Assembly: GCA_025354165.1 (NCBI GenBank)
Contig: JANXNI010000007.1
Span: 1 to 64,000, forward strand
Direction of reading: 5' to 3'
Length of the DNA: 64,000 nucleotides
Source: Burkholderiales bacterium
GTDB lineage: Bacteria > Pseudomonadota > Gammaproteobacteria > Burkholderiales > Casimicrobiaceae
Part shown: positions 1 to 64,000 of the stretch, in pieces
Layout of the letters: each line of letters starts with the position of its first letter
How positions within the stretch are numbered: position 1 is the first letter of the stretch
Notes under the pieces: generated by a model
The model's database searches: none
Told to the model about the DNA's origin: nothing
What the model saw: only the letters and a program-made list of their open reading frames with translations
Made by a program: the position numbers and the translations under genes

Positions 1-10
1 GGTTGAACAT

Positions 11-36
11 GTAGGGTCGCGGCAAGCCGCTCCTAC
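11..36. repeat. REP-like palindrome, second arm only
   Basis: The arm GGTCGCGGCAAGCCGCTCCT (positions 15-34, ending CTAC at 36) is identical to the right arm of the paired repeats at 1368-1432 and 53996-54078. Its partner arm would lie before base 1, so the copy is either cut by the window edge or a singlet. It sits just downstream of the purA stop codon. Confidence 0.75.
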
Positions 37-46
37 AGTGCTGCTG

Positions 47-1351
<1,305 letters not shown>

Positions 1352-1367
1352 TCAAAAGATAGTTCTT

Positions 1368-1432
1368 GTAGGAGCGGCTTGCCGCGACCCCGCGTTAACT
1401 TGCACCGATCGGTCGCGGCAAGCCGCTCCTAC
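1368..1432. repeat. REP-like inverted repeat pair
   Basis: Two 22-nt arms in opposite orientation (GTAGGAGCGGCTTGCCGCGA followed by CC; and the reverse complement) are separated by about 21 bp. Each arm is itself an imperfect hairpin. The element sits between hisZ and purA. The hisZ stop codon (TAG, minus strand, 1429-1431) lies inside the right arm. The organisation is that of a BIME-like REP doublet of the kind mobilised by RAYT transposases; no RAYT gene is in this window. Confidence 0.85.
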
Positions 1433-2424
1433 AAAGGCGTGCTTGTGACCTCGCTGAGCGCCCGCAAATCAATAAACGAAAATCCAGTCGCTGGGCGAAT
1501 ACGCGTTTTGCCATTCGCACCGCTTTGGGCAAAAGCTTCGCCGACCCCGTCATAGCGCCCGCCTCGGGCAACCACGTGAGAGGTGTCAGCGAGATAGGCC
1601 ACGAACACGAGGCCGGTGTGATAGTCGAGCCCAGGCAAGTCGGCGAGATCGAGCGAGCACTGCGCGCCAGCCTCGGTGATGGCGGTGGCGACGGCGTCGA
1701 GCTGATCGAGCGCGGCGGTGATCGTGGCGTTACGCGGCAGCGCGGCGCGGGCGCGTTGTAACACCATTTTGGCGGGGCCGAAGAGAGTGGTCAGTGCTTC
1801 GAGCGAGCTCAGCGCTTCGATCGGCAATGACTTGATTTCAGCGAGCGCGCTGGTGCTTTTGGCGGCGAGCGCGGCGTCGGCGGCCTGGGTTGCATTCGCT
1901 GACAGTTCAAAGTGTTGCGCCAACGCCTTGAACACGCCGACGTGACCGCAATCGAGCAGCAGCGGCGCAGCGCCAGCGGCATGTGCTGACGAAATCATGA
2001 GCTTGACAATCTCAACGTCGCCATTCACCGTGGCCGATCCAAACAGCTCAGCGCCGACCTGCGTGAGCGCGCGGCTGGTGCCGATGCTGGCCTGCGTGCG
2101 CAATACTTCACCGGCGTAGCAATAGCGGCGCTCGGCGTCATCGCTACCGTACGTCGCATCGATGCGCGCGACCTGCGGCGTGATATCCGGGCGCACGCCT
2201 AACGTGTGGCCGGAGAGCGGGTCGATCAGTTTGAACGTGTTGTGCTCAAGATCCCGTCCGGTACCGGTCAAGAGCGCTTCGAGATGCTCAATCAGCGGCG
2301 GATTGACCAGCGAATAGCCCGCAGCGGCGAACGAATCAAGCAGCGCGCGGCGCGTTTGCTCCATACGCGCAGCCTCGGGCGGCAGCACATCTTCAACGTA
2401 ATCGGGGAGAACCCATTTGCGCAT
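1429..2424 (-). CDS. hisZ: ATP phosphoribosyltransferase regulatory subunit, apparently 3'-shortened
   Basis: HisZ is a class II aminoacyl-tRNA-synthetase paralogue that, with the short HisG, forms the first enzyme of histidine biosynthesis. The 331-residue product begins MRKWVLPDYVEDVLPPEA and shows the HisRS-like motif 2 region (LGVRPDITPQVARID) and the motif GGRYDGVGEAF near the C-terminus. It stops soon after RPATGFSFIDLRAL. As I recall, betaproteobacterial HisZ proteins continue for another 50-60 residues beyond this point (about 380 in total), and here a REP-like element starts at exactly this place and supplies the stop codon. The catalytic-like core is complete, so the protein may still work. 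It is followed by purA on the same strand. Confidence 0.93.
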   Translation of the reverse strand: MRKWVLPDYVEDVLPPEAARMEQTRRALLDSFAAAGYSLVNPPLIEHLEALLTGTGRDLEHNTFKLIDPLSGHTLGVRPDITPQVARIDATYGSDDAERRYCYAGEVLRTQASIGTSRALTQVGAELFGSATVNGDVEIVKLMISSAHAAGAAPLLLDCGHVGVFKALAQHFELSANATQAADAALAAKSTSALAEIKSLPIEALSSLEALTTLFGPAKMVLQRARAALPRNATITAALDQLDAVATAITEAGAQCSLDLADLPGLDYHTGLVFVAYLADTSHVVARGGRYDGVGEAFAQSGANGKTRIRPATGFSFIDLRALSEVTSTPL

Positions 2425-2550
2425 GGCGCGGGGAGGCGTTCAGGGCTTTCAGTCGCTTTTGACGAAAGCAGCAAACGCCGGAGTTATTGACGACGAATTC
2501 TACCGAACCGGATTTGAGCGGGCTGAATTGCGGCAAAAAGCAGCGATTTA

Positions 2551-2666
2551 TAGCTTTATCTTGCAGACCATAGTGAACAGGGGCTGGATGCCCATAAGTA
2601 AAAAAGTCGACAAATGCCAATTATCACCATCAGCCCTTATAAAACCGTCATTCCAGAAAAAAGTTA
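2551..2666. repeat. 116-bp TCGA-centred palindromic element, copy 1
   Basis: Imperfect palindrome with two 58-nt arms meeting at TCGA (2607-2610). The left end is TAGCTTTA and the right end AAAAAAGTTA. The inner pair is GGGGCTGG (2580-2587) and CAGCCC near 2630. It lies between the hisZ start and the end of the RDD gene, and its right end contains that gene's stop codon (TAA, minus strand, 2664-2666). Confidence 0.8.
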
Positions 2667-3191
2667 CTGGCTACTCAGCACAACGCGAGTGCCAGCGATG
2701 CGGTCATGCAGGAATTGCCGGGCGGGATCGCCAATCGCCCACAAAAAGTTTGCGAAGACACCGAGAATCCACCAGGCGCTGCCGGATTTGCCGATGAGCA
2801 TGAACATCGCCAAGCCCAGCGCCGGGCCGACCCACGTGGCCAGGTAGCGAATGACGGCTTGTTTGACCGTGACTTCGCCGCCATCGGCGTTTTGCAGGCG
2901 CAGCGACCAGGTTTTGAAAGCCAGCGTGCGGCGTCCTTTGATCCAGAAATAGACGAAATACGCGCCGATGGAAAGGAAGAGGTACGCCTGTTGCAGCCAC
3001 GCGATGGGGCCGGTCAAGATTTGCGGGCGTCCGACTTTCATGGTTTCGCCCGAGACCGAAGCAAAGATCAGCCCGACGATGAACAGGTAAGCAACCAAAA
3101 ACAGCAACTCATGCGTGAATGCGCCAAAGCGTCGCCAGAGGCTGGCGGGTTTGAATTCAGCGGGAGCAAGGGGGGCGAGGGAGTCTGACAT
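2664..3191 (-). CDS. RDD family membrane protein
   Basis: A small integral membrane protein of about 175 residues. It starts at the ATG of MSDSLAPLAPAEFKP; the frame is open for 22 more codons upstream, but those look non-coding. Visible are a basic start WRRFGAF before the first hydrophobic segment (LLFLVAYLFIVGLIFASV), a second segment (LQQAYLFLSIGAYFVYFW), the conserved stretch GRRTLAFKTWSLRL, and later segments ending in GDPARQFLHDRIAGTRVV, which gives the Arg/Asp/Asp pattern that names the family. Substrates of RDD proteins are mostly unknown; some have been linked to ion transport. It lies downstream of the sigma factor, DUF3619 and DUF3106 genes, an arrangement I associate with many Burkholderiales. 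Confidence 0.88.
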   Translation of the reverse strand: MSDSLAPLAPAEFKPASLWRRFGAFTHELLFLVAYLFIVGLIFASVSGETMKVGRPQILTGPIAWLQQAYLFLSIGAYFVYFWIKGRRTLAFKTWSLRLQNADGGEVTVKQAVIRYLATWVGPALGLAMFMLIGKSGSAWWILGVFANFLWAIGDPARQFLHDRIAGTRVVLSSQ

Positions 3192-3261
3192 CTGCGGAAA
3201 GATGTTAGCGGTTGCAGAGATTGTGGAGGGGTTACGTGCCGGGTGACACCACAGCACGACT

Positions 3262-3324
3262 GTCGGAGCGGCGAAAGCCGCGACGCGTGGCCTAGGCAGA
3301 AATCGCGGCGTTGGCCGCTCCTGC
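3262..3324. repeat. Diverged REP-like inverted repeat pair
   Basis: Two arms related to the GTAGGAGCGGCTTGCCGCGA family (here GTCGGAGCGGCGAAAGCCGC and its partner ending GTTGGCCGCTCCTGCGG) face each other across about 20 bp. It fills the gap between the DUF3106 and RDD genes. Confidence 0.7.
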
Positions 3325-3386
3325 GGTTCGAGCCAATTAGCTTGTGCGCAAATCCAAATGAAGCGGCGCAGCCATGAGGGCGTGAC

Positions 3387-3962
3387 TCATGGCTTTTTCG
3401 CGTCGACCGCCGGTGTGGTTGGAGCGACCGTCGCTGGCGACGGAACTACTGCTGGAGCAGCTTTCGCAACTGGAACGGCCGGTTTGGCAGTCTGACCCGG
3501 AGGCACAGGTTTCGCCTCCGCAGCTTTCTTGCGCAATTCCTCGCGCTTCTCAGGCGGCAGGTTGCGATATTCGTCCCACTTCTGCGGCACGGTGGCGCGT
3601 TTTTCTGGTGGTAGCTGCTTCAACTGGTTGTATTGCTCGCGGGCTTTGCGACGCTCTTCGGGCGACAATTTGACCCAACCCACCATCCGATTTTGCAGCT
3701 TCTGCTGCTGATCGGGCGTCATTTTTGGATATTTTGCCGCGATCTCGCGCCATTTGCGTTTTCGAACATCGGTGAGCGATTGCCATTCAGGCTGCAATAC
3801 AGACAGCACTTTTTGCTCTTCCGGCTTTAGGTCTTGCCACTTTTGCGCGAACGCGCTGGTTGGCAACACGAGGCTGGCGATGAAAAACAAAACGGCCGCG
3901 AGTTTTGCAACTGGCGCGGCCGATTTCGACGGTTTTGGAAGAGGGGTGGAGTAAGCCGTCAC
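3387..3962 (-). CDS. DUF3106 secreted protein
   Basis: A predicted periplasmic protein of 191 residues, translated from a GTG 20 bp after the DUF3619 stop; the open frame extends further into DUF3619, but only the GTG start puts a signal peptide at the N-terminus. The hydrophobic segment LAAVLFFIASLVLPTSAFAQ ends in an AxA-type cleavage site. The mature part is highly charged and helical, with repeating motifs around KWQDLKPEEQKVL, MTPDQQQKLQNRM, LSPEERRKAREQY and LPPEKREELRKK, followed by a Pro/Ala-rich tail. These repeats are the DUF3106 hallmark; some resemble the CpxP/Spy-like LTPEQ motif. Biochemical function is unknown. Position suggests a link to the upstream sigma factor. Confidence 0.88.
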   Translation of the reverse strand: MTAYSTPLPKPSKSAAPVAKLAAVLFFIASLVLPTSAFAQKWQDLKPEEQKVLSVLQPEWQSLTDVRKRKWREIAAKYPKMTPDQQQKLQNRMVGWVKLSPEERRKAREQYNQLKQLPPEKRATVPQKWDEYRNLPPEKREELRKKAAEAKPVPPGQTAKPAVPVAKAAPAVVPSPATVAPTTPAVDAKKP

Positions 3963-3981
3963 GCTGTTTCTCAAATAGTTT

Positions 3982-4398
3982 CTATTGGTCTTCCCGCAGA
4001 AAGTGCGTGAATCCCTTGTCCAGAAGCGCATCGACCGGAACGTCGTCCGCGAGCAGCATCACATCCACGTCGGCCGTGTCGCGCGCCAGGACGATTTCCT
4101 GCCATTGCTGATAGCCATAGGTTGAGAGCAGGCCAGCCACGATCAGGCCCGTCGCCCAAAAGCGGAAGTCAGTGACGCGGTTGCGAAAGCCGCCCGCCAT
4201 CGCAAGCGTGCCGCCATTGCCGAACGCGCTCGAAGCCGTCTGTGGTTCGAGTGCAGCAATGGCACCACGGCGTGCCTCGGCAAGGCGATAAGCGATGCCT
4301 GGCTTTATGTTTTGTGCCGCAGCGTCAAGGTAAGGGCGAAGCGCCTTGCCGACAGCTGCGATTTCGTGATCCTGGAGGAGAGTTTCTTCTTTTTTCAT
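3982..4398 (-). CDS. DUF3619 single-pass membrane protein, possible anti-sigma factor
   Basis: A 138-residue protein whose start overlaps the stop of the sigma factor gene (ATGA), so the two are translationally coupled. The N-terminal cytosolic part (residues 1-75) contains GKALRPYLDAAAQNIKPGI and YRLAEARRGAI; one membrane segment (FWATGLIVAGLLSTYGY) is followed by a short acidic periplasmic tail ending DKGFTHFLRED. The family matches DUF3619. Its topology and its position directly after an ECF-like sigma gene are those of an anti-sigma factor. That role is inferred from context only; no zinc-binding anti-sigma motif (HxxxCxxC) is present. Confidence 0.87.
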   Translation of the reverse strand: MKKEETLLQDHEIAAVGKALRPYLDAAAQNIKPGIAYRLAEARRGAIAALEPQTASSAFGNGGTLAMAGGFRNRVTDFRFWATGLIVAGLLSTYGYQQWQEIVLARDTADVDVMLLADDVPVDALLDKGFTHFLREDQ

Positions 4399-5057
4399 AA
4401 TGTGATCCCTTTCTGACGGAGTAGGCCCTGAAGTGCCCGAACCGCGCGGGAGCAGTGAGTTTTCACGCTTCCCTCCGAGCAGCCCATCGTCGTGGCCGTC
4501 TCGGCAGTGTCCATGTCCTCCCAGTAACGCAACAAGAAGGCTTCTCGTTGACGCGCCGGGAGCTTCTGCAGCGCCTCTTCAATGGCCGCCATCGACTGGC
4601 TTTGTTCAAGTGCGGCGAGCGGCTGATCCTTGCCAATCGCGCTGTCCTGTGCCTCAAGAATTTCGAGCACATCGAAATCCTCATCGGCATTGGCTCCGCC
4701 AAGACTTGAGAAGTTCGTGGTGTACTGATTTCGCGTCTTGGTGCGACGGAAATGGTCGAGGATCGTGTTCTGCAAAATGCGCGTGAACAGCATCGGCAGC
4801 TCGTTGGCGGGCTTGTCGGCGTAGCTCTCGGTGAGCTTCATCATCGAATCCTGCACGATGTCGAGCGCAGCGTCATCATCGCGCGTCGCGTAGGCGGCGT
4901 GCTTGAATGCACGACGCTCGACCGAGGCGAGAAACGCGTTGATTTCCTTGGCTTGAGCCAGAGTAGGGCCTTTCTTTTTCGCGCCCGTCAACGTCGACAG
5001 ACCCGCTTGAAGTTGCGCGATTATAGGCATCGACCCGGCAACCGTTGCAGCAAACAT
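4395..5057 (-). CDS. ECF-like RNA polymerase sigma factor
   Basis: A sigma-70 family factor of 220 residues. The frame stays open to 5189, but the ATG at 5057 has a good ribosome binding site (GGGAGA about 10 nt upstream) and avoids overlap with the divergent regulator. Region 2 is seen in AAYATRDDDAALDIVQDSM and LFTRILQNTILDHFRR. Region 4 is seen in ALQKLPARQREAFLLRYWED and the helix-turn-helix TAETATTMGCSEGSVKTH. A long variable linker separates them. It heads a cluster with DUF3619, DUF3106 and RDD genes, all on the minus strand, which it may control. Confidence 0.93.
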   Translation of the reverse strand: MFAATVAGSMPIIAQLQAGLSTLTGAKKKGPTLAQAKEINAFLASVERRAFKHAAYATRDDDAALDIVQDSMMKLTESYADKPANELPMLFTRILQNTILDHFRRTKTRNQYTTNFSSLGGANADEDFDVLEILEAQDSAIGKDQPLAALEQSQSMAAIEEALQKLPARQREAFLLRYWEDMDTAETATTMGCSEGSVKTHCSRAVRALQGLLRQKGITL

Positions 5058-5169
5058 CTGGACAATTTCTCCCGTAAAAGAGCCAAACCCGGAAACAGTC
5101 CCGGTAATTGCGATAACGTAGCTCTGCTGGTTCGGATGACAGCTAATTTTTGTTGGAGCCCTCATTCTG

Positions 5170-5904
5170 ATGAGTCCCCTGATTTCCACCCTGAAACGCG
5201 TGCTGAAGACGCGCGGAGTTACCTACGCCGATCTGGCTGAGCGCATCGCGCTGTCGGAGGCGAGCGTGAAGCGCCTGTTCTCGCAAGGCACGTTCACGCT
5301 GGAGCGGCTGGAGCAGATTTGCGCTGCGCTTGAAATTGATGTGTTCGAACTGGCGAAACTGTCGCGTGGGGAGCTGGCGCGCGCCGGGCAGTTGACCGTC
5401 AAACAAGAGCAAACGCTGGCCAAAGATCGCGTGCTGCTCGGCGTGTTTTATCTGGCCTACAACGGCTGGCAGATTGATGACATTGTGGCGACGTACGACT
5501 TCACGCGACCTCAGGTGTTTACGCTGCTGAAGAAGCTTGATGCGTCTGGCGTGCTCGACCTGTTGCCCGGCGACAAGCTGCGCATGAAGGTGGGCCGTAA
5601 CCTGCGTCTGCGGCGGCGCGGGCCGATTGAGCTGGCTTATGGACGGGCCGTCGTGGGTGAGTTTTTGAAACCAGAATTTGATCTCGTCGGCGGCATGTTT
5701 CGCTTTGAATTTCGCGAGCTGTCGAAGTCGAGTTTCGAGGTGCTCAAACGAAAGCTTGAGCGTATTGCCGACGAAGTGCACGAGCTCGCCGAGCTGGACA
5801 GCATGCTGCCGTCCGCCGAGCGGAAAACGATTGGCGTCGCGGTGGGATTGCGGCCGTGGACGGTGTCGATGGTGAGTGGATTGCCGCTCAAAAAAGAGGT
5901 ATAG
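5170..5904 (+). CDS. XRE family transcriptional regulator
   Basis: A 244-residue DNA-binding protein divergent from the sigma factor gene; their starts are about 110 bp apart, so they share a regulatory region. An N-terminal XRE helix-turn-helix spans about residues 13-60 (TYADLAERIALSEASVKRLF and LERLEQICAALEIDVFEL). The remaining 180 residues have a second, winged-helix-like stretch (IDDIVATYDFTRPQVFTLLKKL) and a basic patch (NLRLRRRGPIELA), with no recognised ligand domain. Similar regulators of unknown effector are widespread in proteobacteria. The stop codon TAG forms the first bases of a 116-bp palindromic element. Confidence 0.88.
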   Translation: MSPLISTLKRVLKTRGVTYADLAERIALSEASVKRLFSQGTFTLERLEQICAALEIDVFELAKLSRGELARAGQLTVKQEQTLAKDRVLLGVFYLAYNGWQIDDIVATYDFTRPQVFTLLKKLDASGVLDLLPGDKLRMKVGRNLRLRRRGPIELAYGRAVVGEFLKPEFDLVGGMFRFEFRELSKSSFEVLKRKLERIADEVHELAELDSMLPSAERKTIGVAVGLRPWTVSMVSGLPLKKEV

Positions 5905-6017
5905 CTTTTGTCTTAAATGACGTTTGAACTAGGGCTGGCGGTAAAAATTGTAAATAATCGACTTAAAGGCATATTGACATGTAGCCCCAATGAAATGGTC
6001 GATTCGTCAAAAAGCTG
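5902..6017. repeat. 116-bp TCGA-centred palindromic element, copy 2
   Basis: Two 58-nt arms meet at TCGA (5958-5961). The ends are TAGCTTTTG and CAAAAAGCTGA; the inner pair is AGGGCTG (5930-5936) and TAGCCCC (5982-5988). The first three bases are the stop codon of the XRE gene. It lies in the leader region upstream of the copper operon. Confidence 0.85.
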
Positions 6018-6072
6018 AAGTACGAACGACGCGTGGAACTCTGCGATGCGTGAGCCGGTCTACACTTGCACT

Positions 6073-6513
6073 ATGCGTTCAACCCGAGCCATTCTTGCGA
6101 TTCTGTTGAGCCTTGCATTGTTTGTGCAAGGCGTTGCCGCGTCTACGATGCGCTCGTGTCACATGCGCTCCACCATCGCTGCGCAATCGAGCCCGTCCCC
6201 GTCACATCAGCACCAGCACCGCGCGTCGGGCGACTTCGCCGAAATGACCGAAATGAACGAAATGTCAATGGCGTCGGCGCACCATGAACAGGACGCCGTT
6301 TCGACTCATCATCACGACGATTCCGATCAATCGAAAACGTCGAAGCTCACTACCTGCGCTTCGTGTGCGGCGTGCTGCATGAGCCTCGCACTTCCAGTTT
6401 CTGGCGTCACCTCGCTCGAACTATTTCCTGGTGCACGCACGGTGTTTCCGCCGCTTGCCGTTGCGCCACCCAGCCGCCTGCCGGGCGGGTGGGATCGACC
6501 GCCACGAGCCTGA
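6073..6513 (+). CDS. CopL-like His/Met/Cys-rich secreted copper-binding protein
   Basis: A 146-residue protein, started at the ATG of MRSTRAILAILLSLALF because this gives a clean signal peptide ending VAAS; an upstream non-ATG extension of nine codons is open. The mature protein is loaded with possible Cu ligands: a His cluster (SHQHQHRAS), Met/Glu repeats (MTEMNEMSM), HHEQDAVSTHHHDD, and a Cys-rich hydrophobic block (CASCAACCMSLALP). This layout resembles the CopL/DUF2946 group of small proteins that precede copA-type operons. It is the first gene of a copper operon and probably a metal-responsive or metal-buffering component. Exact family assignment needs a profile search. Confidence 0.7.
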   Translation: MRSTRAILAILLSLALFVQGVAASTMRSCHMRSTIAAQSSPSPSHQHQHRASGDFAEMTEMNEMSMASAHHEQDAVSTHHHDDSDQSKTSKLTTCASCAACCMSLALPVSGVTSLELFPGARTVFPPLAVAPPSRLPGGWDRPPRA

Positions 6514-6659
6514 ACACTTCGACACGCTGACGCGCGGTTGTGCGTCGCTTGTCGCTGCGTTCGTCCGCGCTCTGCCTACTCGGTGTTAAGCGCGTTCTAA
6601 ATCCGTCGTCACGCCGACTCCGATTTATTCGGCTGTGATGCGTTTTTCGAGGTCTGGAA

Positions 6660-7007
6660 GTGTCGTATTTATCAATTCAATTCGTGCCGCGCGCGGTCTG
6701 TCTTGCGCTGGGTTTTGTCGCGGTCAACGCGTTCGCGCAAACGCCGCACGATCAGGCTCATGCGGCGGCAGCAAAACCTGCGGCAGCGATGGCGGTTGTC
6801 CCGCCTGCCGCCAATGCGCTCCGTTACGAATCGGTGTTCGCGCGCTACAAATCCTATCGCGACGAAAAGATAGGCGTATGGCGTGCTGCTAACGAAACCG
6901 TCGATGGCATTGGCGGTTGGCGAGCGTATGCAAAAGAGGCGCAACAGCCAGATCCCGCCGTACCCGCAAACGCCAATCCACATGCGGGTCACGGAGCGAA
7001 GCCATGA
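6660..7007 (+). CDS. Small secreted protein of the copper operon
   Basis: A 115-residue protein starting at GTG (6660) with GAGGTCTGGA just upstream. The signal peptide (CLALGFVAVNAFAQ) is followed by an Ala-rich linker, then a compact conserved-looking block RYESVFARYKSYRDEKIGVW and GGWRAYAKEAQ, and a His-containing tail (HAGHG). I know no biochemical function. Proteins with this block occur directly before the TolC-like gene in copper clusters of other betaproteobacteria as far as I recall. Its stop codon overlaps the next start (ATGA), so it is translationally coupled to the outer-membrane protein. Confidence 0.75.
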   Translation: MSYLSIQFVPRAVCLALGFVAVNAFAQTPHDQAHAAAAKPAAAMAVVPPAANALRYESVFARYKSYRDEKIGVWRAANETVDGIGGWRAYAKEAQQPDPAVPANANPHAGHGAKP

Positions 7008-8434
7008 CGCCGTTCAGGAGAAAAGCGCTGCCGCTGGTCGCGGCATTGCTCACGGTAACGTTGGCAAGCTGCGCGACGGTTGACATCAATCAGTCGCTTG
7101 CTCGTGCCAACGTGGATGCCGCTTCGTTCACCCAAGGCAATCTCTCGCTTGCTCAGAACGAGAGCGAGCGCGCAGCGACGCAAGTCGCGGCGGACGAACT
7201 GCTCGGCAAACCGTTGAGTCAGGACGACGCAGTTCGCCTCGCACTCGTCTACAGCCCGTCGACGCAGGCGCTGCTCGCACAGCATTGGGCCGATTCCGCA
7301 GACGCGGCGCAGAGCGGGCGCATCAACAATCCAATCCTCACGCTTGAGCGTTTGCGTTCTCCGGCCGAAATTGAATTGAGCCGCATGCTGGCGTTTGGTT
7401 TGCTCGATTTGCTCACTTTGCCACAGCGGCAGCGCGTTGCTGCTAGTCGTATTGAGCAGGCGCAGTTGCAGCTTGCGGCGAGCGTGGTTGAGCGCGTCAC
7501 CCAAGTACGTCAAGCGTGGGTGAGCGCAGTCGCGTCGGCGCAATCGCTGCAATACGCGAAGCAAGTGAACGACTCGGCCGAAGCGAGCGCCGAACTAGCG
7601 CGCCGTATGCAGGCTGTCGGTAATTTTTCGAAGTTACAGCGGGCGCGGCAACAGGCTTTTTATGCCGACGCGGTGGCGCTCTGGGCGAATGCTTCGCAAG
7701 CCGCAACGGCCAATCGTGAGGCACTAGTCCGTTTGCTTGGATTGACCGACGTGCAGGCTGGGCGTTTGCAGTTGCCCACGCGCCTGCCGGAACTGCCCGA
7801 CGCGCCGCGCGCGCCGGAAGAGGTGGCGTCAGCGGCGTCGAGCGCGCGGCTCGATGTGCGCATGGCGCAAGCCGCGCTTGACGCTGTCGCTAAAACGCAA
7901 GGCATTGCTTTGATCGGAAGTTTCACCGATATCGAACTCTCGGTGATTCACAACACCACCACCGAACGCGCCGACGGACACAAAACGCAATTTCGCGGTG
8001 CTGAGGTCGCGTTGAAACTACCGATCTTCGATTGGGGTGATTTGCGCCGCGACGGCATGCGTGCGCAAACGCTGGTGGCGGCGAATCGTCTTGAAGCAAC
8101 CGTGCGCGCGGCGGGTTCAAACCTGCGCGAAACCTACGCCGCTTATCGAACGACCTACGACACCGCAAAGCACTACCGCGATGAAATCGTTCCGCTGCGC
8201 AAACTCATCGCGGAGGAAAACGTGCTTCGTTACAACGGCATGTTGATCGGCGTTTTCGAATTACTCGCCGACTCGCGCGACCAGATCGCAAGCGTCAGCG
8301 CGGCGATCAACGCGCAGCAGCAGTTTTGGCTGGCGGACGCGGCGCTGCAGGCGACGATTGTGGGTAAGCCGCTAATGATGACTGCGATGGGCGCGTCGCC
8401 GCCGATGAGCGGGGGCAACGATGCGCAGCACTAG
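7004..8434 (+). CDS. TolC/CusC-family outer-membrane efflux lipoprotein
   Basis: A 476-residue outer-membrane factor. The ATG at 7004 overlaps the preceding stop codon, and translation from it gives a lipoprotein signal with lipobox LASC. The body has the alternating helical composition of TolC proteins with two repeats; recognisable stretches include DDAVRLALVYSPSTQALLAQ, LARRMQAVGNFSKLQRARQQ and the RNVRL-like region around AALDAVAKTQGIALIGSF. Such channels normally dock to an RND pump and a periplasmic adaptor to expel metals or drugs. No RND or adaptor gene is in the operon, so a partner must be encoded elsewhere, or the channel acts with the multicopper oxidase system only. Confidence 0.9.
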   Translation: MTPFRRKALPLVAALLTVTLASCATVDINQSLARANVDAASFTQGNLSLAQNESERAATQVAADELLGKPLSQDDAVRLALVYSPSTQALLAQHWADSADAAQSGRINNPILTLERLRSPAEIELSRMLAFGLLDLLTLPQRQRVAASRIEQAQLQLAASVVERVTQVRQAWVSAVASAQSLQYAKQVNDSAEASAELARRMQAVGNFSKLQRARQQAFYADAVALWANASQAATANREALVRLLGLTDVQAGRLQLPTRLPELPDAPRAPEEVASAASSARLDVRMAQAALDAVAKTQGIALIGSFTDIELSVIHNTTTERADGHKTQFRGAEVALKLPIFDWGDLRRDGMRAQTLVAANRLEATVRAAGSNLRETYAAYRTTYDTAKHYRDEIVPLRKLIAEENVLRYNGMLIGVFELLADSRDQIASVSAAINAQQQFWLADAALQATIVGKPLMMTAMGASPPMSGGNDAQH

Positions 8435-8483
8435 CCTCTCGCGCTTGGCGCAAGCCCAGCCTACGTGGAATGGCGAGCAAACT

Positions 8484-8603
8484 ACCCCCTGTCCCCCGGA
8501 GGGAGAGAGTCGGGGAGAGGGACACGGCGGCTGGCAAAGCCAATTTAACTCCCCTATCTACCGCACCCCTCACCCTAGCCCTCTCCCGCAAGGGGAGAGG
8601 GGA
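8484..8603. repeat. G/C-tract palindromic intergenic repeat
   Basis: Two facing arms rich in CCCTCTCCC / GGGAGAGGG (8484-8517 and 8566-8603). The second is a hairpin on its own (CCCTCTCCCGCAAGGGGAGA). It fills the gap between the TolC-like gene and the multicopper oxidase gene and may also supply the purine-rich ribosome binding sequence for the latter. Confidence 0.7.
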
Positions 8604-8623
8604 CAAATTGATAAGACGCAAAC

Positions 8624-10033
8624 ATGAATAGCAGACGTAACTTTCTAAAAACCGCAGGCATTGCTAGCGCAGTCGCCACGGCAACGGTTAGCCGCGTGGC
8701 CATGTCCGCGCTGCCCGAACCGGTCATACAAACCCAGCCCACGACGATGCCGCCGTTAGTCCCCAGCACTGGGCGACCGTACAACGCCGTGGTGACGCCG
8801 AACGGCTGGACTTTGCCGTGGCGGATGAATCAGGGTGTCAAGGAATTTCACCTCGTTGCCGAGCCGGTGGTGCGCGAAATGTGCGAAGGTTTCAAGGCGC
8901 ACTTGTGGGGTTACAACGGGCAGAGTCCGGGGCCGACGATTGAGGTCGTCGAGGGTGATCGTGTGCGCATTTTCGTGACTAACAAATTGCCTGAAGTCAC
9001 CAGCGTGCACTGGCATGGTCAACGCCTTCCGAACGGTATGGACGGTGTCACGGGCCTCACGCAAAAAGCGATTGAACCGGGCAAGACCTACGTCTACGAA
9101 TTCGTCGCGCGCCGCCCCGGTACGTTCATGTATCACCCGCATGCCGACGAGATGGTGCAGATGGCGATGGGGATGATGGGTTTTTGGGTCACCCATCCGA
9201 AGCAGAGACATCCGTTGATCGACGAGGTGGATCGCGACTTCTGCATTCTGCTGAATTCGTACGACATTGAGCCTGGCTCGTACACGCCGAAGATCATGAC
9301 GATGGTTGACTTCAATTTGTGGAGCTGGAACAGCCGCGTTTTTCCGGGCATCGATTCGTTCAATGTGCGGCAGGGCGACACGGTGCGCATTCGCGTCGGC
9401 AATGTGACGATGACCAATCACCCGATTCACATTCACGGGCATGAGTTTGTAGTCAGTGGCACTGACGGCGGGCCGACGCCAAAGGCTTCACGCTGGCCCG
9501 AGGTCACAGTTGATATTGCGGTCGGGCAAATGCGGCAGCTAGAGTTCCTCGCCGATGAGCCGGGCGACTGGTCGTTTCACTGCCACAAAAGCCATCACAC
9601 GATGAACGCGATGGGCCACAACGTGCCGACGATGATCGGGGTGGATCATCGCAGCGTCGTCAAAAAAGTGACCGACCTCATCCCCGCTTACATGGTGATG
9701 GGCGAGCGCGGCATGCACGACATGACCGAGATGGAAATGCCGCTGCCGGACAACACCGCCGCCATGATGACCGGCACCGGCCCGTTTGGATCGGTGGGCA
9801 TGGGCGGCATGTTTAGCGTGCTGAAAGTGCGCAAGGATCAAAAGCCCGGCGACTACTCCGACCCCGGCTGGTACAAGCATCCGCCGGGCGAAGTCGCGTT
9901 TGAATGGACGGGCGCCTTGCCTGATCCTGCGCGGCTTCAGGCGGAAGGCAGCGGATCAATGCCGCTCACAAAAAAGCCGAAACAGGATATCGAAGTTCAG
10001 ATCCGTAAACCTGTCGGACCGATGAATCATTAA
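8624..10033 (+). CDS. copA: Tat-exported multicopper oxidase
   Basis: A periplasmic laccase-like oxidase of 469 residues, expected to oxidise Cu(I) to the less toxic Cu(II). It starts with a twin-arginine signal (SRRNFLKTAGIASA). The copper sites are complete: HWHG at 129-132, HPH at 171-173, HPIHIHGHEF at 266-275 and HCHKSHH at 319-325, i.e. the type 1 centre plus the trinuclear cluster. After the last motif comes a Met-rich segment (HDMTEMEMPLPD, MMTGTG, GMGGMF), typical of cuprous oxidases. It is shorter than the ~600-residue plasmid-borne CopA/PcoA, so the gene symbol is by function rather than close orthology. It lies between the TolC-like and cupredoxin genes. Confidence 0.93.
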   Translation: MNSRRNFLKTAGIASAVATATVSRVAMSALPEPVIQTQPTTMPPLVPSTGRPYNAVVTPNGWTLPWRMNQGVKEFHLVAEPVVREMCEGFKAHLWGYNGQSPGPTIEVVEGDRVRIFVTNKLPEVTSVHWHGQRLPNGMDGVTGLTQKAIEPGKTYVYEFVARRPGTFMYHPHADEMVQMAMGMMGFWVTHPKQRHPLIDEVDRDFCILLNSYDIEPGSYTPKIMTMVDFNLWSWNSRVFPGIDSFNVRQGDTVRIRVGNVTMTNHPIHIHGHEFVVSGTDGGPTPKASRWPEVTVDIAVGQMRQLEFLADEPGDWSFHCHKSHHTMNAMGHNVPTMIGVDHRSVVKKVTDLIPAYMVMGERGMHDMTEMEMPLPDNTAAMMTGTGPFGSVGMGGMFSVLKVRKDQKPGDYSDPGWYKHPPGEVAFEWTGALPDPARLQAEGSGSMPLTKKPKQDIEVQIRKPVGPMNH

Positions 10034-10054
10034 TGCATACGTGAAAGAAATTTG

Positions 10055-10546
10055 ATGAAACGATCACTGACAAACCTTCTCACCGCCGCGCTGATATTCG
10101 CGTCGGCCGAAGCTGCCGCCCACGGCACCGATGACCACGCCAAAAAAGCGGCCCCAACCCAGAAAGAGCAGAAGGATTGGGGCATTGCCGGCGACGCCAA
10201 ATCAGTGCGAAGAACCATCGAAATCACAATGCTCGACAGCATGCGCTTCAGTCCTGACAAGATTGAAGTGAAGCTTGGCGACATCGTGAAATTCGTGGTG
10301 AAAAATACCGGCGGTGTGATGCATGAATTCGTGATCGGCACATCAAAAGACAACGCTGAACACGCGGCTTTGATGGTCAAGTTTCCGAACATGGAACACG
10401 ACGAGCCGTACATGGCGCATGTGCCTCCGGGCAAGACAGGCGAGATCGTATGGCAATTTAACAAAGCAGGCGACTTCGATTTCGCTTGCCTTATTGCGGG
10501 GCACTATCAGGCAGGAATGATTGGCCGCATTGCCGTCAAATCGTAA
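10055..10546 (+). CDS. Periplasmic cupredoxin (plastocyanin-like)
   Basis: A 163-residue small blue-copper-type protein. The ATG at 10055 is chosen over the preceding TTG. The signal peptide ends near AEAAAHG. The cupredoxin fold is supported by MRFSPDKIEVKLGDIVKFVV, and the type 1 ligands are His90 (in GVMHEFVIG), Cys145, His150 and Met155 (in FACLIAGHYQAGM). It probably carries electrons or copper for the neighbouring multicopper oxidase. It lies 21 bp after that gene and so is co-transcribed. Confidence 0.92.
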   Translation: MKRSLTNLLTAALIFASAEAAAHGTDDHAKKAAPTQKEQKDWGIAGDAKSVRRTIEITMLDSMRFSPDKIEVKLGDIVKFVVKNTGGVMHEFVIGTSKDNAEHAALMVKFPNMEHDEPYMAHVPPGKTGEIVWQFNKAGDFDFACLIAGHYQAGMIGRIAVKS

Positions 10547-10612
10547 CGAACGACCGTACTTTCCATCTCAATTAAATCCCTAACAAACCACCTTCAACCA
10601 TCAGGAGTTCTC

Positions 10613-10936
10613 ATGAAAATCGCATCGACATTTCTCGCAATTTGCCTTTTGGCGGCGCTTCCGTCGTCAATCGGATTCGCGCAGCAACCCGCCGCCGCTA
10701 TTCCAGCAAGCCCAGACCTGACCAACGGCGAAATCCGCAAGGTCGATAAAGACAGCAAAAAAATCACCATCAAACACGGTGAGATCAAGAACCTCGACAT
10801 GCCCGCAATGACGATGGTGTTTCAGGTGAAAGACGCCGCGATGCTCGACAAAATTCAGGTGGGCGACAAGGTGACGTTCAAAGTCGAGAAACAGCTCGGC
10901 GCATTCGTGGTGACCGAGTTGCAATTGGCCAAATAA
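10613..10936 (+). CDS. CusF-like periplasmic copper-binding protein
   Basis: A 107-residue protein with signal peptide (ending GFAQ) and one CusF domain; a strong Shine-Dalgarno (CAGGAG) precedes the ATG. In E. coli CusF, Cu(I)/Ag(I) is bound by His36, Met47 and Met49, with Trp44 capping the site. The same spacing here gives His55, Met66 and Met68, while the Trp position is Met63 (motif LDMPAMTMVF). The protein is the last gene of the copper operon and probably buffers or delivers periplasmic Cu(I). CusF normally feeds the CusBA pump, which is not encoded here. Confidence 0.9.
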   Translation: MKIASTFLAICLLAALPSSIGFAQQPAAAIPASPDLTNGEIRKVDKDSKKITIKHGEIKNLDMPAMTMVFQVKDAAMLDKIQVGDKVTFKVEKQLGAFVVTELQLAK

Positions 10937-10974
10937 ATCACCGGTTGAGTCGGCACAGCGGGACGACTGTGAAT

Positions 10975-11091
10975 CAACTTTTGTCGCTAACGCAGGAGCA
11001 ATGAGGGCTGAAGGTCTATTGGCGATCAAGTCGATAAATGCAAAAATGGGCCCGTAGGCCCATTGAGAATGCGGGTTACAGCTAAAAGCTG
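10975..11091. repeat. 117-bp TCGA-centred palindromic element, copy 3
   Basis: Left arm 58 nt, right arm 59 nt, meeting at TCGA (11031-11034). The ends are CAACTTTTG and CTAAAAGCTG; the left inner block is GAGGGCTG. It fills the gap between the convergent CusF-like and lipase-like genes and includes a strong short hairpin in its right arm (11045-11064). Confidence 0.78.
11042..11064 (-). terminator. Probable Rho-independent terminator of the hydrolase gene
   Basis: The perfect 8-bp stem AATGGGCC/GGCCCATT with a 4-nt loop is followed on the minus strand by a run of five T. It lies about 40 bp after the stop of the alpha/beta hydrolase gene and is embedded in palindromic element copy 3. Confidence 0.65.
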
Positions 11092-11105
11092 TTTCCGAAT
11101 TTTGC

Positions 11106-12566
11106 TTACAGACCTGCCGCCAGAACGCTCTGGAAGTAGCTGCGCACCGCTAAGTTGCAGAACGGCGGTACGAGGCTGCCGTGATAAGCGCTCAGTACGC
11201 GCTCTGCAGGAGACGCGCCCAGTGTCGGATCAGCAGCTGCGCCAGCCTTTGCCTGTGCAAAGGCGCCAGCGAGCGTTGGCCCAACCGTGGTTGCGTCTTC
11301 AACGTTAAATACCGTGGTCAGCGATTGCGCACCGTGAATCGCGAAAGCGCGCGCTTCGTCCGTTGTATTGCTGCCAAACACGGTAGGATCCTGCGCGCCG
11401 TAGCACATTGCGACCGGGCGGGTTGGCGTGAAGCCCAAAAGATCGTTCTTGGCTGCGGCAATCCACGCTGGGTTGTTTGGATTGGTCAAAACCGCCTGAC
11501 GATAGCTGTCCTTGATCAGGTTAGGTGTACCGATACCGCTCGCGAACAGGGCGTTCAGAGATGGATCAGGCGTGACCAATGCGCCGTTGGCGAAGAGCTT
11601 GGTGGGCAGCTTGCCGGTGGTGAACAACTGGGTGAACGTGAGCGGCCCCGGCATCAGCGTTTCGATCCCAGTGGCGTAGGCCGACTCGTAGACGTCCGAC
11701 GGCGATGTGTAGAGATTGCCGTAAGCCTTCTGCCAAGCCGTCAGAATCAGCGGTGTAAAGACCGTTGCACCTGCGTTAACACCGCCCGCAAATACCGTTT
11801 TGAACGTGTTGACCAGCGAGTACGGGCCGGACATGTTGCCTGATGCAGTGACCTTAAATTCGCTGCCGTATTTGGTTTGCATGGCTTGATGGGTGGCCAT
11901 CGAAACGTAACCGCCTTGCGAGTAACCCGAAAGGAACAATTTGCCCGAATCGTTGGCACCGACCGCGGTGAACGCTTTGCGCGCAGCGCGCAGTGCGTCG
12001 ATCATGTCATTCGACTGTTGCTCGCCGACTAAATAAGGGTGATAGGTTGAACGCGACCCGTCGTAGCCGACATAGTTTGAGGTGACGACGATCCAGCCCT
12101 GCGCTGCATACATCGCGGCGACAAGGCCCGCTTCGCTGGTGGCGGGGCTAGCAATGTTGAAGCCTTTTTCAACCGTCGTGCCGTGGCTGTAAAGCAGAAC
12201 TGGACGCGGGCCGGAACAAGCTGGATCGGTTCCGCTTGGCACCATGATGCCGCCGGTGGCGTTGGTCGCTTCGCCAACCGCACCGACCGTGTTGTATTCC
12301 ATATAGTGGAACGTGATGCCACATTTCGGAGCGCCAGCAAGCTGTAGCAATCCTTTACCGCTCGCCGTTGAATTCAAAACGTTCTGGAAATCCGTGGCAG
12401 TTGGGAAACTCGCCAGAATGACAGGTGGGTTGGCAACGAGCGTTCCCCGCGCGGTGGTGAGGTCAATGGCAGGGCCGGGAGCAACGTCACCGCCGCCACT
12501 ACAGGCGGTCAGCACGGCTGCGGTCAGCACGGCAAACGCGCCAACTTTGAGAATTTGTTTGGACAT
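11106..12566 (-). CDS. Alpha/beta-hydrolase (lipase-like) lipoprotein
   Basis: A secreted esterase/lipase-type hydrolase of about 486 residues. Two adjacent ATGs (12569 and 12566) follow the Shine-Dalgarno AAGGAGG; the second is better spaced. The signal ends in lipobox LTAC followed by SGGGD. The fold is marked by PVLLYSHGTTV (oxyanion-hole region), GWIVVTSNYVGYDGS, the nucleophile elbow GYSQGG, and a late stretch PVAMCYGAQDPTVFG that should carry the catalytic Asp, with His in SAYHGSLVP. This matches the secretory-lipase-like branch of the superfamily. Substrate is unknown. It is monocistronic and convergent with the copper operon. Confidence 0.87.
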   Translation of the reverse strand: MSKQILKVGAFAVLTAAVLTACSGGGDVAPGPAIDLTTARGTLVANPPVILASFPTATDFQNVLNSTASGKGLLQLAGAPKCGITFHYMEYNTVGAVGEATNATGGIMVPSGTDPACSGPRPVLLYSHGTTVEKGFNIASPATSEAGLVAAMYAAQGWIVVTSNYVGYDGSRSTYHPYLVGEQQSNDMIDALRAARKAFTAVGANDSGKLFLSGYSQGGYVSMATHQAMQTKYGSEFKVTASGNMSGPYSLVNTFKTVFAGGVNAGATVFTPLILTAWQKAYGNLYTSPSDVYESAYATGIETLMPGPLTFTQLFTTGKLPTKLFANGALVTPDPSLNALFASGIGTPNLIKDSYRQAVLTNPNNPAWIAAAKNDLLGFTPTRPVAMCYGAQDPTVFGSNTTDEARAFAIHGAQSLTTVFNVEDATTVGPTLAGAFAQAKAGAAADPTLGASPAERVLSAYHGSLVPPFCNLAVRSYFQSVLAAGL

Positions 12567-12749
12567 CATGATTCCTCCTTATTGAACTTTCGTCGCCACG
12601 TCGGCGTTCCGGCGTTGGTGGCGGCTTAACGTACGATGTTAGGCGTTTGTTAATCCGCCTGCTAGCGGCAAATTCAACGGCGTCCGGCTGGACGGTGCAA
12701 ATGTTGCGTTTCTGACAGGTGATTTTTGTGTATTTGTCAGGCAATGCGT

Positions 12750-15700
12750 TTAGAACGATCTGCGATTCGAACGCGCTCCGTTCGCCCGCGCAATCCCCGC
12801 TAGCATCAGCCCGAGCAACACCAGCATCCACACTGGCAAACCGGGTACTGGCAACGCCGCTTCGACCAGCTGGATGGCGGTGATGGTGGCCACCGCAGCG
12901 CTGGCGTCGCCCGAGTAGCGTGCCGTGAGCGTATGGCTGCCTTGCGCCAAAGTCAGCGTGGTCAGCGTCGCCACATCGCTGGCGTTCAGCGGCACCGTGC
13001 CAAGCACTGTAGCGCCATCACTGAACGTCACCGTGCCGGTCGGCACGGCTGCCGCCTTGACGCTATCGCCTGCCCGTTTGACCCCCGCACTGTTCACGCT
13101 ACTCGCGGGCGGCAGCACCGCCACCGTTGCAGTCAGAAGCACCGGCTGCCCTACCCGGGATGGATTGGGCGAACTGGTGAAGGTGATCGCAGTCGGGCTC
13201 GTGCCCACCGCCAGGTTGCCGCTCGCGCTGCTGGCCGTGAAGTTGGCATTCCCCGAATAGCTTGCCGTAAGCGTCTGGTTGCCCGCTGCGGTGGGCGTCA
13301 GGGAGCAACTGGTCGCCGGTAGGGTGATCGTGCAGCCATCTCCTGCGCCAACGCCGCCATCGCTCACGATAATCGTGCCGCTTGGCGTACCGCTGCCCGG
13401 GGCGGTGACCGCCACCGTTGCCATCACGTTCACCGATTGACCCAATGCGATGTTGGCCACCGGGCCGAGCGTGGTCGTGGTCGCGGCTTTGCTCACCGTC
13501 ACATTTACCGTCCCGGTTGTCGCGTTGTAGTTGGCATCCGCAGCTTTGGTTGCGGTGACGGTGCAGGTGCCGACATCGCTGCCCGTGAGCGTGCTGCCCG
13601 CGATCGAGCAGAAGGTGGGGCCAGCAGTGACGGAATAACTCACGGCGCCGGTGCCTGAGCCACCCGTCGTGCTTAGAACACTAGTGGCGTTGAAGACAAT
13701 ACTCGCTGGCGTCGCGACCGCCGTGAGAGCGGCCTGATTGGCTTTGCCCACCGTCACATTCACGGTTGCGGTGGTCGCGTTGTAGTTGGCGTCCGCTACT
13801 TTGGTGGCGGTGACGGTACAGGTGCCGACACCCGTGCCGGTGAGGGTGCTGCCCGCAATCGAGCAGAAGGTGGGGCCAGCAGTGACGGCATAACTCACGG
13901 CTCCGGTGCCCGAGCCGCCCGCGGTGGACAGTGCACTGGTGGCGTTGAAGACGATGCTCGCTGGGGTCGCGATGGCGGTGAGAGCGGCCTGATTGATCAT
14001 GTTCACCGTCACGTTCACCGTTGCCGTTGTCGCGTTGTAGTTCGCATCGGCTGCTTTGGTGGCGGTCACCGTGCAGGTGCCAGCGCCCGTGCCGGTGAGC
14101 GTGCTACCTGCAATCAAGCAGAACGTGGGGCCAGCCGTGACGGCATAACTCACTGCGCCAGTGCCTGAGCCCCCCGTGGTGGACAGGGCGCTCGTGGCAT
14201 TGAAGGCGATGCTGGATGGGGTAGCTGTGGCGGTGAACGCTGCCTGATTGAGCTTGGTAACGGTGATCGTCTGCTGCCCCTGCGGCGCAGCAGAATAGTT
14301 GATATTGCCAGCCTGATTCGCGTCCACGATGCAGGTGCCTCCGCCGGTGAACGACACGACCGCGCCCGCGATGGTGCAGGCCCCCGCAGCCGACGCCCCG
14401 TCAATCGAAAACGTGACTGGATTGCCCGAGGCACCGCCGGTGGCTGAGACGGTGTACGTTGCGCCGCCCACCGTCGGGCTCGTCGGCGCGGTGGAGGAAA
14501 ACGTGATCGTCTGCGCGGCCTGGCCCACCGGCAGGCTCAGCGTCGCGCTGGTCGATGTCTGCGTGTTGGAATCGCCTGAGTACACGGCGATGATCGAATG
14601 CAGACCGGCCGACAAGCTCGATATCGAGCATTGCGCTGCGCTGCTACTCACAGGCACCGCGCCGCAGCCGGGCAACGCAATCGCGCTCTCGCTGAAGGCC
14701 ACCGTACCGCCCGGCGTGGGGTTAGTTGTGGTGATCGTCGCAGTCAGCGTCGTGCTTTGGCCATAGACGGTCGATGTTGGTAAGGCGGACAGCGTCATCG
14801 TGCTTGCCGCCGCTGCCGCGGTAAGCGTCGCAGTCGCTGCCGTGCCCGCCGGTGCCTCATTTGAAGTGGCGGTGCTACTGGTGTCGACCAGCGATCCCGA
14901 ACTCTTGGGGCGAACCAGAACTGAAATCGTGCACGAGGTGCCCGCCGCCAGACTATTGGCGGTCAGACTAAACGTACCCGCAGGGGGATTAATGGCGAAC
15001 ACGCCGCCGCCGGTCGCGAAGGTGCCGCAGGTGCCGCCGGTTTGCGAGACTAAGGCCAGTCCGACCGGAACCGTATTGTTGAACTGCACATTGGTCAGCG
15101 CAATCGCATTCGGATTCGTCGCCGTAAAGGTAAATGTGCTGTTGCTGCCAACGGCGACCGAAGCAGGGCTGAACGCCGCATTCAGCGCCACAGGCGTATA
15201 CGACTCGACGGCACCAATATCGCAGGCCGGACCTTGTGGACGCGGCACGCGGCGCTGATCAGTTGCCTGCGAGCACGGCGCCGGACCGGCAGTATTGATC
15301 GCAACGCTGCCAGCCTGCGGCAGCATGACGTCGACGAGACCGCCACCCAGCGCGGCGGGCAGCGAGCCAAGCAACACAGAGCCGCTGGCCGCGTTGCTCG
15401 CGACAAAGCCGGTCGTCGCGCCGATCGCGTTGTACGTGCCGCTGCCGTTGCTGGTGCCAGAATGGATCGCGCTAATCACGACATCGCTTGCGCCACCGAC
15501 GCTGTTCGCGGCGATTGAGCGATTCATCACTAGTGTGGCGTTGCCTGAAGTGTTGCAGGTATTACCGCCAGCGCTGCACGCCGCCGCCGAGTCGCCCAAG
15601 CTGTAAATCGCGCCACCATCGGCGCTGCCGCCTGCGCCACCGGTACCTGCCGCAACGCTGTTGCCAGACGCCGTGACGGAGTCCAGCGTCAAGCTGCCTG

Positions 15701-16850
15701 CGTAGTTGAAAAGTGCACCACCATAGCCCGAACCGTTCCCGGAAAAAATGGTGATGTTGCCGCCGCCATTCGCCGCATTCGCGGCGAGGGTGACATTGGT
15801 CAGTGACACGATGCCTGCATCATTGAAAATCGCCCCGCCCATACCGCCGCCGCCACCCGCGAGATTGACGGTGATGCCAGCGCCGAAGCCGGGTGTGCCT
15901 TCGAGGGTGGCTGGGTCTGGGGCGAAAAAGCCGCCTTTACCGCCACCGCTGCCACCGAAGCCACCGGTCCCACCATTGCCGTGGTAACCGCCGAAACCGC
16001 CGCCGCCGCCGAAACCGCCCGTGCCGCCATTGCCCCCTGTTGCACTGCTGACAGCAATGCTGGCGTTACCGCCAGAACCGCCGCCACCGCCAAAGCCGCC
16101 GTCACTTCCAGCAGTGCCGTTGCCGGACGGGAAACTGGTGCCGTTGATGCCTTTCGCGCCGCCGTTGGGGCCGCCACCATCACCTCCACCGCCGACATTT
16201 TGCGAAGGCTGGCCTACACCGCTGCCACCAAAAGAGGCAGAGTTATCACGCGTCCCGCCGAGAGCCACATTGCCGGTCAGCGTGCATTGCTGCAAGATCA
16301 GCGTCCCCTGATTGAAGATTGCGCCGCCGGCCCCCATCGCACTGCCGCCGAAACGACCATGTCCGCCCTCTGCCAATCCATTGCTCAAGGTCAAACCGCG
16401 CAGCGTCAGGCTGCTGCCGCTCCCTACGTCGAAAAGGCGGAACGCCGCCGTGCCAGCAACGCTGGATCGTGTGATCACGACGCCTTTGGTGAGGCCATTG
16501 GTCGTGGCGTCGATGGTCAGCGCTTTACTTCCCGTGATGAAAAATGCCGAAGGGCCGAACTGGGTGCTGCCCGCCGACAGGTCGTTGACGAAGGTGGTCA
16601 AGCTGATGGTCGCGCCATCGAGCGCGGCGGCGAACACCAAAGTGTCGTTCGTTGCGGCAGCCGCGATCTGGTCGCGCAGTGAGCCCACGCCGCTGTCGGC
16701 GTTGGTGGTGACCGTCAATGTCGCCGACCATGTCGGCGCGACGAGTGCGAACAGCAGCACGAGCGCGATTCGTCTGCAGAGATTGCGCAGCGTGAAACGT
16801 ACGGGCGAGCTGAATTGCGTGACCGACGTCACGACATGGCGTGTGAACAT
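12750..16850 (-). CDS. Large Ig-repeat surface protein with C-terminal sorting-type anchor
   Basis: A 1366-residue secreted protein. The ATG at 16850 is preferred because GGGGATT precedes it. After the signal peptide (ending PTWSA) comes a right-handed beta-helix region (GSLRDQIAAA to DIGAVE, about residues 40-540) that is extremely Gly-rich in the middle, then a DUF11-like domain, a bacterial Ig-like domain (TVYGQSTTLTATITT), three near-identical 85-residue tandem repeats, and two further Ig-like domains. The C-terminus has a short LPVPGLPVWM motif, a hydrophobic helix and an Arg-rich tail (RSNRR), the layout of IPTL/PEP-CTERM sorting signals processed by exosortase-like enzymes. Role is probably adhesin or matrix protein. 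The leader before the gene holds palindromic element copy 4. Confidence 0.87.
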   Translation of the reverse strand: MFTRHVVTSVTQFSSPVRFTLRNLCRRIALVLLFALVAPTWSATLTVTTNADSGVGSLRDQIAAAATNDTLVFAAALDGATISLTTFVNDLSAGSTQFGPSAFFITGSKALTIDATTNGLTKGVVITRSSVAGTAAFRLFDVGSGSSLTLRGLTLSNGLAEGGHGRFGGSAMGAGGAIFNQGTLILQQCTLTGNVALGGTRDNSASFGGSGVGQPSQNVGGGGDGGGPNGGAKGINGTSFPSGNGTAGSDGGFGGGGGSGGNASIAVSSATGGNGGTGGFGGGGGFGGYHGNGGTGGFGGSGGGKGGFFAPDPATLEGTPGFGAGITVNLAGGGGGMGGAIFNDAGIVSLTNVTLAANAANGGGNITIFSGNGSGYGGALFNYAGSLTLDSVTASGNSVAAGTGGAGGSADGGAIYSLGDSAAACSAGGNTCNTSGNATLVMNRSIAANSVGGASDVVISAIHSGTSNGSGTYNAIGATTGFVASNAASGSVLLGSLPAALGGGLVDVMLPQAGSVAINTAGPAPCSQATDQRRVPRPQGPACDIGAVESYTPVALNAAFSPASVAVGSNSTFTFTATNPNAIALTNVQFNNTVPVGLALVSQTGGTCGTFATGGGVFAINPPAGTFSLTANSLAAGTSCTISVLVRPKSSGSLVDTSSTATSNEAPAGTAATATLTAAAAASTMTLSALPTSTVYGQSTTLTATITTTNPTPGGTVAFSESAIALPGCGAVPVSSSAAQCSISSLSAGLHSIIAVYSGDSNTQTSTSATLSLPVGQAAQTITFSSTAPTSPTVGGATYTVSATGGASGNPVTFSIDGASAAGACTIAGAVVSFTGGGTCIVDANQAGNINYSAAPQGQQTITVTKLNQAAFTATATPSSIAFNATSALSTTGGSGTGAVSYAVTAGPTFCLIAGSTLTGTGAGTCTVTATKAADANYNATTATVNVTVNMINQAALTAIATPASIVFNATSALSTAGGSGTGAVSYAVTAGPTFCSIAGSTLTGTGVGTCTVTATKVADANYNATTATVNVTVGKANQAALTAVATPASIVFNATSVLSTTGGSGTGAVSYSVTAGPTFCSIAGSTLTGSDVGTCTVTATKAADANYNATTGTVNVTVSKAATTTTLGPVANIALGQSVNVMATVAVTAPGSGTPSGTIIVSDGGVGAGDGCTITLPATSCSLTPTAAGNQTLTASYSGNANFTASSASGNLAVGTSPTAITFTSSPNPSRVGQPVLLTATVAVLPPASSVNSAGVKRAGDSVKAAAVPTGTVTFSDGATVLGTVPLNASDVATLTTLTLAQGSHTLTARYSGDASAAVATITAIQLVEAALPVPGLPVWMLVLLGLMLAGIARANGARSNRRSF
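13485..14249 (-). repeat. Three tandem 255-bp coding repeats
   Basis: Three head-to-tail units of exactly 255 bp (85 codons) inside the surface protein gene; the marker CCTGATTG recurs at 13733, 13988 and 14243. Each unit encodes NQAA(L/F)TA at its start, GGSGTGAVSY in the middle and TCTVTATKxADANYNATT near its end. The units differ at only a few residues, so they duplicated recently or are homogenised by recombination. The spacing would allow in-frame loss or gain of units. Confidence 0.92.
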
Positions 16851-16964
16851 GAGAATCCCCGATATTTCTGATCTTGCGCTCACTTGTAGCGCAAAAAATC
16901 GTACGCGATCACTTTAATTTCTCGGGATCCTTTGCGAAAACGTGCGCCAACATTAAAAGTTAAA

Positions 16965-17080
16965 CAACTTTTTTGAAAATCCCATTCTGCGTTGGGGCTG
17001 GGGGCTGTTTTAGGCATTAACCGACTTGTGCTGTTTTGTCGATTCAGCCCCGGTGCAGTATGGGATGCGTAACAAAGTTG
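16965..17080. repeat. 116-bp TCGA-type palindromic element, copy 4
   Basis: Two 58-nt arms meet at CCGA (17021-17024), a one-base variant of the central TCGA. Ends are CAACTTTTTTG and AACAAAGTTG. The outer 36 nt pair particularly well: ATCCCAT, CTGC and GGGGCTG of the left arm are all matched on the right. It occupies the middle of a 369-bp gene-free stretch (16851-17219); apart from this element I see nothing recognisable there. Confidence 0.82.
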
Positions 17081-17219
17081 ATTATGTGGTTCGGCGGTTG
17101 TAAACATGGCGTCCACGCGCCGATCCCCCTTGATTCGTCGGTTGCGCTTTCAAATTCGGCGGCGAAACCGTATGGGATATGCCATGTGGGATACGCAACG
17201 TCAATTTGCCGACAAGTGC

Positions 17220-18227
17220 TTAGTCCACCTTGATCCCCACGCTGCTGACAATCTTCTGGAACTTCGCCTTGTCGCTGCGGATGGCGTCGGCGTATGCCTG
17301 CGGCGTGCTGGCGATAGCTTCCATGCCCATCGAGGGCAGCTTGCGAACGATGTCCGGGTTGGCGAGGGCTTTGGTGATTTCGTCGTGCAGGCGGTCGATG
17401 CGATCTTTTGGCGTTCCGGCAGGCGCCAAAAATCCGATGCGGGAAATCATTTCGTAGCCCGGCACGCCAGCTTCTGCCACCGTCGGAACATCCGGCATCA
17501 GGGCCGAACGCTGTGCCGAACTGACCGCGATCACGCGCAGCTTGCCCGCCTGAATCGAAGATGCGACCGACGAAAGCGCTACGAACATTACGTCGATCTG
17601 CCCGCCTAGTATCGCGGGCACCGATTCCGCCACGCCCTTGTACGGAATGTGCGCGATGTCGATCTGCGCCATCGATTTGAAAAGCTCCGTCGCGAGATGA
17701 TGTGGCGAGCCGTTGCCGGATGAGCCATACGAAAGTTTGCCGGGGTTCTTTTTGGCATAGTCGAGCAATTGCGGGAGCGTGCGAACCGGCAGATTTGCGC
17801 TGACGACGAGGAACAGCGGCGTCCACGTCGCCATCGTGATCGGCACGAAATCAGCAATCGGGTCGTACGCGAGCTTTGGATACAGCGCAGGATTGATGGC
17901 CAGATGCCCGGTGTCTGCCACGGTAATGGTGTAGCCATCATTTGCGGCCTTCGCGACGTACTGCAACGCGATGCTGCCATTAGCGCCCGGCTTGTTTTCG
18001 ACGACGATGGCCTGGTTGAGTCCGAGAGCGATTTGCTGGCCGATAACGCGTGCGAGCACGTCCGGGCTGCCGCCAGCGCCGTACGGCACGATCAGGCGAA
18101 TCGGTTTATCGGGGTAAGTGCTTGCCGTTTGCGCGTGCGATTGCAGGGACATGAGCGCGGCTACACTGGCTGCGGCGATCATGAGCATGCGCCGGATCCC
18201 GGATGTGAGGTGGATCGGTTTGAACAT
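17220..18227 (-). CDS. Bug-family (TctC) solute-binding protein
   Basis: A periplasmic tripartite-tricarboxylate-transporter receptor of 335 residues. The signal peptide ends SLQSHAQ; the mature start YPDKPIRLIVPYGAGG is the classic Bug signature, followed by VVENKPGANG, DGYTITVAD, LSYGSSGNGS and the ligand-loop region IPYKGVAESVPAILGGQID. These orphan receptors bind carboxylates, often aromatic acids or dicarboxylates, in Bordetella-type genomes. No TctA/TctB membrane genes are adjacent. It follows the dihydroxyphthalate-decarboxylase-like gene by 32 bp, so the two form an operon, divergent from the IclR regulator. Confidence 0.94.
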   Translation of the reverse strand: MFKPIHLTSGIRRMLMIAAASVAALMSLQSHAQTASTYPDKPIRLIVPYGAGGSPDVLARVIGQQIALGLNQAIVVENKPGANGSIALQYVAKAANDGYTITVADTGHLAINPALYPKLAYDPIADFVPITMATWTPLFLVVSANLPVRTLPQLLDYAKKNPGKLSYGSSGNGSPHHLATELFKSMAQIDIAHIPYKGVAESVPAILGGQIDVMFVALSSVASSIQAGKLRVIAVSSAQRSALMPDVPTVAEAGVPGYEMISRIGFLAPAGTPKDRIDRLHDEITKALANPDIVRKLPSMGMEAIASTPQAYADAIRSDKAKFQKIVSSVGIKVD

Positions 18228-18259
18228 GGTTTCTCCTTGCGTTTGCCTATTTTTTTGAT

Positions 18260-19252
18260 TCAGGTACGCGTTAAAAAAAGTGTTTCTGGCGCGAATAATT
18301 CGTCGACTTCTAGTGGCCGCTGCGTAACGCCCTGCTCGTAGGCGTAGCGCAGGAACGCAGCGATGCTCGGGCGGTTGGCTACGACGCCGTACGGCCAGAA
18401 ATCGTCTCCACTCACGGCAATCGCGGTTTGCACCGCATGCAGCATGAGCGGCACCGGAAAGTACGAGCCCGCCGTGTCGCGCGCGCGGGTCAGGCTGCGG
18501 TTTTTTGATTCGTCAAACGCTCGGTACAGCTGCACGGCGGTCCAGCGGTGTTGCTCATACACATCGCGTCGAATACCGATCAAATGCATGATCGGGAAGA
18601 CGCCGGAGCTCTTCCAGTAATCGAGTTCCGTGTCATGTAAATTGCTGAACAGTCGGTGCACCGGAGCGCCGGGCAATTGCATCGCGTTTGGCGTGCGCGC
18701 GCTGATCAGGCCATCAATCTCGCCCTCCACCAGCATGTCGTTCAGGCTCTTGCCGGTCGCGCGCTCGTAGCGCAGGTTCAGGCGCTCGGCGGGCGGCGTG
18801 CGATCCACGCGGCCGGGCTCGTGCAGCCCGCTCTGCACCCAGCGCACCGAGTGCTGGTCAAACCCGTGCAGATCAGCCAGCATTCCGCGCGCCCACACCG
18901 CAGCGGCCATGCCCCATTCCGGCAAACCAATGCGCTTGCCGTTGAGATCTTCCGGCTTTTCGATGCCGGAATCACTGCGCACGTAAATCGACGAATGGCG
19001 AAACACGCGCGAGGTGAACACCGGGATGGCGACGTACGGCTGCTCGCCGCGAGCAAGGCGTGACGTGTACCCGCCCATGCCCAACTCGGCGATATGCCAT
19101 TCGGCGTGGTTGTGGGTGCGGTAAAGAATGTCTTCGATGGCACCGTACATGGCGGTCAGCTCGATGCCGTCGATCAGCACCGCACCCTCGGCGATGTCGC
19201 GAACGTGATCGTAAGCGCCGCAGGCGAGCGAGAGATTGAGTTTTTTAGTCAT
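18260..19252 (-). CDS. 4,5-dihydroxyphthalate decarboxylase-like protein
   Basis: A 330-residue protein, started at the ATG of MTKKLNLSLACGAYDHV. It has the family layout: an N-terminal YDHVRDIAEG block, AMYGAIEDILYRT, then AELGMGGYTSRLARGE and VFTSRVFRHSSIYVRSD, GKRIGLPEWGMAAAVWARG and a C-terminal PYG stretch (SGDDFWPYGV). Phthalate-pathway enzymes of this family decarboxylate 4,5-dihydroxyphthalate to protocatechuate; the fold is that of periplasmic binding proteins, and many relatives have unassigned substrates. No signal peptide is visible, so it is cytosolic. No phthalate dioxygenase genes are present, so the physiological substrate stays open. Confidence 0.85.
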   Translation of the reverse strand: MTKKLNLSLACGAYDHVRDIAEGAVLIDGIELTAMYGAIEDILYRTHNHAEWHIAELGMGGYTSRLARGEQPYVAIPVFTSRVFRHSSIYVRSDSGIEKPEDLNGKRIGLPEWGMAAAVWARGMLADLHGFDQHSVRWVQSGLHEPGRVDRTPPAERLNLRYERATGKSLNDMLVEGEIDGLISARTPNAMQLPGAPVHRLFSNLHDTELDYWKSSGVFPIMHLIGIRRDVYEQHRWTAVQLYRAFDESKNRSLTRARDTAGSYFPVPLMLHAVQTAIAVSGDDFWPYGVVANRPSIAAFLRYAYEQGVTQRPLEVDELFAPETLFLTRT

Positions 19253-19301
19253 CTGCGAATTGTCGACAGCTTGCGGTGCGCACACAAAAATACTTTGCGT
19301 T

Positions 19302-19318
19302 TGTGCACAATGTGCACA
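19302..19318. promoter_or_regulatory. Double TGTGCACA palindrome, candidate IclR operator
   Basis: Two copies of the self-palindromic octamer TGTGCACA are separated by one A, giving a 17-bp near-perfect dyad between the divergent decarboxylase-like and iclR genes. A related GTGCGCACAC lies about 25 bp away (19275-19284). The position fits an operator for the adjacent IclR-type regulator acting on both promoters. Confidence 0.5.
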
Positions 19319-19343
19319 CTAACTGGGCAAAGGATGCATCGCG

Positions 19344-20135
19344 ATGCCATCACCAACGACCGCAGAATATCGCCACGTGCAAGGCTTGTCGCGCGGCTTG
19401 AGTTTGCTGCGTGAACTCAATCGCACGTTAGGCGGTAAGGCGAACATTCGGCAACTGAGTGAGCAAACTGGCTTGCACCGCACCACCGTTCGCCGATTGC
19501 TGGAAACGCTGGTCTCTGAGGGCTATGTTCGCGCCAGCACGTCGGACGACAGCTACAGCCCGACGCTTAGGGTGCGCGATTTGAGCGAGGGCTTCACCGA
19601 TACGGAATGGATTGCCGCCGTGGCCGCGCCGGTAATGGGCCAACTGCTGAAACGGGTCAAGTGGCCTTCCGACTTGACCACGCTCGACGGTTCGTCGATG
19701 CTGATTCGCGAAAGCACCCATCGATTTAGTGCGCTGTCGTTTGCGCGCGCGATGGTCGGAAGACGAATGCCCCTCCTATTCAGCGCGTCAGGTCGGGCTT
19801 ATCTGTCCGCATGCAAACCGGGCGAATTAAAAGAGCTGGTGAAACTCATGGTTGCTGACGGCGGCGCACAAGCAGCATGCGCCAGTGATCTCGCGATGCT
19901 GAAAAATATGTTGCACCGCGTACACGACAACGGTTACGCCACCAACGAGGGCGACTGGATCAAAAATTCGCCAACAGGCGCCCTAGCGCTACCGATTCGC
20001 CATGCTGACAAGGTGCTCGGTTGTATGAACGTGGTCTACCTGCGCCGGGCGATGACGATGCCGCAAGCGGTCAAGCTGTACCTACCCGCCCTGCGCGATG
20101 CGGTGCAGAGCATTGAGGACAACTTGAAGACCTGA
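19344..20135 (+). CDS. IclR family transcriptional regulator
   Basis: A 263-residue regulator with a Shine-Dalgarno AAAGGA before the ATG. The N-terminal winged helix-turn-helix (residues about 12-65) contains IRQLSEQTGLHRTTVRRLLE and LVSEGYVR; the C-terminal effector domain contains GRRMPLLFSASGRAYLSA, which is the typical IclR/MhpR block. Members near aromatic-acid genes usually bind the pathway substrate and activate the divergent operon. The gene is transcribed away from the decarboxylase-like and Bug-receptor genes and shares a roughly 90-bp control region with them. Confidence 0.93.
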   Translation: MPSPTTAEYRHVQGLSRGLSLLRELNRTLGGKANIRQLSEQTGLHRTTVRRLLETLVSEGYVRASTSDDSYSPTLRVRDLSEGFTDTEWIAAVAAPVMGQLLKRVKWPSDLTTLDGSSMLIRESTHRFSALSFARAMVGRRMPLLFSASGRAYLSACKPGELKELVKLMVADGGAQAACASDLAMLKNMLHRVHDNGYATNEGDWIKNSPTGALALPIRHADKVLGCMNVVYLRRAMTMPQAVKLYLPALRDAVQSIEDNLKT

Positions 20136-20167
20136 GACTTCCGCAGAATGCGGCATCGCCCCACTGT

Positions 20168-22408
<2,241 letters not shown>

Positions 22409-22473
22409 TTCGTTTGAAGCCAGCGCTCTATAACGCCAATCCCCTTCCCAGAACGGGAAGGGGAGATCGCAGG

Positions 22474-24540
22474 TTACTGAGGAATCGTCAGCGTGCTTCC
22501 GCTAAACGTAATCGCGTCTGCTGCTGTCGGAGCTGCGCTAAACGCGGGGACGTTGCTGCCGCTGATTGCCGGTGCTGCGCCAGCGCTGCCGCCGCGCGGC
22601 GTTGTGCGCACGACCTGCGAGGGCGGTAGCGCTTTGCCGTTTTTCAGATAGTCGTACATCGCATCCATTGCACGGTTGAAATAAACATGCAGCGGAATGA
22701 ATCGTGAATCGTAACCCGGCAGTGCCGCATTGCCGATGAACGAGTCGAAGTGTTGTGCGTTGGTGACTTCCATGTAACTTAGCTTTGCGCTGGTGCCCTG
22801 AGCCGTCAGACTTTGTGCGACGTATGGACGCGACGCATGGTTCACAGGCACTAGCGCGTCGTTACGGCCATGCACGATGATGGTTGGTTTGCCCTGCAAC
22901 TTGCCGCTGCGTTGCGCTGCTTTTATATTGGCTACGACGGTAGCATCGGTGACCTTGGCGGCAATGCACTGCGCGCCGTCAAGGTTGTAGTCGAGCTTGC
23001 CCCCTGCCGACGCAGATGCTGCGCCTTCGAGAATCGCGCCGCCCGGATTGTTGAAGTTCACGATGTTGATGCCACTCGATGGCGGAACGCCATTACCGGT
23101 GCCGAAGAGGCGCGCAAAAGCCGCAGCGGTAATCGCGGCGGGCTTCGAGTCTGCGCCAGTCGCCGCAAATCCGTAGCCACAGAGGTTGTCCGCCACGTTG
23201 GCTTGCGCATAGGTGTTGACGTAGGTCACGGCAATTGCAGGCACCGCAAACGCGAAGTGTGAAGCGAGCAACAAGTCCGATTCAGGCAACCAGCCCGCAG
23301 CGTGAATTTTTGCGAGTGCTTCGTCGGCTTGTGTCGCCGTTGTCGTCGCGGTGAGCAGGCCTTTGGCCGCGAGCGATGCACAGCGGTTTGCGCCTGCTGT
23401 GGCACTGACAAAGGCCACGGCTGGTGCTGTCGCAACGGCGGCTGCAAGCGCGGCACAAGGTTGATACAGCATCGCCTGCGCGGTGTAGTCCATGAGGCTC
23501 TTGCCGCCATTGGTCACGGTTGTTGTGCCGAATTTGACCGTCGCGCCGCCGCTACCGTCGGGTTGAATTTGCGGCTCGGCCACGGCCACGCCGTCAATCA
23601 GATTTTCCGTGTCCAGCTCGGCTGCCTGTAGCGCAGCGCCGCCGCCGTTGGAAACACTCGACGCGATTACAAGTGTGTTGTCAGGCGTGAATTTGACAGT
23701 GCTTGCGTTGCCAACTTTTGGGGCCAGCTCTTCGTTCAATGCGAACATCGCAAACTTGACGGCCTGTAACGTGAATTTGCCCCAGTCTTTTTCGGGGTTC
23801 TGCTGCGAGTGCGCATGCTTCACCGCGATGCGATTATTCGCCACGGTTCCCGCAGGAGTCGCTGTAGCGAACTGCGCACCGGCGACATTGCTGAGTATGG
23901 GCCGACCATTGATGTCGAACACCGTGTTAGTCACCAGATCATGCGCGCCGTTGCCCGTGCCTTTGTCGGTATAGGCCACCGCACAGCCTTTCTTGAGCCC
24001 CCATTCGCCAGCCGTTGCAATCGCACCGTAGACGCCGCGCGATCCGGAGGAAGCCGCCGTCACGATACAAGGCGCGTCCGATTTAAATGTCGATGGAATC
24101 TGAACCATCATCGTGACGTTTTGTTTACCCGTTCCGTCGTCAGAATAGGCGATGTATTCGACACCGGCGATCTTGCCTTCGCCCGAGCCAACAACGCCGC
24201 TCGAGTCGATGTTCGGCCCGAACAAGACGCCGAAGCCTCCGTTGGTGGTGATGTCGACCAAGGCGCGATAGTTGTTGTAAATAGCGAGGCGGCGCAGTTC
24301 TACAGCGCTTGGATTCGCGGCATCGGTGAGCAACGGGGACACCGCGCTTTGCAACCCGGATTTGCCGAGTCCCGCTGTGAGCAAATCGTTACTGATGCCA
24401 TCAAGAACGGTGCGTTGAATGGTGCCACTGACGAAAGTAGGCGTTGAATTCAGCGTCACTTGTGGGGTGTCCGAGCCACAACCTGCGAGCACAACAGCCC
24501 CCGCTGCGCCGATCATGGGTAAAGCAAATTTTATTTTCAA
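22474..24540 (-). CDS. 3-hydroxybutyrate oligomer hydrolase (lipoprotein)
   Basis: A 688-residue hydrolase of the D-(-)-3-hydroxybutyrate oligomer hydrolase family, which completes degradation of poly-3-hydroxybutyrate by cleaving soluble oligomers. The signal ends in lipobox LAGC. Family blocks include GVEYIAYSDDGTGKQNVTMM, GEWGLKKGCAVAYTDKGTG, AHSQQNPEKDWGKF and the serine elbow SVSNGGG. The catalytic His is likely in NAQHFDSF and the Asp near HGRNDALVPVNH. The terminal 60 residues are low-complexity. It is a single gene followed by the 143-bp hairpin. The organism therefore probably makes or consumes PHB. Confidence 0.9.
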   Translation of the reverse strand: MKIKFALPMIGAAGAVVLAGCGSDTPQVTLNSTPTFVSGTIQRTVLDGISNDLLTAGLGKSGLQSAVSPLLTDAANPSAVELRRLAIYNNYRALVDITTNGGFGVLFGPNIDSSGVVGSGEGKIAGVEYIAYSDDGTGKQNVTMMVQIPSTFKSDAPCIVTAASSGSRGVYGAIATAGEWGLKKGCAVAYTDKGTGNGAHDLVTNTVFDINGRPILSNVAGAQFATATPAGTVANNRIAVKHAHSQQNPEKDWGKFTLQAVKFAMFALNEELAPKVGNASTVKFTPDNTLVIASSVSNGGGAALQAAELDTENLIDGVAVAEPQIQPDGSGGATVKFGTTTVTNGGKSLMDYTAQAMLYQPCAALAAAVATAPAVAFVSATAGANRCASLAAKGLLTATTTATQADEALAKIHAAGWLPESDLLLASHFAFAVPAIAVTYVNTYAQANVADNLCGYGFAATGADSKPAAITAAAFARLFGTGNGVPPSSGINIVNFNNPGGAILEGAASASAGGKLDYNLDGAQCIAAKVTDATVVANIKAAQRSGKLQGKPTIIVHGRNDALVPVNHASRPYVAQSLTAQGTSAKLSYMEVTNAQHFDSFIGNAALPGYDSRFIPLHVYFNRAMDAMYDYLKNGKALPPSQVVRTTPRGGSAGAAPAISGSNVPAFSAAPTAADAITFSGSTLTIPQ

Positions 24541-24712
24541 AATAATCCTCGTTGGAATGTGTGATTCACAGTAACAAGCACGCGGGAGGAATTTTCTGCC
24601 GGGTGCATGCTCCGTGCGACTGCAAATCTACACTGGCTATTCGCCCTTGGGGAGGTGTAAACCATTAGTACAGCCATCCCAATGCCAACGATTTCAACGC
24701 GTAAGTGTCGCG

Positions 24713-26788
24713 TTATGGCGCGTCACCTAAATGTGGTATGACCATAGGAGTGATTAGCGTTGAAGGCGCAGTGGCGGGGCGCGGAACTCCGATCAATTTC
24801 TCACCTTCGATCAAGCTTCTGCCGCCCGTCAACAGCGCTTTTGCAGCCACGTCTGCTGGGTCATTGCGAAGTGCGCGGGATTTCGCCTGCTGCGCAGCCA
24901 TCGAAGCGCTGACCGGTGCACAGGCACCCGTACTGCGGCGCGTCAGTGCTGCGGCGAGTTGCACTTCGGTCGGGTCACCGAGCTGTTTGGTCAAGTCGTC
25001 CGAAGCTGCGCAGGTCGGTGCAAAGCCGTTGATGTAATCGCCTTCACCTTTGTAATTGCGGCCTGTGAACTGAATCGAGTAGTAAGTCGTGCCGCAGTTG
25101 TCGGTAGGGAAGAAGCCGTACGGTTTGCCACAGGTGGTCGCACCGACGAGGATCACTTCGACGCCGACGCCTCTGAGCCCGTTGATGACCGCTTCCGATG
25201 CCGAGCAAGAACTTGCACTGGTCAGGATGAATACACGGCCCAGATTGAGCGTCGGCAGCGGCGTGCCCGGGCTCAACGAAAAACCGTAGGCCGTATTAAA
25301 AAACGGCGTGATGTCATCTTGCGTGCCGAACGGAGACTTGTCGTTTTGCACCGTTTTCTCGAAGTACTTTCCGTTGGTACGTGCCGGACCGGCAATCATG
25401 TAACTCAGCTCGCCGGCAACATAGAGCAGGCCGCCGAGGTTGTAGCGAAGATCAAGCACCAGATCATTAACGCCAACGGCCTGCAGACCAGCAAAAGCGC
25501 TGGCTAACGCGGACTCCGAACTGTAGGGGCTGAACGTCTGGAAGGCCACGTAGCCCACGCGACCCGACGGAGTGTTGATGGTGCCTGCTGTCGTCACTGA
25601 TTTTGTCTGCAACGAGGCGGACACCAGCGTCACCGTGCGCGGTGCGGCGTCGCCGGGGCTCAAAAGTGAGAAGGTATGCGATTCGCCAATGGTCGACGGG
25701 TACAGGCCACGATTGAGTGCGGTTACTTCCACGCCTGAGACGAAATCAAAACCGTCGATGGCCATGATGCGATCGCCGCGTTTGAGCCCGACCTGCGCCG
25801 CCGGGCTATCGGGAGCCACAATCGTAGCGATCCACTGGCGCGGTGGGCTACTGCGTATCGCGTTCCAATCAACACCATAGCCGTACGATGTGCCGCTATT
25901 CACTGCCTCGGCGTCGGCCGTGGTGCGCGTGAAGTGAAACTCATCTTTTGCACGACCCGTGAGCACTTTAGCTGGGGTTTTGAGGGCCGTGAACAGCGAG
26001 GCCGTGCTGCCGTACTGGGTAACGTCAACATTCGGAACTTCGCGATACCAGAGATAGGTTTCGTCGATCCACGAGCGCAGCCAATTTTTTTCGTCCTCGA
26101 TGGTGCCCTGACGGTCGGGATAGGCGCTGCCGGTGTACGGGCTGGAGCCGACGCGCGGCGCGACGCAGCGATCAGTGACAGCGTTTGACGAAACGAAACT
26201 GGCGCGCGGCGTTTGTTCGGTCGCGCTCTTCGCGCAGAAGACGACGCCTTCGCCGCTCCAGCCGCGACGGATCATTTCCTGATAACTGGTGGCGCTCACG
26301 GTGTAGCGATGGTTGGGTGTGTCGACCGGCGTTTGCCCGCGCAAAGCGCGGTACACCGGGGCGGGCGAGCTGGCTGGGCAGACTCCCGCCGTGGCTTTTT
26401 CCACCGCGAAATCGAGGCCCTCGGAGGTGAAATTGGCGAGGTTGTAAGACGCGATTAATGCGCAATCAGCGGTCAATCCATAAAAGTGGGAGGACACGCT
26501 AGAGTCCGACACCGCGATCCGGTAGCGACACACGGGGTCGAGCGGAGGTGCGGCACCGGCCGCCGCTGCGGCGGCAAACGTCATGCCGGTGCGCTGAAAT
26601 TCGGCACTGCCGTCCAGCGCGACTTGTTCCGCTGCGCGACCGGTGAGGAAATACGCGTTGATGCTTGTGTTGTAGTACTCAACGACGGTCACCGCCGTCT
26701 GCGCAAACACAGGCGGTGCTAGCGAAAACACCAGCACCGCAGCCGCGCAGCCGCGCAAGAAAACTTGTTTCAATAGGCGCAAATTCAT
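24713..26788 (-). CDS. S41-family C-terminal-processing-type protease
   Basis: A secreted protease of 691 residues; the ATG at 26788 starts a signal peptide ending PPVFAQ. The N-terminal 170 residues hold two units of a YYNTSINAYFLT...RTGMTF type seen in secreted Burkholderiales proteins (DUF5648-like). Then come an S41 N-terminal segment (EKNWLRSWIDETYLWY), a PDZ domain (APDSPAAQVGLKRGDRIMAI) and the protease core: LVLDLRYNLGG, the nucleophile region SASSCSASEAVINGL and the Lys motif CGKPYG. The Ser/Lys dyad is complete. Many Cys residues suggest disulfide bonds and an exported location. Substrates are unknown. It lies downstream of a terminator and is transcribed alone. Confidence 0.9.
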   Translation of the reverse strand: MNLRLLKQVFLRGCAAAVLVFSLAPPVFAQTAVTVVEYYNTSINAYFLTGRAAEQVALDGSAEFQRTGMTFAAAAAAGAAPPLDPVCRYRIAVSDSSVSSHFYGLTADCALIASYNLANFTSEGLDFAVEKATAGVCPASSPAPVYRALRGQTPVDTPNHRYTVSATSYQEMIRRGWSGEGVVFCAKSATEQTPRASFVSSNAVTDRCVAPRVGSSPYTGSAYPDRQGTIEDEKNWLRSWIDETYLWYREVPNVDVTQYGSTASLFTALKTPAKVLTGRAKDEFHFTRTTADAEAVNSGTSYGYGVDWNAIRSSPPRQWIATIVAPDSPAAQVGLKRGDRIMAIDGFDFVSGVEVTALNRGLYPSTIGESHTFSLLSPGDAAPRTVTLVSASLQTKSVTTAGTINTPSGRVGYVAFQTFSPYSSESALASAFAGLQAVGVNDLVLDLRYNLGGLLYVAGELSYMIAGPARTNGKYFEKTVQNDKSPFGTQDDITPFFNTAYGFSLSPGTPLPTLNLGRVFILTSASSCSASEAVINGLRGVGVEVILVGATTCGKPYGFFPTDNCGTTYYSIQFTGRNYKGEGDYINGFAPTCAASDDLTKQLGDPTEVQLAAALTRRSTGACAPVSASMAAQQAKSRALRNDPADVAAKALLTGGRSLIEGEKLIGVPRPATAPSTLITPMVIPHLGDAP

Positions 26789-26908
26789 GAGGAAATCCGT
26801 TGTTCTGTCGCTGAAATCAGGACGCATTATGACAACGAGTGGCTTCCGCCCGGGATCGCATCTGATCAGTTGATGAGTCTGCGCGACGAGTGACGATTGG
26901 CCGAGACG

Positions 26909-26935
26909 AAACAGGCCGCATTCAGCGGCCTGTTT
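26909..26935. terminator. Rho-independent terminator of the ABC binding-protein gene
   Basis: The stem AAACAGGCCGC/GCGGCCTGTTT (11 bp, loop ATTCA) has T-runs on both strands. It lies 23 bp after the stop of the minus-strand ABC binding-protein gene and 120 bp before the start of the S41 protease gene, so it should insulate the two. Confidence 0.88.
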
Positions 26936-26957
26936 TCTGCTTCAACCCTCAGTGCTG

Positions 26958-28547
26958 TTATTTCACCGTGATCCACTCATACGTCAAAAAGTTGTCCGCG
27001 CGATGCACGACACTCACATTGCTGCGTGCCGCCCAGGGGATAACCTGACGATGCAGCGGCAGGTTATTGATCTCATCGTTGTGGGCCATCAGCGCTTGTT
27101 TGATCAAGGCTTCACGTTTCTTGGCGTCGGGCTCTTTGCTGGACGCCGCTGCGGCCTCATCCAGTTTGGCGTTCTTGTAATTACCGTAGTTGTAATCGCC
27201 AATGCCGTTGGCGCCGCGATTTCGCAGCACAGGCGTCAGCACCGTTTCGGCATCGGTAATTGCGCCGCCCCATCCGAGCATGTAGAGCGACGTGTCGAGC
27301 TTGTCGAGACGCGGGAAGTAGACGGCGCGGGGCTGTGCATCCAGACGAATTTTGATGTTGATTTTGGCCCACATGGCGGCGAGCGCCTGACAGATTTTTT
27401 CGTCATTGATATAGCGGTTGTTAGGACAGTGCAGCGTGACTTCAAAGCCCTGTGGGTAACCGGCTTCAGCCATCAATTTGTTGGCCGCTGCGACGTCGAA
27501 CGGACGCCGTTTTTCAATGGCTGGATCATTGAAGGAGCCGAGCGGTGACGGCGTCATGCTGCCGGTTGGAAACGCCTGTCCGCGCATCAGTTTCGTTTTG
27601 ATCGACTCGATGTCGATGGACTGGTACATCGCCTGACGCACACGCTTGTCCTTGAACGGATTTTTGCCTTTAACGTTCGAGTAAAGCAATTCATCGCGCG
27701 CCTGATCCATGCCGATGAACACGACGCGATTTTCGACGCCGTTAATGACTTTTACGCCTGGAGTCTTTTCCAGACGTTCCAGATCCTGCGGTGATGGATC
27801 AAGGATGAAATCAACCTCACCGGAAATCAGCGCGGCCAGGCGCGTCGAATCGTTTTTGATCGACGAGTAGGTGACCGACGTCACATTGCCCTCCTGCTTG
27901 CCCCACCACGTGTCGTTCTTTTTCCAGATGGTTTTGACGTCGGGCTGACGACTGACGAGGCGGAACGGCCCGGTGCCGTTGGCGTTCAGGGAGGTGAACT
28001 TTTCTTCCTTATTTTTGTAGTCGAGCGGCGTGGTGCAATTATTTTTCTCGCTCCAGACTTTGCTCATGATGTTGATCGTATTCACATGGTCGAGAAAAAT
28101 CGGATTGATCTGCGGCAGTTTGAATTCCACCGTGTAATCGTCAATCTTTTTCGCGATGCCCGATTGATTGGCGTATACGCGCAGCTGTGACGTCGGTGCC
28201 TTGGCGCGCTCCATTGAAAACACCACATCATCCGCAGTAAACGGCGTGCCGTCGTGGAACTTGACGCCTTTGCGTAGCTTGAACTGCCAGGTGAGATCGT
28301 CGATCTGTTTCCACTCGGTCGCGAGACCCGGCCCGAGCTTTAATTTTTTGTCACGAATTAGCAGAAATTCATAGACCTGCGCGTTCACCGAATTGGTCAA
28401 GCCCTCGTTCTGCGAATGTGGATCCATCGTCTGCGGATCGCCCGATGCGGCCCAGCGCAATGGGTTGGCGGTGACCGAAGTCAGGCCCGAAGCAGCGAGC
28501 GCAAAAGCGCAGGCAGTGAGAGCGAATAACCGGTTCAAGGGGGTCAT
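26958..28547 (-). CDS. ABC transporter peptide-type substrate-binding protein
   Basis: A 529-residue periplasmic receptor of the SBP_bac_5 (DppA/OppA) family. The signal peptide (LTACAFALAASGLTSVTA) is followed by LRWAASGDPQTMDPHSQNE, then the family block WQFKLRKGVKFHDGTPFTAD, NANGTGPFRLVS, and the late block YFPRLDKLDTSLYMLGWG. Such receptors deliver peptides, opines or heme to an ABC permease; the permease and ATPase genes are not adjacent, so the ligand cannot be assigned. A clear terminator follows. Palindromic element copy 5 lies in the region between this gene and the divergent hrpA. Confidence 0.94.
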   Translation of the reverse strand: MTPLNRLFALTACAFALAASGLTSVTANPLRWAASGDPQTMDPHSQNEGLTNSVNAQVYEFLLIRDKKLKLGPGLATEWKQIDDLTWQFKLRKGVKFHDGTPFTADDVVFSMERAKAPTSQLRVYANQSGIAKKIDDYTVEFKLPQINPIFLDHVNTINIMSKVWSEKNNCTTPLDYKNKEEKFTSLNANGTGPFRLVSRQPDVKTIWKKNDTWWGKQEGNVTSVTYSSIKNDSTRLAALISGEVDFILDPSPQDLERLEKTPGVKVINGVENRVVFIGMDQARDELLYSNVKGKNPFKDKRVRQAMYQSIDIESIKTKLMRGQAFPTGSMTPSPLGSFNDPAIEKRRPFDVAAANKLMAEAGYPQGFEVTLHCPNNRYINDEKICQALAAMWAKINIKIRLDAQPRAVYFPRLDKLDTSLYMLGWGGAITDAETVLTPVLRNRGANGIGDYNYGNYKNAKLDEAAAASSKEPDAKKREALIKQALMAHNDEINNLPLHRQVIPWAARSNVSVVHRADNFLTYEWITVK

Positions 28548-28659
28548 CGGGCAGCCTTTAAGCGAAGGAATTTGAGATAAATCAGTTTAGCGATTTTCGT
28601 GCCGCCTGCTTTTGGGGCAAACCATTGCGGCCGAAGTTGGTGCCGACCTATCGCAGTAG

Positions 28660-28775
28660 CAGCTTTGTGCTGTAATCGCAACTGCACGGGGGCTGAAGCG
28701 TATTTCAGCCTTAAGTCGAGTTTTGGCGATTTGCGAGCCTAGCCCCTTTGAGAAGGTGTTTTCGCGAAAAAGCTG
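28660..28775. repeat. 116-bp TCGA-centred palindromic element, copy 5
   Basis: Two 58-nt arms meet at TCGA (28716-28719). Ends are CAGCTTTG and AAAAAGCTG; inner pair GGGGGCTGAAG and TAGCCCC. It lies between the divergent ABC binding-protein and hrpA genes and ends 29 bp before the hrpA start, so it should be within the hrpA leader or promoter. Confidence 0.83.
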
Positions 28776-28804
28776 TATCACCTACCGTAGAATCCATAGC
28801 TCGC

Positions 28805-31800
28805 ATGACCGTATCCATTTCCCCGCTCTTGCCTGATCGCAAGTCAATGCTGCTCGCAGACTATTGGCGCATCAGCCGCAAGGCCAAACAACTCAAACCT
28901 GATCAGCTTGCCGCAGACATTGCGCGCGCTGAGGATCGTTTTCGCTCGCGTCTTGCCCGCTCCCCGGGGATCATTTACGCGGACGGTTTGCCGGTTTCGG
29001 AGCGGGCCGATGAGATTGCGTCGCTGATTCGTAATCATCAGGTTGTGGTTTTGACCGGCGAGACAGGATCGGGCAAAACGACGCAGTTACCGAAGATCGC
29101 TCTGGCGGCGGGGCGCGGGCGCTACGGCCTGATCGGGCATACGCAACCGCGCCGCATCGCGGCACGCAGCGTGGCCGAACGGATCGCCAAAGAACTGGGT
29201 GAGGAGGTCGGTGCGAGCGTTGGCTACAAAGTGCGTTTCACCGAAAAGGCAACGCAGGACGGCTTCATCAAGCTGATGACCGACGGCATTTTGCTGGCGG
29301 AAACGCAAGGCGATAAATTCCTCAACGCTTACGACACCATCATCATCGACGAGGCGCATGAGCGCTCGCTGAACATTGATTTTTTGCTCGGCTATTTGCG
29401 GCAATTGCTGCCGAAACGCCCCGACCTCAAAGTCATCATCACCTCGGCCACCATTGACGCTGAGCGATTCGCGCTGCACTTTCAGGATCGCCACGGCAAG
29501 CCCGCACCAATGGTCGCGGTGTCGGGCCGAACGTATCCGGTGGACGTGCTCTATCGCTCCACCACGACTGAGGATGACGACGAAGAAAAACTCGAAGAGG
29601 CGATTGCCGACGCGGTGGATGAGCTGTGGTTGAACGGCCCCGGCGACGTGCTTGTCTTCCTGCCCGGCGAGCGCGAAATTCGCGAGACGCAGGACATTTT
29701 GCGGAGACGACTGAAACCCGGAACAGAGATTCTGCCGCTGTTTTCGCGGCTCTCGGTGCAGGATCAGCAACGCATTTTCTCAAGCGGGAGCGGACGTCGT
29801 GTGGTGCTCTCGACCAACGTGGCGGAGACGTCGCTCACTGTCCCTGGAATTCGCTACGTCGTCGATTGCGGTCTCGCGCGGCTCAACCGCTATAGCGTCA
29901 AAAACAAAGTGCAGATGCTGCAAATCGAGAAGATTTCGCAAGCAAGTGCCAATCAGCGTGCGGGCCGTTGCGGTCGCGTCGGGCCGGGTGTTTGCATTCG
30001 TTTGTACAGCGAAGATGACTTCAAGGCGCGCTCCGACTTTACTGATCCCGAGATTCTGCGTTCGTCGCTCGCGGGCGTGATTCTCCGGCTTTCGTCGCTC
30101 GGATTCGGGCGCGTGCAGGAGTTCCCGTTCATCGAGCCGCCGAGTAATCGCGCGATTGCCGATGGTACGGCTCTGTTGCAGGAATTGGGCGCGCTGAATG
30201 AGGCGGCAGAACTCACAAATATTGGTCGCGAGCTGTCGCGCATTCCGCTTGATCCGCGCATCGGTCGCATGCTGATCGAAGCGAAAACGCTGGGCGTGTT
30301 GCCGGAAGTTTTGGTGATCGCGGCTGCGCTCTCGGTGCCCGATCCGCGCGAGCGTCCGTTCGAAGCTCGCGATGCAGCAGATCGCGCGCACGCGTGGTTC
30401 AAGGACGAGAAGAGTGACTTTTTGTCGCTACTGAATGTCTGGAAATTTGCGGTGGAGTTGCGCGACGACGGAGGCCACAAAAAGCAGGTGCAAGCCTGCC
30501 GCGAAAAGTTTTTGAACTGGCTGCGGTTGCGCGAATGGCGGGATTTGCACGGGCAGTTGCGTGATTCGCTGCGTGATCTGAACTGGAACGTGGAAAGTCC
30601 AATGTCGAAGGAGCCACCGTTTTCGCTGTTGCACCGCGCGCTGCTGCCGGGATTGCTTGGCAACATAGGCGTCAAAAGCGACGAAGGCGATTTTTATCTC
30701 GGCGCGCGCGGCATCAAGTTCTATCCGTTTCCCGGTAGCGGTGTCGACAAGAAGGGCCTCAAATGGCTGGTCGCTGCTGAGCTGGCCGAAACCACGCGGC
30801 TGTACGCGCGAACGCTCGCCAGAATCGACCCGGACTGGATCGAGGCTGCGGCGGGCGACGTGCTTCAGAAGAATTACTTCGAGCCCAAGTGGGATCGCGC
30901 CAGCGGGCAAGTCATCGCGTCTGAACGCGTGTCGCTCTATGGCCTCACTATCGTGGCGCGACGGCGGATCAGCTACAGCCGTATCGCGCCGGTTGAAGCA
31001 CATGAAATTTTTGCAAACGCGCTGGCGATCGGCGAGGTGGAAACGACCTCGGCGTTCTACGCCTACAACCTGAAACTGGTGAAGGACGTCCAGGCGCTGG
31101 AAGACAAAGCGCGGCGCAATGACGTGCTGGTGTCCGAAGAAACCGTGGCCGCGTTCTATAAGGCGCGAATTCCGGTCGACATTTCAACGCGGGCCGATCT
31201 GGAAAAGTGGCTCAAGGCCGGAGCCGAAACCGAGCTGAGCCTTGCGCCGACCGAACGCGCCGAACTGCGCGCGAGCCGCGATCAGTCGCTGCGGCTGTCG
31301 CGTGAGCAGTTGATGCGTCACGGAGCCGAGGCGATCACCGAGGAGCAGTTTCCGAAAAGCCTGAAGCTAGGCGATTTTGAAGTGCCCGTGAGTTACCGTT
31401 TCGAACCGGGTCATGTGATGGACGGCGTTACCGTACGCTTACCGTTGGCGCTCCTCAACGCGGTGGAGGATCGTTACGCGAGCTGGTTGATTCCGGGTTT
31501 GTGGCGCGAGAAGATTGCCGTGTATTTGAAGGCGCTGCCGAAAGCTGAACGCGGGCGCGTCCAGCCGGTCCCCGATACGGTAACGGCTTTCCTCGAACTT
31601 GCCACACCACGCGAGAAACCGCTCGCCAAAGCGATGCTCGATTTTCTCGGTGATTATCTGAATCTCAAGCTGCCCGCGAGCATTTGGGATCGCATTGAAA
31701 TTCCGGCGCATCTGATGGTCAATTTCCGCGTGATGGACGGCGAAGGCAATGAGCTGGCGATGGGCCGCGATCTTGGCAAATTGCAGGACGAGTTGGGCCA

Positions 31801-32731
31801 GATTGCGCGGATGGCGTTTCAGGGCAGCGATGGCAATTTGACGGTGCCGACCGATATCGAAAAGACGGGTCTCATTGCGTGGACGATTGGTACGTTGCCT
31901 GATGGTATCCCGGTAAAACGCGCGGGTCGTACGGTCACTGCTTACCCGGCATGTGTTGACGAAGGAAAAAGCGTGGCGGTGCGTTTGTTCGAAACAGCGC
32001 GCGAGGCCGAGATTGCGCACCGCCACGGCGTCGTTCGACTCATTTCGCTGGAACTCAAAACGCAATTGCGCAACTTCGAAAAGGGCCCAAGTGGCTTCAA
32101 TCAGAGTGCTCTGCAATTGAAAACGGCGATTGCTACCGACAAACTGCTCGCCGATTTTCTGGAGACACTAGCGGACCGCGCCATCGTTGGCGACGATCCG
32201 CTGCCGCGAGATGAGCGTGCCTATCGCGATCAGATTGCCCGCGCCAAGCAACGCATTCCCGTGGTGGCAGAAGCGCTCGGACGCACCATTGCGCAGGTTG
32301 CGGAAGCCTATGCCGCCTTGCAAGTGAGCATAAGGGCTGCCGGCCCGCGGGCCAATTCAGTAGTGACTGCACTTTCGCAAGGTCGTGATCGTTTGGTTCA
32401 CACCGGATTTCTCGCCGCCACGCCGTGGGGGCAGCATCAACATTTGCCACGCTTTTTACGAGCGCTTGGCAAGCGACTGGAAAAGTTCGTGTCCATGCCC
32501 GCGCGTGAGGTGCGTCATGGGCAGGTGATGACGGCGTATTGGGCGCGCTGGCTGGCTGAAAAAGAGCGAACGGGAGCGACTGCGAGCGAAGCGTTACTTG
32601 GGTTTCGCTGGTTGATCGAAGAGTTACATGTGTCGCTGTTCGCGCAGGAATTGAAGACGCCGTTTCCCGTGTCCGCCAAACGTCTGGACAAGATATGGAC
32701 GGAAACCGTCGTATCTGCGCCACGCGGTTAG
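28805..32731 (+). CDS. hrpA: ATP-dependent RNA helicase HrpA
   Basis: A DEAH-box RNA helicase of 1308 residues, full family length. The ATG of MTVSISPLLPDRK is preferred over an upstream TTG. Motifs in order: I (GETGSGKTTQLPK), Ia (HTQPRRIAARSVA), II (DEAH in IIIDEAHERSLNIDFLLGYL), III (SAT in IITSATIDAERF), V (NVAETSLTVPGIRYVVD) and VI (QRAGRCGR). The helicase-associated and OB-fold domains follow, then the long C-terminal DUF3418 region. In E. coli HrpA acts on mRNA and rescues stalled ribosomes. The gene stands alone, with palindromic element copy 5 in its leader. Confidence 0.97.
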   Translation: MTVSISPLLPDRKSMLLADYWRISRKAKQLKPDQLAADIARAEDRFRSRLARSPGIIYADGLPVSERADEIASLIRNHQVVVLTGETGSGKTTQLPKIALAAGRGRYGLIGHTQPRRIAARSVAERIAKELGEEVGASVGYKVRFTEKATQDGFIKLMTDGILLAETQGDKFLNAYDTIIIDEAHERSLNIDFLLGYLRQLLPKRPDLKVIITSATIDAERFALHFQDRHGKPAPMVAVSGRTYPVDVLYRSTTTEDDDEEKLEEAIADAVDELWLNGPGDVLVFLPGEREIRETQDILRRRLKPGTEILPLFSRLSVQDQQRIFSSGSGRRVVLSTNVAETSLTVPGIRYVVDCGLARLNRYSVKNKVQMLQIEKISQASANQRAGRCGRVGPGVCIRLYSEDDFKARSDFTDPEILRSSLAGVILRLSSLGFGRVQEFPFIEPPSNRAIADGTALLQELGALNEAAELTNIGRELSRIPLDPRIGRMLIEAKTLGVLPEVLVIAAALSVPDPRERPFEARDAADRAHAWFKDEKSDFLSLLNVWKFAVELRDDGGHKKQVQACREKFLNWLRLREWRDLHGQLRDSLRDLNWNVESPMSKEPPFSLLHRALLPGLLGNIGVKSDEGDFYLGARGIKFYPFPGSGVDKKGLKWLVAAELAETTRLYARTLARIDPDWIEAAAGDVLQKNYFEPKWDRASGQVIASERVSLYGLTIVARRRISYSRIAPVEAHEIFANALAIGEVETTSAFYAYNLKLVKDVQALEDKARRNDVLVSEETVAAFYKARIPVDISTRADLEKWLKAGAETELSLAPTERAELRASRDQSLRLSREQLMRHGAEAITEEQFPKSLKLGDFEVPVSYRFEPGHVMDGVTVRLPLALLNAVEDRYASWLIPGLWREKIAVYLKALPKAERGRVQPVPDTVTAFLELATPREKPLAKAMLDFLGDYLNLKLPASIWDRIEIPAHLMVNFRVMDGEGNELAMGRDLGKLQDELGQIARMAFQGSDGNLTVPTDIEKTGLIAWTIGTLPDGIPVKRAGRTVTAYPACVDEGKSVAVRLFETAREAEIAHRHGVVRLISLELKTQLRNFEKGPSGFNQSALQLKTAIATDKLLADFLETLADRAIVGDDPLPRDERAYRDQIARAKQRIPVVAEALGRTIAQVAEAYAALQVSIRAAGPRANSVVTALSQGRDRLVHTGFLAATPWGQHQHLPRFLRALGKRLEKFVSMPAREVRHGQVMTAYWARWLAEKERTGATASEALLGFRWLIEELHVSLFAQELKTPFPVSAKRLDKIWTETVVSAPRG

Positions 32732-32854
32732 GAAATTACTGATCCTGGTTGAACCCGAACACTATGACGATGTGCTAGATTGCGAATAGGTGACGTTTTT
32801 TGTCACCCGTCTCTGTTAATTGTGTCCTCGCCGCTCACCCAAAATGCCCGTTTG

Positions 32855-35290
32855 ATGTCGTCAGAAACTGCAACCCCCACCCTGTCGGCGGTCACGATTT
32901 TCAACGCGTGCCGTGATCTGATGCTGCACCGCTGCAACTTGCAGATGGCCGCCGCGTTTGATCGACTCTCTGACATCCTCCTCGACAACGCCTCCAAAAT
33001 TTACTCGCCGCGTGAAGTGGGCGTCATTCTTGATGCTCGCTCAAGCCTCTTGCGTTTGCGTGCCCAAATCGCCGAGACCTTCACCAGCGAACTCACGCTG
33101 CGGCTCAATAACCGCAAGCCCTGCCTGATTCCCACTGCGCCGACTAAAGCGTCGCAAGAGCTTTCGTTGCAGGCGGAAGAAGTGCTTGATGAATACGTTT
33201 CGGCGCGTGCTGTTGCGCGATCCATCGAGAGCACCTGCCTGAACGAATTGCCGATTTTTCACCAGAAAATCGCGTATCTCAAACATTCGCCAACGCTTAA
33301 ACTCGACGAGGATCCGTTTTCGCCGCAGTCGATTGTCAGCGCGTTGCTGGAGTCGATGCAGTCGCTGCCCGATACCACCGCTGAAATTCGTTTGCAGTGG
33401 TTGCGTGGATTGTCAACGATTGGCGGCATCGGATTTAACGACGTTTATGCCGATCTAAACCGGTATCTGACTGACGTTGGCGTCGCCATTCAAAAGCCGC
33501 GTGCGATGCAGCGGCCGGGCCCGCAGTATCCCGGACATCAGGGTCACCCAGGGCAGCAAGGACAGCCGGGGCAACAAGGTCAGCCGGGTCAAGGTGGATA
33601 CGATCAGCAGGGTTATCCGCAGCAGCAATATCCACAAGGCCAGGGCTATCCACAGCAGTACCCGCAGCAGTACCCGCAGTCGTTCGGGCCGGGTGGTCAG
33701 GGCAATCAGGGTTTTGGCGACCCGATGATGGGTTCCGGGCAGCCCGGCGACTTCACGCAGTTTGGACAGTACAACCAGTTTGGTGGTGCGCCAGATCAAT
33801 TTTTTATGCAACCGGACGCGGTGCCGTTGCAGCAACTAGCAGCGAATCTGGTGTCGCTGGTGGATCGCCTTCAACATGTCGTTCCGGCGATTTCTGGCGG
33901 GCCAGCTGCCGCTGATCCTTCGCTGTCGGCGATGGTGCGCAACAAAGAAGCCATGCAAATCAGCGCGGCGCTGGGCTTCGCGGCCAATGGCGCATTCCGG
34001 TCGCCATTGATTGCTGGCGTTGACCGCAAACTACTCGCTTCACTAACTGACCTGCAACTGCGTCCAGATCAAGGCTACCCGAGTGCGGGTGGCGAAGGCG
34101 GCGGCTCGGGTGGGGCAGGCGGAGGTGGCGGTTCAGGCGGCGGCGCAGGCGTGCCAAGAACGGTGCTGCGCGAAGTGGTGCCCGGCTATGCATCGGGCGA
34201 AATTTCGGTACTTGATGCGACGACCACCGAGCTGGTGGCCATGTTGTTTGATTTCGTGCTCGCCCGCAAGGAGCTGCGCGACGAGATCAAAGTCTTGCTG
34301 GGTCGGCTACAGATTCCGATGCTGAAAGCGTCGATGGTGGATCGCGGGTTTTTCTCGCGAAAAAATCATCCGGGTCGACAACTGCTCAATCGCCTTGCTG
34401 ATGCCGGTCTCGGGTGGGCTCCGGAAGATGGTTTGCAGGATCCGCTGTATCTGAAAATTCGCGATGTGGTCGATCACATCAACCGTGATTTCGTCGATGA
34501 TCTCGGCATCTTCATGGAGGCCCTGGTTGACCTGGAGCAGTTCATCGCCGAGCAAGAGCTCGACGCCCGGCCCATCATCGAGGCCGAGACCGCCGAGGCG
34601 CAGGAAGCCGACCGTCACATTGCTGCCGTCAAGGAAGCAAAAGACACCGTTGACGCACGGATCGGTCAGCACGCGTTACCGGAGCAGGTTAAAGAATTTA
34701 TCGAGGTGGCGTGGCAGCCGCATTTGCAGGACGCACTTCTGGAGCGCGGCAAAGACAGCGTTGAATTTTCAAAAGCGGTTGACGCGCTTGATGAGTTGAT
34801 CTGGAGCGTTTCGCCAAAAGACCAGCCGACTGAGCGCGCGCAGTTGAGCCAGCGCGTGCCGTCGCTGGTGCGTCGCCTGCGTGAAGGATTGAAGTCGCTC
34901 TCGGACGAAACGATTGCGCCGTTCTTCGACAAATTGTTCGAGGTGCACTCAGGACTGCTTCGTGGCGCAACACCCGAATACGAAGAGCCCGCCGTTCTGC
35001 CGGAAGCGAGCAACGATACCTCGTTCGACCCGTTCCATGAACTGGTCAAGAACATCGAGCGCAATCAGTGGATCGAGATGAGCGACGAGAAGGGGGCGCT
35101 GACCTACGCCAAGCTCGCGTGGATCAGCCCGCAGGGGACGACCTATCTCTTCACGACGCGGCACGGACGCAAAGCCGCATCGTTGTCGCCCGATGAGCTG
35201 GCCACCTGGTTCCGTGACGACAAGGCCCGCATGATTGAGTCCGAGCCCATCGTGGATCGCGCGCTCGCGGGCATGTTCCAGACCGCGTAG
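32855..35290 (+). CDS. DUF1631 family protein
   Basis: An 811-residue protein of unknown function. The start is uncertain: ATG at 32855 (MSSETATPT) is chosen, but the frame is open to a TTG at 32780 and neither has a good ribosome binding site. Family blocks are ACRDLMLHRCNLQMAAAFDR near the N-terminus and VLARKELRDEIKVLLGRLQI, GFFSRKNHPGRQLLNRLADA and the PilZ-like C-terminal WISPQGTTYLFTTRHGRK, typical of DUF1631 (often mislabelled thymidine phosphorylase). A striking low-complexity insert of about 100 residues (about 200-305) consists of Gln/Gly/Pro/Tyr, e.g. GYPQQQYPQGQGYPQQYPQQ, and a second Gly-rich linker follows near residue 410. A short gene follows after 20 bp. Confidence 0.85.
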   Translation: MSSETATPTLSAVTIFNACRDLMLHRCNLQMAAAFDRLSDILLDNASKIYSPREVGVILDARSSLLRLRAQIAETFTSELTLRLNNRKPCLIPTAPTKASQELSLQAEEVLDEYVSARAVARSIESTCLNELPIFHQKIAYLKHSPTLKLDEDPFSPQSIVSALLESMQSLPDTTAEIRLQWLRGLSTIGGIGFNDVYADLNRYLTDVGVAIQKPRAMQRPGPQYPGHQGHPGQQGQPGQQGQPGQGGYDQQGYPQQQYPQGQGYPQQYPQQYPQSFGPGGQGNQGFGDPMMGSGQPGDFTQFGQYNQFGGAPDQFFMQPDAVPLQQLAANLVSLVDRLQHVVPAISGGPAAADPSLSAMVRNKEAMQISAALGFAANGAFRSPLIAGVDRKLLASLTDLQLRPDQGYPSAGGEGGGSGGAGGGGGSGGGAGVPRTVLREVVPGYASGEISVLDATTTELVAMLFDFVLARKELRDEIKVLLGRLQIPMLKASMVDRGFFSRKNHPGRQLLNRLADAGLGWAPEDGLQDPLYLKIRDVVDHINRDFVDDLGIFMEALVDLEQFIAEQELDARPIIEAETAEAQEADRHIAAVKEAKDTVDARIGQHALPEQVKEFIEVAWQPHLQDALLERGKDSVEFSKAVDALDELIWSVSPKDQPTERAQLSQRVPSLVRRLREGLKSLSDETIAPFFDKLFEVHSGLLRGATPEYEEPAVLPEASNDTSFDPFHELVKNIERNQWIEMSDEKGALTYAKLAWISPQGTTYLFTTRHGRKAASLSPDELATWFRDDKARMIESEPIVDRALAGMFQTA

Positions 35291-35310
35291 TCGCGGCGGC
35301 TCGTCCGACT

Positions 35311-35931
35311 ATGGCGACATTGGGCCTCATCGTGGTAGGCGATTTTGCGCTGGCTACGGGTTGCGATCAACACGTGAAATTTGTGACCTCCATGCTTGGC
35401 CGGGCGGGCCAGTCGCTTGCATGGGCGTGGTTCATTCCCGCAGATCGCGTGCAACTCGCCAGTGCGTTGCATGAGGCCTGGCAGCGACCCCATGTGGTGG
35501 CCTGCTTTGGCGGGCTGGGCAACGGCGTTGATGACAGCGTTCGCCTGACGATCAAGGCCCTGCAGACCGGGCGAGAACAGGTAGGCTTGTCTTGCCATGC
35601 GCAGAGCGAAAGCGACGGCGTTTTGACGTGTGCGAATACCACTTTTTTCCCGGGCCATCCCGAACAGTCGCATGCCGCGTTTGAGCGTTGGTGGTTGTCG
35701 CAACCGTTCGACGCCGATGCGCCCGCCACCGAAAGGGTTCTCTGGGCGTTGCCGGAATCGACTCATGCGGTCGATGCGCGTCGCAAGGTGAAGGCAGGCT
35801 ATCCGACCGTAACGCAGCGCTTGACCGCTGCCGGCGATGGCGACGTGATGCTCACATTCACGGGGCCGAGCAAAGGCAAGGTGCAAGGGGCGCGCAAGGC
35901 GTTGCAGCGCGCGTTGACGGTTACCGGTTAG
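35311..35931 (+). CDS. Divergent molybdopterin-binding-domain (CinA/MoaB-like) protein
   Basis: A 206-residue protein. The N-terminal block GLIVVGDFALATGCDQHVKF and the loop FGGLGNGVDDSVRLTIKAL match the MoCF/CinA N-domain pattern (an 'I(I)GDEIL..G...D.N' start and a GG.G...DD loop), but several usually invariant residues differ (GDFAL instead of GDEIL; GLGNGVDD instead of GIGPTxDD). The C-terminal 60 residues are not recognised. The family binds molybdopterin or has pyrophosphatase-like activities; whether this one keeps any activity is unclear. Its 3' end overlaps the 3' end of pyrD by 11 bp on the opposite strand. It probably shares a transcript with the DUF1631 gene. Confidence 0.72.
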   Translation: MATLGLIVVGDFALATGCDQHVKFVTSMLGRAGQSLAWAWFIPADRVQLASALHEAWQRPHVVACFGGLGNGVDDSVRLTIKALQTGREQVGLSCHAQSESDGVLTCANTTFFPGHPEQSHAAFERWWLSQPFDADAPATERVLWALPESTHAVDARRKVKAGYPTVTQRLTAAGDGDVMLTFTGPSKGKVQGARKALQRALTVTG

Positions 35932-36958
35932 TGGCTCGGCGTGAGGTGACGCCGCGCACCAAATCGCCAACAAATCCCGGCCCGCGATACAGCATGCCGG
36001 TGTAAATCTGCACGAGGCTCGCGCCGATATCGAGCTTCCGTTGTGCATCGGCGACAGTCATGATGCCGCCCACGCCAATCACGGGCACGCGGCCCTTGCT
36101 GGCTTTGACCACCTGAGTCAACACAACGTCCGCTCTCGCTGTCAACGGTTTGCCGCTGAGGCCGCCAGCTTCCTTCGCCGCGACGTGTTTGGCAACGCCA
36201 TCACGACTAATCGTGGTGTTGCTGGAAATGATCGCGTCTGCGCCTGCGTCGATGATGGCGGACACGACGTCGACAATGATTGCATCCTCAAGATCGGGCG
36301 CGATTTTTACGGCTATGGGTTTGCGTTTGCCGTGCGTTTTTGCAAGCTCATCACCTTCACGCACAATCGTTGACACCAGCGCGGCAACGGAATCCGGCGC
36401 TTGCAGATCGCGCAGATTTTTCGTGTTTGGCGACGAGATGTTGATTGTCACGTAATCAGCCGTTGCGTATACAGCCCGAAGCGCGATCAGGTAGTCGTCC
36501 ACCGCGCGCTCAATCGGCGTCACAGCGTTCTTGCCAATGTTCACGCCGACAGGAGCCTGCGTGTCGCGGCATTGCAATCGCTTCACTGCTTCTTCAACGC
36601 CGCCGTTGTTGAAGCCAAGTCGATTGATGAGCGCCTCATGCTCAGGCAAACGAAACATGCGCGGCGTCGGATTGCCGGGCTGCGGCTTTGGCGTGAGAGT
36701 GCCGACCTCAATAAAACCAAAACCCAACTGCGCCAGGCCGCGCAAATGTTTCGCGTCTTTGTCGAGCCCTGCCGCCAGGCCAATCGGATTCGAAAAATCG
36801 AGCCCCATCACGCGAATCGGTTTCGGTGCAGGCAATGCACCCGCCCAAATGCGTGCCAATCCCAATGCAGCCTGTGCGTCGAGCGCGGCGAACGCAGCGT
36901 GATGAGCGCGCTCGGGATCAAGCGCAAAAAGTATCGGACGGAAAAGTGAATAGGCCAT
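35921..36958 (-). CDS. pyrD: Dihydroorotate dehydrogenase (quinone), class 2
   Basis: A membrane-associated flavoenzyme of 345 residues that oxidises dihydroorotate to orotate in pyrimidine synthesis and passes electrons to quinone. The N-terminal helix pair that docks on the membrane (SLFRPILFALDPERAHHAAF) marks class 2. Core motifs: NPIGLAAGLDKDAKHL, GFIEVGTLTPKPQPGNPTPR, INRLGFNNGG, the active-site stretch YVTINISSPNTKNLRDLQ (with the catalytic Ser) and VGVGGIMTVADAQRKLD. It starts 18 bp from the divergent mltB gene, so promoters must lie in or overlap coding sequence. Confidence 0.97.
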   Translation of the reverse strand: MAYSLFRPILFALDPERAHHAAFAALDAQAALGLARIWAGALPAPKPIRVMGLDFSNPIGLAAGLDKDAKHLRGLAQLGFGFIEVGTLTPKPQPGNPTPRMFRLPEHEALINRLGFNNGGVEEAVKRLQCRDTQAPVGVNIGKNAVTPIERAVDDYLIALRAVYATADYVTINISSPNTKNLRDLQAPDSVAALVSTIVREGDELAKTHGKRKPIAVKIAPDLEDAIIVDVVSAIIDAGADAIISSNTTISRDGVAKHVAAKEAGGLSGKPLTARADVVLTQVVKASKGRVPVIGVGGIMTVADAQRKLDIGASLVQIYTGMLYRGPGFVGDLVRGVTSRRATNR

Positions 36959-36976
36959 GCCGCTATTATCTCTGCC

Positions 36977-38011
36977 ATGTCCCGACGCCTCACCTCTCCG
37001 CTAGTTTTCATCGCACTGCTGCTCTTCACTGCTTCCAACTTTGTCCTCGCACAGGATTACAAAGACCGCGCCGAATGGGCAGCGCTGAAAGCCGAGCTGG
37101 TTACCGAAAATAACTACGACGCGGCTGTGCTTGACGCCACCATTGCGCGGGTCAAGCGGCAGGACAAGGTGATCACCTACATGGATACGCCGATCCGAGC
37201 GCCAACGCCCTGGTACGTCTACTGGCCACGCCACATTGGCGGTGATCGTCTGCAACGCGGCGCGGATTTCATGCGCGCTAATCGAGCCAGTTTCGCGAGT
37301 GCCGAGCAAAACTATGGCGTGCCCGCACAGGTCGTGGCCGCGATCATTGGTGTGGAAACGGTTTACGGCCGCATGACCGGAAATTTCCGCGTGATTGATG
37401 CGCTGGCTACGCTGGCATTTGATTACCCGCGACGCGCCGAATTTTTTCGCGCCGAGTTGAAGGAGTTGCTGTTGCTGGCGCGCGAACAAAAGCGCTCGCC
37501 ATTCGGCTTCATGGGCTCGTTCGCCGGTGCGATGGGCTGGCCGCAATTCATGCCGGGGAGTTATCGCAAATGGGCGGTTGATTTCGACAACGATCAGCGC
37601 ATCGATTTGTGGAATTCCCCGGCTGACATCGTCGGGTCGGTCGCCTCGTTTTTAGCGGGCCACGGCTGGCAGCGCGGCGAGCCGGTCATGTTGCCGATTG
37701 CCACACCTAGCGCCGAAATCATCGCCAGCATCGACGGCGGTTTATCGCCACGAAAACCATTGCGGGAATTTCTGGCCGCTGGCGTCACCATCACCGCGCG
37801 CGACGCCGACGTTGTGCTGCCGTCAGAAGACGAATCGGTCGGGATCATCTCGCTCGATAACGTGGATGGGCAGAACGAATACTGGCTGACGTTTGAGAAC
37901 TTCTACGTCATCACGCGCTACAACCGCTCAAGGATGTATGCGTCGTCGGTGTGGTCGCTGGCGTACGCGTTGAAGAAGGCGACGGCGACGCGCCAAACTG
38001 ACGCAAAGTAG
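36977..38011 (+). CDS. mltB: Lytic murein transglycosylase B
   Basis: A periplasmic peptidoglycan lytic transglycosylase of 344 residues. The signal peptide (FIALLLFTASNFVLAQ) has no lipobox Cys, so the protein is soluble rather than a lipoprotein. The SLT-like core has VPAQVVAAIIGVETVYGRM, with the catalytic Glu, followed by NFRVIDALATLAFDYPRRAE, FMGSFAGAMGWPQFMPGSYR and FDNDQRIDLWNSPADIVGSV. Length and motifs are those of MltB/SltB1. It is divergent from pyrD and convergent with the DNA ligase gene; palindromic element copy 6 fills the convergent gap. Confidence 0.95.
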   Translation: MSRRLTSPLVFIALLLFTASNFVLAQDYKDRAEWAALKAELVTENNYDAAVLDATIARVKRQDKVITYMDTPIRAPTPWYVYWPRHIGGDRLQRGADFMRANRASFASAEQNYGVPAQVVAAIIGVETVYGRMTGNFRVIDALATLAFDYPRRAEFFRAELKELLLLAREQKRSPFGFMGSFAGAMGWPQFMPGSYRKWAVDFDNDQRIDLWNSPADIVGSVASFLAGHGWQRGEPVMLPIATPSAEIIASIDGGLSPRKPLREFLAAGVTITARDADVVLPSEDESVGIISLDNVDGQNEYWLTFENFYVITRYNRSRMYASSVWSLAYALKKATATRQTDAK

Positions 38012-38027
38012 ACAGCATTGGAATTAT

Positions 38028-38143
38028 CAGCTTTTCGCTGTAAGCGAGACAGAATAGGCGCTAAAAACACTTTTTGCAATTAATCGATTTTTGGCAATTT
38101 AGCGCTGTAGCCCTTAACCAGAGGTTGTTTCATAGAAAAGCTG
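38028..38143. repeat. 116-bp TCGA-centred palindromic element, copy 6
   Basis: Two 58-nt arms meet at TCGA (38084-38087). The ends are a perfect pair, CAGCTTTTC and GAAAAGCTG (extended by AT/AT outside). A second perfect pair, GCGCTAAA and TTTAGCGC, lies nearer the centre; the inner block is TAGCCC. It sits 16 bp after mltB and 15 bp after the convergent ligase gene and is the cleanest copy in the window. Confidence 0.87.
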
Positions 38144-38158
38144 ATGGTACGTGTTGAG

Positions 38159-39856
38159 TCACATCAAGGCATTCAGCGACATCAGCGTATCCGCTTCATG
38201 AATAGGCTTGTCGTCACGAATCCGAAGCATGCGCGGGAATCGCACGGCAATGCCGCTTTTGTGACGTGGGCTGAGGTTGATGCCTTCAAATCCGAGTTCA
38301 AACACGAGCGATGGTGCGACGCTGCGCACGGGGCCGAACGAGTTCACGGTTGACTTGCGAATCACCGCGTCAACCCGCTTGAACTCCTCGTCGGTTAGAC
38401 CGGAATAGGCTTTGGCGAAGGGCACCAGTTGCAACTCGCCCGGCGGAAGCCCCGCCTTGATCGCAGCGACGACCGTTTGCGCCTCGTCCGCCGATTGCGG
38501 CGCGCGATTCCATACCGCGAAGGTGTAGTCGGTGTAGAGGCCTGCGCGACGGCCGTGACCCGCCTGGGCGTAGATCAGCACGCAGTCGATGGACATCGGG
38601 TCAATCTTCCATTTCCACCACGTGCCATCGTTCTTGGTGCGGCCGCTGCCGTAGCGAGAATCGCGCGCTTTCAGCATGAATCCTTCGACGCGGCGTTGTC
38701 GGCTTTCTTCACGCAATTGCGCGAGCGTTGCCCAGTCTGAAGCGTTCACCGTCGTCGATAGCGGCCAGTGACTCGCTGCGCACAACGCTTCCAATTTTTC
38801 ACGACGCAATGACAGCGGTTGCTCACGCAAATCGGCGCTGTCGAACTCCAGCAAATCGTAGGCGAGCAATTGCACAGGCACTTCCGCCAGAATCTTTTTG
38901 CTCAACGTTTTGCGACCAATACGCTGCTGCAACAGATTGAACGGTTGCGGCACGTCGTCACCTTCGCGCATCACCAGAATTTCACCGTCGATCACTACGC
39001 CGTCCGGCAGCGTCTGCGCACGCTTCACAATTTCGGGGAAGCGATCGGTCATCAGCTCTTCACCGCGCGACCAGATCCACACCATGCCGCCACGCTTGAT
39101 GAGCTGCGCACGAATGCCGTCGTATTTCCATTCGACGATCCAATCGCGTGGATCGCCGAGAAGTGAGTCAAACTTTTCAACCGGTTCGTTGAGCGCATGC
39201 GCCAGAAAAAACGGGTAGGGCGCACCGTCCGTTCGTTGCGATTGCGCGCCGTCACTTGCCGGTGCAACTGGCGCGATGAGTGCGGCGTACGCAGCGGTAG
39301 ACGGCTGCGCATTCTTGTCGGTCCAGCCCATCAGGCGCAGCGCAATCGTTTTCGCATCTACACCGCTGAAATCAGCAAGCGCACGCGTCACCAGCAACTT
39401 CGACACTCCCACACGAAAGCCGCCACCAATTAATTTGGTCAGCAAAAAGCGCCGCTCAATATCAAGCATCTGCCAGTAACTTTGCAGTGTCGCCGACGCA
39501 TCTTCTGGCGTCGCGCCGCGCATCGGCGCGAGGCGCGATTCAATCCACGTCGTCAGGCTCTCGTCGTCATCTCTGATGGGCGGCGGCAATACGAGCGCGA
39601 TGGTTTCGGCGAGATCACCTACCGCCTGATAGCTCTCCTCGAACAACCATTCCGGCAGGCCGCTCGCTGCAAGCGCCGCGCTGCGTAACACTTTGGTCGG
39701 AATGCTTTGCCGTGGTTTACCGCCCGCCAGAAAGTACGTCGCCCAGGCCGCATCATCGTCCGGCGCGTTCTCGTAGAACGCCTTGAGGGCGGCGACCTTC
39801 TCGTTGGTGGACGTCGTTGCATCAATCGCAGCGAATAGCGCAGCAAACTGCTTCAT
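38159..39856 (-). CDS. ATP-dependent DNA ligase (LigB/Lhr-associated type)
   Basis: A 565-residue ATP-dependent ligase. The N-terminal DNA-binding domain (about 1-200) is followed by nucleotidyltransferase motif I, VEWKYDGIRAQ, with the AMP-accepting Lys244. Motif III is in VVIDGEILV, motif IV in EGFMLKARDS and motif V in TWWKWKIDP. A C-terminal OB fold ends near RFPRMLRIRDD. This architecture is that of the ligase paired with an MBL-fold exonuclease in the bacterial Lhr-associated repair module. Its start overlaps the exonuclease stop (ATGA), so they are coupled. The Lhr helicase and phosphoesterase genes that often complete the set are absent here. Confidence 0.93.
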   Translation of the reverse strand: MKQFAALFAAIDATTSTNEKVAALKAFYENAPDDDAAWATYFLAGGKPRQSIPTKVLRSAALAASGLPEWLFEESYQAVGDLAETIALVLPPPIRDDDESLTTWIESRLAPMRGATPEDASATLQSYWQMLDIERRFLLTKLIGGGFRVGVSKLLVTRALADFSGVDAKTIALRLMGWTDKNAQPSTAAYAALIAPVAPASDGAQSQRTDGAPYPFFLAHALNEPVEKFDSLLGDPRDWIVEWKYDGIRAQLIKRGGMVWIWSRGEELMTDRFPEIVKRAQTLPDGVVIDGEILVMREGDDVPQPFNLLQQRIGRKTLSKKILAEVPVQLLAYDLLEFDSADLREQPLSLRREKLEALCAASHWPLSTTVNASDWATLAQLREESRQRRVEGFMLKARDSRYGSGRTKNDGTWWKWKIDPMSIDCVLIYAQAGHGRRAGLYTDYTFAVWNRAPQSADEAQTVVAAIKAGLPPGELQLVPFAKAYSGLTDEEFKRVDAVIRKSTVNSFGPVRSVAPSLVFELGFEGINLSPRHKSGIAVRFPRMLRIRDDKPIHEADTLMSLNALM

Positions 39857-40911
39857 GCTTGCACGATGGCCGTCGTTATCGCTGCTTCAGGCGCAGAATC
39901 GTCAAGCGCATCATCGCCGAATTCCGTGGCGAATGCGCGCGCATGCAAACCTTTTTCTTCAAGATAGCGCACCATCACCGGCACCGAACCATGCGTGACA
40001 ATGACCTGCTCGCAACCCGTTGCTGCGATGGCGCTGTGTAGTCCAGGCCAATCGGCGTGATCTGACAGCACAAAGCCGCGGTCCACGCCACGGCGTCTTC
40101 GCGCGCCACGAAGCAGCATCCAGCCGCTAGCAAAGGCATCGCGATATTCGCCGAATCGCTTCATCCAGCTTGAACCGGCGACGGACGGTGGTGCCAGCAC
40201 GAGCGCGCGTTTGAGCGACGCTTTATCCGCAACATCAGTCACCAATTGCGTGTCCGGCAATGCCACGCCGCTAGCTCGATAGGCCGCGTTCAGAACCTGC
40301 ACCGCACCATGCACAACAATCGGCCCAATGGACGCATCAACGCCCGACAGAATGCGCTGCGCCTTGCCAAAACTGTAGCAATACAAAACGCTCGCCAAAC
40401 CCTGCGCCGCATTGGCCGACCACCACGCGTTGATATCTGCAAATACGTCGGCATCATTGGGCCAGCGATAGATCGGCAACCCGAACGTGCTCTCGGTAAT
40501 AAAGGTGTCACACGGCACGGCTTCGAACGGTGCGCAGGTCGCATCAGGCGCTGTTTTGTAATCGCCGCTGGCGACCCACACTCGCCCCGCGTGAGCCACG
40601 CGAACCTGCGCGCTGCCCAACACGTGCCCGGCCGGATGCAGGCTCACTTGAACGCCATTGATGGTGATCATTTCGCCGTACGTCAGCGTTTGCAAATCAA
40701 TCGCGCCCAGCCGCGACCGCAACACATGCTCAGCGTCGCGCGAAGCCAGATAGTGCGCATGACCCATGCGCGCATGATCGGCATGCGCATGCGTGATCAC
40801 AGCGCGATCAACCGGCCGCCACGGGTCGATATAAAAGTCTCCCGCCGGGCAGTACATGCCCTGTGGTCGTAACACAATCAGATCGGTGTCGTTGGCATGA
40901 ACTGCAGCCAC
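39853..40911 (-). CDS. Ligase-associated MBL-fold DNA exonuclease
   Basis: A 352-residue metallo-beta-lactamase-fold nuclease of the CPSF73/Pso2-like group that accompanies ATP-dependent ligases in bacterial repair operons. The start is GTG at 40911. The metal site is HAHADHAR (about residues 41-48), with further ligands in LHPAGHVLGSAQV, VASGDYKTAPD and SDHADWPGL. TESTFGLPIYRWP is a family block after the first metal ligands. The protein probably trims DNA ends before ligation. It is the first gene of a two-gene operon and is divergent from the TPM-domain gene, with about 220 bp between them. Confidence 0.92.
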   Translation of the reverse strand: MAAVHANDTDLIVLRPQGMYCPAGDFYIDPWRPVDRAVITHAHADHARMGHAHYLASRDAEHVLRSRLGAIDLQTLTYGEMITINGVQVSLHPAGHVLGSAQVRVAHAGRVWVASGDYKTAPDATCAPFEAVPCDTFITESTFGLPIYRWPNDADVFADINAWWSANAAQGLASVLYCYSFGKAQRILSGVDASIGPIVVHGAVQVLNAAYRASGVALPDTQLVTDVADKASLKRALVLAPPSVAGSSWMKRFGEYRDAFASGWMLLRGARRRRGVDRGFVLSDHADWPGLHSAIAATGCEQVIVTHGSVPVMVRYLEEKGLHARAFATEFGDDALDDSAPEAAITTAIVQA

Positions 40912-41132
40912 GGTAGTGAAAGCCTCTTAATCGAATGATAGAGCGGCCATTTTGCACGTAGCGTATCGCTCGCACCGTGCCGTGCGCAGCCATGCACGAA
41001 ATCCCGAAAAGCACTAAGTTTAGGCTTCACATTTACGTCACCAACGAACAACCGCATGACAGTTCTTGGGCGTTCCTGGCAAAAAGGGGCTAAAAGCAGT
41101 GGCAGACATCTCTAAGCCCCGAGAGCCAGCCT

Positions 41133-42179
41133 GTGCGCAAATCTAAACCCAGTGTTGCTGCGACAAAAGAAAAGCCGAACGGCCTAAAAGTTATGGCGTG
41201 GTTCTGGCTCGGCTGGTTGGTCTTCTGGCTCGCAATCACCGCCATATCGCACTGGGTGAAACCGGAAGCGGCGAACGCGGTGGGCGGTGTCAATTCGCAT
41301 GCTGCGGACACTGGCGTGAAGGCCGCCGCGTTGACCGTCTTCGCTAGCGATTTCGCGGGGGCTTTGCCGCCGGAGGTCACGAGCCGACTTAATTTCAATC
41401 TCGCGCAATTCGAGGAGGAAACGTCGACGCAAATTGCGTTGGCGATCTACCCGCAATTGCCCACGATCCCGGTTGAAGAATTCACCATCGCCGTGGCCGA
41501 GCAGTCGCAGCTCGGTCGCAAGGGGCTCGACAACGGAGCGATCCTGTCGATTTTCGCGAAGGACAAAGTCGCGCGGCTGGAGGTGGGTTACGGCCTTGAA
41601 GGCGTGCTCCCTGACGTTGAGGTGCGCCGCATGCTTGAATCGAATCTGGTGCCCGCTTGGAACGCGGGTGATCGCGCCAAGGCGGTGGATGACACGCTGT
41701 TAGCGGTCATGGCACTGGTGCGCGAGAGTTACAAAGCGCAAAAACTCCCGGGCATCCTGACTATTTTTTGGCGGCAGCTTCGGGTCGCAATTCCCAAGCT
41801 CTTGCATGGCGCACTGCCAAAGCTCGTCGCGGCAGGATGGGGCGCGCGGGTGGGCAGCTCGTTTTTTGGTGGCTTGATCATGACGCTGCTATGGATTTCG
41901 TTGCTGCAGTCGGGCCGATTCCTGCGCGACACATTTTTTGCTGCCGGAAACGCGGTGACGAACGATCGGACGGGCATTCCTCCCGCTGCGGAAAAGCCGA
42001 ACGCGCCCCGAGGCGTGCTCCAGTGGCTCAATTCGCCAGCTTCACCGGGGTTCGCATCGCTCTATGACCTCATCAAAGTCGCGGCCGCCGTTGCTGTGCT
42101 GACTAGCGTGCTGATCGGTGTCGTCGTGACCGCGGGTGGCGGCGCTTTTGGTGGAGCGGGCTCGCTGTTACGATGGTGA
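41133..42179 (+). CDS. TPM-domain membrane protein
   Basis: A 348-residue membrane protein starting at GTG (GAGAGCC upstream). The first membrane segment (MAWFWLGWLVFWLAITAISH) precedes an extracytoplasmic TPM_phosphatase domain: LNFNLAQFEEETSTQIALAI, VEEFTIAVAEQSQLGRKGLD, NGAILSIFAKDKVARLEVGY and GLEGVLPDVEVRRMLES. Three more hydrophobic segments follow, and the C-terminus is Gly-rich (AGGGAFGGAGSL), as in the YgcG group. TPM proteins are linked to photosystem repair in plants and are of unknown function in bacteria. No LemA-type partner gene is adjacent. It is divergent from the exonuclease gene and convergent with queF. Confidence 0.88.
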   Translation: MRKSKPSVAATKEKPNGLKVMAWFWLGWLVFWLAITAISHWVKPEAANAVGGVNSHAADTGVKAAALTVFASDFAGALPPEVTSRLNFNLAQFEEETSTQIALAIYPQLPTIPVEEFTIAVAEQSQLGRKGLDNGAILSIFAKDKVARLEVGYGLEGVLPDVEVRRMLESNLVPAWNAGDRAKAVDDTLLAVMALVRESYKAQKLPGILTIFWRQLRVAIPKLLHGALPKLVAAGWGARVGSSFFGGLIMTLLWISLLQSGRFLRDTFFAAGNAVTNDRTGIPPAAEKPNAPRGVLQWLNSPASPGFASLYDLIKVAAAVAVLTSVLIGVVVTAGGGAFGGAGSLLRW

Positions 42180-42190
42180 CAAAGTGTCAG

Positions 42191-42306
42191 CAGCTTTTCG
42201 CGATATGGGTTATTCCATATGGGCTAGCGCTTGAAAACGGCATTTATCGATAAATGAAGAAACAGGCTGCCAGCCCCAATAGAGTGGTGCTTTTATGGCA
42301 GAGCTG
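42191..42306. repeat. 116-bp TCGA-centred palindromic element, copy 7
   Basis: Two 58-nt arms meet at TCGA (42247-42250) within TTATCGATAA. Ends are CAGCTTTTCG and GGCAGAGCTG; inner pair TGGGCTAG and CAGCCCC. It fills the gap between the convergent TPM-domain and queF genes, starting 11 bp after the former. Confidence 0.82.
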
Positions 42307-42414
42307 TACGTACCTAAACGAAGGACTTTGTCGCGACCTACGTCGCGATAAGAGAGACGTGACGAGTTGCGAAGACGGCGTCGCCACAGAATCGCGGAGA
42401 GAAGGACGTGCCGC

Positions 42415-42855
42415 TTAAACCGCCGCCGGATTGGCCAATCCAAACCGCGCCAAATCCACAGCAGGCTTGGCTATCCAGCCCTCAGCCTGATGCTCTGCGA
42501 CCACGTTGGTGTAGATGCCGCCACGCACGTTCCAGCGCGCGGTGACTCGCGCGAACCTCGGTGAAATCGTAGCGACAATTTTGTCCAGCACATCGTTGGT
42601 GACTTTTTCGTGGAATGCGCCGATGTCGCGGAAGCTCCACATGTACATCTTGAGCGCTTTGAGCTCAATGCAAAGTTCGTCCGCGATGTATTCAATCGTG
42701 AAGTGCGCGAAGTCCGGCTGGCCGGTCAGCGGGCAATGGCAGGTGAACTCGGGAATCTGGATATGAATCAGATAATCCCGAGCCGGATGCGCGTTGGCGA
42801 AAGTGTCCAGCGTGGTTTGCGGTTGCGAGGGCTGGCTTGATTGACGTTCGGACAT
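42415..42855 (-). CDS. queF: NADPH-dependent 7-cyano-7-deazaguanine reductase
   Basis: QueF reduces preQ0 to preQ1 in queuosine biosynthesis, the only known nitrile-to-amine reduction by a single enzyme. The 146-residue product is the short, unimodular (YkvM) type. The catalytic Cys41 lies in [17 protein letters not shown] together with Asp48, and the NADPH-binding signature [20 protein letters not shown] is intact at residues 64-83. It stands alone between convergent and divergent neighbours; no other queuosine gene is nearby and no preQ1 riboswitch is evident in the 156-bp gap to smc. Confidence 0.96.
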
Positions 42856-43011
42856 ATTTTTCTTTGTGTTTTCAATGATTTAGCGAGAGATTGACGCCAA
42901 ATTAGCGAGGTGCAGGGAGCACCTATAATCAACTTTGATTTTATCGGGTCGGGCGACGTCGCAGGCGTTGAACGACCACGAATTGCCCCTTCCGACCACC
43001 GTCCGTACTGA

Positions 43012-46000
43012 ATGCGCCTTACTTCCATCAAACTCTCCGGGTTCAAGTCTTTTGTTGACCCGACCACCATCGCGCTTCCCGGTCAACTGATCGGCATCGT
43101 CGGCCCCAACGGTTGCGGCAAATCCAATGTGATCGACGCCGTGCGCTGGGTGCTGGGCGAGAGCAAGGCCTCTGCGCTGCGCGGCGAGTCGATGGATGAC
43201 GTGATTTTTAACGGTGGCGGCGAGCGCAAACCGGTGGCGCGTGCCAGCGTTGAGCTCGTTTTCGATAACAGCAGCGGTCGGGCAGCGGGGCAGTGGAGCC
43301 AGTACGCAGAGCTGTCGGTCAAGCGCGTGGTGCAGCGCGATGTTGGGTCGAGCTACTACCTGAACAATCAGGCGGTTCGTCGTCGCGATATTCTTGACGT
43401 GTTCCTCGGCACCGGCCTTGGGCCGCGCGCTTATGCCGTGATCGAGCAGGGCATGATCTCACGCATTATCGAGGCGAAACCCGAAGAGCTGCGCGTATTT
43501 CTCGAAGAAGCGGCGGGGGTGTCGCGCTACAAAGAGCGGCGCAAGGACACCGAAGGCCGACTCTCTGACACCAAAGAAAATCTGTCGCGTGTCAACGATA
43601 TTCAGGTTGAGCTGACTACGCAGGTTGAGCGGCTGGACGGGCAGGCGAAAGTCGCCGCGCGTTATCGTGAGCTTGAAAAAGAAAAGCTTGAGAGTCAAGC
43701 GCTTTTGTTTGCGCAGCGTCGTGATGACGCTGTGCGTCAACGCGAAACCGCCGTGAAAATTCTCGGTGAAACTGAGATGGCGTTGCTGTCAAAAGAAACC
43801 GATCTTCAGGCGCTGGTGACACAGCTCGAAGGCTTGCGCCAGGACGTTTTCACCAAGAACGACGCACAGCACACGGCGCAAGGCGCGTTCTACGAAATCA
43901 ACTCCGAGGTCACGCGTACCGAGCAGCAGCTCTCGTTCGAGCGCGAGCGTGCGCAGCGTGTGGCGGCTGAAGTTGAGCAGCGTCAGGGCCGCCTGGTCGC
44001 CGCGCAAGAGCAGTCCGTGCAGCTCGCGGAAGCGGTGGCGGATGCCAATGATGCGGTCGCCGTCGCATCGGTCAAACACGCCGATCAAAAGGAATTTGTT
44101 GACGTTGCCAACGTCGCGTTGCCGATTGCGGAATTGGCGCTGCGTACCGCGTCGACCGCGCTGACCGACATTCAACAATCGCTCAATGCGATTGACAGCG
44201 AAGCGCAGTTGTCGAACCTGAAAAAAGCCAACGCCGAAAAAGGCATCGCGCAATTTCAGGCGCGCCGCATGCGTCTTGAGCAGGAGAAAGATCGTCTCAA
44301 CGCGCCGGAAGACGCCGAGATCATCGAGATTGACGAGCAGCTTGACGGTGAGCGCGCAGAGCTTGAAGCTGCGGAGCAAATGGCGCAAGAAGCGGAGGCC
44401 GCTGCGACGCACGCCGATGAGGAGCGCGGGACGCGTCGCGCTGAACATGAGCAGGCTTCGCGGCGCTACAGCGAGCTGAAATCGCGCGAACAGGTGATCG
44501 CGGGCGTGCAAGCCAAATTTGATAATCGCGGCGAAGGGCAATTAGCGCAATGGCTTGAGCGCCATGCGATTCGCGGCGACAAGTTCTGGTCAAAATTGAC
44601 GGTTGACGCGGGTTGGGAAGACGCAGTTGAAGCGGTACTTCGTGATCGCTTGAATGCGTTGCCTGTAGCGTCGCTGGACGAAGCTGCGGCGCTGCCGGTG
44701 CCCCCTGCACGGGTGACGGTTTTCGCCAATGCTTTCGGCGCTGTTGTTCACGCAGAAGCCGTTCCCGGAAGATTGCTCGCTCATGTGAATTCGCAGGATG
44801 CGGCTGTCTTCACGGCAGTCGCGAACTGGCTGCACGGTGTGCATGCAGCGCAAAGTCTGGCCGAAGGATTGGCGCAACGCGCGAGCCTTGCCGCTGGCGA
44901 AGTGATCGTCACGCGCGAAGGTCATCTCATCGGCATCAATAGCGTGACGTACTTCGCGCCGGATGAGGCGGTGCATGGCGCGATTGCGCGGCAACGTGAA
45001 CTCGCTGAGATTTCGGCTGCGCTTGCTGCGGCACAAAGTGCTGCTGGCAAAGCAGAAACAGCGTTCGTGACGGCCGACAAAAGATATCAGGATTCACGCG
45101 TGTTGGCGACCCAGCAACGCGGCGCGATTGTCAGCGTGCAGCGTCGCGTTCATTCGCTGGAAGTCGAACGTCTGCAATTGGAGCAGGCACGTGCTCAGGC
45201 CACCGAGCGCACGCTGCAAATCACGAACGAACTGGCTGAAATTGCCGAACTTGTTGCCGCTGAAACCGAGCATGTGCAAACGCATATCGAAGCGATTGCG
45301 ATTGCTGACGAAAAGCGCACCAGCGCTCACGGTGAACGTGAAGTCAAACGCGGCGTGCGTAACGAAGCTGACGTCGCGTTGGTCAAGGCTCGAGAAGCGT
45401 TGCGCGCAGCAGAAATCACCTTGCGTGACGCGATGTATGGCGAACGTGCCGCGCAAGATCGCGTGCAGGAACTGTCACGCCGCATCGCCAGCAATCAGCA
45501 GCAGATGAAAGAGCTGGAAGCCGACGTCGCGCGGCTTCAGGGCGAACAGAAAAGCATTCTTCTCGATCCGCTTGAACAGAATTTGCAGGCGCAGCTCAAT
45601 GTGCGCGTCGAGCGCGAAGCATTGCTCAAAGCGGCTCGCGAGGCGGTGGACGCGGCGAATGCGGCGCTGCGCGCATCCGACGAAGCGCGTCTTTTGATTG
45701 AGCGTGATCTGGAGCCGATTCGCAAACGCATCGAAGACGCACGTCTCAGGCAGAACTCCGCTGAGATCAATCTGGCGCAATTTGACGAGCAACTAGCCGC
45801 GCTCAAAGTGGATGCAGAATGGCTCGCCAACGCGCTGGAAAAAGCACCACGTGCGGCTGAGCTTCAGCGAACGGTCGCTCGCGTTGAGGCCGAAATCGCA
45901 CAACTCGGTGCCGTGAATCTGGCCGCACTAGATGAACTGAAACAAGCCTCCGAACGCAAGCTTTATCTTGATGCACAAGCGGGTGATTTGTTTGAAGCGG

Positions 46001-46521
46001 TGCATACACTGGAAGACGCGATCCGCCGTATTGACCGCGAGACGCGCGCGCAATTGCAGGACACTTACAACAAGGTCAACGAGCAATTCGGTCGCCTGTT
46101 CCCGATTCTTTTCGGCGGTGGTCAAGCCAAGCTCGTATTGACGGGAGACGAAATTCTTGACGCGGGCATTCAGGTGGTCGCTCAGCCCCCAGGCAAGCGC
46201 AACGCGTCGATTCAACTGCTTTCCGGTGGTGAAAAAGCGCTAACCGCAACGGCGCTGGTGTTCGCGCTGTTCCAGTTGAATCCTGCACCTTTCTGCTTGT
46301 TGGATGAGGTCGACGCGCCGCTCGATGACCCGAACACCGAGCGCTTCTGCCGCCTCGTGCGGGAGATGTCGGCAAACACGCAGTTCCTGTTTATTTCACA
46401 TAATAAAATCGCTATGGAAATGGCGGAACAGCTCATCGGTGTCACCATGAATGAGCCAGGGGTTTCACGAATTGTCGGGGTGGATGTGTCGGCTGCGCTG
46501 CGTATGGCAGAGGCCGCTTGA
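43012..46521 (+). CDS. smc: Chromosome segregation protein SMC
   Basis: The condensin ATPase of 1169 residues, full length. The N-terminal Walker A is GIVGPNGCGKSNVIDAVRWV (residues 28-47). Long coiled coils flank a hinge near residues 500-630 (GEGQLAQWLERHAIRGDKFW onward, with GVHAAQSLAEGLAQ). The C-terminal head has the ABC signature LLSGGEKALTATAL and the Walker B/D-loop stretch FCLLDEVDAPLDDPNTERF. With ScpA/ScpB (not in the window) it compacts and resolves origins. It heads an smc-zipA-ligA run on the plus strand, and galU follows. Confidence 0.98.
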   Translation: MRLTSIKLSGFKSFVDPTTIALPGQLIGIVGPNGCGKSNVIDAVRWVLGESKASALRGESMDDVIFNGGGERKPVARASVELVFDNSSGRAAGQWSQYAELSVKRVVQRDVGSSYYLNNQAVRRRDILDVFLGTGLGPRAYAVIEQGMISRIIEAKPEELRVFLEEAAGVSRYKERRKDTEGRLSDTKENLSRVNDIQVELTTQVERLDGQAKVAARYRELEKEKLESQALLFAQRRDDAVRQRETAVKILGETEMALLSKETDLQALVTQLEGLRQDVFTKNDAQHTAQGAFYEINSEVTRTEQQLSFERERAQRVAAEVEQRQGRLVAAQEQSVQLAEAVADANDAVAVASVKHADQKEFVDVANVALPIAELALRTASTALTDIQQSLNAIDSEAQLSNLKKANAEKGIAQFQARRMRLEQEKDRLNAPEDAEIIEIDEQLDGERAELEAAEQMAQEAEAAATHADEERGTRRAEHEQASRRYSELKSREQVIAGVQAKFDNRGEGQLAQWLERHAIRGDKFWSKLTVDAGWEDAVEAVLRDRLNALPVASLDEAAALPVPPARVTVFANAFGAVVHAEAVPGRLLAHVNSQDAAVFTAVANWLHGVHAAQSLAEGLAQRASLAAGEVIVTREGHLIGINSVTYFAPDEAVHGAIARQRELAEISAALAAAQSAAGKAETAFVTADKRYQDSRVLATQQRGAIVSVQRRVHSLEVERLQLEQARAQATERTLQITNELAEIAELVAAETEHVQTHIEAIAIADEKRTSAHGEREVKRGVRNEADVALVKAREALRAAEITLRDAMYGERAAQDRVQELSRRIASNQQQMKELEADVARLQGEQKSILLDPLEQNLQAQLNVRVEREALLKAAREAVDAANAALRASDEARLLIERDLEPIRKRIEDARLRQNSAEINLAQFDEQLAALKVDAEWLANALEKAPRAAELQRTVARVEAEIAQLGAVNLAALDELKQASERKLYLDAQAGDLFEAVHTLEDAIRRIDRETRAQLQDTYNKVNEQFGRLFPILFGGGQAKLVLTGDEILDAGIQVVAQPPGKRNASIQLLSGGEKALTATALVFALFQLNPAPFCLLDEVDAPLDDPNTERFCRLVREMSANTQFLFISHNKIAMEMAEQLIGVTMNEPGVSRIVGVDVSAALRMAEAA

Positions 46522-46562
46522 GGTGAGGTACCCGTGAATAATTTTGACCGGATAGTCCAATC

Positions 46563-49837
<3,275 letters not shown>

Positions 49838-49839
49838 AT

Positions 49840-50754
49840 ATGTCCGCTCCTCGTCGCATTCGAAAAGCCGTTTTCCCTGTTGCCGGGCTAGGTACCCGTT
49901 TTTTGCCCGCGACCAAGGCGATGCCGAAAGAGATGTTGACGGTGGTCGACAAACCGCTGATTCAGTACGCAGTAGAAGAGGCGGCCGCTGCGGGCATCAC
50001 CGACATGATCTTCATTACAGGGCGCAACAAGCGGGCGATTGAGGATCATTTCGACCGTGCTTACGAACTTGAAAATGAGTTGGCACGCGCGGGCAAACAG
50101 AGCCTGCTTGACGAACTCGCCGCCGCTGTTCCATCCAACATCAACTGTATTTTTCTGCGTCAGGGCGACGCGCTGGGTTTGGGCCACGCTGTTCTTTGCG
50201 CGCAACCGGTCGTGGGGGACGAGCCGTTCGCGGTCATCCTCGCCGACGAGCTCATCAGGCCGACGCTTAACGGCCCGGGGGCACTAGGCTCCACCGCACA
50301 GCTTTGCGACGTGCATGGCCGCTTGTGCAGCGACGGCGGGGCCGTTATCGGCGTCAATCACATGCCGGGTGATTCGATCTCGCGGTACGGCGCGATCAAA
50401 ATCGCTGAGACGATTGCCCACGCGGATGGCGACGCCATGCGCCTCTCCGGTTTCGTTGAAAAACCGAAACCCGCCGATGCGCCATCACAATTCGGCGCGA
50501 TTGGTCGCTACGTGCTTCCTGCGCGTATTTTCGAGCACTTGAAACACATCAAACGCGGGTCGGGCGGCGAGATTCAATTGACCGACGCCATCGCTTCGCT
50601 GATGGCCGACCAGCCTGTGTATGCCGTAGAAACCGTGGGTCGTCGCTACGACTGCGGCACCAAGCTCGGGTATCTTGAAGCGACGGTGAAGCTCGGGCTT
50701 GAGCACACCGAATTTGGCGATGAGTTTGCGCGATTCCTGCGGGAACAGCTTTAG
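49840..50754 (+). CDS. galU: UTP-glucose-1-phosphate uridylyltransferase
   Basis: GalU makes UDP-glucose for exopolysaccharide and lipopolysaccharide synthesis. The 304-residue product has the nucleotidyltransferase loop GLGTRFLPATKAMPKEML, with KPLIQYAVEEA after it, then FLRQGDALGLGHAVLCAQP, PFAVILADELI, GFVEKPKPADAPSQFGAIGR and the terminal GRRYDCGTKLGYLEATVK. It follows ligA by only 2 bp and probably shares its transcript. Its last two sense codons and stop (CAG CTT TAG) form the left end of palindromic element copy 8. Confidence 0.97.
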   Translation: MSAPRRIRKAVFPVAGLGTRFLPATKAMPKEMLTVVDKPLIQYAVEEAAAAGITDMIFITGRNKRAIEDHFDRAYELENELARAGKQSLLDELAAAVPSNINCIFLRQGDALGLGHAVLCAQPVVGDEPFAVILADELIRPTLNGPGALGSTAQLCDVHGRLCSDGGAVIGVNHMPGDSISRYGAIKIAETIAHADGDAMRLSGFVEKPKPADAPSQFGAIGRYVLPARIFEHLKHIKRGSGGEIQLTDAIASLMADQPVYAVETVGRRYDCGTKLGYLEATVKLGLEHTEFGDEFARFLREQL

Positions 50755-50881
50755 GCTGTCGCCCAGATTTGTCGTGGACTGACTTGCATTTTTAGTGAAA
50801 GTCGACTTTCGCCTATTTTCAGGATTTTAGTCCGCTAGCCCCGGTGCAGCCGTCACCTTTCGTCAGAAAAGTAAAAAGCTG
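50746..50881. repeat. 136-bp variant of the TCGA-centred palindromic element, copy 8
   Basis: The left arm (58 nt, starting CAGCTTTAG) overlaps the last codons of galU and ends at TCGA (50802-50805). The right arm is 78 nt, about 20 nt longer than usual, with TAGCCCC and the end AAAAAGCTG. The centre is a perfect GAAAGTCGACTTTC. It occupies the first part of a 313-bp gene-free stretch before the iron-binding-protein gene. Confidence 0.75.
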
Positions 50882-50989
50882 TTGTGCGTCTTGCGATTTT
50901 TTCGCCAGTAGTCGACATTAATCGCCGGATGAAGCCATAGCCACTTCGCGCGTACCCTTGCAGATCAACCCGCATTTGCTTTTTTTCGT

Positions 50990-51010
50990 AAACGCGAACG
51001 GTTCGCATTT
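50990..51010. promoter_or_regulatory. Candidate Fur box
   Basis: A 21-bp dyad with arms AAACGCGAAC and GTTCGCATTT (one mismatch) around a single G. It resembles the A(A)TGCGAA...TTCGCATT form of Fur boxes described in betaproteobacteria. A possible -10 (TATACT, 51014-51019) follows immediately, so Fur binding would block the promoter of the downstream ferric-iron receptor gene. Confidence 0.6.
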
Positions 51011-51067
51011 CTGTATACTTCACCAATCGTTTTTAGCCGGATCCCCGCACGTCTGCGGGATTGATTG

Positions 51068-52135
51068 ATGCAACAAAAATACGCCTTTTTAAGAACGGAT
51101 TCATGGGTTCGTACGGGTCTGGTCGCGATCGCTGCGGTTACCGCGCTGACGTGCCTCAACGCTCGCGTGCAGGCGCAGGACAAGGTGCTGAATCTTTATT
51201 CAGCGCGGCACTACAACACCGACGACGCGCTGTATTCGGATTTCACCAAGGCGACAGGCATCAAGATCAACCGCATTGACGGTGGCGAAGACACGTTGCT
51301 GGCGCGGATCAAGGCCGAAGGTGCCAACTCGCCCGCCGACGTGTTTTTGACGGTGGACGCGGGTCGCCTGTGGCTAGCTGATCAGGAAGGTGTGTTTGCG
51401 CCGATTCAGTCGGCGGTGCTCAATGAGCGCATTCCTGCAGCGTATCGTCTGGCCAGTGGCGCCTGGTTTGGTTTCTCGACGCGCGCCCGCGCCATCCTCG
51501 TCGACAAACTGAAAATCAAGCCCGGTGAAATCACCACCTACGAAGATCTGGCCGACCCGAAATGGAAGGGTCAAATCTGCACGCGCTCCGGCTCGCATGT
51601 GTACATGCTTTCGCTGTTGTCATCGATCATCGAGCATGACGGTGCGGCCAAGGCTGAAGCGTGGGCGAAAGGCGTGAACGCCAATCTGGCGCGGCAACCC
51701 AAAGGCGGCGACACCGATCAGATCAAGGCGGTTGCGGCTGGCGAATGCTCGATTGCGCTGGCGAACACGTACTACATTGCTCGCATGATCAAGTCCGGCA
51801 AGCCCGACGAACGCGCCGTGATGGAGCGGCTGCGTGTGGTGTGGCCGAATAGCGCCGGTCGCGGTGTGCACATGAACGTGTCCGGCGGCGGTGTGCTCAA
51901 GAATGCGCCGAACAAGGAGAACGCGATCAAATTCTTGGAATACCTCGCAAGCGATCAGGCGCAGGCTTACTTCGCCAACGGCAATAACGAATGGCCCGTG
52001 GTGCCAAGTGCGCGCGTGAAAAACGAAGCGCTTGATTCGTTGGGCAAATTCAACCCTGATCAGGTCAACATCGTCGCCCTCGGCAAAAACCAGCGTCAGG
52101 CGCAGGAAATTGTGAATCGCGTGGGGTTCAAGTAA
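51068..52135 (+). CDS. Fe(III) ABC transporter substrate-binding protein
   Basis: A periplasmic ferric-iron receptor of 355 residues in the FbpA/FutA group. The ATG at 51068 is used rather than the overlapping TTG. The signal peptide ends ARVQAQ. Family features are LNLYSARHYNTDDALYSDF at the mature N-terminus, ADVFLTVDAGRLWLADQEG, WKGQICTRSGSHVYML and the iron-ligand Tyr pair in ANTYYIARM. The DUF-free, FutA1-like pattern supports Fe(III) rather than sulfate or thiamine. The permease and ATPase genes do not follow, so this is an orphan receptor or its transporter is elsewhere. A Fur-box-like dyad lies 58 bp upstream. Confidence 0.93.
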   Translation: MQQKYAFLRTDSWVRTGLVAIAAVTALTCLNARVQAQDKVLNLYSARHYNTDDALYSDFTKATGIKINRIDGGEDTLLARIKAEGANSPADVFLTVDAGRLWLADQEGVFAPIQSAVLNERIPAAYRLASGAWFGFSTRARAILVDKLKIKPGEITTYEDLADPKWKGQICTRSGSHVYMLSLLSSIIEHDGAAKAEAWAKGVNANLARQPKGGDTDQIKAVAAGECSIALANTYYIARMIKSGKPDERAVMERLRVVWPNSAGRGVHMNVSGGGVLKNAPNKENAIKFLEYLASDQAQAYFANGNNEWPVVPSARVKNEALDSLGKFNPDQVNIVALGKNQRQAQEIVNRVGFK

Positions 52136-52270
52136 ATCCAGTGTCGAACGTTTTTTAACGCGACATCTTTTTAAAAGACATTTTTCTATCTTTAAATCGT
52201 ATTTATTTTTTTAAAAGCCATAAATAAGTCTTTTATTTAAATTGCACTTAGAGCTATAATTAATTCTCTT

Positions 52271-52287
52271 ATCGATGTTTTATCGAT
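52271..52287. promoter_or_regulatory. Candidate HipB operator (paired ATCGAT)
   Basis: Two self-palindromic ATCGAT hexamers are spaced 11 bp apart (one helical turn), between a TATAAT-like -10 (52255-52260) and the AGGAGG ribosome binding site of the antitoxin gene. The surrounding 160 bp is strikingly AT-rich compared with the rest of the window. Confidence 0.5.
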
Positions 52288-52301
52288 TTAAGGAGGTAAT
52301 T

Positions 52302-52655
52302 ATGTCTACAGTGGTTATTGGATCAATTCAACCAGATAGCCATTCCACGACCGAATGGGAGCGCTATCTGGGCGAGCAATTCCGCGCCATGCGAATTCGT
52401 GCCGGGGTGGAGCAGGCAGTGCTCGCGGAGCGCGCCGACGTCAGCACGGGTGCCATCAAAAATCTGGAGTCTGGCAAGGGCTCCTCGCTCAAGACGATGA
52501 TCAAGATCGTGCGCTGTCTCGGGCGAACGGATTGGCTGGAATCACTGGCTCCGCAAGTCAGCGTGAGCCCGATGCAGATGCTCACCGCCGCACGTCGAAC
52601 CGCGCCGCGTCAGCGCGTTTCAAAGCCGCGCAACGTGTCCACGATTCACGCGTAA
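52302..52655 (+). CDS. hipB: HipB-like XRE antitoxin
   Basis: A 117-residue helix-turn-helix antitoxin. The ATG at 52302 follows a near-perfect Shine-Dalgarno (AAGGAGG), so the nine-codon upstream extension is rejected. The XRE domain covers about residues 22-80: YLGEQFRAMRIRAGVEQAVL, AERADVSTGAIKNLESGKGS and TMIKIVRCLGRTDWLESL. The C-terminal tail is basic and Pro-rich, longer than in E. coli HipB. It should bind and silence the HipA kinase encoded 6 bp downstream and repress its own promoter, where paired ATCGAT sites are seen. Confidence 0.88.
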   Translation: MSTVVIGSIQPDSHSTTEWERYLGEQFRAMRIRAGVEQAVLAERADVSTGAIKNLESGKGSSLKTMIKIVRCLGRTDWLESLAPQVSVSPMQMLTAARRTAPRQRVSKPRNVSTIHA

Positions 52656-52661
52656 ATCGGC

Positions 52662-53939
52662 GTGTACAACGCGGTTGACTTGATCGAAGTTCGTGCGTGG
52701 GGCGCGACTGTCGGCGCGGTGACGCTGGAGCCCCGTCTTGGGTATTACGCGTTTGAATATGCATCGGCATGGCAAGCGCGCGGCATTGAACTCGCGCCGT
52801 TGACGATGCCGCTTTCACAATCGACGTACATATTTCCATCGCTTCCGGAAGCAACCTTTCAACGTTTACCGGCGTTGCTTGCGGATGCCTTGCCGGACGA
52901 TTTTGGTAACGCACTGATTGACGCCTACCTCGCTCGTGCTGGCGTCGAGCGCAACGCCATCATGCCGCTGGATCGGCTCGCCTACATGGCTGCGCGCGGT
53001 ATGGGCACGCTGGAGTTTCGCCCCGCGCGTGGCCCACGACACACGAAGCCCACGGCCATCGAACTCTCGGAGTTGGTCACCAGCTCGCGGCGGGCGCTCG
53101 CCGGAAAATTTGAGGGTGATCGCGCGACCGAAGCCGCGATTTTGAATCTGATTCAGGTCGGCACGTCCGCAGGCGGCGCGCGTGCGAAAGCCGTGATCGC
53201 ATGGAACCCATCGACAAACGAAATTCGCTCAGGCCAACTGCCCGCCGCGCCGGGGTTCGACTACTGGTTGGTCAAGCTCGACGGCGTTGGCCGCGATAGT
53301 GAACTCGGCACCGGCGGCGCCTATGGCCGCATCGAATTCGCGTACTCGCTGATGGCGAAAGCGGCTGGCATCGACATGGCCGAATGTCGCCTGCTCGAAG
53401 AAAACGGCCGCGCCCACTTCATGACGCGTCGCTTTGATCGGCAGGACGGCGAAAAAGTCCACATGCAAACGCTCTGCGCTATGCAGCAGCTCGATTACAA
53501 GCAGCGCGGCACGCACGACTACAACCAGTATTTCCAGACCATTGCCGCGCTCGGTCTGGGCGCGGACGCGCTGGAGCAGGGCTTTCGGCGCATGGTGTTT
53601 AACGTGCTCGCCGCGAACTGCGACGATCACACCAAGAATCTGTCTTTCCTGCTGCCGAAGAATGGCAAATGGAAGCTGTCACCGGCCTACGATGTGACGC
53701 ACGCGTTCAACCCCAAAGGCGAGTGGACGTATCAGCATCTGATGTCAGTGAATGGGCGCTTCAGCGGCATTACGCGAGACGATCTGTTTGCCGTCGGGGA
53801 TCGCTTCTTAGTACCGCGATTTCGCGAGGTGATTCGCGAGGTTTCTGCGGCGGTCGCGCAGTGGGGGGATTTTGCGAAAACGGCGGGTGTACCTCAGCGA
53901 GAGGTCGCAGCGATTACGGCCGATTTTCCGAAAATCTAA
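52662..53939 (+). CDS. hipA: HipA-family serine/threonine kinase toxin
   Basis: A type II toxin kinase of 425 residues that starts at GTG six bases after hipB. E. coli HipA phosphorylates glutamyl-tRNA synthetase and induces persistence; targets of other members vary. The N-terminal HipA_N domain has LPDDFGNALIDAYL; the P-loop-like segment is GTSAGGARAK (167-176); the catalytic segment is NCDDHTKN (319-326), with the metal-binding Asp344 in SPAYDV. All catalytic elements are intact, so the toxin should be active. REP-like repeats follow it, and the AT-rich upstream region suggests the module was acquired by transfer. Confidence 0.93.
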   Translation: MYNAVDLIEVRAWGATVGAVTLEPRLGYYAFEYASAWQARGIELAPLTMPLSQSTYIFPSLPEATFQRLPALLADALPDDFGNALIDAYLARAGVERNAIMPLDRLAYMAARGMGTLEFRPARGPRHTKPTAIELSELVTSSRRALAGKFEGDRATEAAILNLIQVGTSAGGARAKAVIAWNPSTNEIRSGQLPAAPGFDYWLVKLDGVGRDSELGTGGAYGRIEFAYSLMAKAAGIDMAECRLLEENGRAHFMTRRFDRQDGEKVHMQTLCAMQQLDYKQRGTHDYNQYFQTIAALGLGADALEQGFRRMVFNVLAANCDDHTKNLSFLLPKNGKWKLSPAYDVTHAFNPKGEWTYQHLMSVNGRFSGITRDDLFAVGDRFLVPRFREVIREVSAAVAQWGDFAKTAGVPQREVAAITADFPKI

Positions 53940-53995
53940 TTTCTCGTTTGAACCCCAATACCGTTCGCTTGAGAACCAAGAACCGAACCGCCCCT

Positions 53996-54078
53996 GTAGG
54001 AGCGGCTTGCCGCGACCCAGCGTGGCACAGCTTAATCCGTTGCTTACAGCAAGCTTGGTCGCGGCAAGCCGCTCCTAC
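53996..54078. repeat. REP-like inverted repeat pair
   Basis: Two identical 22-nt arms face each other (GTAGGAGCGGCTTGCCGCGA followed by CC, and its reverse complement), with about 39 bp between. Sequence and arm length are identical to the copy at 1368-1432. It lies between the convergent hipA and mutS genes. Confidence 0.88.
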
Positions 54079-54156
54079 AAGAACCAAGATTTTTCGCCTA
54101 AACGAACCGTATTTTGTCGGCCCTCTTCTTCCGGGAGAGAGGGGGAAAACCGCTGG

Positions 54157-56721
54157 TCAGACCTTCCGCGCCGCCTCAATCAGCGCGGCCAATTTGGCAT
54201 GCGCCTCACGCGGGCTCAAATCGTCGGCGTCCAGCGCGGCCAACTCAGCGAGTAACGGCGACGGGGCAGTAACCGCTTCAACTGGCGCGGCGACCGAGGC
54301 AAACATATCCGCCTGTGGCGCGTGGTGAGTACGCTCTTTCTCCAGCCGTTCCAGCTCGCGCCGTGCATCGCGAATCACCTCGGCGGGCATTCCAGCAAGC
54401 TTCGCTACATCGATCCCGTAACTGCGGCTCGCGGGTCCGGCTTTTACCTCATGCAGGAAGACGACTTTGTCGCCGTGCTCAACGACGGAGACGTGTTGAT
54501 TCACGCAGGTAGCGAAATCGTTGGCGAGTTCAGTCAGCTCGAAATAATGGGTGGCGAAGAGCGTCAGGCTTTGCGCTTTGTTGATGAGGCGGCGCGCAAT
54601 GGCGGTGGCCAGCGCGAGGCCGTCAAACGTAGACGTGCCGCGACCAATTTCATCAACGATGACGAGTGAATTTGGAGTGGCGCGTTGCAAAATGGCGGCG
54701 GCTTCGGTCATCTCGACCATGAAGGTGGATCTGCCTGAAGCCAGATCATCGCTGGCGCCAATGCGCGTGAGCAGGCGATCAACCGGGCCAATCGTGGCCA
54801 GATTCGCCGCGACGAAGCAGCCCGCGTACGCCATGATCACGGCTAGCGCGGCTTGTCGCATGTAGGTGCTCTTGCCGCCCATGTTCGGGCCGGTGAGGAT
54901 CACGCAGACGCGCTTGCTGTCGAGACGTAAATCGTTCGGGATGAATTGATCGACCAGCGATTCGATGACCGGATGGCGCGCACCGCTGAGTTCAAGGCAG
55001 GGCAGGCTCGTGAAATTAGGACGCGAGAGTTTGAGCGTTTCGGCGCGCTCGGAAAAATTGGCGAGCACGTCGAGTTCGGCGACGGCAGCACCCGCGCGAC
55101 GGAAGGCATCGAGCGCAGGTGCGAGCAGTTGCAGTAGCTCTTCAAACAAACGCTTTTCCATCGCTAGCGCCCGGTCGTTCGCGGCGAGTGCTTTGTCCTC
55201 AAAGGCTTTGAGCTCAGGCGTGATGTAGCGCTCTACGTTTTTGAGCGTTTGTCGGCGCTTGTATTCGACCGGCACTTGACCCGTATAGCTCTGCGAAATT
55301 TCGATGTAGAAACCGCTGACGCGGTTGTATTCGACCCGCAGATTCGGGATGCCGGTGCGCTCGCGCTCGGTGGCTTCCATCGCGGCCAAAAACGTACTGC
55401 TGTCGTGTTGAATCGCGCGCAATTCGTCGAGATCGGGGCTGTAGCCGCCGGCAATCACGCCGCCGTCGCGTACGACCAGCGCGGGCTCGTTCATCACGGC
55501 GCGTTGCAAAAGCCACAACCACTCGGGTTCGATGCTGATGGCGTCACTCAAGCGGTTGAGCGTTTCGTTGTGACACTTTGCCAATGCTTCGCAAATGCGT
55601 GGCAGCATGGCGAGTGTGGCGCGCAAACCGGCCAACTCGCGCGGGCGAACGCTGGCCATCGCGATGCGGCTGGCGATCCGTTCGATGTCGGAAAGACCAC
55701 GCAGGAAATCCTGCATCTGCGCGAAGTTGACCACCTGGTTGCGGGCAAGGGCGTCGACTGCTTCGTGCCTCGACCGTGCGAGCGCCTGATCGCGTGGCGG
55801 CTCGCACAAGAGTGCGCGCAGCAGGCGCGAACCGGCTGCGGTTTCGCAGCGGTCGAGCAGGGACAGTAAAGTCGGTTCTGCCGCGCCGGAAAGCGTTTGC
55901 GCTATTTCCAGATTACGTAGCGTTGCAGCATCCATTTCCAGCGATTCACTGCCGCGCTCGACGTGCACCGTGGACACTGGCAGTCGAGTGCCGCCGCTGA
56001 CCAGCCGGACGAAGGCGAGCCCGGCACCGACGGCGTTAATCGCCAGAGGCACGCGCTCAACGTCGAGGTGCGCGATGGTTGTGGTGCCCAGCGCCTGCGT
56101 CAGCTCGTCGCTAGCGCGGGTCGGCGTGAATTCGTAATCCGGCCGCGCGCGCAGCATGAAGCCATCACCGAGCAATTCGCGCAGGGCGACCGCTGTCGTT
56201 TCCGCGTGAACGATCTCAGCCGGGTCTTTGCGCGCCAGGTAGACAGCGAGCTCGGCGCGTTGCATGTCGCGCAACACCAGCGTCCCCGACGACGCGTTGA
56301 TCAGCGCGACACCAGCGCGCGCATTGTCGAGCGTCACGGCGGCCAGAATCGTCTCTTTACGCGGATCAACCAGCGTGGAGTCAGTCACCGTCCCCGGCGT
56401 CACGATACGGGCCACCTTGCGCTCTACAGGCCCCTTGGTGAGGCCGGGGACACCCACCTGCTCAACGATAGCTACCGTGATTCCCGCGCGCACCAGACGG
56501 GCCAGATAGCCGTCAATCGAGTGAAACGGCACCCCCGCCATCGGAATCGGCGCGCCGTCCGATTCGCCGCGCGCCGTCAGCGTGATGTCAAGGAGCTTCG
56601 CGGCGTGCCGCGCATCATCAAAAAACAGCTCGTAAAAATCCCCCATCCGGTAGAGCACGAGCTTGTCCGGGTGCTCAGCTTTGAGCGCCAGATACTGCAG
56701 CATCATGGGGGTGTGGGCCAT
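54157..56721 (-). CDS. mutS: DNA mismatch repair protein MutS
   Basis: The mismatch-recognition ATPase, 854 residues, full length. The mismatch-binding Phe-X-Glu motif is intact (GDFYELF, Phe29 and Glu31). The connector, lever and clamp domains follow. The ATPase has Walker [19 protein letters not shown], the Walker B region [20 protein letters not shown] and the composite-site HYFELTELA. The C-terminal helix-turn-helix ([18 protein letters not shown]) and a short tail are present. It is monocistronic on the minus strand, convergent with hipA, with palindromic element copy 9 directly upstream of its start. Confidence 0.98.
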
Positions 56722-56733
56722 TTTTCTTAGAAC

Positions 56734-56849
56734 CAGCTTTACTGTGAAATCGCCGCTGAACAGGGGTTAGGAGGCGGAAACGCTATTTGTCAATAAATTA
56801 AGATATGACGGTTCAGCCCCCGTGCAACGGTCATGTCAGCCAAAAGTTG
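56734..56849. repeat. 116-bp TCGA-type palindromic element, copy 9
   Basis: Two 58-nt arms meet at TCAA (56790-56793), a one-base variant of the central TCGA. Ends are CAGCTTTACTG and CCAAAAGTTG; inner pair CAGGGGTTAG and CAGCCCC. It begins 13 bp upstream of the mutS start codon, so the mutS promoter or leader must lie in or across it. Confidence 0.8.
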
Positions 56850-56875
56850 ATTCTTTGTTCACGGTTGCCCGACAC

Positions 56876-56939
56876 TGTGGGAGCGGTTTTACCGCGATAG
56901 CCTCTGGTAGATGGGATTCGCGGTAGAACCGCTCCCACA
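56876..56939. repeat. REP-like inverted repeat pair, GTGGGAGCGGTTTTACCGCG variant
   Basis: Facing arms GTGGGAGCGGTTTTACCGCG and CGCGGTAGAACCGCTCCCAC are separated by about 20 bp. The core changes relative to the GTAGGAGCGGCTTGCCGCGA copies are matched on both arms, which preserves the hairpins. It lies between palindromic element copy 9 and the end of suhB. Confidence 0.82.
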
Positions 56940-56964
56940 AAGGGATAGGGCGCTGCGGCTGCCG

Positions 56965-57753
56965 CTATTTCTTCTGCAAAGTCGTCAGCATTTCCGCAAA
57001 AATCTTCGGCGTGCCCGCTACGATGGAACCTGAATCCATGTAGCTGTCTTCACCGTCAATACCGGTCACCAGTCCACCCGCTTCCAGAATCATCAGCGCG
57101 CCAGCCGCCATATCCCATTGGTTCAGTTTCATCTCCCAGAAGCCGTCGTAGAAGCCCGCCGCAACGTAGGCGAGATCAAGCGCAGCGGAGCCCGGGCGGC
57201 GCAAACCGGCCGTCTTCGGCATCATGTTTTTGAGCTGCGTCACATAGTCGTCAAACGCCGCGCCATCGCGGAACGGGAAGCCCGTACCAATCAGCGCGTC
57301 ACGTAGTTTGAGCGTCTTTGAAACCCGCATGCGGCGGTTGTTCATATAGGCGCCAGCCCCGCGCGACGCCGTGAACAGGTCATTGCGATTCGGGTCGTAA
57401 ATCACGCCCTGCGACAGCTTGCCTTTCTCCTGCAGCGCAATGGACACGCAGTACGTCGGCATGCCGTGCAGAAAGTTCGTGGTGCCATCGAGCGGGTCGA
57501 TAATCCAGATGAAGTCGCTGTTCGGGTTGCCGCGCGTGGCGCCCGTGCCTTCCTCGGCGATGATGCCGTGATTGGGATAGGCGCCCAAGAGCGTATCTAC
57601 AATCGCGGCTTCTGCGTTGCGATCAATCTCGGTCACAAAGTCGCCAGGACCTTTGCTGTCGATGGTGAGGCGATCAAGATTGCGGGCACCGAATTGAATG
57701 ATTTCGGCGGCTTCGCGTGCGGCTTTTACCGCCGTGGTCAACATCGGATGCAT
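56965..57753 (-). CDS. suhB: Inositol-1-monophosphatase family protein
   Basis: A Mg-dependent phosphatase of 262 residues, orthologous in position and length to SuhB. Metal-site motifs are complete: GIIAEEGTG, WIIDPLDGTTNFLHG and WEMKLNQWDMAAGALMILEAGG. SuhB hydrolyses inositol monophosphate in vitro and in E. coli also joins the rRNA antitermination complex. It is divergent from trmJ with only 13 bp between the start codons, so both promoters must overlap coding sequence. Confidence 0.95.
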   Translation of the reverse strand: MHPMLTTAVKAAREAAEIIQFGARNLDRLTIDSKGPGDFVTEIDRNAEAAIVDTLLGAYPNHGIIAEEGTGATRGNPNSDFIWIIDPLDGTTNFLHGMPTYCVSIALQEKGKLSQGVIYDPNRNDLFTASRGAGAYMNNRRMRVSKTLKLRDALIGTGFPFRDGAAFDDYVTQLKNMMPKTAGLRRPGSAALDLAYVAAGFYDGFWEMKLNQWDMAAGALMILEAGGLVTGIDGEDSYMDSGSIVAGTPKIFAEMLTTLQKK

Positions 57754-57766
57754 GGGAGACTTCTAA

Positions 57767-58606
57767 ATGGTGGGAAAGAGCGTGAGTCAGAGCGACACTA
57801 ACGAGCGAAGCGGCGCACCAACGGTATCGCCTGATTTTAATCCGCTCGATCAAATCGCGGTCGTGCTCTCGCATACCTCGCATCCCGGCAACATCGGCGC
57901 GGCAGCGCGCGCCATGAAAACGATGGGATTGACGGACCTGCGTCTGGTCAATCCGCGTGAATTTCCGAACGAGGTGGCGACCGCACGCGCGGCTGGAGCG
58001 GTTGATGTGCTGGACGCAGCGCGAGTCTTCACAAGCCTCAATGCGGCAATTGCCGACTGTGTTTATGTCGTCGGCAGTTCTGCGCGTGGGCGGGACTTTG
58101 TCGGCGAGGTCACCGACGCGCGCACCGCAGCCACACAACTGGCTTCGGTCACGCATCAGGGAACCGTCGCTATCGTATTCGGCTGCGAAACCAGCGGGCT
58201 GACCAATACCGAAGTTGCACTATGCCAAACGCTTGCCTTCGTGCCAACCAATCCTGACTACTCGTCGCTCAATCTGGGTAGCGCGGTGCAGGTGTTTGGC
58301 TATGAAATCAGAGTCGCGTCGATGGCCATGCAGGGCGTGACGGGTGGCTACAAATCATCCGATTTACAGCTCGCAACGCAAGTCGAAATCGATGCGATGT
58401 ATGAGCACATGAAAGTGACGCTCACCGAGATCGGCTTTTTCCGACCGGATTACCCGAGAAAACTGTTCCCGCGGTTACAGCGCTTGTTCAATCGAACGCG
58501 GCTTGAGCGGGAGGAGGTGGATATTTTTCGCGGGATATGGCGGGCGGTTGAAAAAGCGACCGAAAAATCTTCGCCTGCGGCACCGGGGCGCTTATCTGAC
58601 CGTTGA
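57767..58606 (+). CDS. trmJ: tRNA (cytidine/uridine-2'-O-)-methyltransferase TrmJ
   Basis: A SPOUT methyltransferase that 2'-O-methylates position 32 of several tRNAs. The 279-residue protein starts with about 25 low-complexity residues, then has the trefoil-knot motifs VVLSHTSHPGNIGAAARAMK (motif 1), VAIVFGCETSGLTNTEVALC (motif 2) and DYSSLNLGSAVQVFGYEI (motif 3), followed by a C-terminal helical extension (FPRLQRLFNRTRLEREEVDI) typical of TrmJ rather than TrmL. It is divergent from suhB and convergent with the exopolysaccharide cluster. Confidence 0.94.
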   Translation: MVGKSVSQSDTNERSGAPTVSPDFNPLDQIAVVLSHTSHPGNIGAAARAMKTMGLTDLRLVNPREFPNEVATARAAGAVDVLDAARVFTSLNAAIADCVYVVGSSARGRDFVGEVTDARTAATQLASVTHQGTVAIVFGCETSGLTNTEVALCQTLAFVPTNPDYSSLNLGSAVQVFGYEIRVASMAMQGVTGGYKSSDLQLATQVEIDAMYEHMKVTLTEIGFFRPDYPRKLFPRLQRLFNRTRLEREEVDIFRGIWRAVEKATEKSSPAAPGRLSDR

Positions 58607-58630
58607 GCCCCCGAGTACTCCGGGCATCCG

Positions 58631-60046
58631 CTATGGGTCATGGTGCGTAATCTGCGTCGGTACTGCCCTTTTTCTGCCTACGTCAACTAGCGCGAGATTC
58701 ATCGACGCCGCAAAAAATAACGTAGCCAGTGTCGCGATAGCAGGGATATGCGACGGAAAGTCGAACCAGGCATGAATTGCAAAGGCGAAGGCCCCGAGAT
58801 AGCAAGCTAATGCAGGCGAAAGACGATCACCCCTGATGCGGGACCGCCAAAGGGTGCGTCCCGAAAGCACTGCGGCGAGAAGCAGCAGCACAAGTACAAC
58901 CACACCCAACGCCCCTAACTCAAACAGCAACTGCATGTAGTCATTGTGAGCATATTCCACAAAACCCAACAGGTTCGGCGTCTGAAAACGCTGAAATGCA
59001 ATTGCGTAGCTTCCGAGACCAGCCCCTAATGGAAAGAACGCAACGATACCCGACCAAGTGTGCTGATTCATGACAGCGCGCCCAAATAGCCCCTCGCCGA
59101 CTCCGCCGCGTGTAGCCGATTTCGTTAGCTCCGCAAGACCGGTCATCGCAGCGAGACTGACCGCGAGCAGCAGAATCCCAGCGGCGGCAAGTAAGGCGCG
59201 TTTTGAGAATGTGCGGCGCTGGAATGCGCACAATCCTATTGCCGAGAGGCTGACAATACCCCCCGCTAACACGCCGGCGCGAGACAGGCTGGCGACAAGG
59301 GCTGCCGCAACGAATGCAGTCGCAGTTCCCCACCACATGTTTGAAAACGCAGTTGCGTCGTGTCGATGGGTAAAAAAGGAAAACTGGCCCGCCGCTCGAA
59401 AGATTAGGAGGGGCAGAGCCATCGCCAACAGTGTTGCGTAATGATTTTTGTTGACGAATGTGCCGGAAGCTCGACTGTGGCCCGCGTAATCGAAGACTAG
59501 CAATGATGCACCGCGGAAACCCAACTGAAACAGCCCAAGCAACGCCTCGAACACCGCAAACACAGCCACGGCACCCAACAGTTGCAGCAGCGCACGACGG
59601 GACAATTGGGGGATTGAAGCAGCAATTGCGAGGCACGGGGCTAAAGCAAGAAGCGAACGCTTGGTCGCGTACGGATCTGTCGACAAGGCCAGATATTGAA
59701 CCCCAAAATCCGGCAGCGCGAGCAACGAAACCACTGCGGAGTATGCATCTCGCCCTGGAAGAATTAACCACTGAGCAGCTGAAACCGTGAATAGCCCAAT
59801 TGCGCCGCCGACCATCAGAAGCATCAGCGCGGCATTAAAAATCGTCGCCGAGCTGCTCCACCGGGTTTCAACCGCGCGTGAGGCGTACATCAGGCATCCC
59901 GCTGCAACCGCTACGCAGACACTCAAACCCAGAGCCAACGACATTGCTAAAGCAGTGTTGCCGCCTCGAATGACGGCCAACAAAAGAAAAAGCCCCAGCA
60001 CGAAGGCTAGGGCTTTGTCGAGCGCGTTACGCGCGAAAGACTGCAT
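58631..60046 (-). CDS. O-antigen ligase / Wzy-type polysaccharide polymerase
   Basis: A polytopic inner-membrane protein of 471 residues with about a dozen hydrophobic segments. The Wzy_C (O-antigen ligase family) core is marked by SRASGTFVNKNHYATLLAMA and, after a large periplasmic loop, YAHNDYMQLLFELGALGVVV; the second carries the conserved His-Asn-Asp before the next helix. In an exopolysaccharide cluster the likely role is polymerisation of lipid-linked repeat units. Its ATG overlaps the stop of the small secreted-protein gene (TAATG), so the two are coupled. It is the last gene of the cluster on this side and is convergent with trmJ. Confidence 0.9.
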   Translation of the reverse strand: MQSFARNALDKALAFVLGLFLLLAVIRGGNTALAMSLALGLSVCVAVAAGCLMYASRAVETRWSSSATIFNAALMLLMVGGAIGLFTVSAAQWLILPGRDAYSAVVSLLALPDFGVQYLALSTDPYATKRSLLALAPCLAIAASIPQLSRRALLQLLGAVAVFAVFEALLGLFQLGFRGASLLVFDYAGHSRASGTFVNKNHYATLLAMALPLLIFRAAGQFSFFTHRHDATAFSNMWWGTATAFVAAALVASLSRAGVLAGGIVSLSAIGLCAFQRRTFSKRALLAAAGILLLAVSLAAMTGLAELTKSATRGGVGEGLFGRAVMNQHTWSGIVAFFPLGAGLGSYAIAFQRFQTPNLLGFVEYAHNDYMQLLFELGALGVVVLVLLLLAAVLSGRTLWRSRIRGDRLSPALACYLGAFAFAIHAWFDFPSHIPAIATLATLFFAASMNLALVDVGRKRAVPTQITHHDP

Positions 60047-60531
60047 TAGTTTGGACTAACGTTCCTGTTGTCGCGATACAACAAGTACACGCCGACACCT
60101 ACGGTAGCCCCGATTAACGCGTTTGTGCCCGTCAAGCCACCCACGGAAGGCACGGCCGCTGCACCAATCGCTACACCGATCGGTACAGGTTGAACCGCCG
60201 CCAAAAGGGCCGCGCACGAATTAGGGGCTGCGATGTCCACCCGCTCATTTTCCTTAAGCTCAATGTCGCAACCGCAAGGAAACACTACGGTAACGCTTGC
60301 CCGTGACGTCGTAGTGATACGCATCTTATTTTTAAGCGGTTGCTTTTCGACCCCGGAAGTCATGCCGGTAACGTCACTTACCAGCACATTGCCTACGACT
60401 TTTTGCAACTCAGCGACAAATTCAGTCGTCCCCCAAGCTGGGTCGTCGCAGCGTAAGTCATTTTTCTGTGCTGACACAACCGTCGTGGATAACGCGGCCA
60501 CGACGAAAAAAAGGCATTTCAAAATTTTCAC
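60046..60531 (-). CDS. Small secreted protein of the exopolysaccharide cluster
   Basis: A 161-residue protein. The start is a GTG at 60531 with a strong Shine-Dalgarno (AAGGAG, 7-nt spacing), which gives a clean signal peptide (LKCLFFVVAALSTTVVSAQ). The mature part has four Cys, a FecR/Cupin-like beta stretch (RASVTVVFPCGCDIELKENE) and a C-terminal Gly-rich hydrophobic segment (TGTNALIGATVGVGVYLLYR) ending in a short polar tail. I do not recognise the family. Translational coupling to the polymerase gene suggests a role in polymer assembly at the membrane, but that is inference. Confidence 0.75.
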   Translation of the reverse strand: MKILKCLFFVVAALSTTVVSAQKNDLRCDDPAWGTTEFVAELQKVVGNVLVSDVTGMTSGVEKQPLKNKMRITTTSRASVTVVFPCGCDIELKENERVDIAAPNSCAALLAAVQPVPIGVAIGAAAVPSVGGLTGTNALIGATVGVGVYLLYRDNRNVSPN

Positions 60532-60626
60532 TGTGCCGCTCCTTAAGTGCGGTTTTCTTACTTGACAGTTTACCGCTAGAACGGGCAGCAATCAACGAAA
60601 CAAGTGCGCTATTTCACGGTCGCAGA

Positions 60627-61835
60627 TTAGGACTTGCGTTTCATGCTGATGTCATCAAACAAAACGGTCCCACGGAAGCCCTGTAGTAGCTGAAGGCGAT
60701 CGCCGGCTTCGAGATCCAATAGTTGGCCCGTACACGCGTCCGGAACGGTGACCTCAACCACTCGCGACGTCCAACCATCTGGCAGCGCTTCGCTCTTGGC
60801 GGTGCCGATTGTGGGTCTTAAATTGGCCGGAACGCATCTGACTGTCCAGGTCACCGTGCCGGGCAAGCTGGCGCCGAGCTGGCGCGATCTATATGCGAGC
60901 ACGTAGCTGCCGGGCTGCAGTGCAAGATATTGCTGTGCAATAGGCAGTTTCAGTGCACGGCCATTAAAACGAATGGACAGCACGGTATTGTTGTTGCTGG
61001 CCGGCGTCGTTCCGCGTGTTCCCACCGAGCCTTCGCGAGTCAGGCCAACGGAAAATCCCTCCCGATACTCTCCGCCTGCCGCGAAACGCCAGTCAAACAA
61101 ACCACCCGTGACCGCGTGCTCGAAGTCGCCGTTGAACACGTTACCCAACGACTTTGGCGTCGTTCGCATCGCGTTGACCCACAGCCAATATGCAGCGGGC
61201 AGCTGGCCCTCGTTGATGGCTTGACTGCCGATGCAAGTGACAATCGCATCGTTTAGCGGTTGTATGCTGAGCGCTGGCTGTACCAGCGAAAACAGCGTCG
61301 AAAGCGACGCGCCTCTTTGACAGGCATACAGAAGAAAAGCGTCAACGGGAGGCCAGCCCGTTGCGAGTCGCGCGTTCCAGAACTTAGTCCATTCGGGATT
61401 CGCCGAGTGAGCGCGCAGCATCGCAAATGCATCGTTTCGCTCCGCCGGCAGCGTAACCGCCAGATCCGCGGCCTGATTCAATCCTGCATCGACGTTGCCT
61501 TGCTGAAAGGCGAGCAGAGTGCGTGCTTTTAGTACTTGCGGATCGGCTGGACCTAGTATCGTCGCGGCCTGAATGGCTTGCGCTGCAACTAATGGATCCT
61601 TAGTAAACAGTCTGGTAGCCCCTGCCCACGAGAGCCAACCGACGGGATCAAGAGGGCGACGAAGAATGTAGCTAATCGCACCCGTTGCCGGGTCTTTATC
61701 AACAAGGTTTGCGGGTGGAGATTGCAAAATGCCTGTCGTTAGCCCCCATGCCGCTGCTGTCGCGGCCACCACCAGCGCAGTGATCGACAGAGCCGCTGAC
61801 AGTCGAGGCGACGTCTGATCGGGGCGCTGACTCAT
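60627..61835 (-). CDS. TPR-like membrane-anchored protein of the exopolysaccharide cluster
   Basis: A 402-residue protein with one N-terminal membrane segment (LSITALVVAATAAAWGLTTG). Residues about 60-220 are helical and repeat-like (GWLSWAGATRLFTKDPLVAA; AIQAATILGPADPQVLKART; ALLAFQQGNVDAGLNQAADL), suggestive of degenerate TPRs. Residues 230-400 are beta-rich and look like a carbohydrate-binding jelly roll (NVFNGDFEHAVTGGLFDWRF; GFRGTVLFDDISMKRK). I cannot assign a named family. It starts 3 bp after the J-domain gene and is part of the same transcript. Confidence 0.75.
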   Translation of the reverse strand: MSQRPDQTSPRLSAALSITALVVAATAAAWGLTTGILQSPPANLVDKDPATGAISYILRRPLDPVGWLSWAGATRLFTKDPLVAAQAIQAATILGPADPQVLKARTLLAFQQGNVDAGLNQAADLAVTLPAERNDAFAMLRAHSANPEWTKFWNARLATGWPPVDAFLLYACQRGASLSTLFSLVQPALSIQPLNDAIVTCIGSQAINEGQLPAAYWLWVNAMRTTPKSLGNVFNGDFEHAVTGGLFDWRFAAGGEYREGFSVGLTREGSVGTRGTTPASNNNTVLSIRFNGRALKLPIAQQYLALQPGSYVLAYRSRQLGASLPGTVTWTVRCVPANLRPTIGTAKSEALPDGWTSRVVEVTVPDACTGQLLDLEAGDRLQLLQGFRGTVLFDDISMKRKS

Positions 61836-61838
61836 CCG

Positions 61839-63380
61839 TTAATTGATCACGTAGTTGGCAAGGCGTTCGATGCGCGATTCACCACGATCACGTCCGATAT
61901 CAAACTCGAGAAACACACGCTGAACCACCGTTCTGTTTTCCTGATCCACGGTCGTGACCGTGGCGTAGCCCGTCGTTGAAATTCGCTCACCGTTTGCCGC
62001 GTGCTTTAGTTGCTTGAACTTGATGCTGCGTTGCCGTGTAGCCTGAAAAACGCGTTCGTAATCGTTGAGCATCTGCCTCCTGCCGGACATCCCAGGTGCC
62101 AACAACTGGCTAAACGCGCTGATTGATCCCGCCTCATAAGCATTACTGAACCGCACCACGACTTCGTCGGCATCCGTGGATTTCACCTTTTGCGCGGACT
62201 CATTTCGGTCGGGCGCCGCCGCAATTCGTTGCGGGTTTGCGGGTGATGTCGTAACCACGGCCACAGTAGAAGGAGCCTGTAGGGCTGTAGCCTGCTGTGG
62301 TGACTGAAGGGGCGGCTGAGTGGGCAAATCCTGCGTGCGCGGCGGAGTAACTTTTTCCGGCGTTGCCGTTGCTCGCGGCTGCGATTCAACTGACGCCACA
62401 GATGCGCTGGGCGCAAGGCTTTCGGATTGATTCATCGATTGCTTTGATGAAATTTCTATGCTCCTGTCAGACAGCTGCGCTGTCATCGCAGGACGCGGTT
62501 GAATGGCTTCCGGGACGGTTTCGCGCTGGATAGTCCTTCTCTCAAGTGCGGACACTTTGTTTGGGACGCGACTCGTCGCCACAATTGCTGATTCGATCAC
62601 TACCGGCTGTTCCTGACCGACGGGAGATAGCGATGCGGAGTCACTCGCCGGCTTTGTTTCGCCGCGACTAGTATCAAGTTTCTGAATTGCAACTGACGGG
62701 GAGAGCCGAGGGCGGACCTCAACAAGGCGCTGCGGCTCATTGCTCGAAAACAAAGACATAACACCCATGCCCAGGGGAACGAGTAACAACCCAGCCAGCC
62801 AGAGCAGACTCTGGCGTGCGCGCAGCGAAGATGCCCAGCCCAGCACCCTGTTTCTCGTGGTTTTTTTTGCGCCTGTGCGCGTCCTCGCGTCGTTGCGTTG
62901 AGCCGTCGGGATCGGAGCCAACGCACCAACGGTAGCGCGACCTGTTTCCAGGGCGGTGTAGGTTTCGCGAGTGTTTGCGTCGGCTAAAACGGCATAGGCG
63001 CGGTTTACGCGACTTGCGGCGTCATCAGGAAATCCAACGGGCCTGGCGTCTGGGTGGACCAGTGCCATCAGCCGTCGAAAGTTGTCCCTAAGCGCGCTCG
63101 CTTCGAAGTCGGGCGCAACGCCCAGCGTGGTGAAGTGGTTACAGGCAGGAGACAACATGACGTCGGCAACGAATCGCGACGCTATGTTTTGCATATCGAG
63201 CCGCGCACTGCCGTCGCTCGCAGCAAGATGACGCAAAGACTCGGGAGTTTTGCCACCAGCGAGCTGAATGACAGCTTTTCCGACGTCGCTGCTGACCAGT
63301 CGAAATGGCAATGGCAACACAAAGCCACCATTAGCAAATCGGATCAGGTCATGTTCAAGCGTGTCGATAGTTTCGAACAT
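61839..63380 (-). CDS. J-domain membrane protein with C-terminal NTF2-like domain
   Basis: A 513-residue protein with an unusual domain order. After an unassigned N-terminal 80 residues comes a J-like domain (about 83-143: FTTLGVAPDFEASALRDNF, the HPD triplet at 109-111, and ASRVNRAYAVLADANTRETY). A basic linker leads to one membrane segment (SLLWLAGLLLVPLGMGVMSL, about 191-210), then about 180 disordered Pro/Ser/Gln-rich residues and a C-terminal NTF2/SnoaL-like domain (VVRFSNAYEAGSISAFSQLL; FLEFDIGRDRGESRIERL). The J-domain would face the cytosol, where it could recruit DnaK, and the NTF2-like domain the periplasm. It lies between the tyrosine kinase and TPR-like genes of the exopolysaccharide cluster. 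Function is unknown. Confidence 0.82.
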   Translation of the reverse strand: MFETIDTLEHDLIRFANGGFVLPLPFRLVSSDVGKAVIQLAGGKTPESLRHLAASDGSARLDMQNIASRFVADVMLSPACNHFTTLGVAPDFEASALRDNFRRLMALVHPDARPVGFPDDAASRVNRAYAVLADANTRETYTALETGRATVGALAPIPTAQRNDARTRTGAKKTTRNRVLGWASSLRARQSLLWLAGLLLVPLGMGVMSLFSSNEPQRLVEVRPRLSPSVAIQKLDTSRGETKPASDSASLSPVGQEQPVVIESAIVATSRVPNKVSALERRTIQRETVPEAIQPRPAMTAQLSDRSIEISSKQSMNQSESLAPSASVASVESQPRATATPEKVTPPRTQDLPTQPPLQSPQQATALQAPSTVAVVTTSPANPQRIAAAPDRNESAQKVKSTDADEVVVRFSNAYEAGSISAFSQLLAPGMSGRRQMLNDYERVFQATRQRSIKFKQLKHAANGERISTTGYATVTTVDQENRTVVQRVFLEFDIGRDRGESRIERLANYVIN

Positions 63381-63389
63381 GAATGACCT

Positions 63390-64000
63390 TTAGGCTCTCG
63401 CCGTCTTCGCGAGCTCTTCCTTATTCCCGTAATAGTAAAAGTCTGATTCATAACCGTACATCGTCATTTCACTACCCAGCTTGGTCAGGATGGCACCCAA
63501 CGGTGCTCGCCCCGCTTGCCGAAGACGCCGAATCGCATTGCGGATAGCGGCTTTTCGCGTCTTCGCACTTTCGATGACAAACAAACTTGCGTCAACGTGA
63601 TTACACAGAATAATGGAGTCTGCAATTCCCAGAATGGGTGGTGCATCGATCAAGATGTGATCAAAATTGGATGATCCTGGATCAAGCAGCCTTTGCATCG
63701 CGGGCCCGGACAGCAGTTCTGCCGGGTTAGGCGGCAATGGGCCGCCGGTGATGAGATACAGATTGGGGAAGTCGGTCTTACGTGTCACGGTGATGGGGTC
63801 AACATCGCTAGACAATATGTTGGACAGCCCAGTGGCGTGATCCGTATTGAACAGACGGTGAAGCGTTGGGTTGCGCATGTCACCGTCGACCAGCAAAACG
63901 CGCTTGCCCATTTGTGATAAGGCAACCGCCAAAGACATCGCGGTCGTTGTTTTCCCCTCATTTTTCGTGCAACTGGTAATCGCAATAGTGCGTGGTGCCC
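63390..64000 (-). CDS. Tyrosine autokinase (BY-kinase) of exopolysaccharide synthesis, 5'-partial
   Basis: The C-terminal 203 residues of a CpsD/EpsG/Wzc-type cytoplasmic tyrosine kinase that pairs with a chain-length regulator to control polysaccharide export. The frame runs open through the window edge at base 64000. Walker A (SCTKNEGKTTTAMSLA), Walker A' (VLLVDGDMRNPTLHRLF) and Walker B (FDHILIDAPPILG) are all visible. The C-terminal autophosphorylation cluster is short but present (MYGYESDFYYYGNK). It is the most upstream gene of the cluster in view and is followed by the J-domain gene after 9 bp. Confidence 0.93.
   Translation of the reverse strand, partial: APRTIAITSCTKNEGKTTTAMSLAVALSQMGKRVLLVDGDMRNPTLHRLFNTDHATGLSNILSSDVDPITVTRKTDFPNLYLITGGPLPPNPAELLSGPAMQRLLDPGSSNFDHILIDAPPILGIADSIILCNHVDASLFVIESAKTRKAAIRNAIRRLRQAGRAPLGAILTKLGSEMTMYGYESDFYYYGNKEELAKTARA

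Follow-up and report, generated by a model that had tools for sequence, protein, structure and literature searches.

A 513-residue protein that joins a J domain, one predicted membrane helix, a long disordered stretch and a C-terminal NTF2-like domain (J-TM-NTF2) is encoded inside a polysaccharide export operon of a Burkholderiales bacterium. At a probability of about 0.55, the protein is read here as a bitopic inner-membrane DnaK co-chaperone dedicated to the CpsB–Wza–BY-kinase–Wzy type of polymer export machine. The window, i.e., the whole stretch of DNA analyzed, is 64,000 nucleotides long, and the features discussed are listed in Table 1.

Table 1. Features of the J-TM-NTF2 gene and its neighbors, in window coordinates.
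Feature	Position	Strand	Basis
BY-kinase/Wzz-type polysaccharide co-polymerase, C-terminal part	63390..64000	(-)	TIGR01007 166.8 bits; Wzz, GNVR, AAA_31
J-TM-NTF2 protein, 513 aa	61839..63380	(-)	ORF, ATG start; domain matches and model
N-terminal helical segment, residues 1-75, weakly conserved	63156..63380	(-)	AlphaFold2 helices 8-16, 31-41, 47-53, 57-75; alignment
J domain, residues 81-141	62958..63140	(-)	PF00226 over cut-off; family profile vs PDB DnaJ
HPD motif, residues 109-111	63048..63056	(-)	Invariant across 13 aligned sequences
Predicted membrane helix, residues 192-210	62751..62807	(-)	Hydropathy 2.1; helix 191-211 in AlphaFold2 model
Disordered stretch, residues 212-395	62196..62747	(-)	pLDDT <50 nearly throughout
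NTF2-like domain, residues 396-513	61842..62195	(-)	AlphaFold2 model and structure matches
402-aa protein, weak TPR match, conserved C-terminal part, cluster partner	60627..61835	(-)	TPR_16 below cut-off
181-aa protein labelled 'FecR181', cluster partner	60046..60591	(-)	No family over cut-off
Wzy_C/O-antigen ligase-type polymerase	58631..60046	(-)	PF04932 46.2 bits

Domain architecture and membrane topology

In a Pfam scan of the protein, PF00226 (DnaJ) matches residues 81–141 with 34.9 bits (cut-off 27.8; E 1.7e-8); the same domain scores 38.4 bits in a whole-genome search, and a search of the PDB with the J-TM-NTF2 family profile retrieves DnaJ at E 6.6e-13. A chance match is ruled out by the score over the Pfam cut-off and by the profile match to PDB DnaJ. 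In the AlphaFold2 model, the HPD motif sits between predicted helices at residues 94–108 and 121–133. The fold-search matches listed for the full-length model are NTF2-like chains only, and the J fold rests on the sequence profile and the helix order. The earlier note on this DNA had proposed an HPD-containing J-like domain and had held that a predicted structure lacking the J fold would speak against it; the proposal was not refuted, the domain being present by profile and by the order of helices around the HPD.

The protein has a single hydrophobic helix, and the 25 residues before and after it contain seven and four lysines plus arginines, respectively; summed over the 29 HPD-type proteins (this one included), the counts are 158 and 71. 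By the positive-inside rule, this excess before the helix places the N-terminus inside, and the J domain would face the cytosol. The prediction agrees with the cytosolic J domain and periplasmic NTF2-like domain suggested earlier, as do the one helix (residues 192–210 by hydropathy) and the approximately 185 disordered residues that follow it, with pLDDT below 50 at residues 212–345 and 347–395 of the AlphaFold2 model.

The C-terminal domain, also part of the earlier description, was recovered in the predicted model. A C-terminal piece of 125 residues was modelled by AlphaFold2 at pLDDT 88.7; its best solved match is the NTF2-like 3soy (Z 16.0, rmsd 2.1 Å, 118 residues), and NTF2 from rat (1gy6) aligns over 109 residues with Z 15.1 and rmsd 1.9. 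The last 118 residues thus have the NTF2 fold in the predicted model. The call from sequence is weak (SnoaL_2, E 0.16, below cut-off), and sequence alone would hardly reveal the fold. At E up to 1, Pfam gives DnaJ and the sub-threshold SnoaL_2 only; Cds6_C (PF24125) is absent from the protein at that level, and one relative matches it with 16.8 bits against a cut-off of 27.

The export operon

The genes lie on one strand in the order CpsB, Wza, BY-kinase, J protein, TPR-like protein, 181-aa FecR-like protein and Wzy_C polymerase. CpsB_CapC, Poly_export/SLBB, Wzz with GNVR and AAA_31, and Wzy_C all score over their Pfam cut-offs. CpsB, Wza and most of the BY-kinase are past the window end on the same contig, the BY-kinase gene extending to contig position 65681; the part of this kinase inside the window carries a Tyr-rich tail. 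CpsB relatives are phosphatases of BY-kinases. The earlier placement of the gene in one operon with a tyrosine autokinase is borne out by the spacing, with the J gene starting 9 nt after the BY-kinase stop and the TPR-like gene 3 nt after the J stop. The genome has an HSP70 match of DnaK strength (850 bits) and a second HSP70 match adjoining a short J protein, both off this contig; the second pair would be HscA/HscB-like.

Two further observations concern the surroundings. Just beyond the window on the same contig (L037, 9786–19001), NTP_transf_5, an ABC transporter, Transglut_core3 and a glutamine amidotransferase (asparagine-synthase-like) lie beside the export operon, a set known from lasso-peptide loci, and matches to at least one of its members occur near the cluster in 11 of 12 relatives. 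Within the window, a helix-turn-helix gene followed by a HipA-like gene (52275–53939) looks by eye like a hipBA toxin–antitoxin pair.

Relatives and their distribution

Among 149 near genomes searched, 45 gave matches; leaving aside the window's own, the 12 strongest (E 4.8e-7 or lower) were taken as relatives, and the rest were read as ordinary J-domain matches. Wza and BY-kinase genes precede the J gene in all 12, so that the homologues are linked to polysaccharide genes, a link whose absence the earlier note had named as a refutation. The TPR-like, FecR-like and Wzy genes lie downstream of the J gene in 11 of 12, the contig ending in the other (L040). Seven have CpsB before Wza and four have it after Wzy; none is in view in L045, a 9-kb contig. 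The HPD is invariant in the 13 aligned sequences. In L039 and L144, the reading frame begins ahead of the likely start.

Two more members came from a profile search. One belongs to Ramlibacter sp. WS9, which has at least the first half of the cluster, and sits at a contig end; the other is from an uncultured Lamprocystis, whose gene order CpsB-Wza-BY-kinase-J-TPR-FecR-Wzy matches that of the operon described above. The search pattern behind both contained VHPD, so neither bears on HPD conservation. The Ramlibacter copy (L055) has HPD in its J domain and stands outside the counts given below, its contig ending before the NTF2 domain. The Wza-kinase-J arrangement occurs in other orders too, and relatives in scattered Burkholderiales and other Gammaproteobacteria also follow a BY-kinase. 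Plasmids gave no match, and a single-sequence scan of named genomes gave no relative.

Ordinary J proteins dominated a full-length profile search over the order, with matches in 393 of 399 genomes, and the query was therefore changed to the NTF2 domain, with profiles built from the same relatives. In the window's family, 14 of 64 genomes matched, namely the window's, those of the 12 relatives and G017. In a class sample, 27 of 369 genomes matched (profile A5), with 49 match rows and 28 neighborhoods read, so that each of the 26 genomes besides the window's is represented at least once; a further profile (A6) matched 11 of 40 genomes from the order to which G518 belongs and 11 of 117 from the family of G814. 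HPD-type copies are patchy: among the copies read, they occur in four of the 369 class-sample genomes, own included. A phylum-wide sample gave matches in three of 378 genomes, own included, one match being weak (2.9e-4).

The HPD motif and its gene context

The role of the HPD in J domains is established. Sixty-four NTF2-domain proteins (L153 and G1281 standing outside the classification) were sorted by J motif and by neighbors, the contexts being stretches of up to approximately 20 kb with matches to the window's own proteins, in which 'not in view' does not mean absent; contigs ending inside the cluster include L040, L045, L137, L193, L196 and L197. With BY-kinase and CpsB both in view, the HPD is present in 27 of 27. 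One of these, L203 (9256–10634), is counted via the upstream piece of a J gene split by a frameshift, real or from sequencing, that piece keeping the HPD; another, L057, was found by the VHPD-containing pattern and is not independent, the others having been found or re-found by the NTF2 domain. With a BY-kinase and no CpsB in view, the HPD is present in two (L045 and L193, contig ends), the J domain is degenerate in four and missing in two. The four degenerate motifs are YQE, YQD, WNE and HFH (L135, L139, L137 and L151, respectively), L137 being at a contig end. CpsB alone is in view for one protein, with a degenerate J domain, and other cluster genes alone for two at contig ends (L196 with HPD; L197 with no J domain in view). 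With no cluster genes in view, 12 proteins have a degenerate J domain (five are ATPase fusions) and 14 have none (six are fusions).

J-bearing proteins with a BY-kinase in view thus have the HPD in 29 of 33 cases (L203 included), the other four being degenerate, and those without one comprise one with HPD (L196, contig end) and 13 degenerate (Fisher p 2e-7, a value that ignores relatedness). On a tree of the NTF2 domain, which keeps 60 of the 64 rows and leaves out four short proteins without J, the HPD label needs four changes against a shuffled mean of 20.6. The number of independent contrasts is one on well-supported (starred) branches and three on all branches, or five if the trait is BY-kinase alone, whereas a sign test needs at least six. 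Both forms of this pair test exclude L196, and the first also excludes L045 and L193. The pattern rests on few independent lineages. The clearest contrast is found in family f230, where the four export-cluster copies have HPD (L144, L201, L202 and L203) and the motif is replaced by ATS or ART in four copies located elsewhere (L204, L205, L206 and L208); L207 and L209 show no J domain.

The J core is kept in the 18 degenerate rows (17 proteins, L151 counting twice): L86 in 18, G87 in 17, A128 in 18 and L132 in 16. In the same rows, H109 is kept in two, P110 in three, D111 in five, N126 in six and R102 in 10; QPD is seen in two of the degenerate copies (L145 and L150). Each of these positions is kept in 28 or 29 of the 29 HPD rows (L196 in, L203 out). 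Such a pattern would be expected if selection maintained contact with Hsp70 in one set and nothing beyond the fold in the other. Loss of the Tyr-rich kinase tail was rejected as the cause of the four degenerate J domains, whose kinases keep it; all 34 BY-kinase frames listed have at least four tyrosines in the last 32 residues.

Some degenerate copies have further peculiarities. In L135 (9770–10297) and L139 (9598–10128), a small exported-looking protein with a single NTF2-like domain lies between the TPR-like and FecR-like genes. L151 (9417–11966) has two tandem J-like domains, both without HPD.

Clusters without the gene

Full-length matches to the TPR-like partner (E <1e-40) were found in 17 of the 64 genomes of the family and in 10 of the 369 of the class sample, and a J or J-like NTF2 protein is also present in 14 of the 17 and eight of the 10. 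Five of the genomes with the partner remain. In three, the contigs (L260, L262 and L263) end at the TPR-like gene; in L264, the TPR-like gene directly follows the BY-kinase and the J gene is absent; in L261, the cluster shows no J gene and the contig ends just after the kinase. Neither of the last two genomes has an NTF2 match. One complete cluster (L264) therefore lacks the J gene, a second (L261) probably does, and the absence from L264 means that the gene is not essential to the cluster.

The wider NTF2 family

Ten relatives by NTF2 domain were scanned for their N-terminal parts. Eight start with an AAA domain matching TIGR03015 (XrtA/PEP-CTERM system-associated ATPase), five of them above its 324.5-bit cut-off and three below it; of the other two, one starts with a receiver-domain stretch and one is J-TM-NTF2 like the window's. 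The constant part is a membrane helix, a linker and the NTF2-like domain, and the cytosolic part is exchanged; a simple hydropathy rule gives no helix in two fusions (L140 and L148). These eight share with the window's protein the NTF2-like domain, with a J-like domain or none between and a TM helix in most; they differ in their own AAA domain, in a degenerate J domain or none, and in having no BY-kinase in the stretch read. The window's protein is not a TIGR03015 member, as it has no N-terminal AAA ATPase domain and no match to that model at E up to 1.

In L124 (7392–9518), a response-regulator receiver domain and a TM helix precede the same NTF2-like domain. The AAA-(TM)-NTF2 fusions of L126, L131, L138 and L148 adjoin, in all four, a protein of 200–236 aa and one of approximately 1,000 aa with a lipoprotein-like start. 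Apart from an ABC protein in L126, nothing in their neighborhoods matches the polysaccharide genes of the window, and these loci are perhaps another surface assembly system.

Proposed function and alternatives

As a co-chaperone for the assembly, cycling or disassembly of a Wza/BY-kinase export machine, the protein would stimulate the housekeeping DnaK with its cytosolic J domain, and its periplasmic NTF2-like domain, on the long flexible linker, would dock on Wza, the TPR-like protein or the polymer as its contact in the export apparatus. DnaK brought to the membrane in this way would remodel part of the machine; the client would most plausibly be the BY-kinase/co-polymerase oligomer, a guess from gene adjacency only. 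This reading draws on the HPD kept with BY-kinase and CpsB, the tight operon spacing, the recurrent Wza-kinase-J arrangement, the HSP70 of DnaK strength and the precedent of DjlA; the four BY-kinase clusters with a degenerate J domain, the cluster without the gene, the patchiness and the small number of independent lineages count against it.

DjlA of Escherichia coli is described as a J protein anchored in the membrane by one TM helix; when overproduced, it switches on the Rcs relay that regulates the capsule, an effect that needs DnaK and GrpE and in which H233Q is defective (PMC11709261). It is thus like the window's protein in its anchor and in a DnaK-dependent effect on a capsule pathway, and it differs in having the TM helix at the N-terminus, the J domain at the C-terminus and a TerB-like domain between, and in acting via Rcs (PMC11709261). 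The window's protein is not DjlA: the NCBIfam model PRK09430 gives 12 bits against a cut-off of 162, and Pfam gives no TerB match at E up to 1. In Nostoc, DnaK1 and DnaJ3 are reported as needed for the secreted hormogonium polysaccharide, again an Hsp70 system required for such a polymer (PMC9239167). There, DnaK1, DnaJ3 and GrpE act with type IV pilus motors, and no membrane anchor or NTF2-like domain is mentioned in the text available, where 'transmembrane' occurs 0 times (PMC9239167). Among the papers listed by a literature search with most subscription journals outside its scope, none describes a J-TM-NTF2 protein encoded inside an export operon. PMC3238334 was rejected as precedent, since its passages on a DnaJ-domain gene and an EPS cluster give distant locus numbers. 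The earlier statement that a DnaK-recruiting membrane protein in polymer export has no clear precedent thus holds for this architecture in such an operon and is otherwise too strong, because Hsp70 is tied to polysaccharide by DjlA and by the cyanobacterial DnaK1/DnaJ3, and ARC6/ZipN has an architecture resembling that of the protein.

That resemblance leads to a second explanation, which fits nearly as well and to which we lend tentative credence: a scaffold in which the J domain is a protein-contact adaptor and the protein tethers cytosolic and periplasmic export parts across the membrane with no Hsp70. As described in PMC3196505 and PMC6391411, ARC6 has a J-like domain and ZipN (Ftn2) a DnaJ-like N-terminus with one TM helix, and a folded far-side domain completes the likeness, which is an argument from likeness only. 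Both differ in being division proteins that bind FtsZ, and the J-like domain of ARC6, described there as Hsp70-independent, is followed by a long conserved region (PMC3196505; PMC6391411). Seventeen relatives, including four from BY-kinase clusters, retain a J-like domain that lacks the HPD, as a scaffold would allow; a pure scaffold, however, would not need the HPD found intact in every case with BY-kinase and CpsB. For the full model, Foldseek lists the intermembrane-space region of ARC6 (5had) at rank 49 (E 1.1e-4), but numerous other NTF2-like chains score equally well or higher, so it is not special. No ARC6 chain is among the 50 structure-comparison matches listed for the models, which is no evidence against the likeness. 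As a member of the ARC6-type family, the protein was rejected for want of any Pfam match to that family at E up to 1.

We consider it improbable that the protein is a general membrane quality-control co-chaperone of the DjlA type, in the operon by chance and serving other membrane clients too. DjlA is reported to boost the assembly and/or capacity of the AcrAB-NodT efflux pump in Caulobacter (PMC10754441), and the genome's other J proteins could share DnaK, but HPD-type copies have been seen only beside polysaccharide genes, and both the DjlA model score and the opposite position of the J domain in DjlA argue otherwise. Least probable is a stress-coupled switch in which free DnaK, or its occupancy by misfolded proteins, sets the BY-kinase/phosphatase cycle and polymer output tracks the chaperone state: the HPD goes with CpsB (27/27), four of the six J-bearing BY-kinase cases without CpsB in view are degenerate, and the Hsp70-like StkA is reported as a negative regulator of EPS in Myxococcus (PMC4319316), yet contig ends account for some of the cases with CpsB 'not in view' (L045, L193 and L137) and the lineages are few.

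Implications

The family is real and patchy across several lineages, and its function as a DnaK co-chaperone of polymer export is plausible; it would be a variant of the membrane co-chaperone, not a new category. The finding also shows how the XrtA-type ATPases examined are built in their C-terminal half. A broader picture, which we offer as a speculative one, is that of a periplasmic NTF2-like hub on a membrane stalk with exchangeable drivers, i.e., a J domain that hires DnaK in trans in BY-kinase/CpsB clusters, an AAA ATPase in cis in sister proteins whose J domain decays or disappears, and a receiver domain in one more. If true, Hsp70 would take an active part in the machinery of polysaccharide export and would not only regulate its genes. 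With an operon-encoded candidate co-chaperone whose HPD is kept in full clusters and lost in sisters elsewhere, a change of a single histidine makes a direct test, and the result would extend the work on membrane-targeted Hsp70 in bacteria beyond DjlA.
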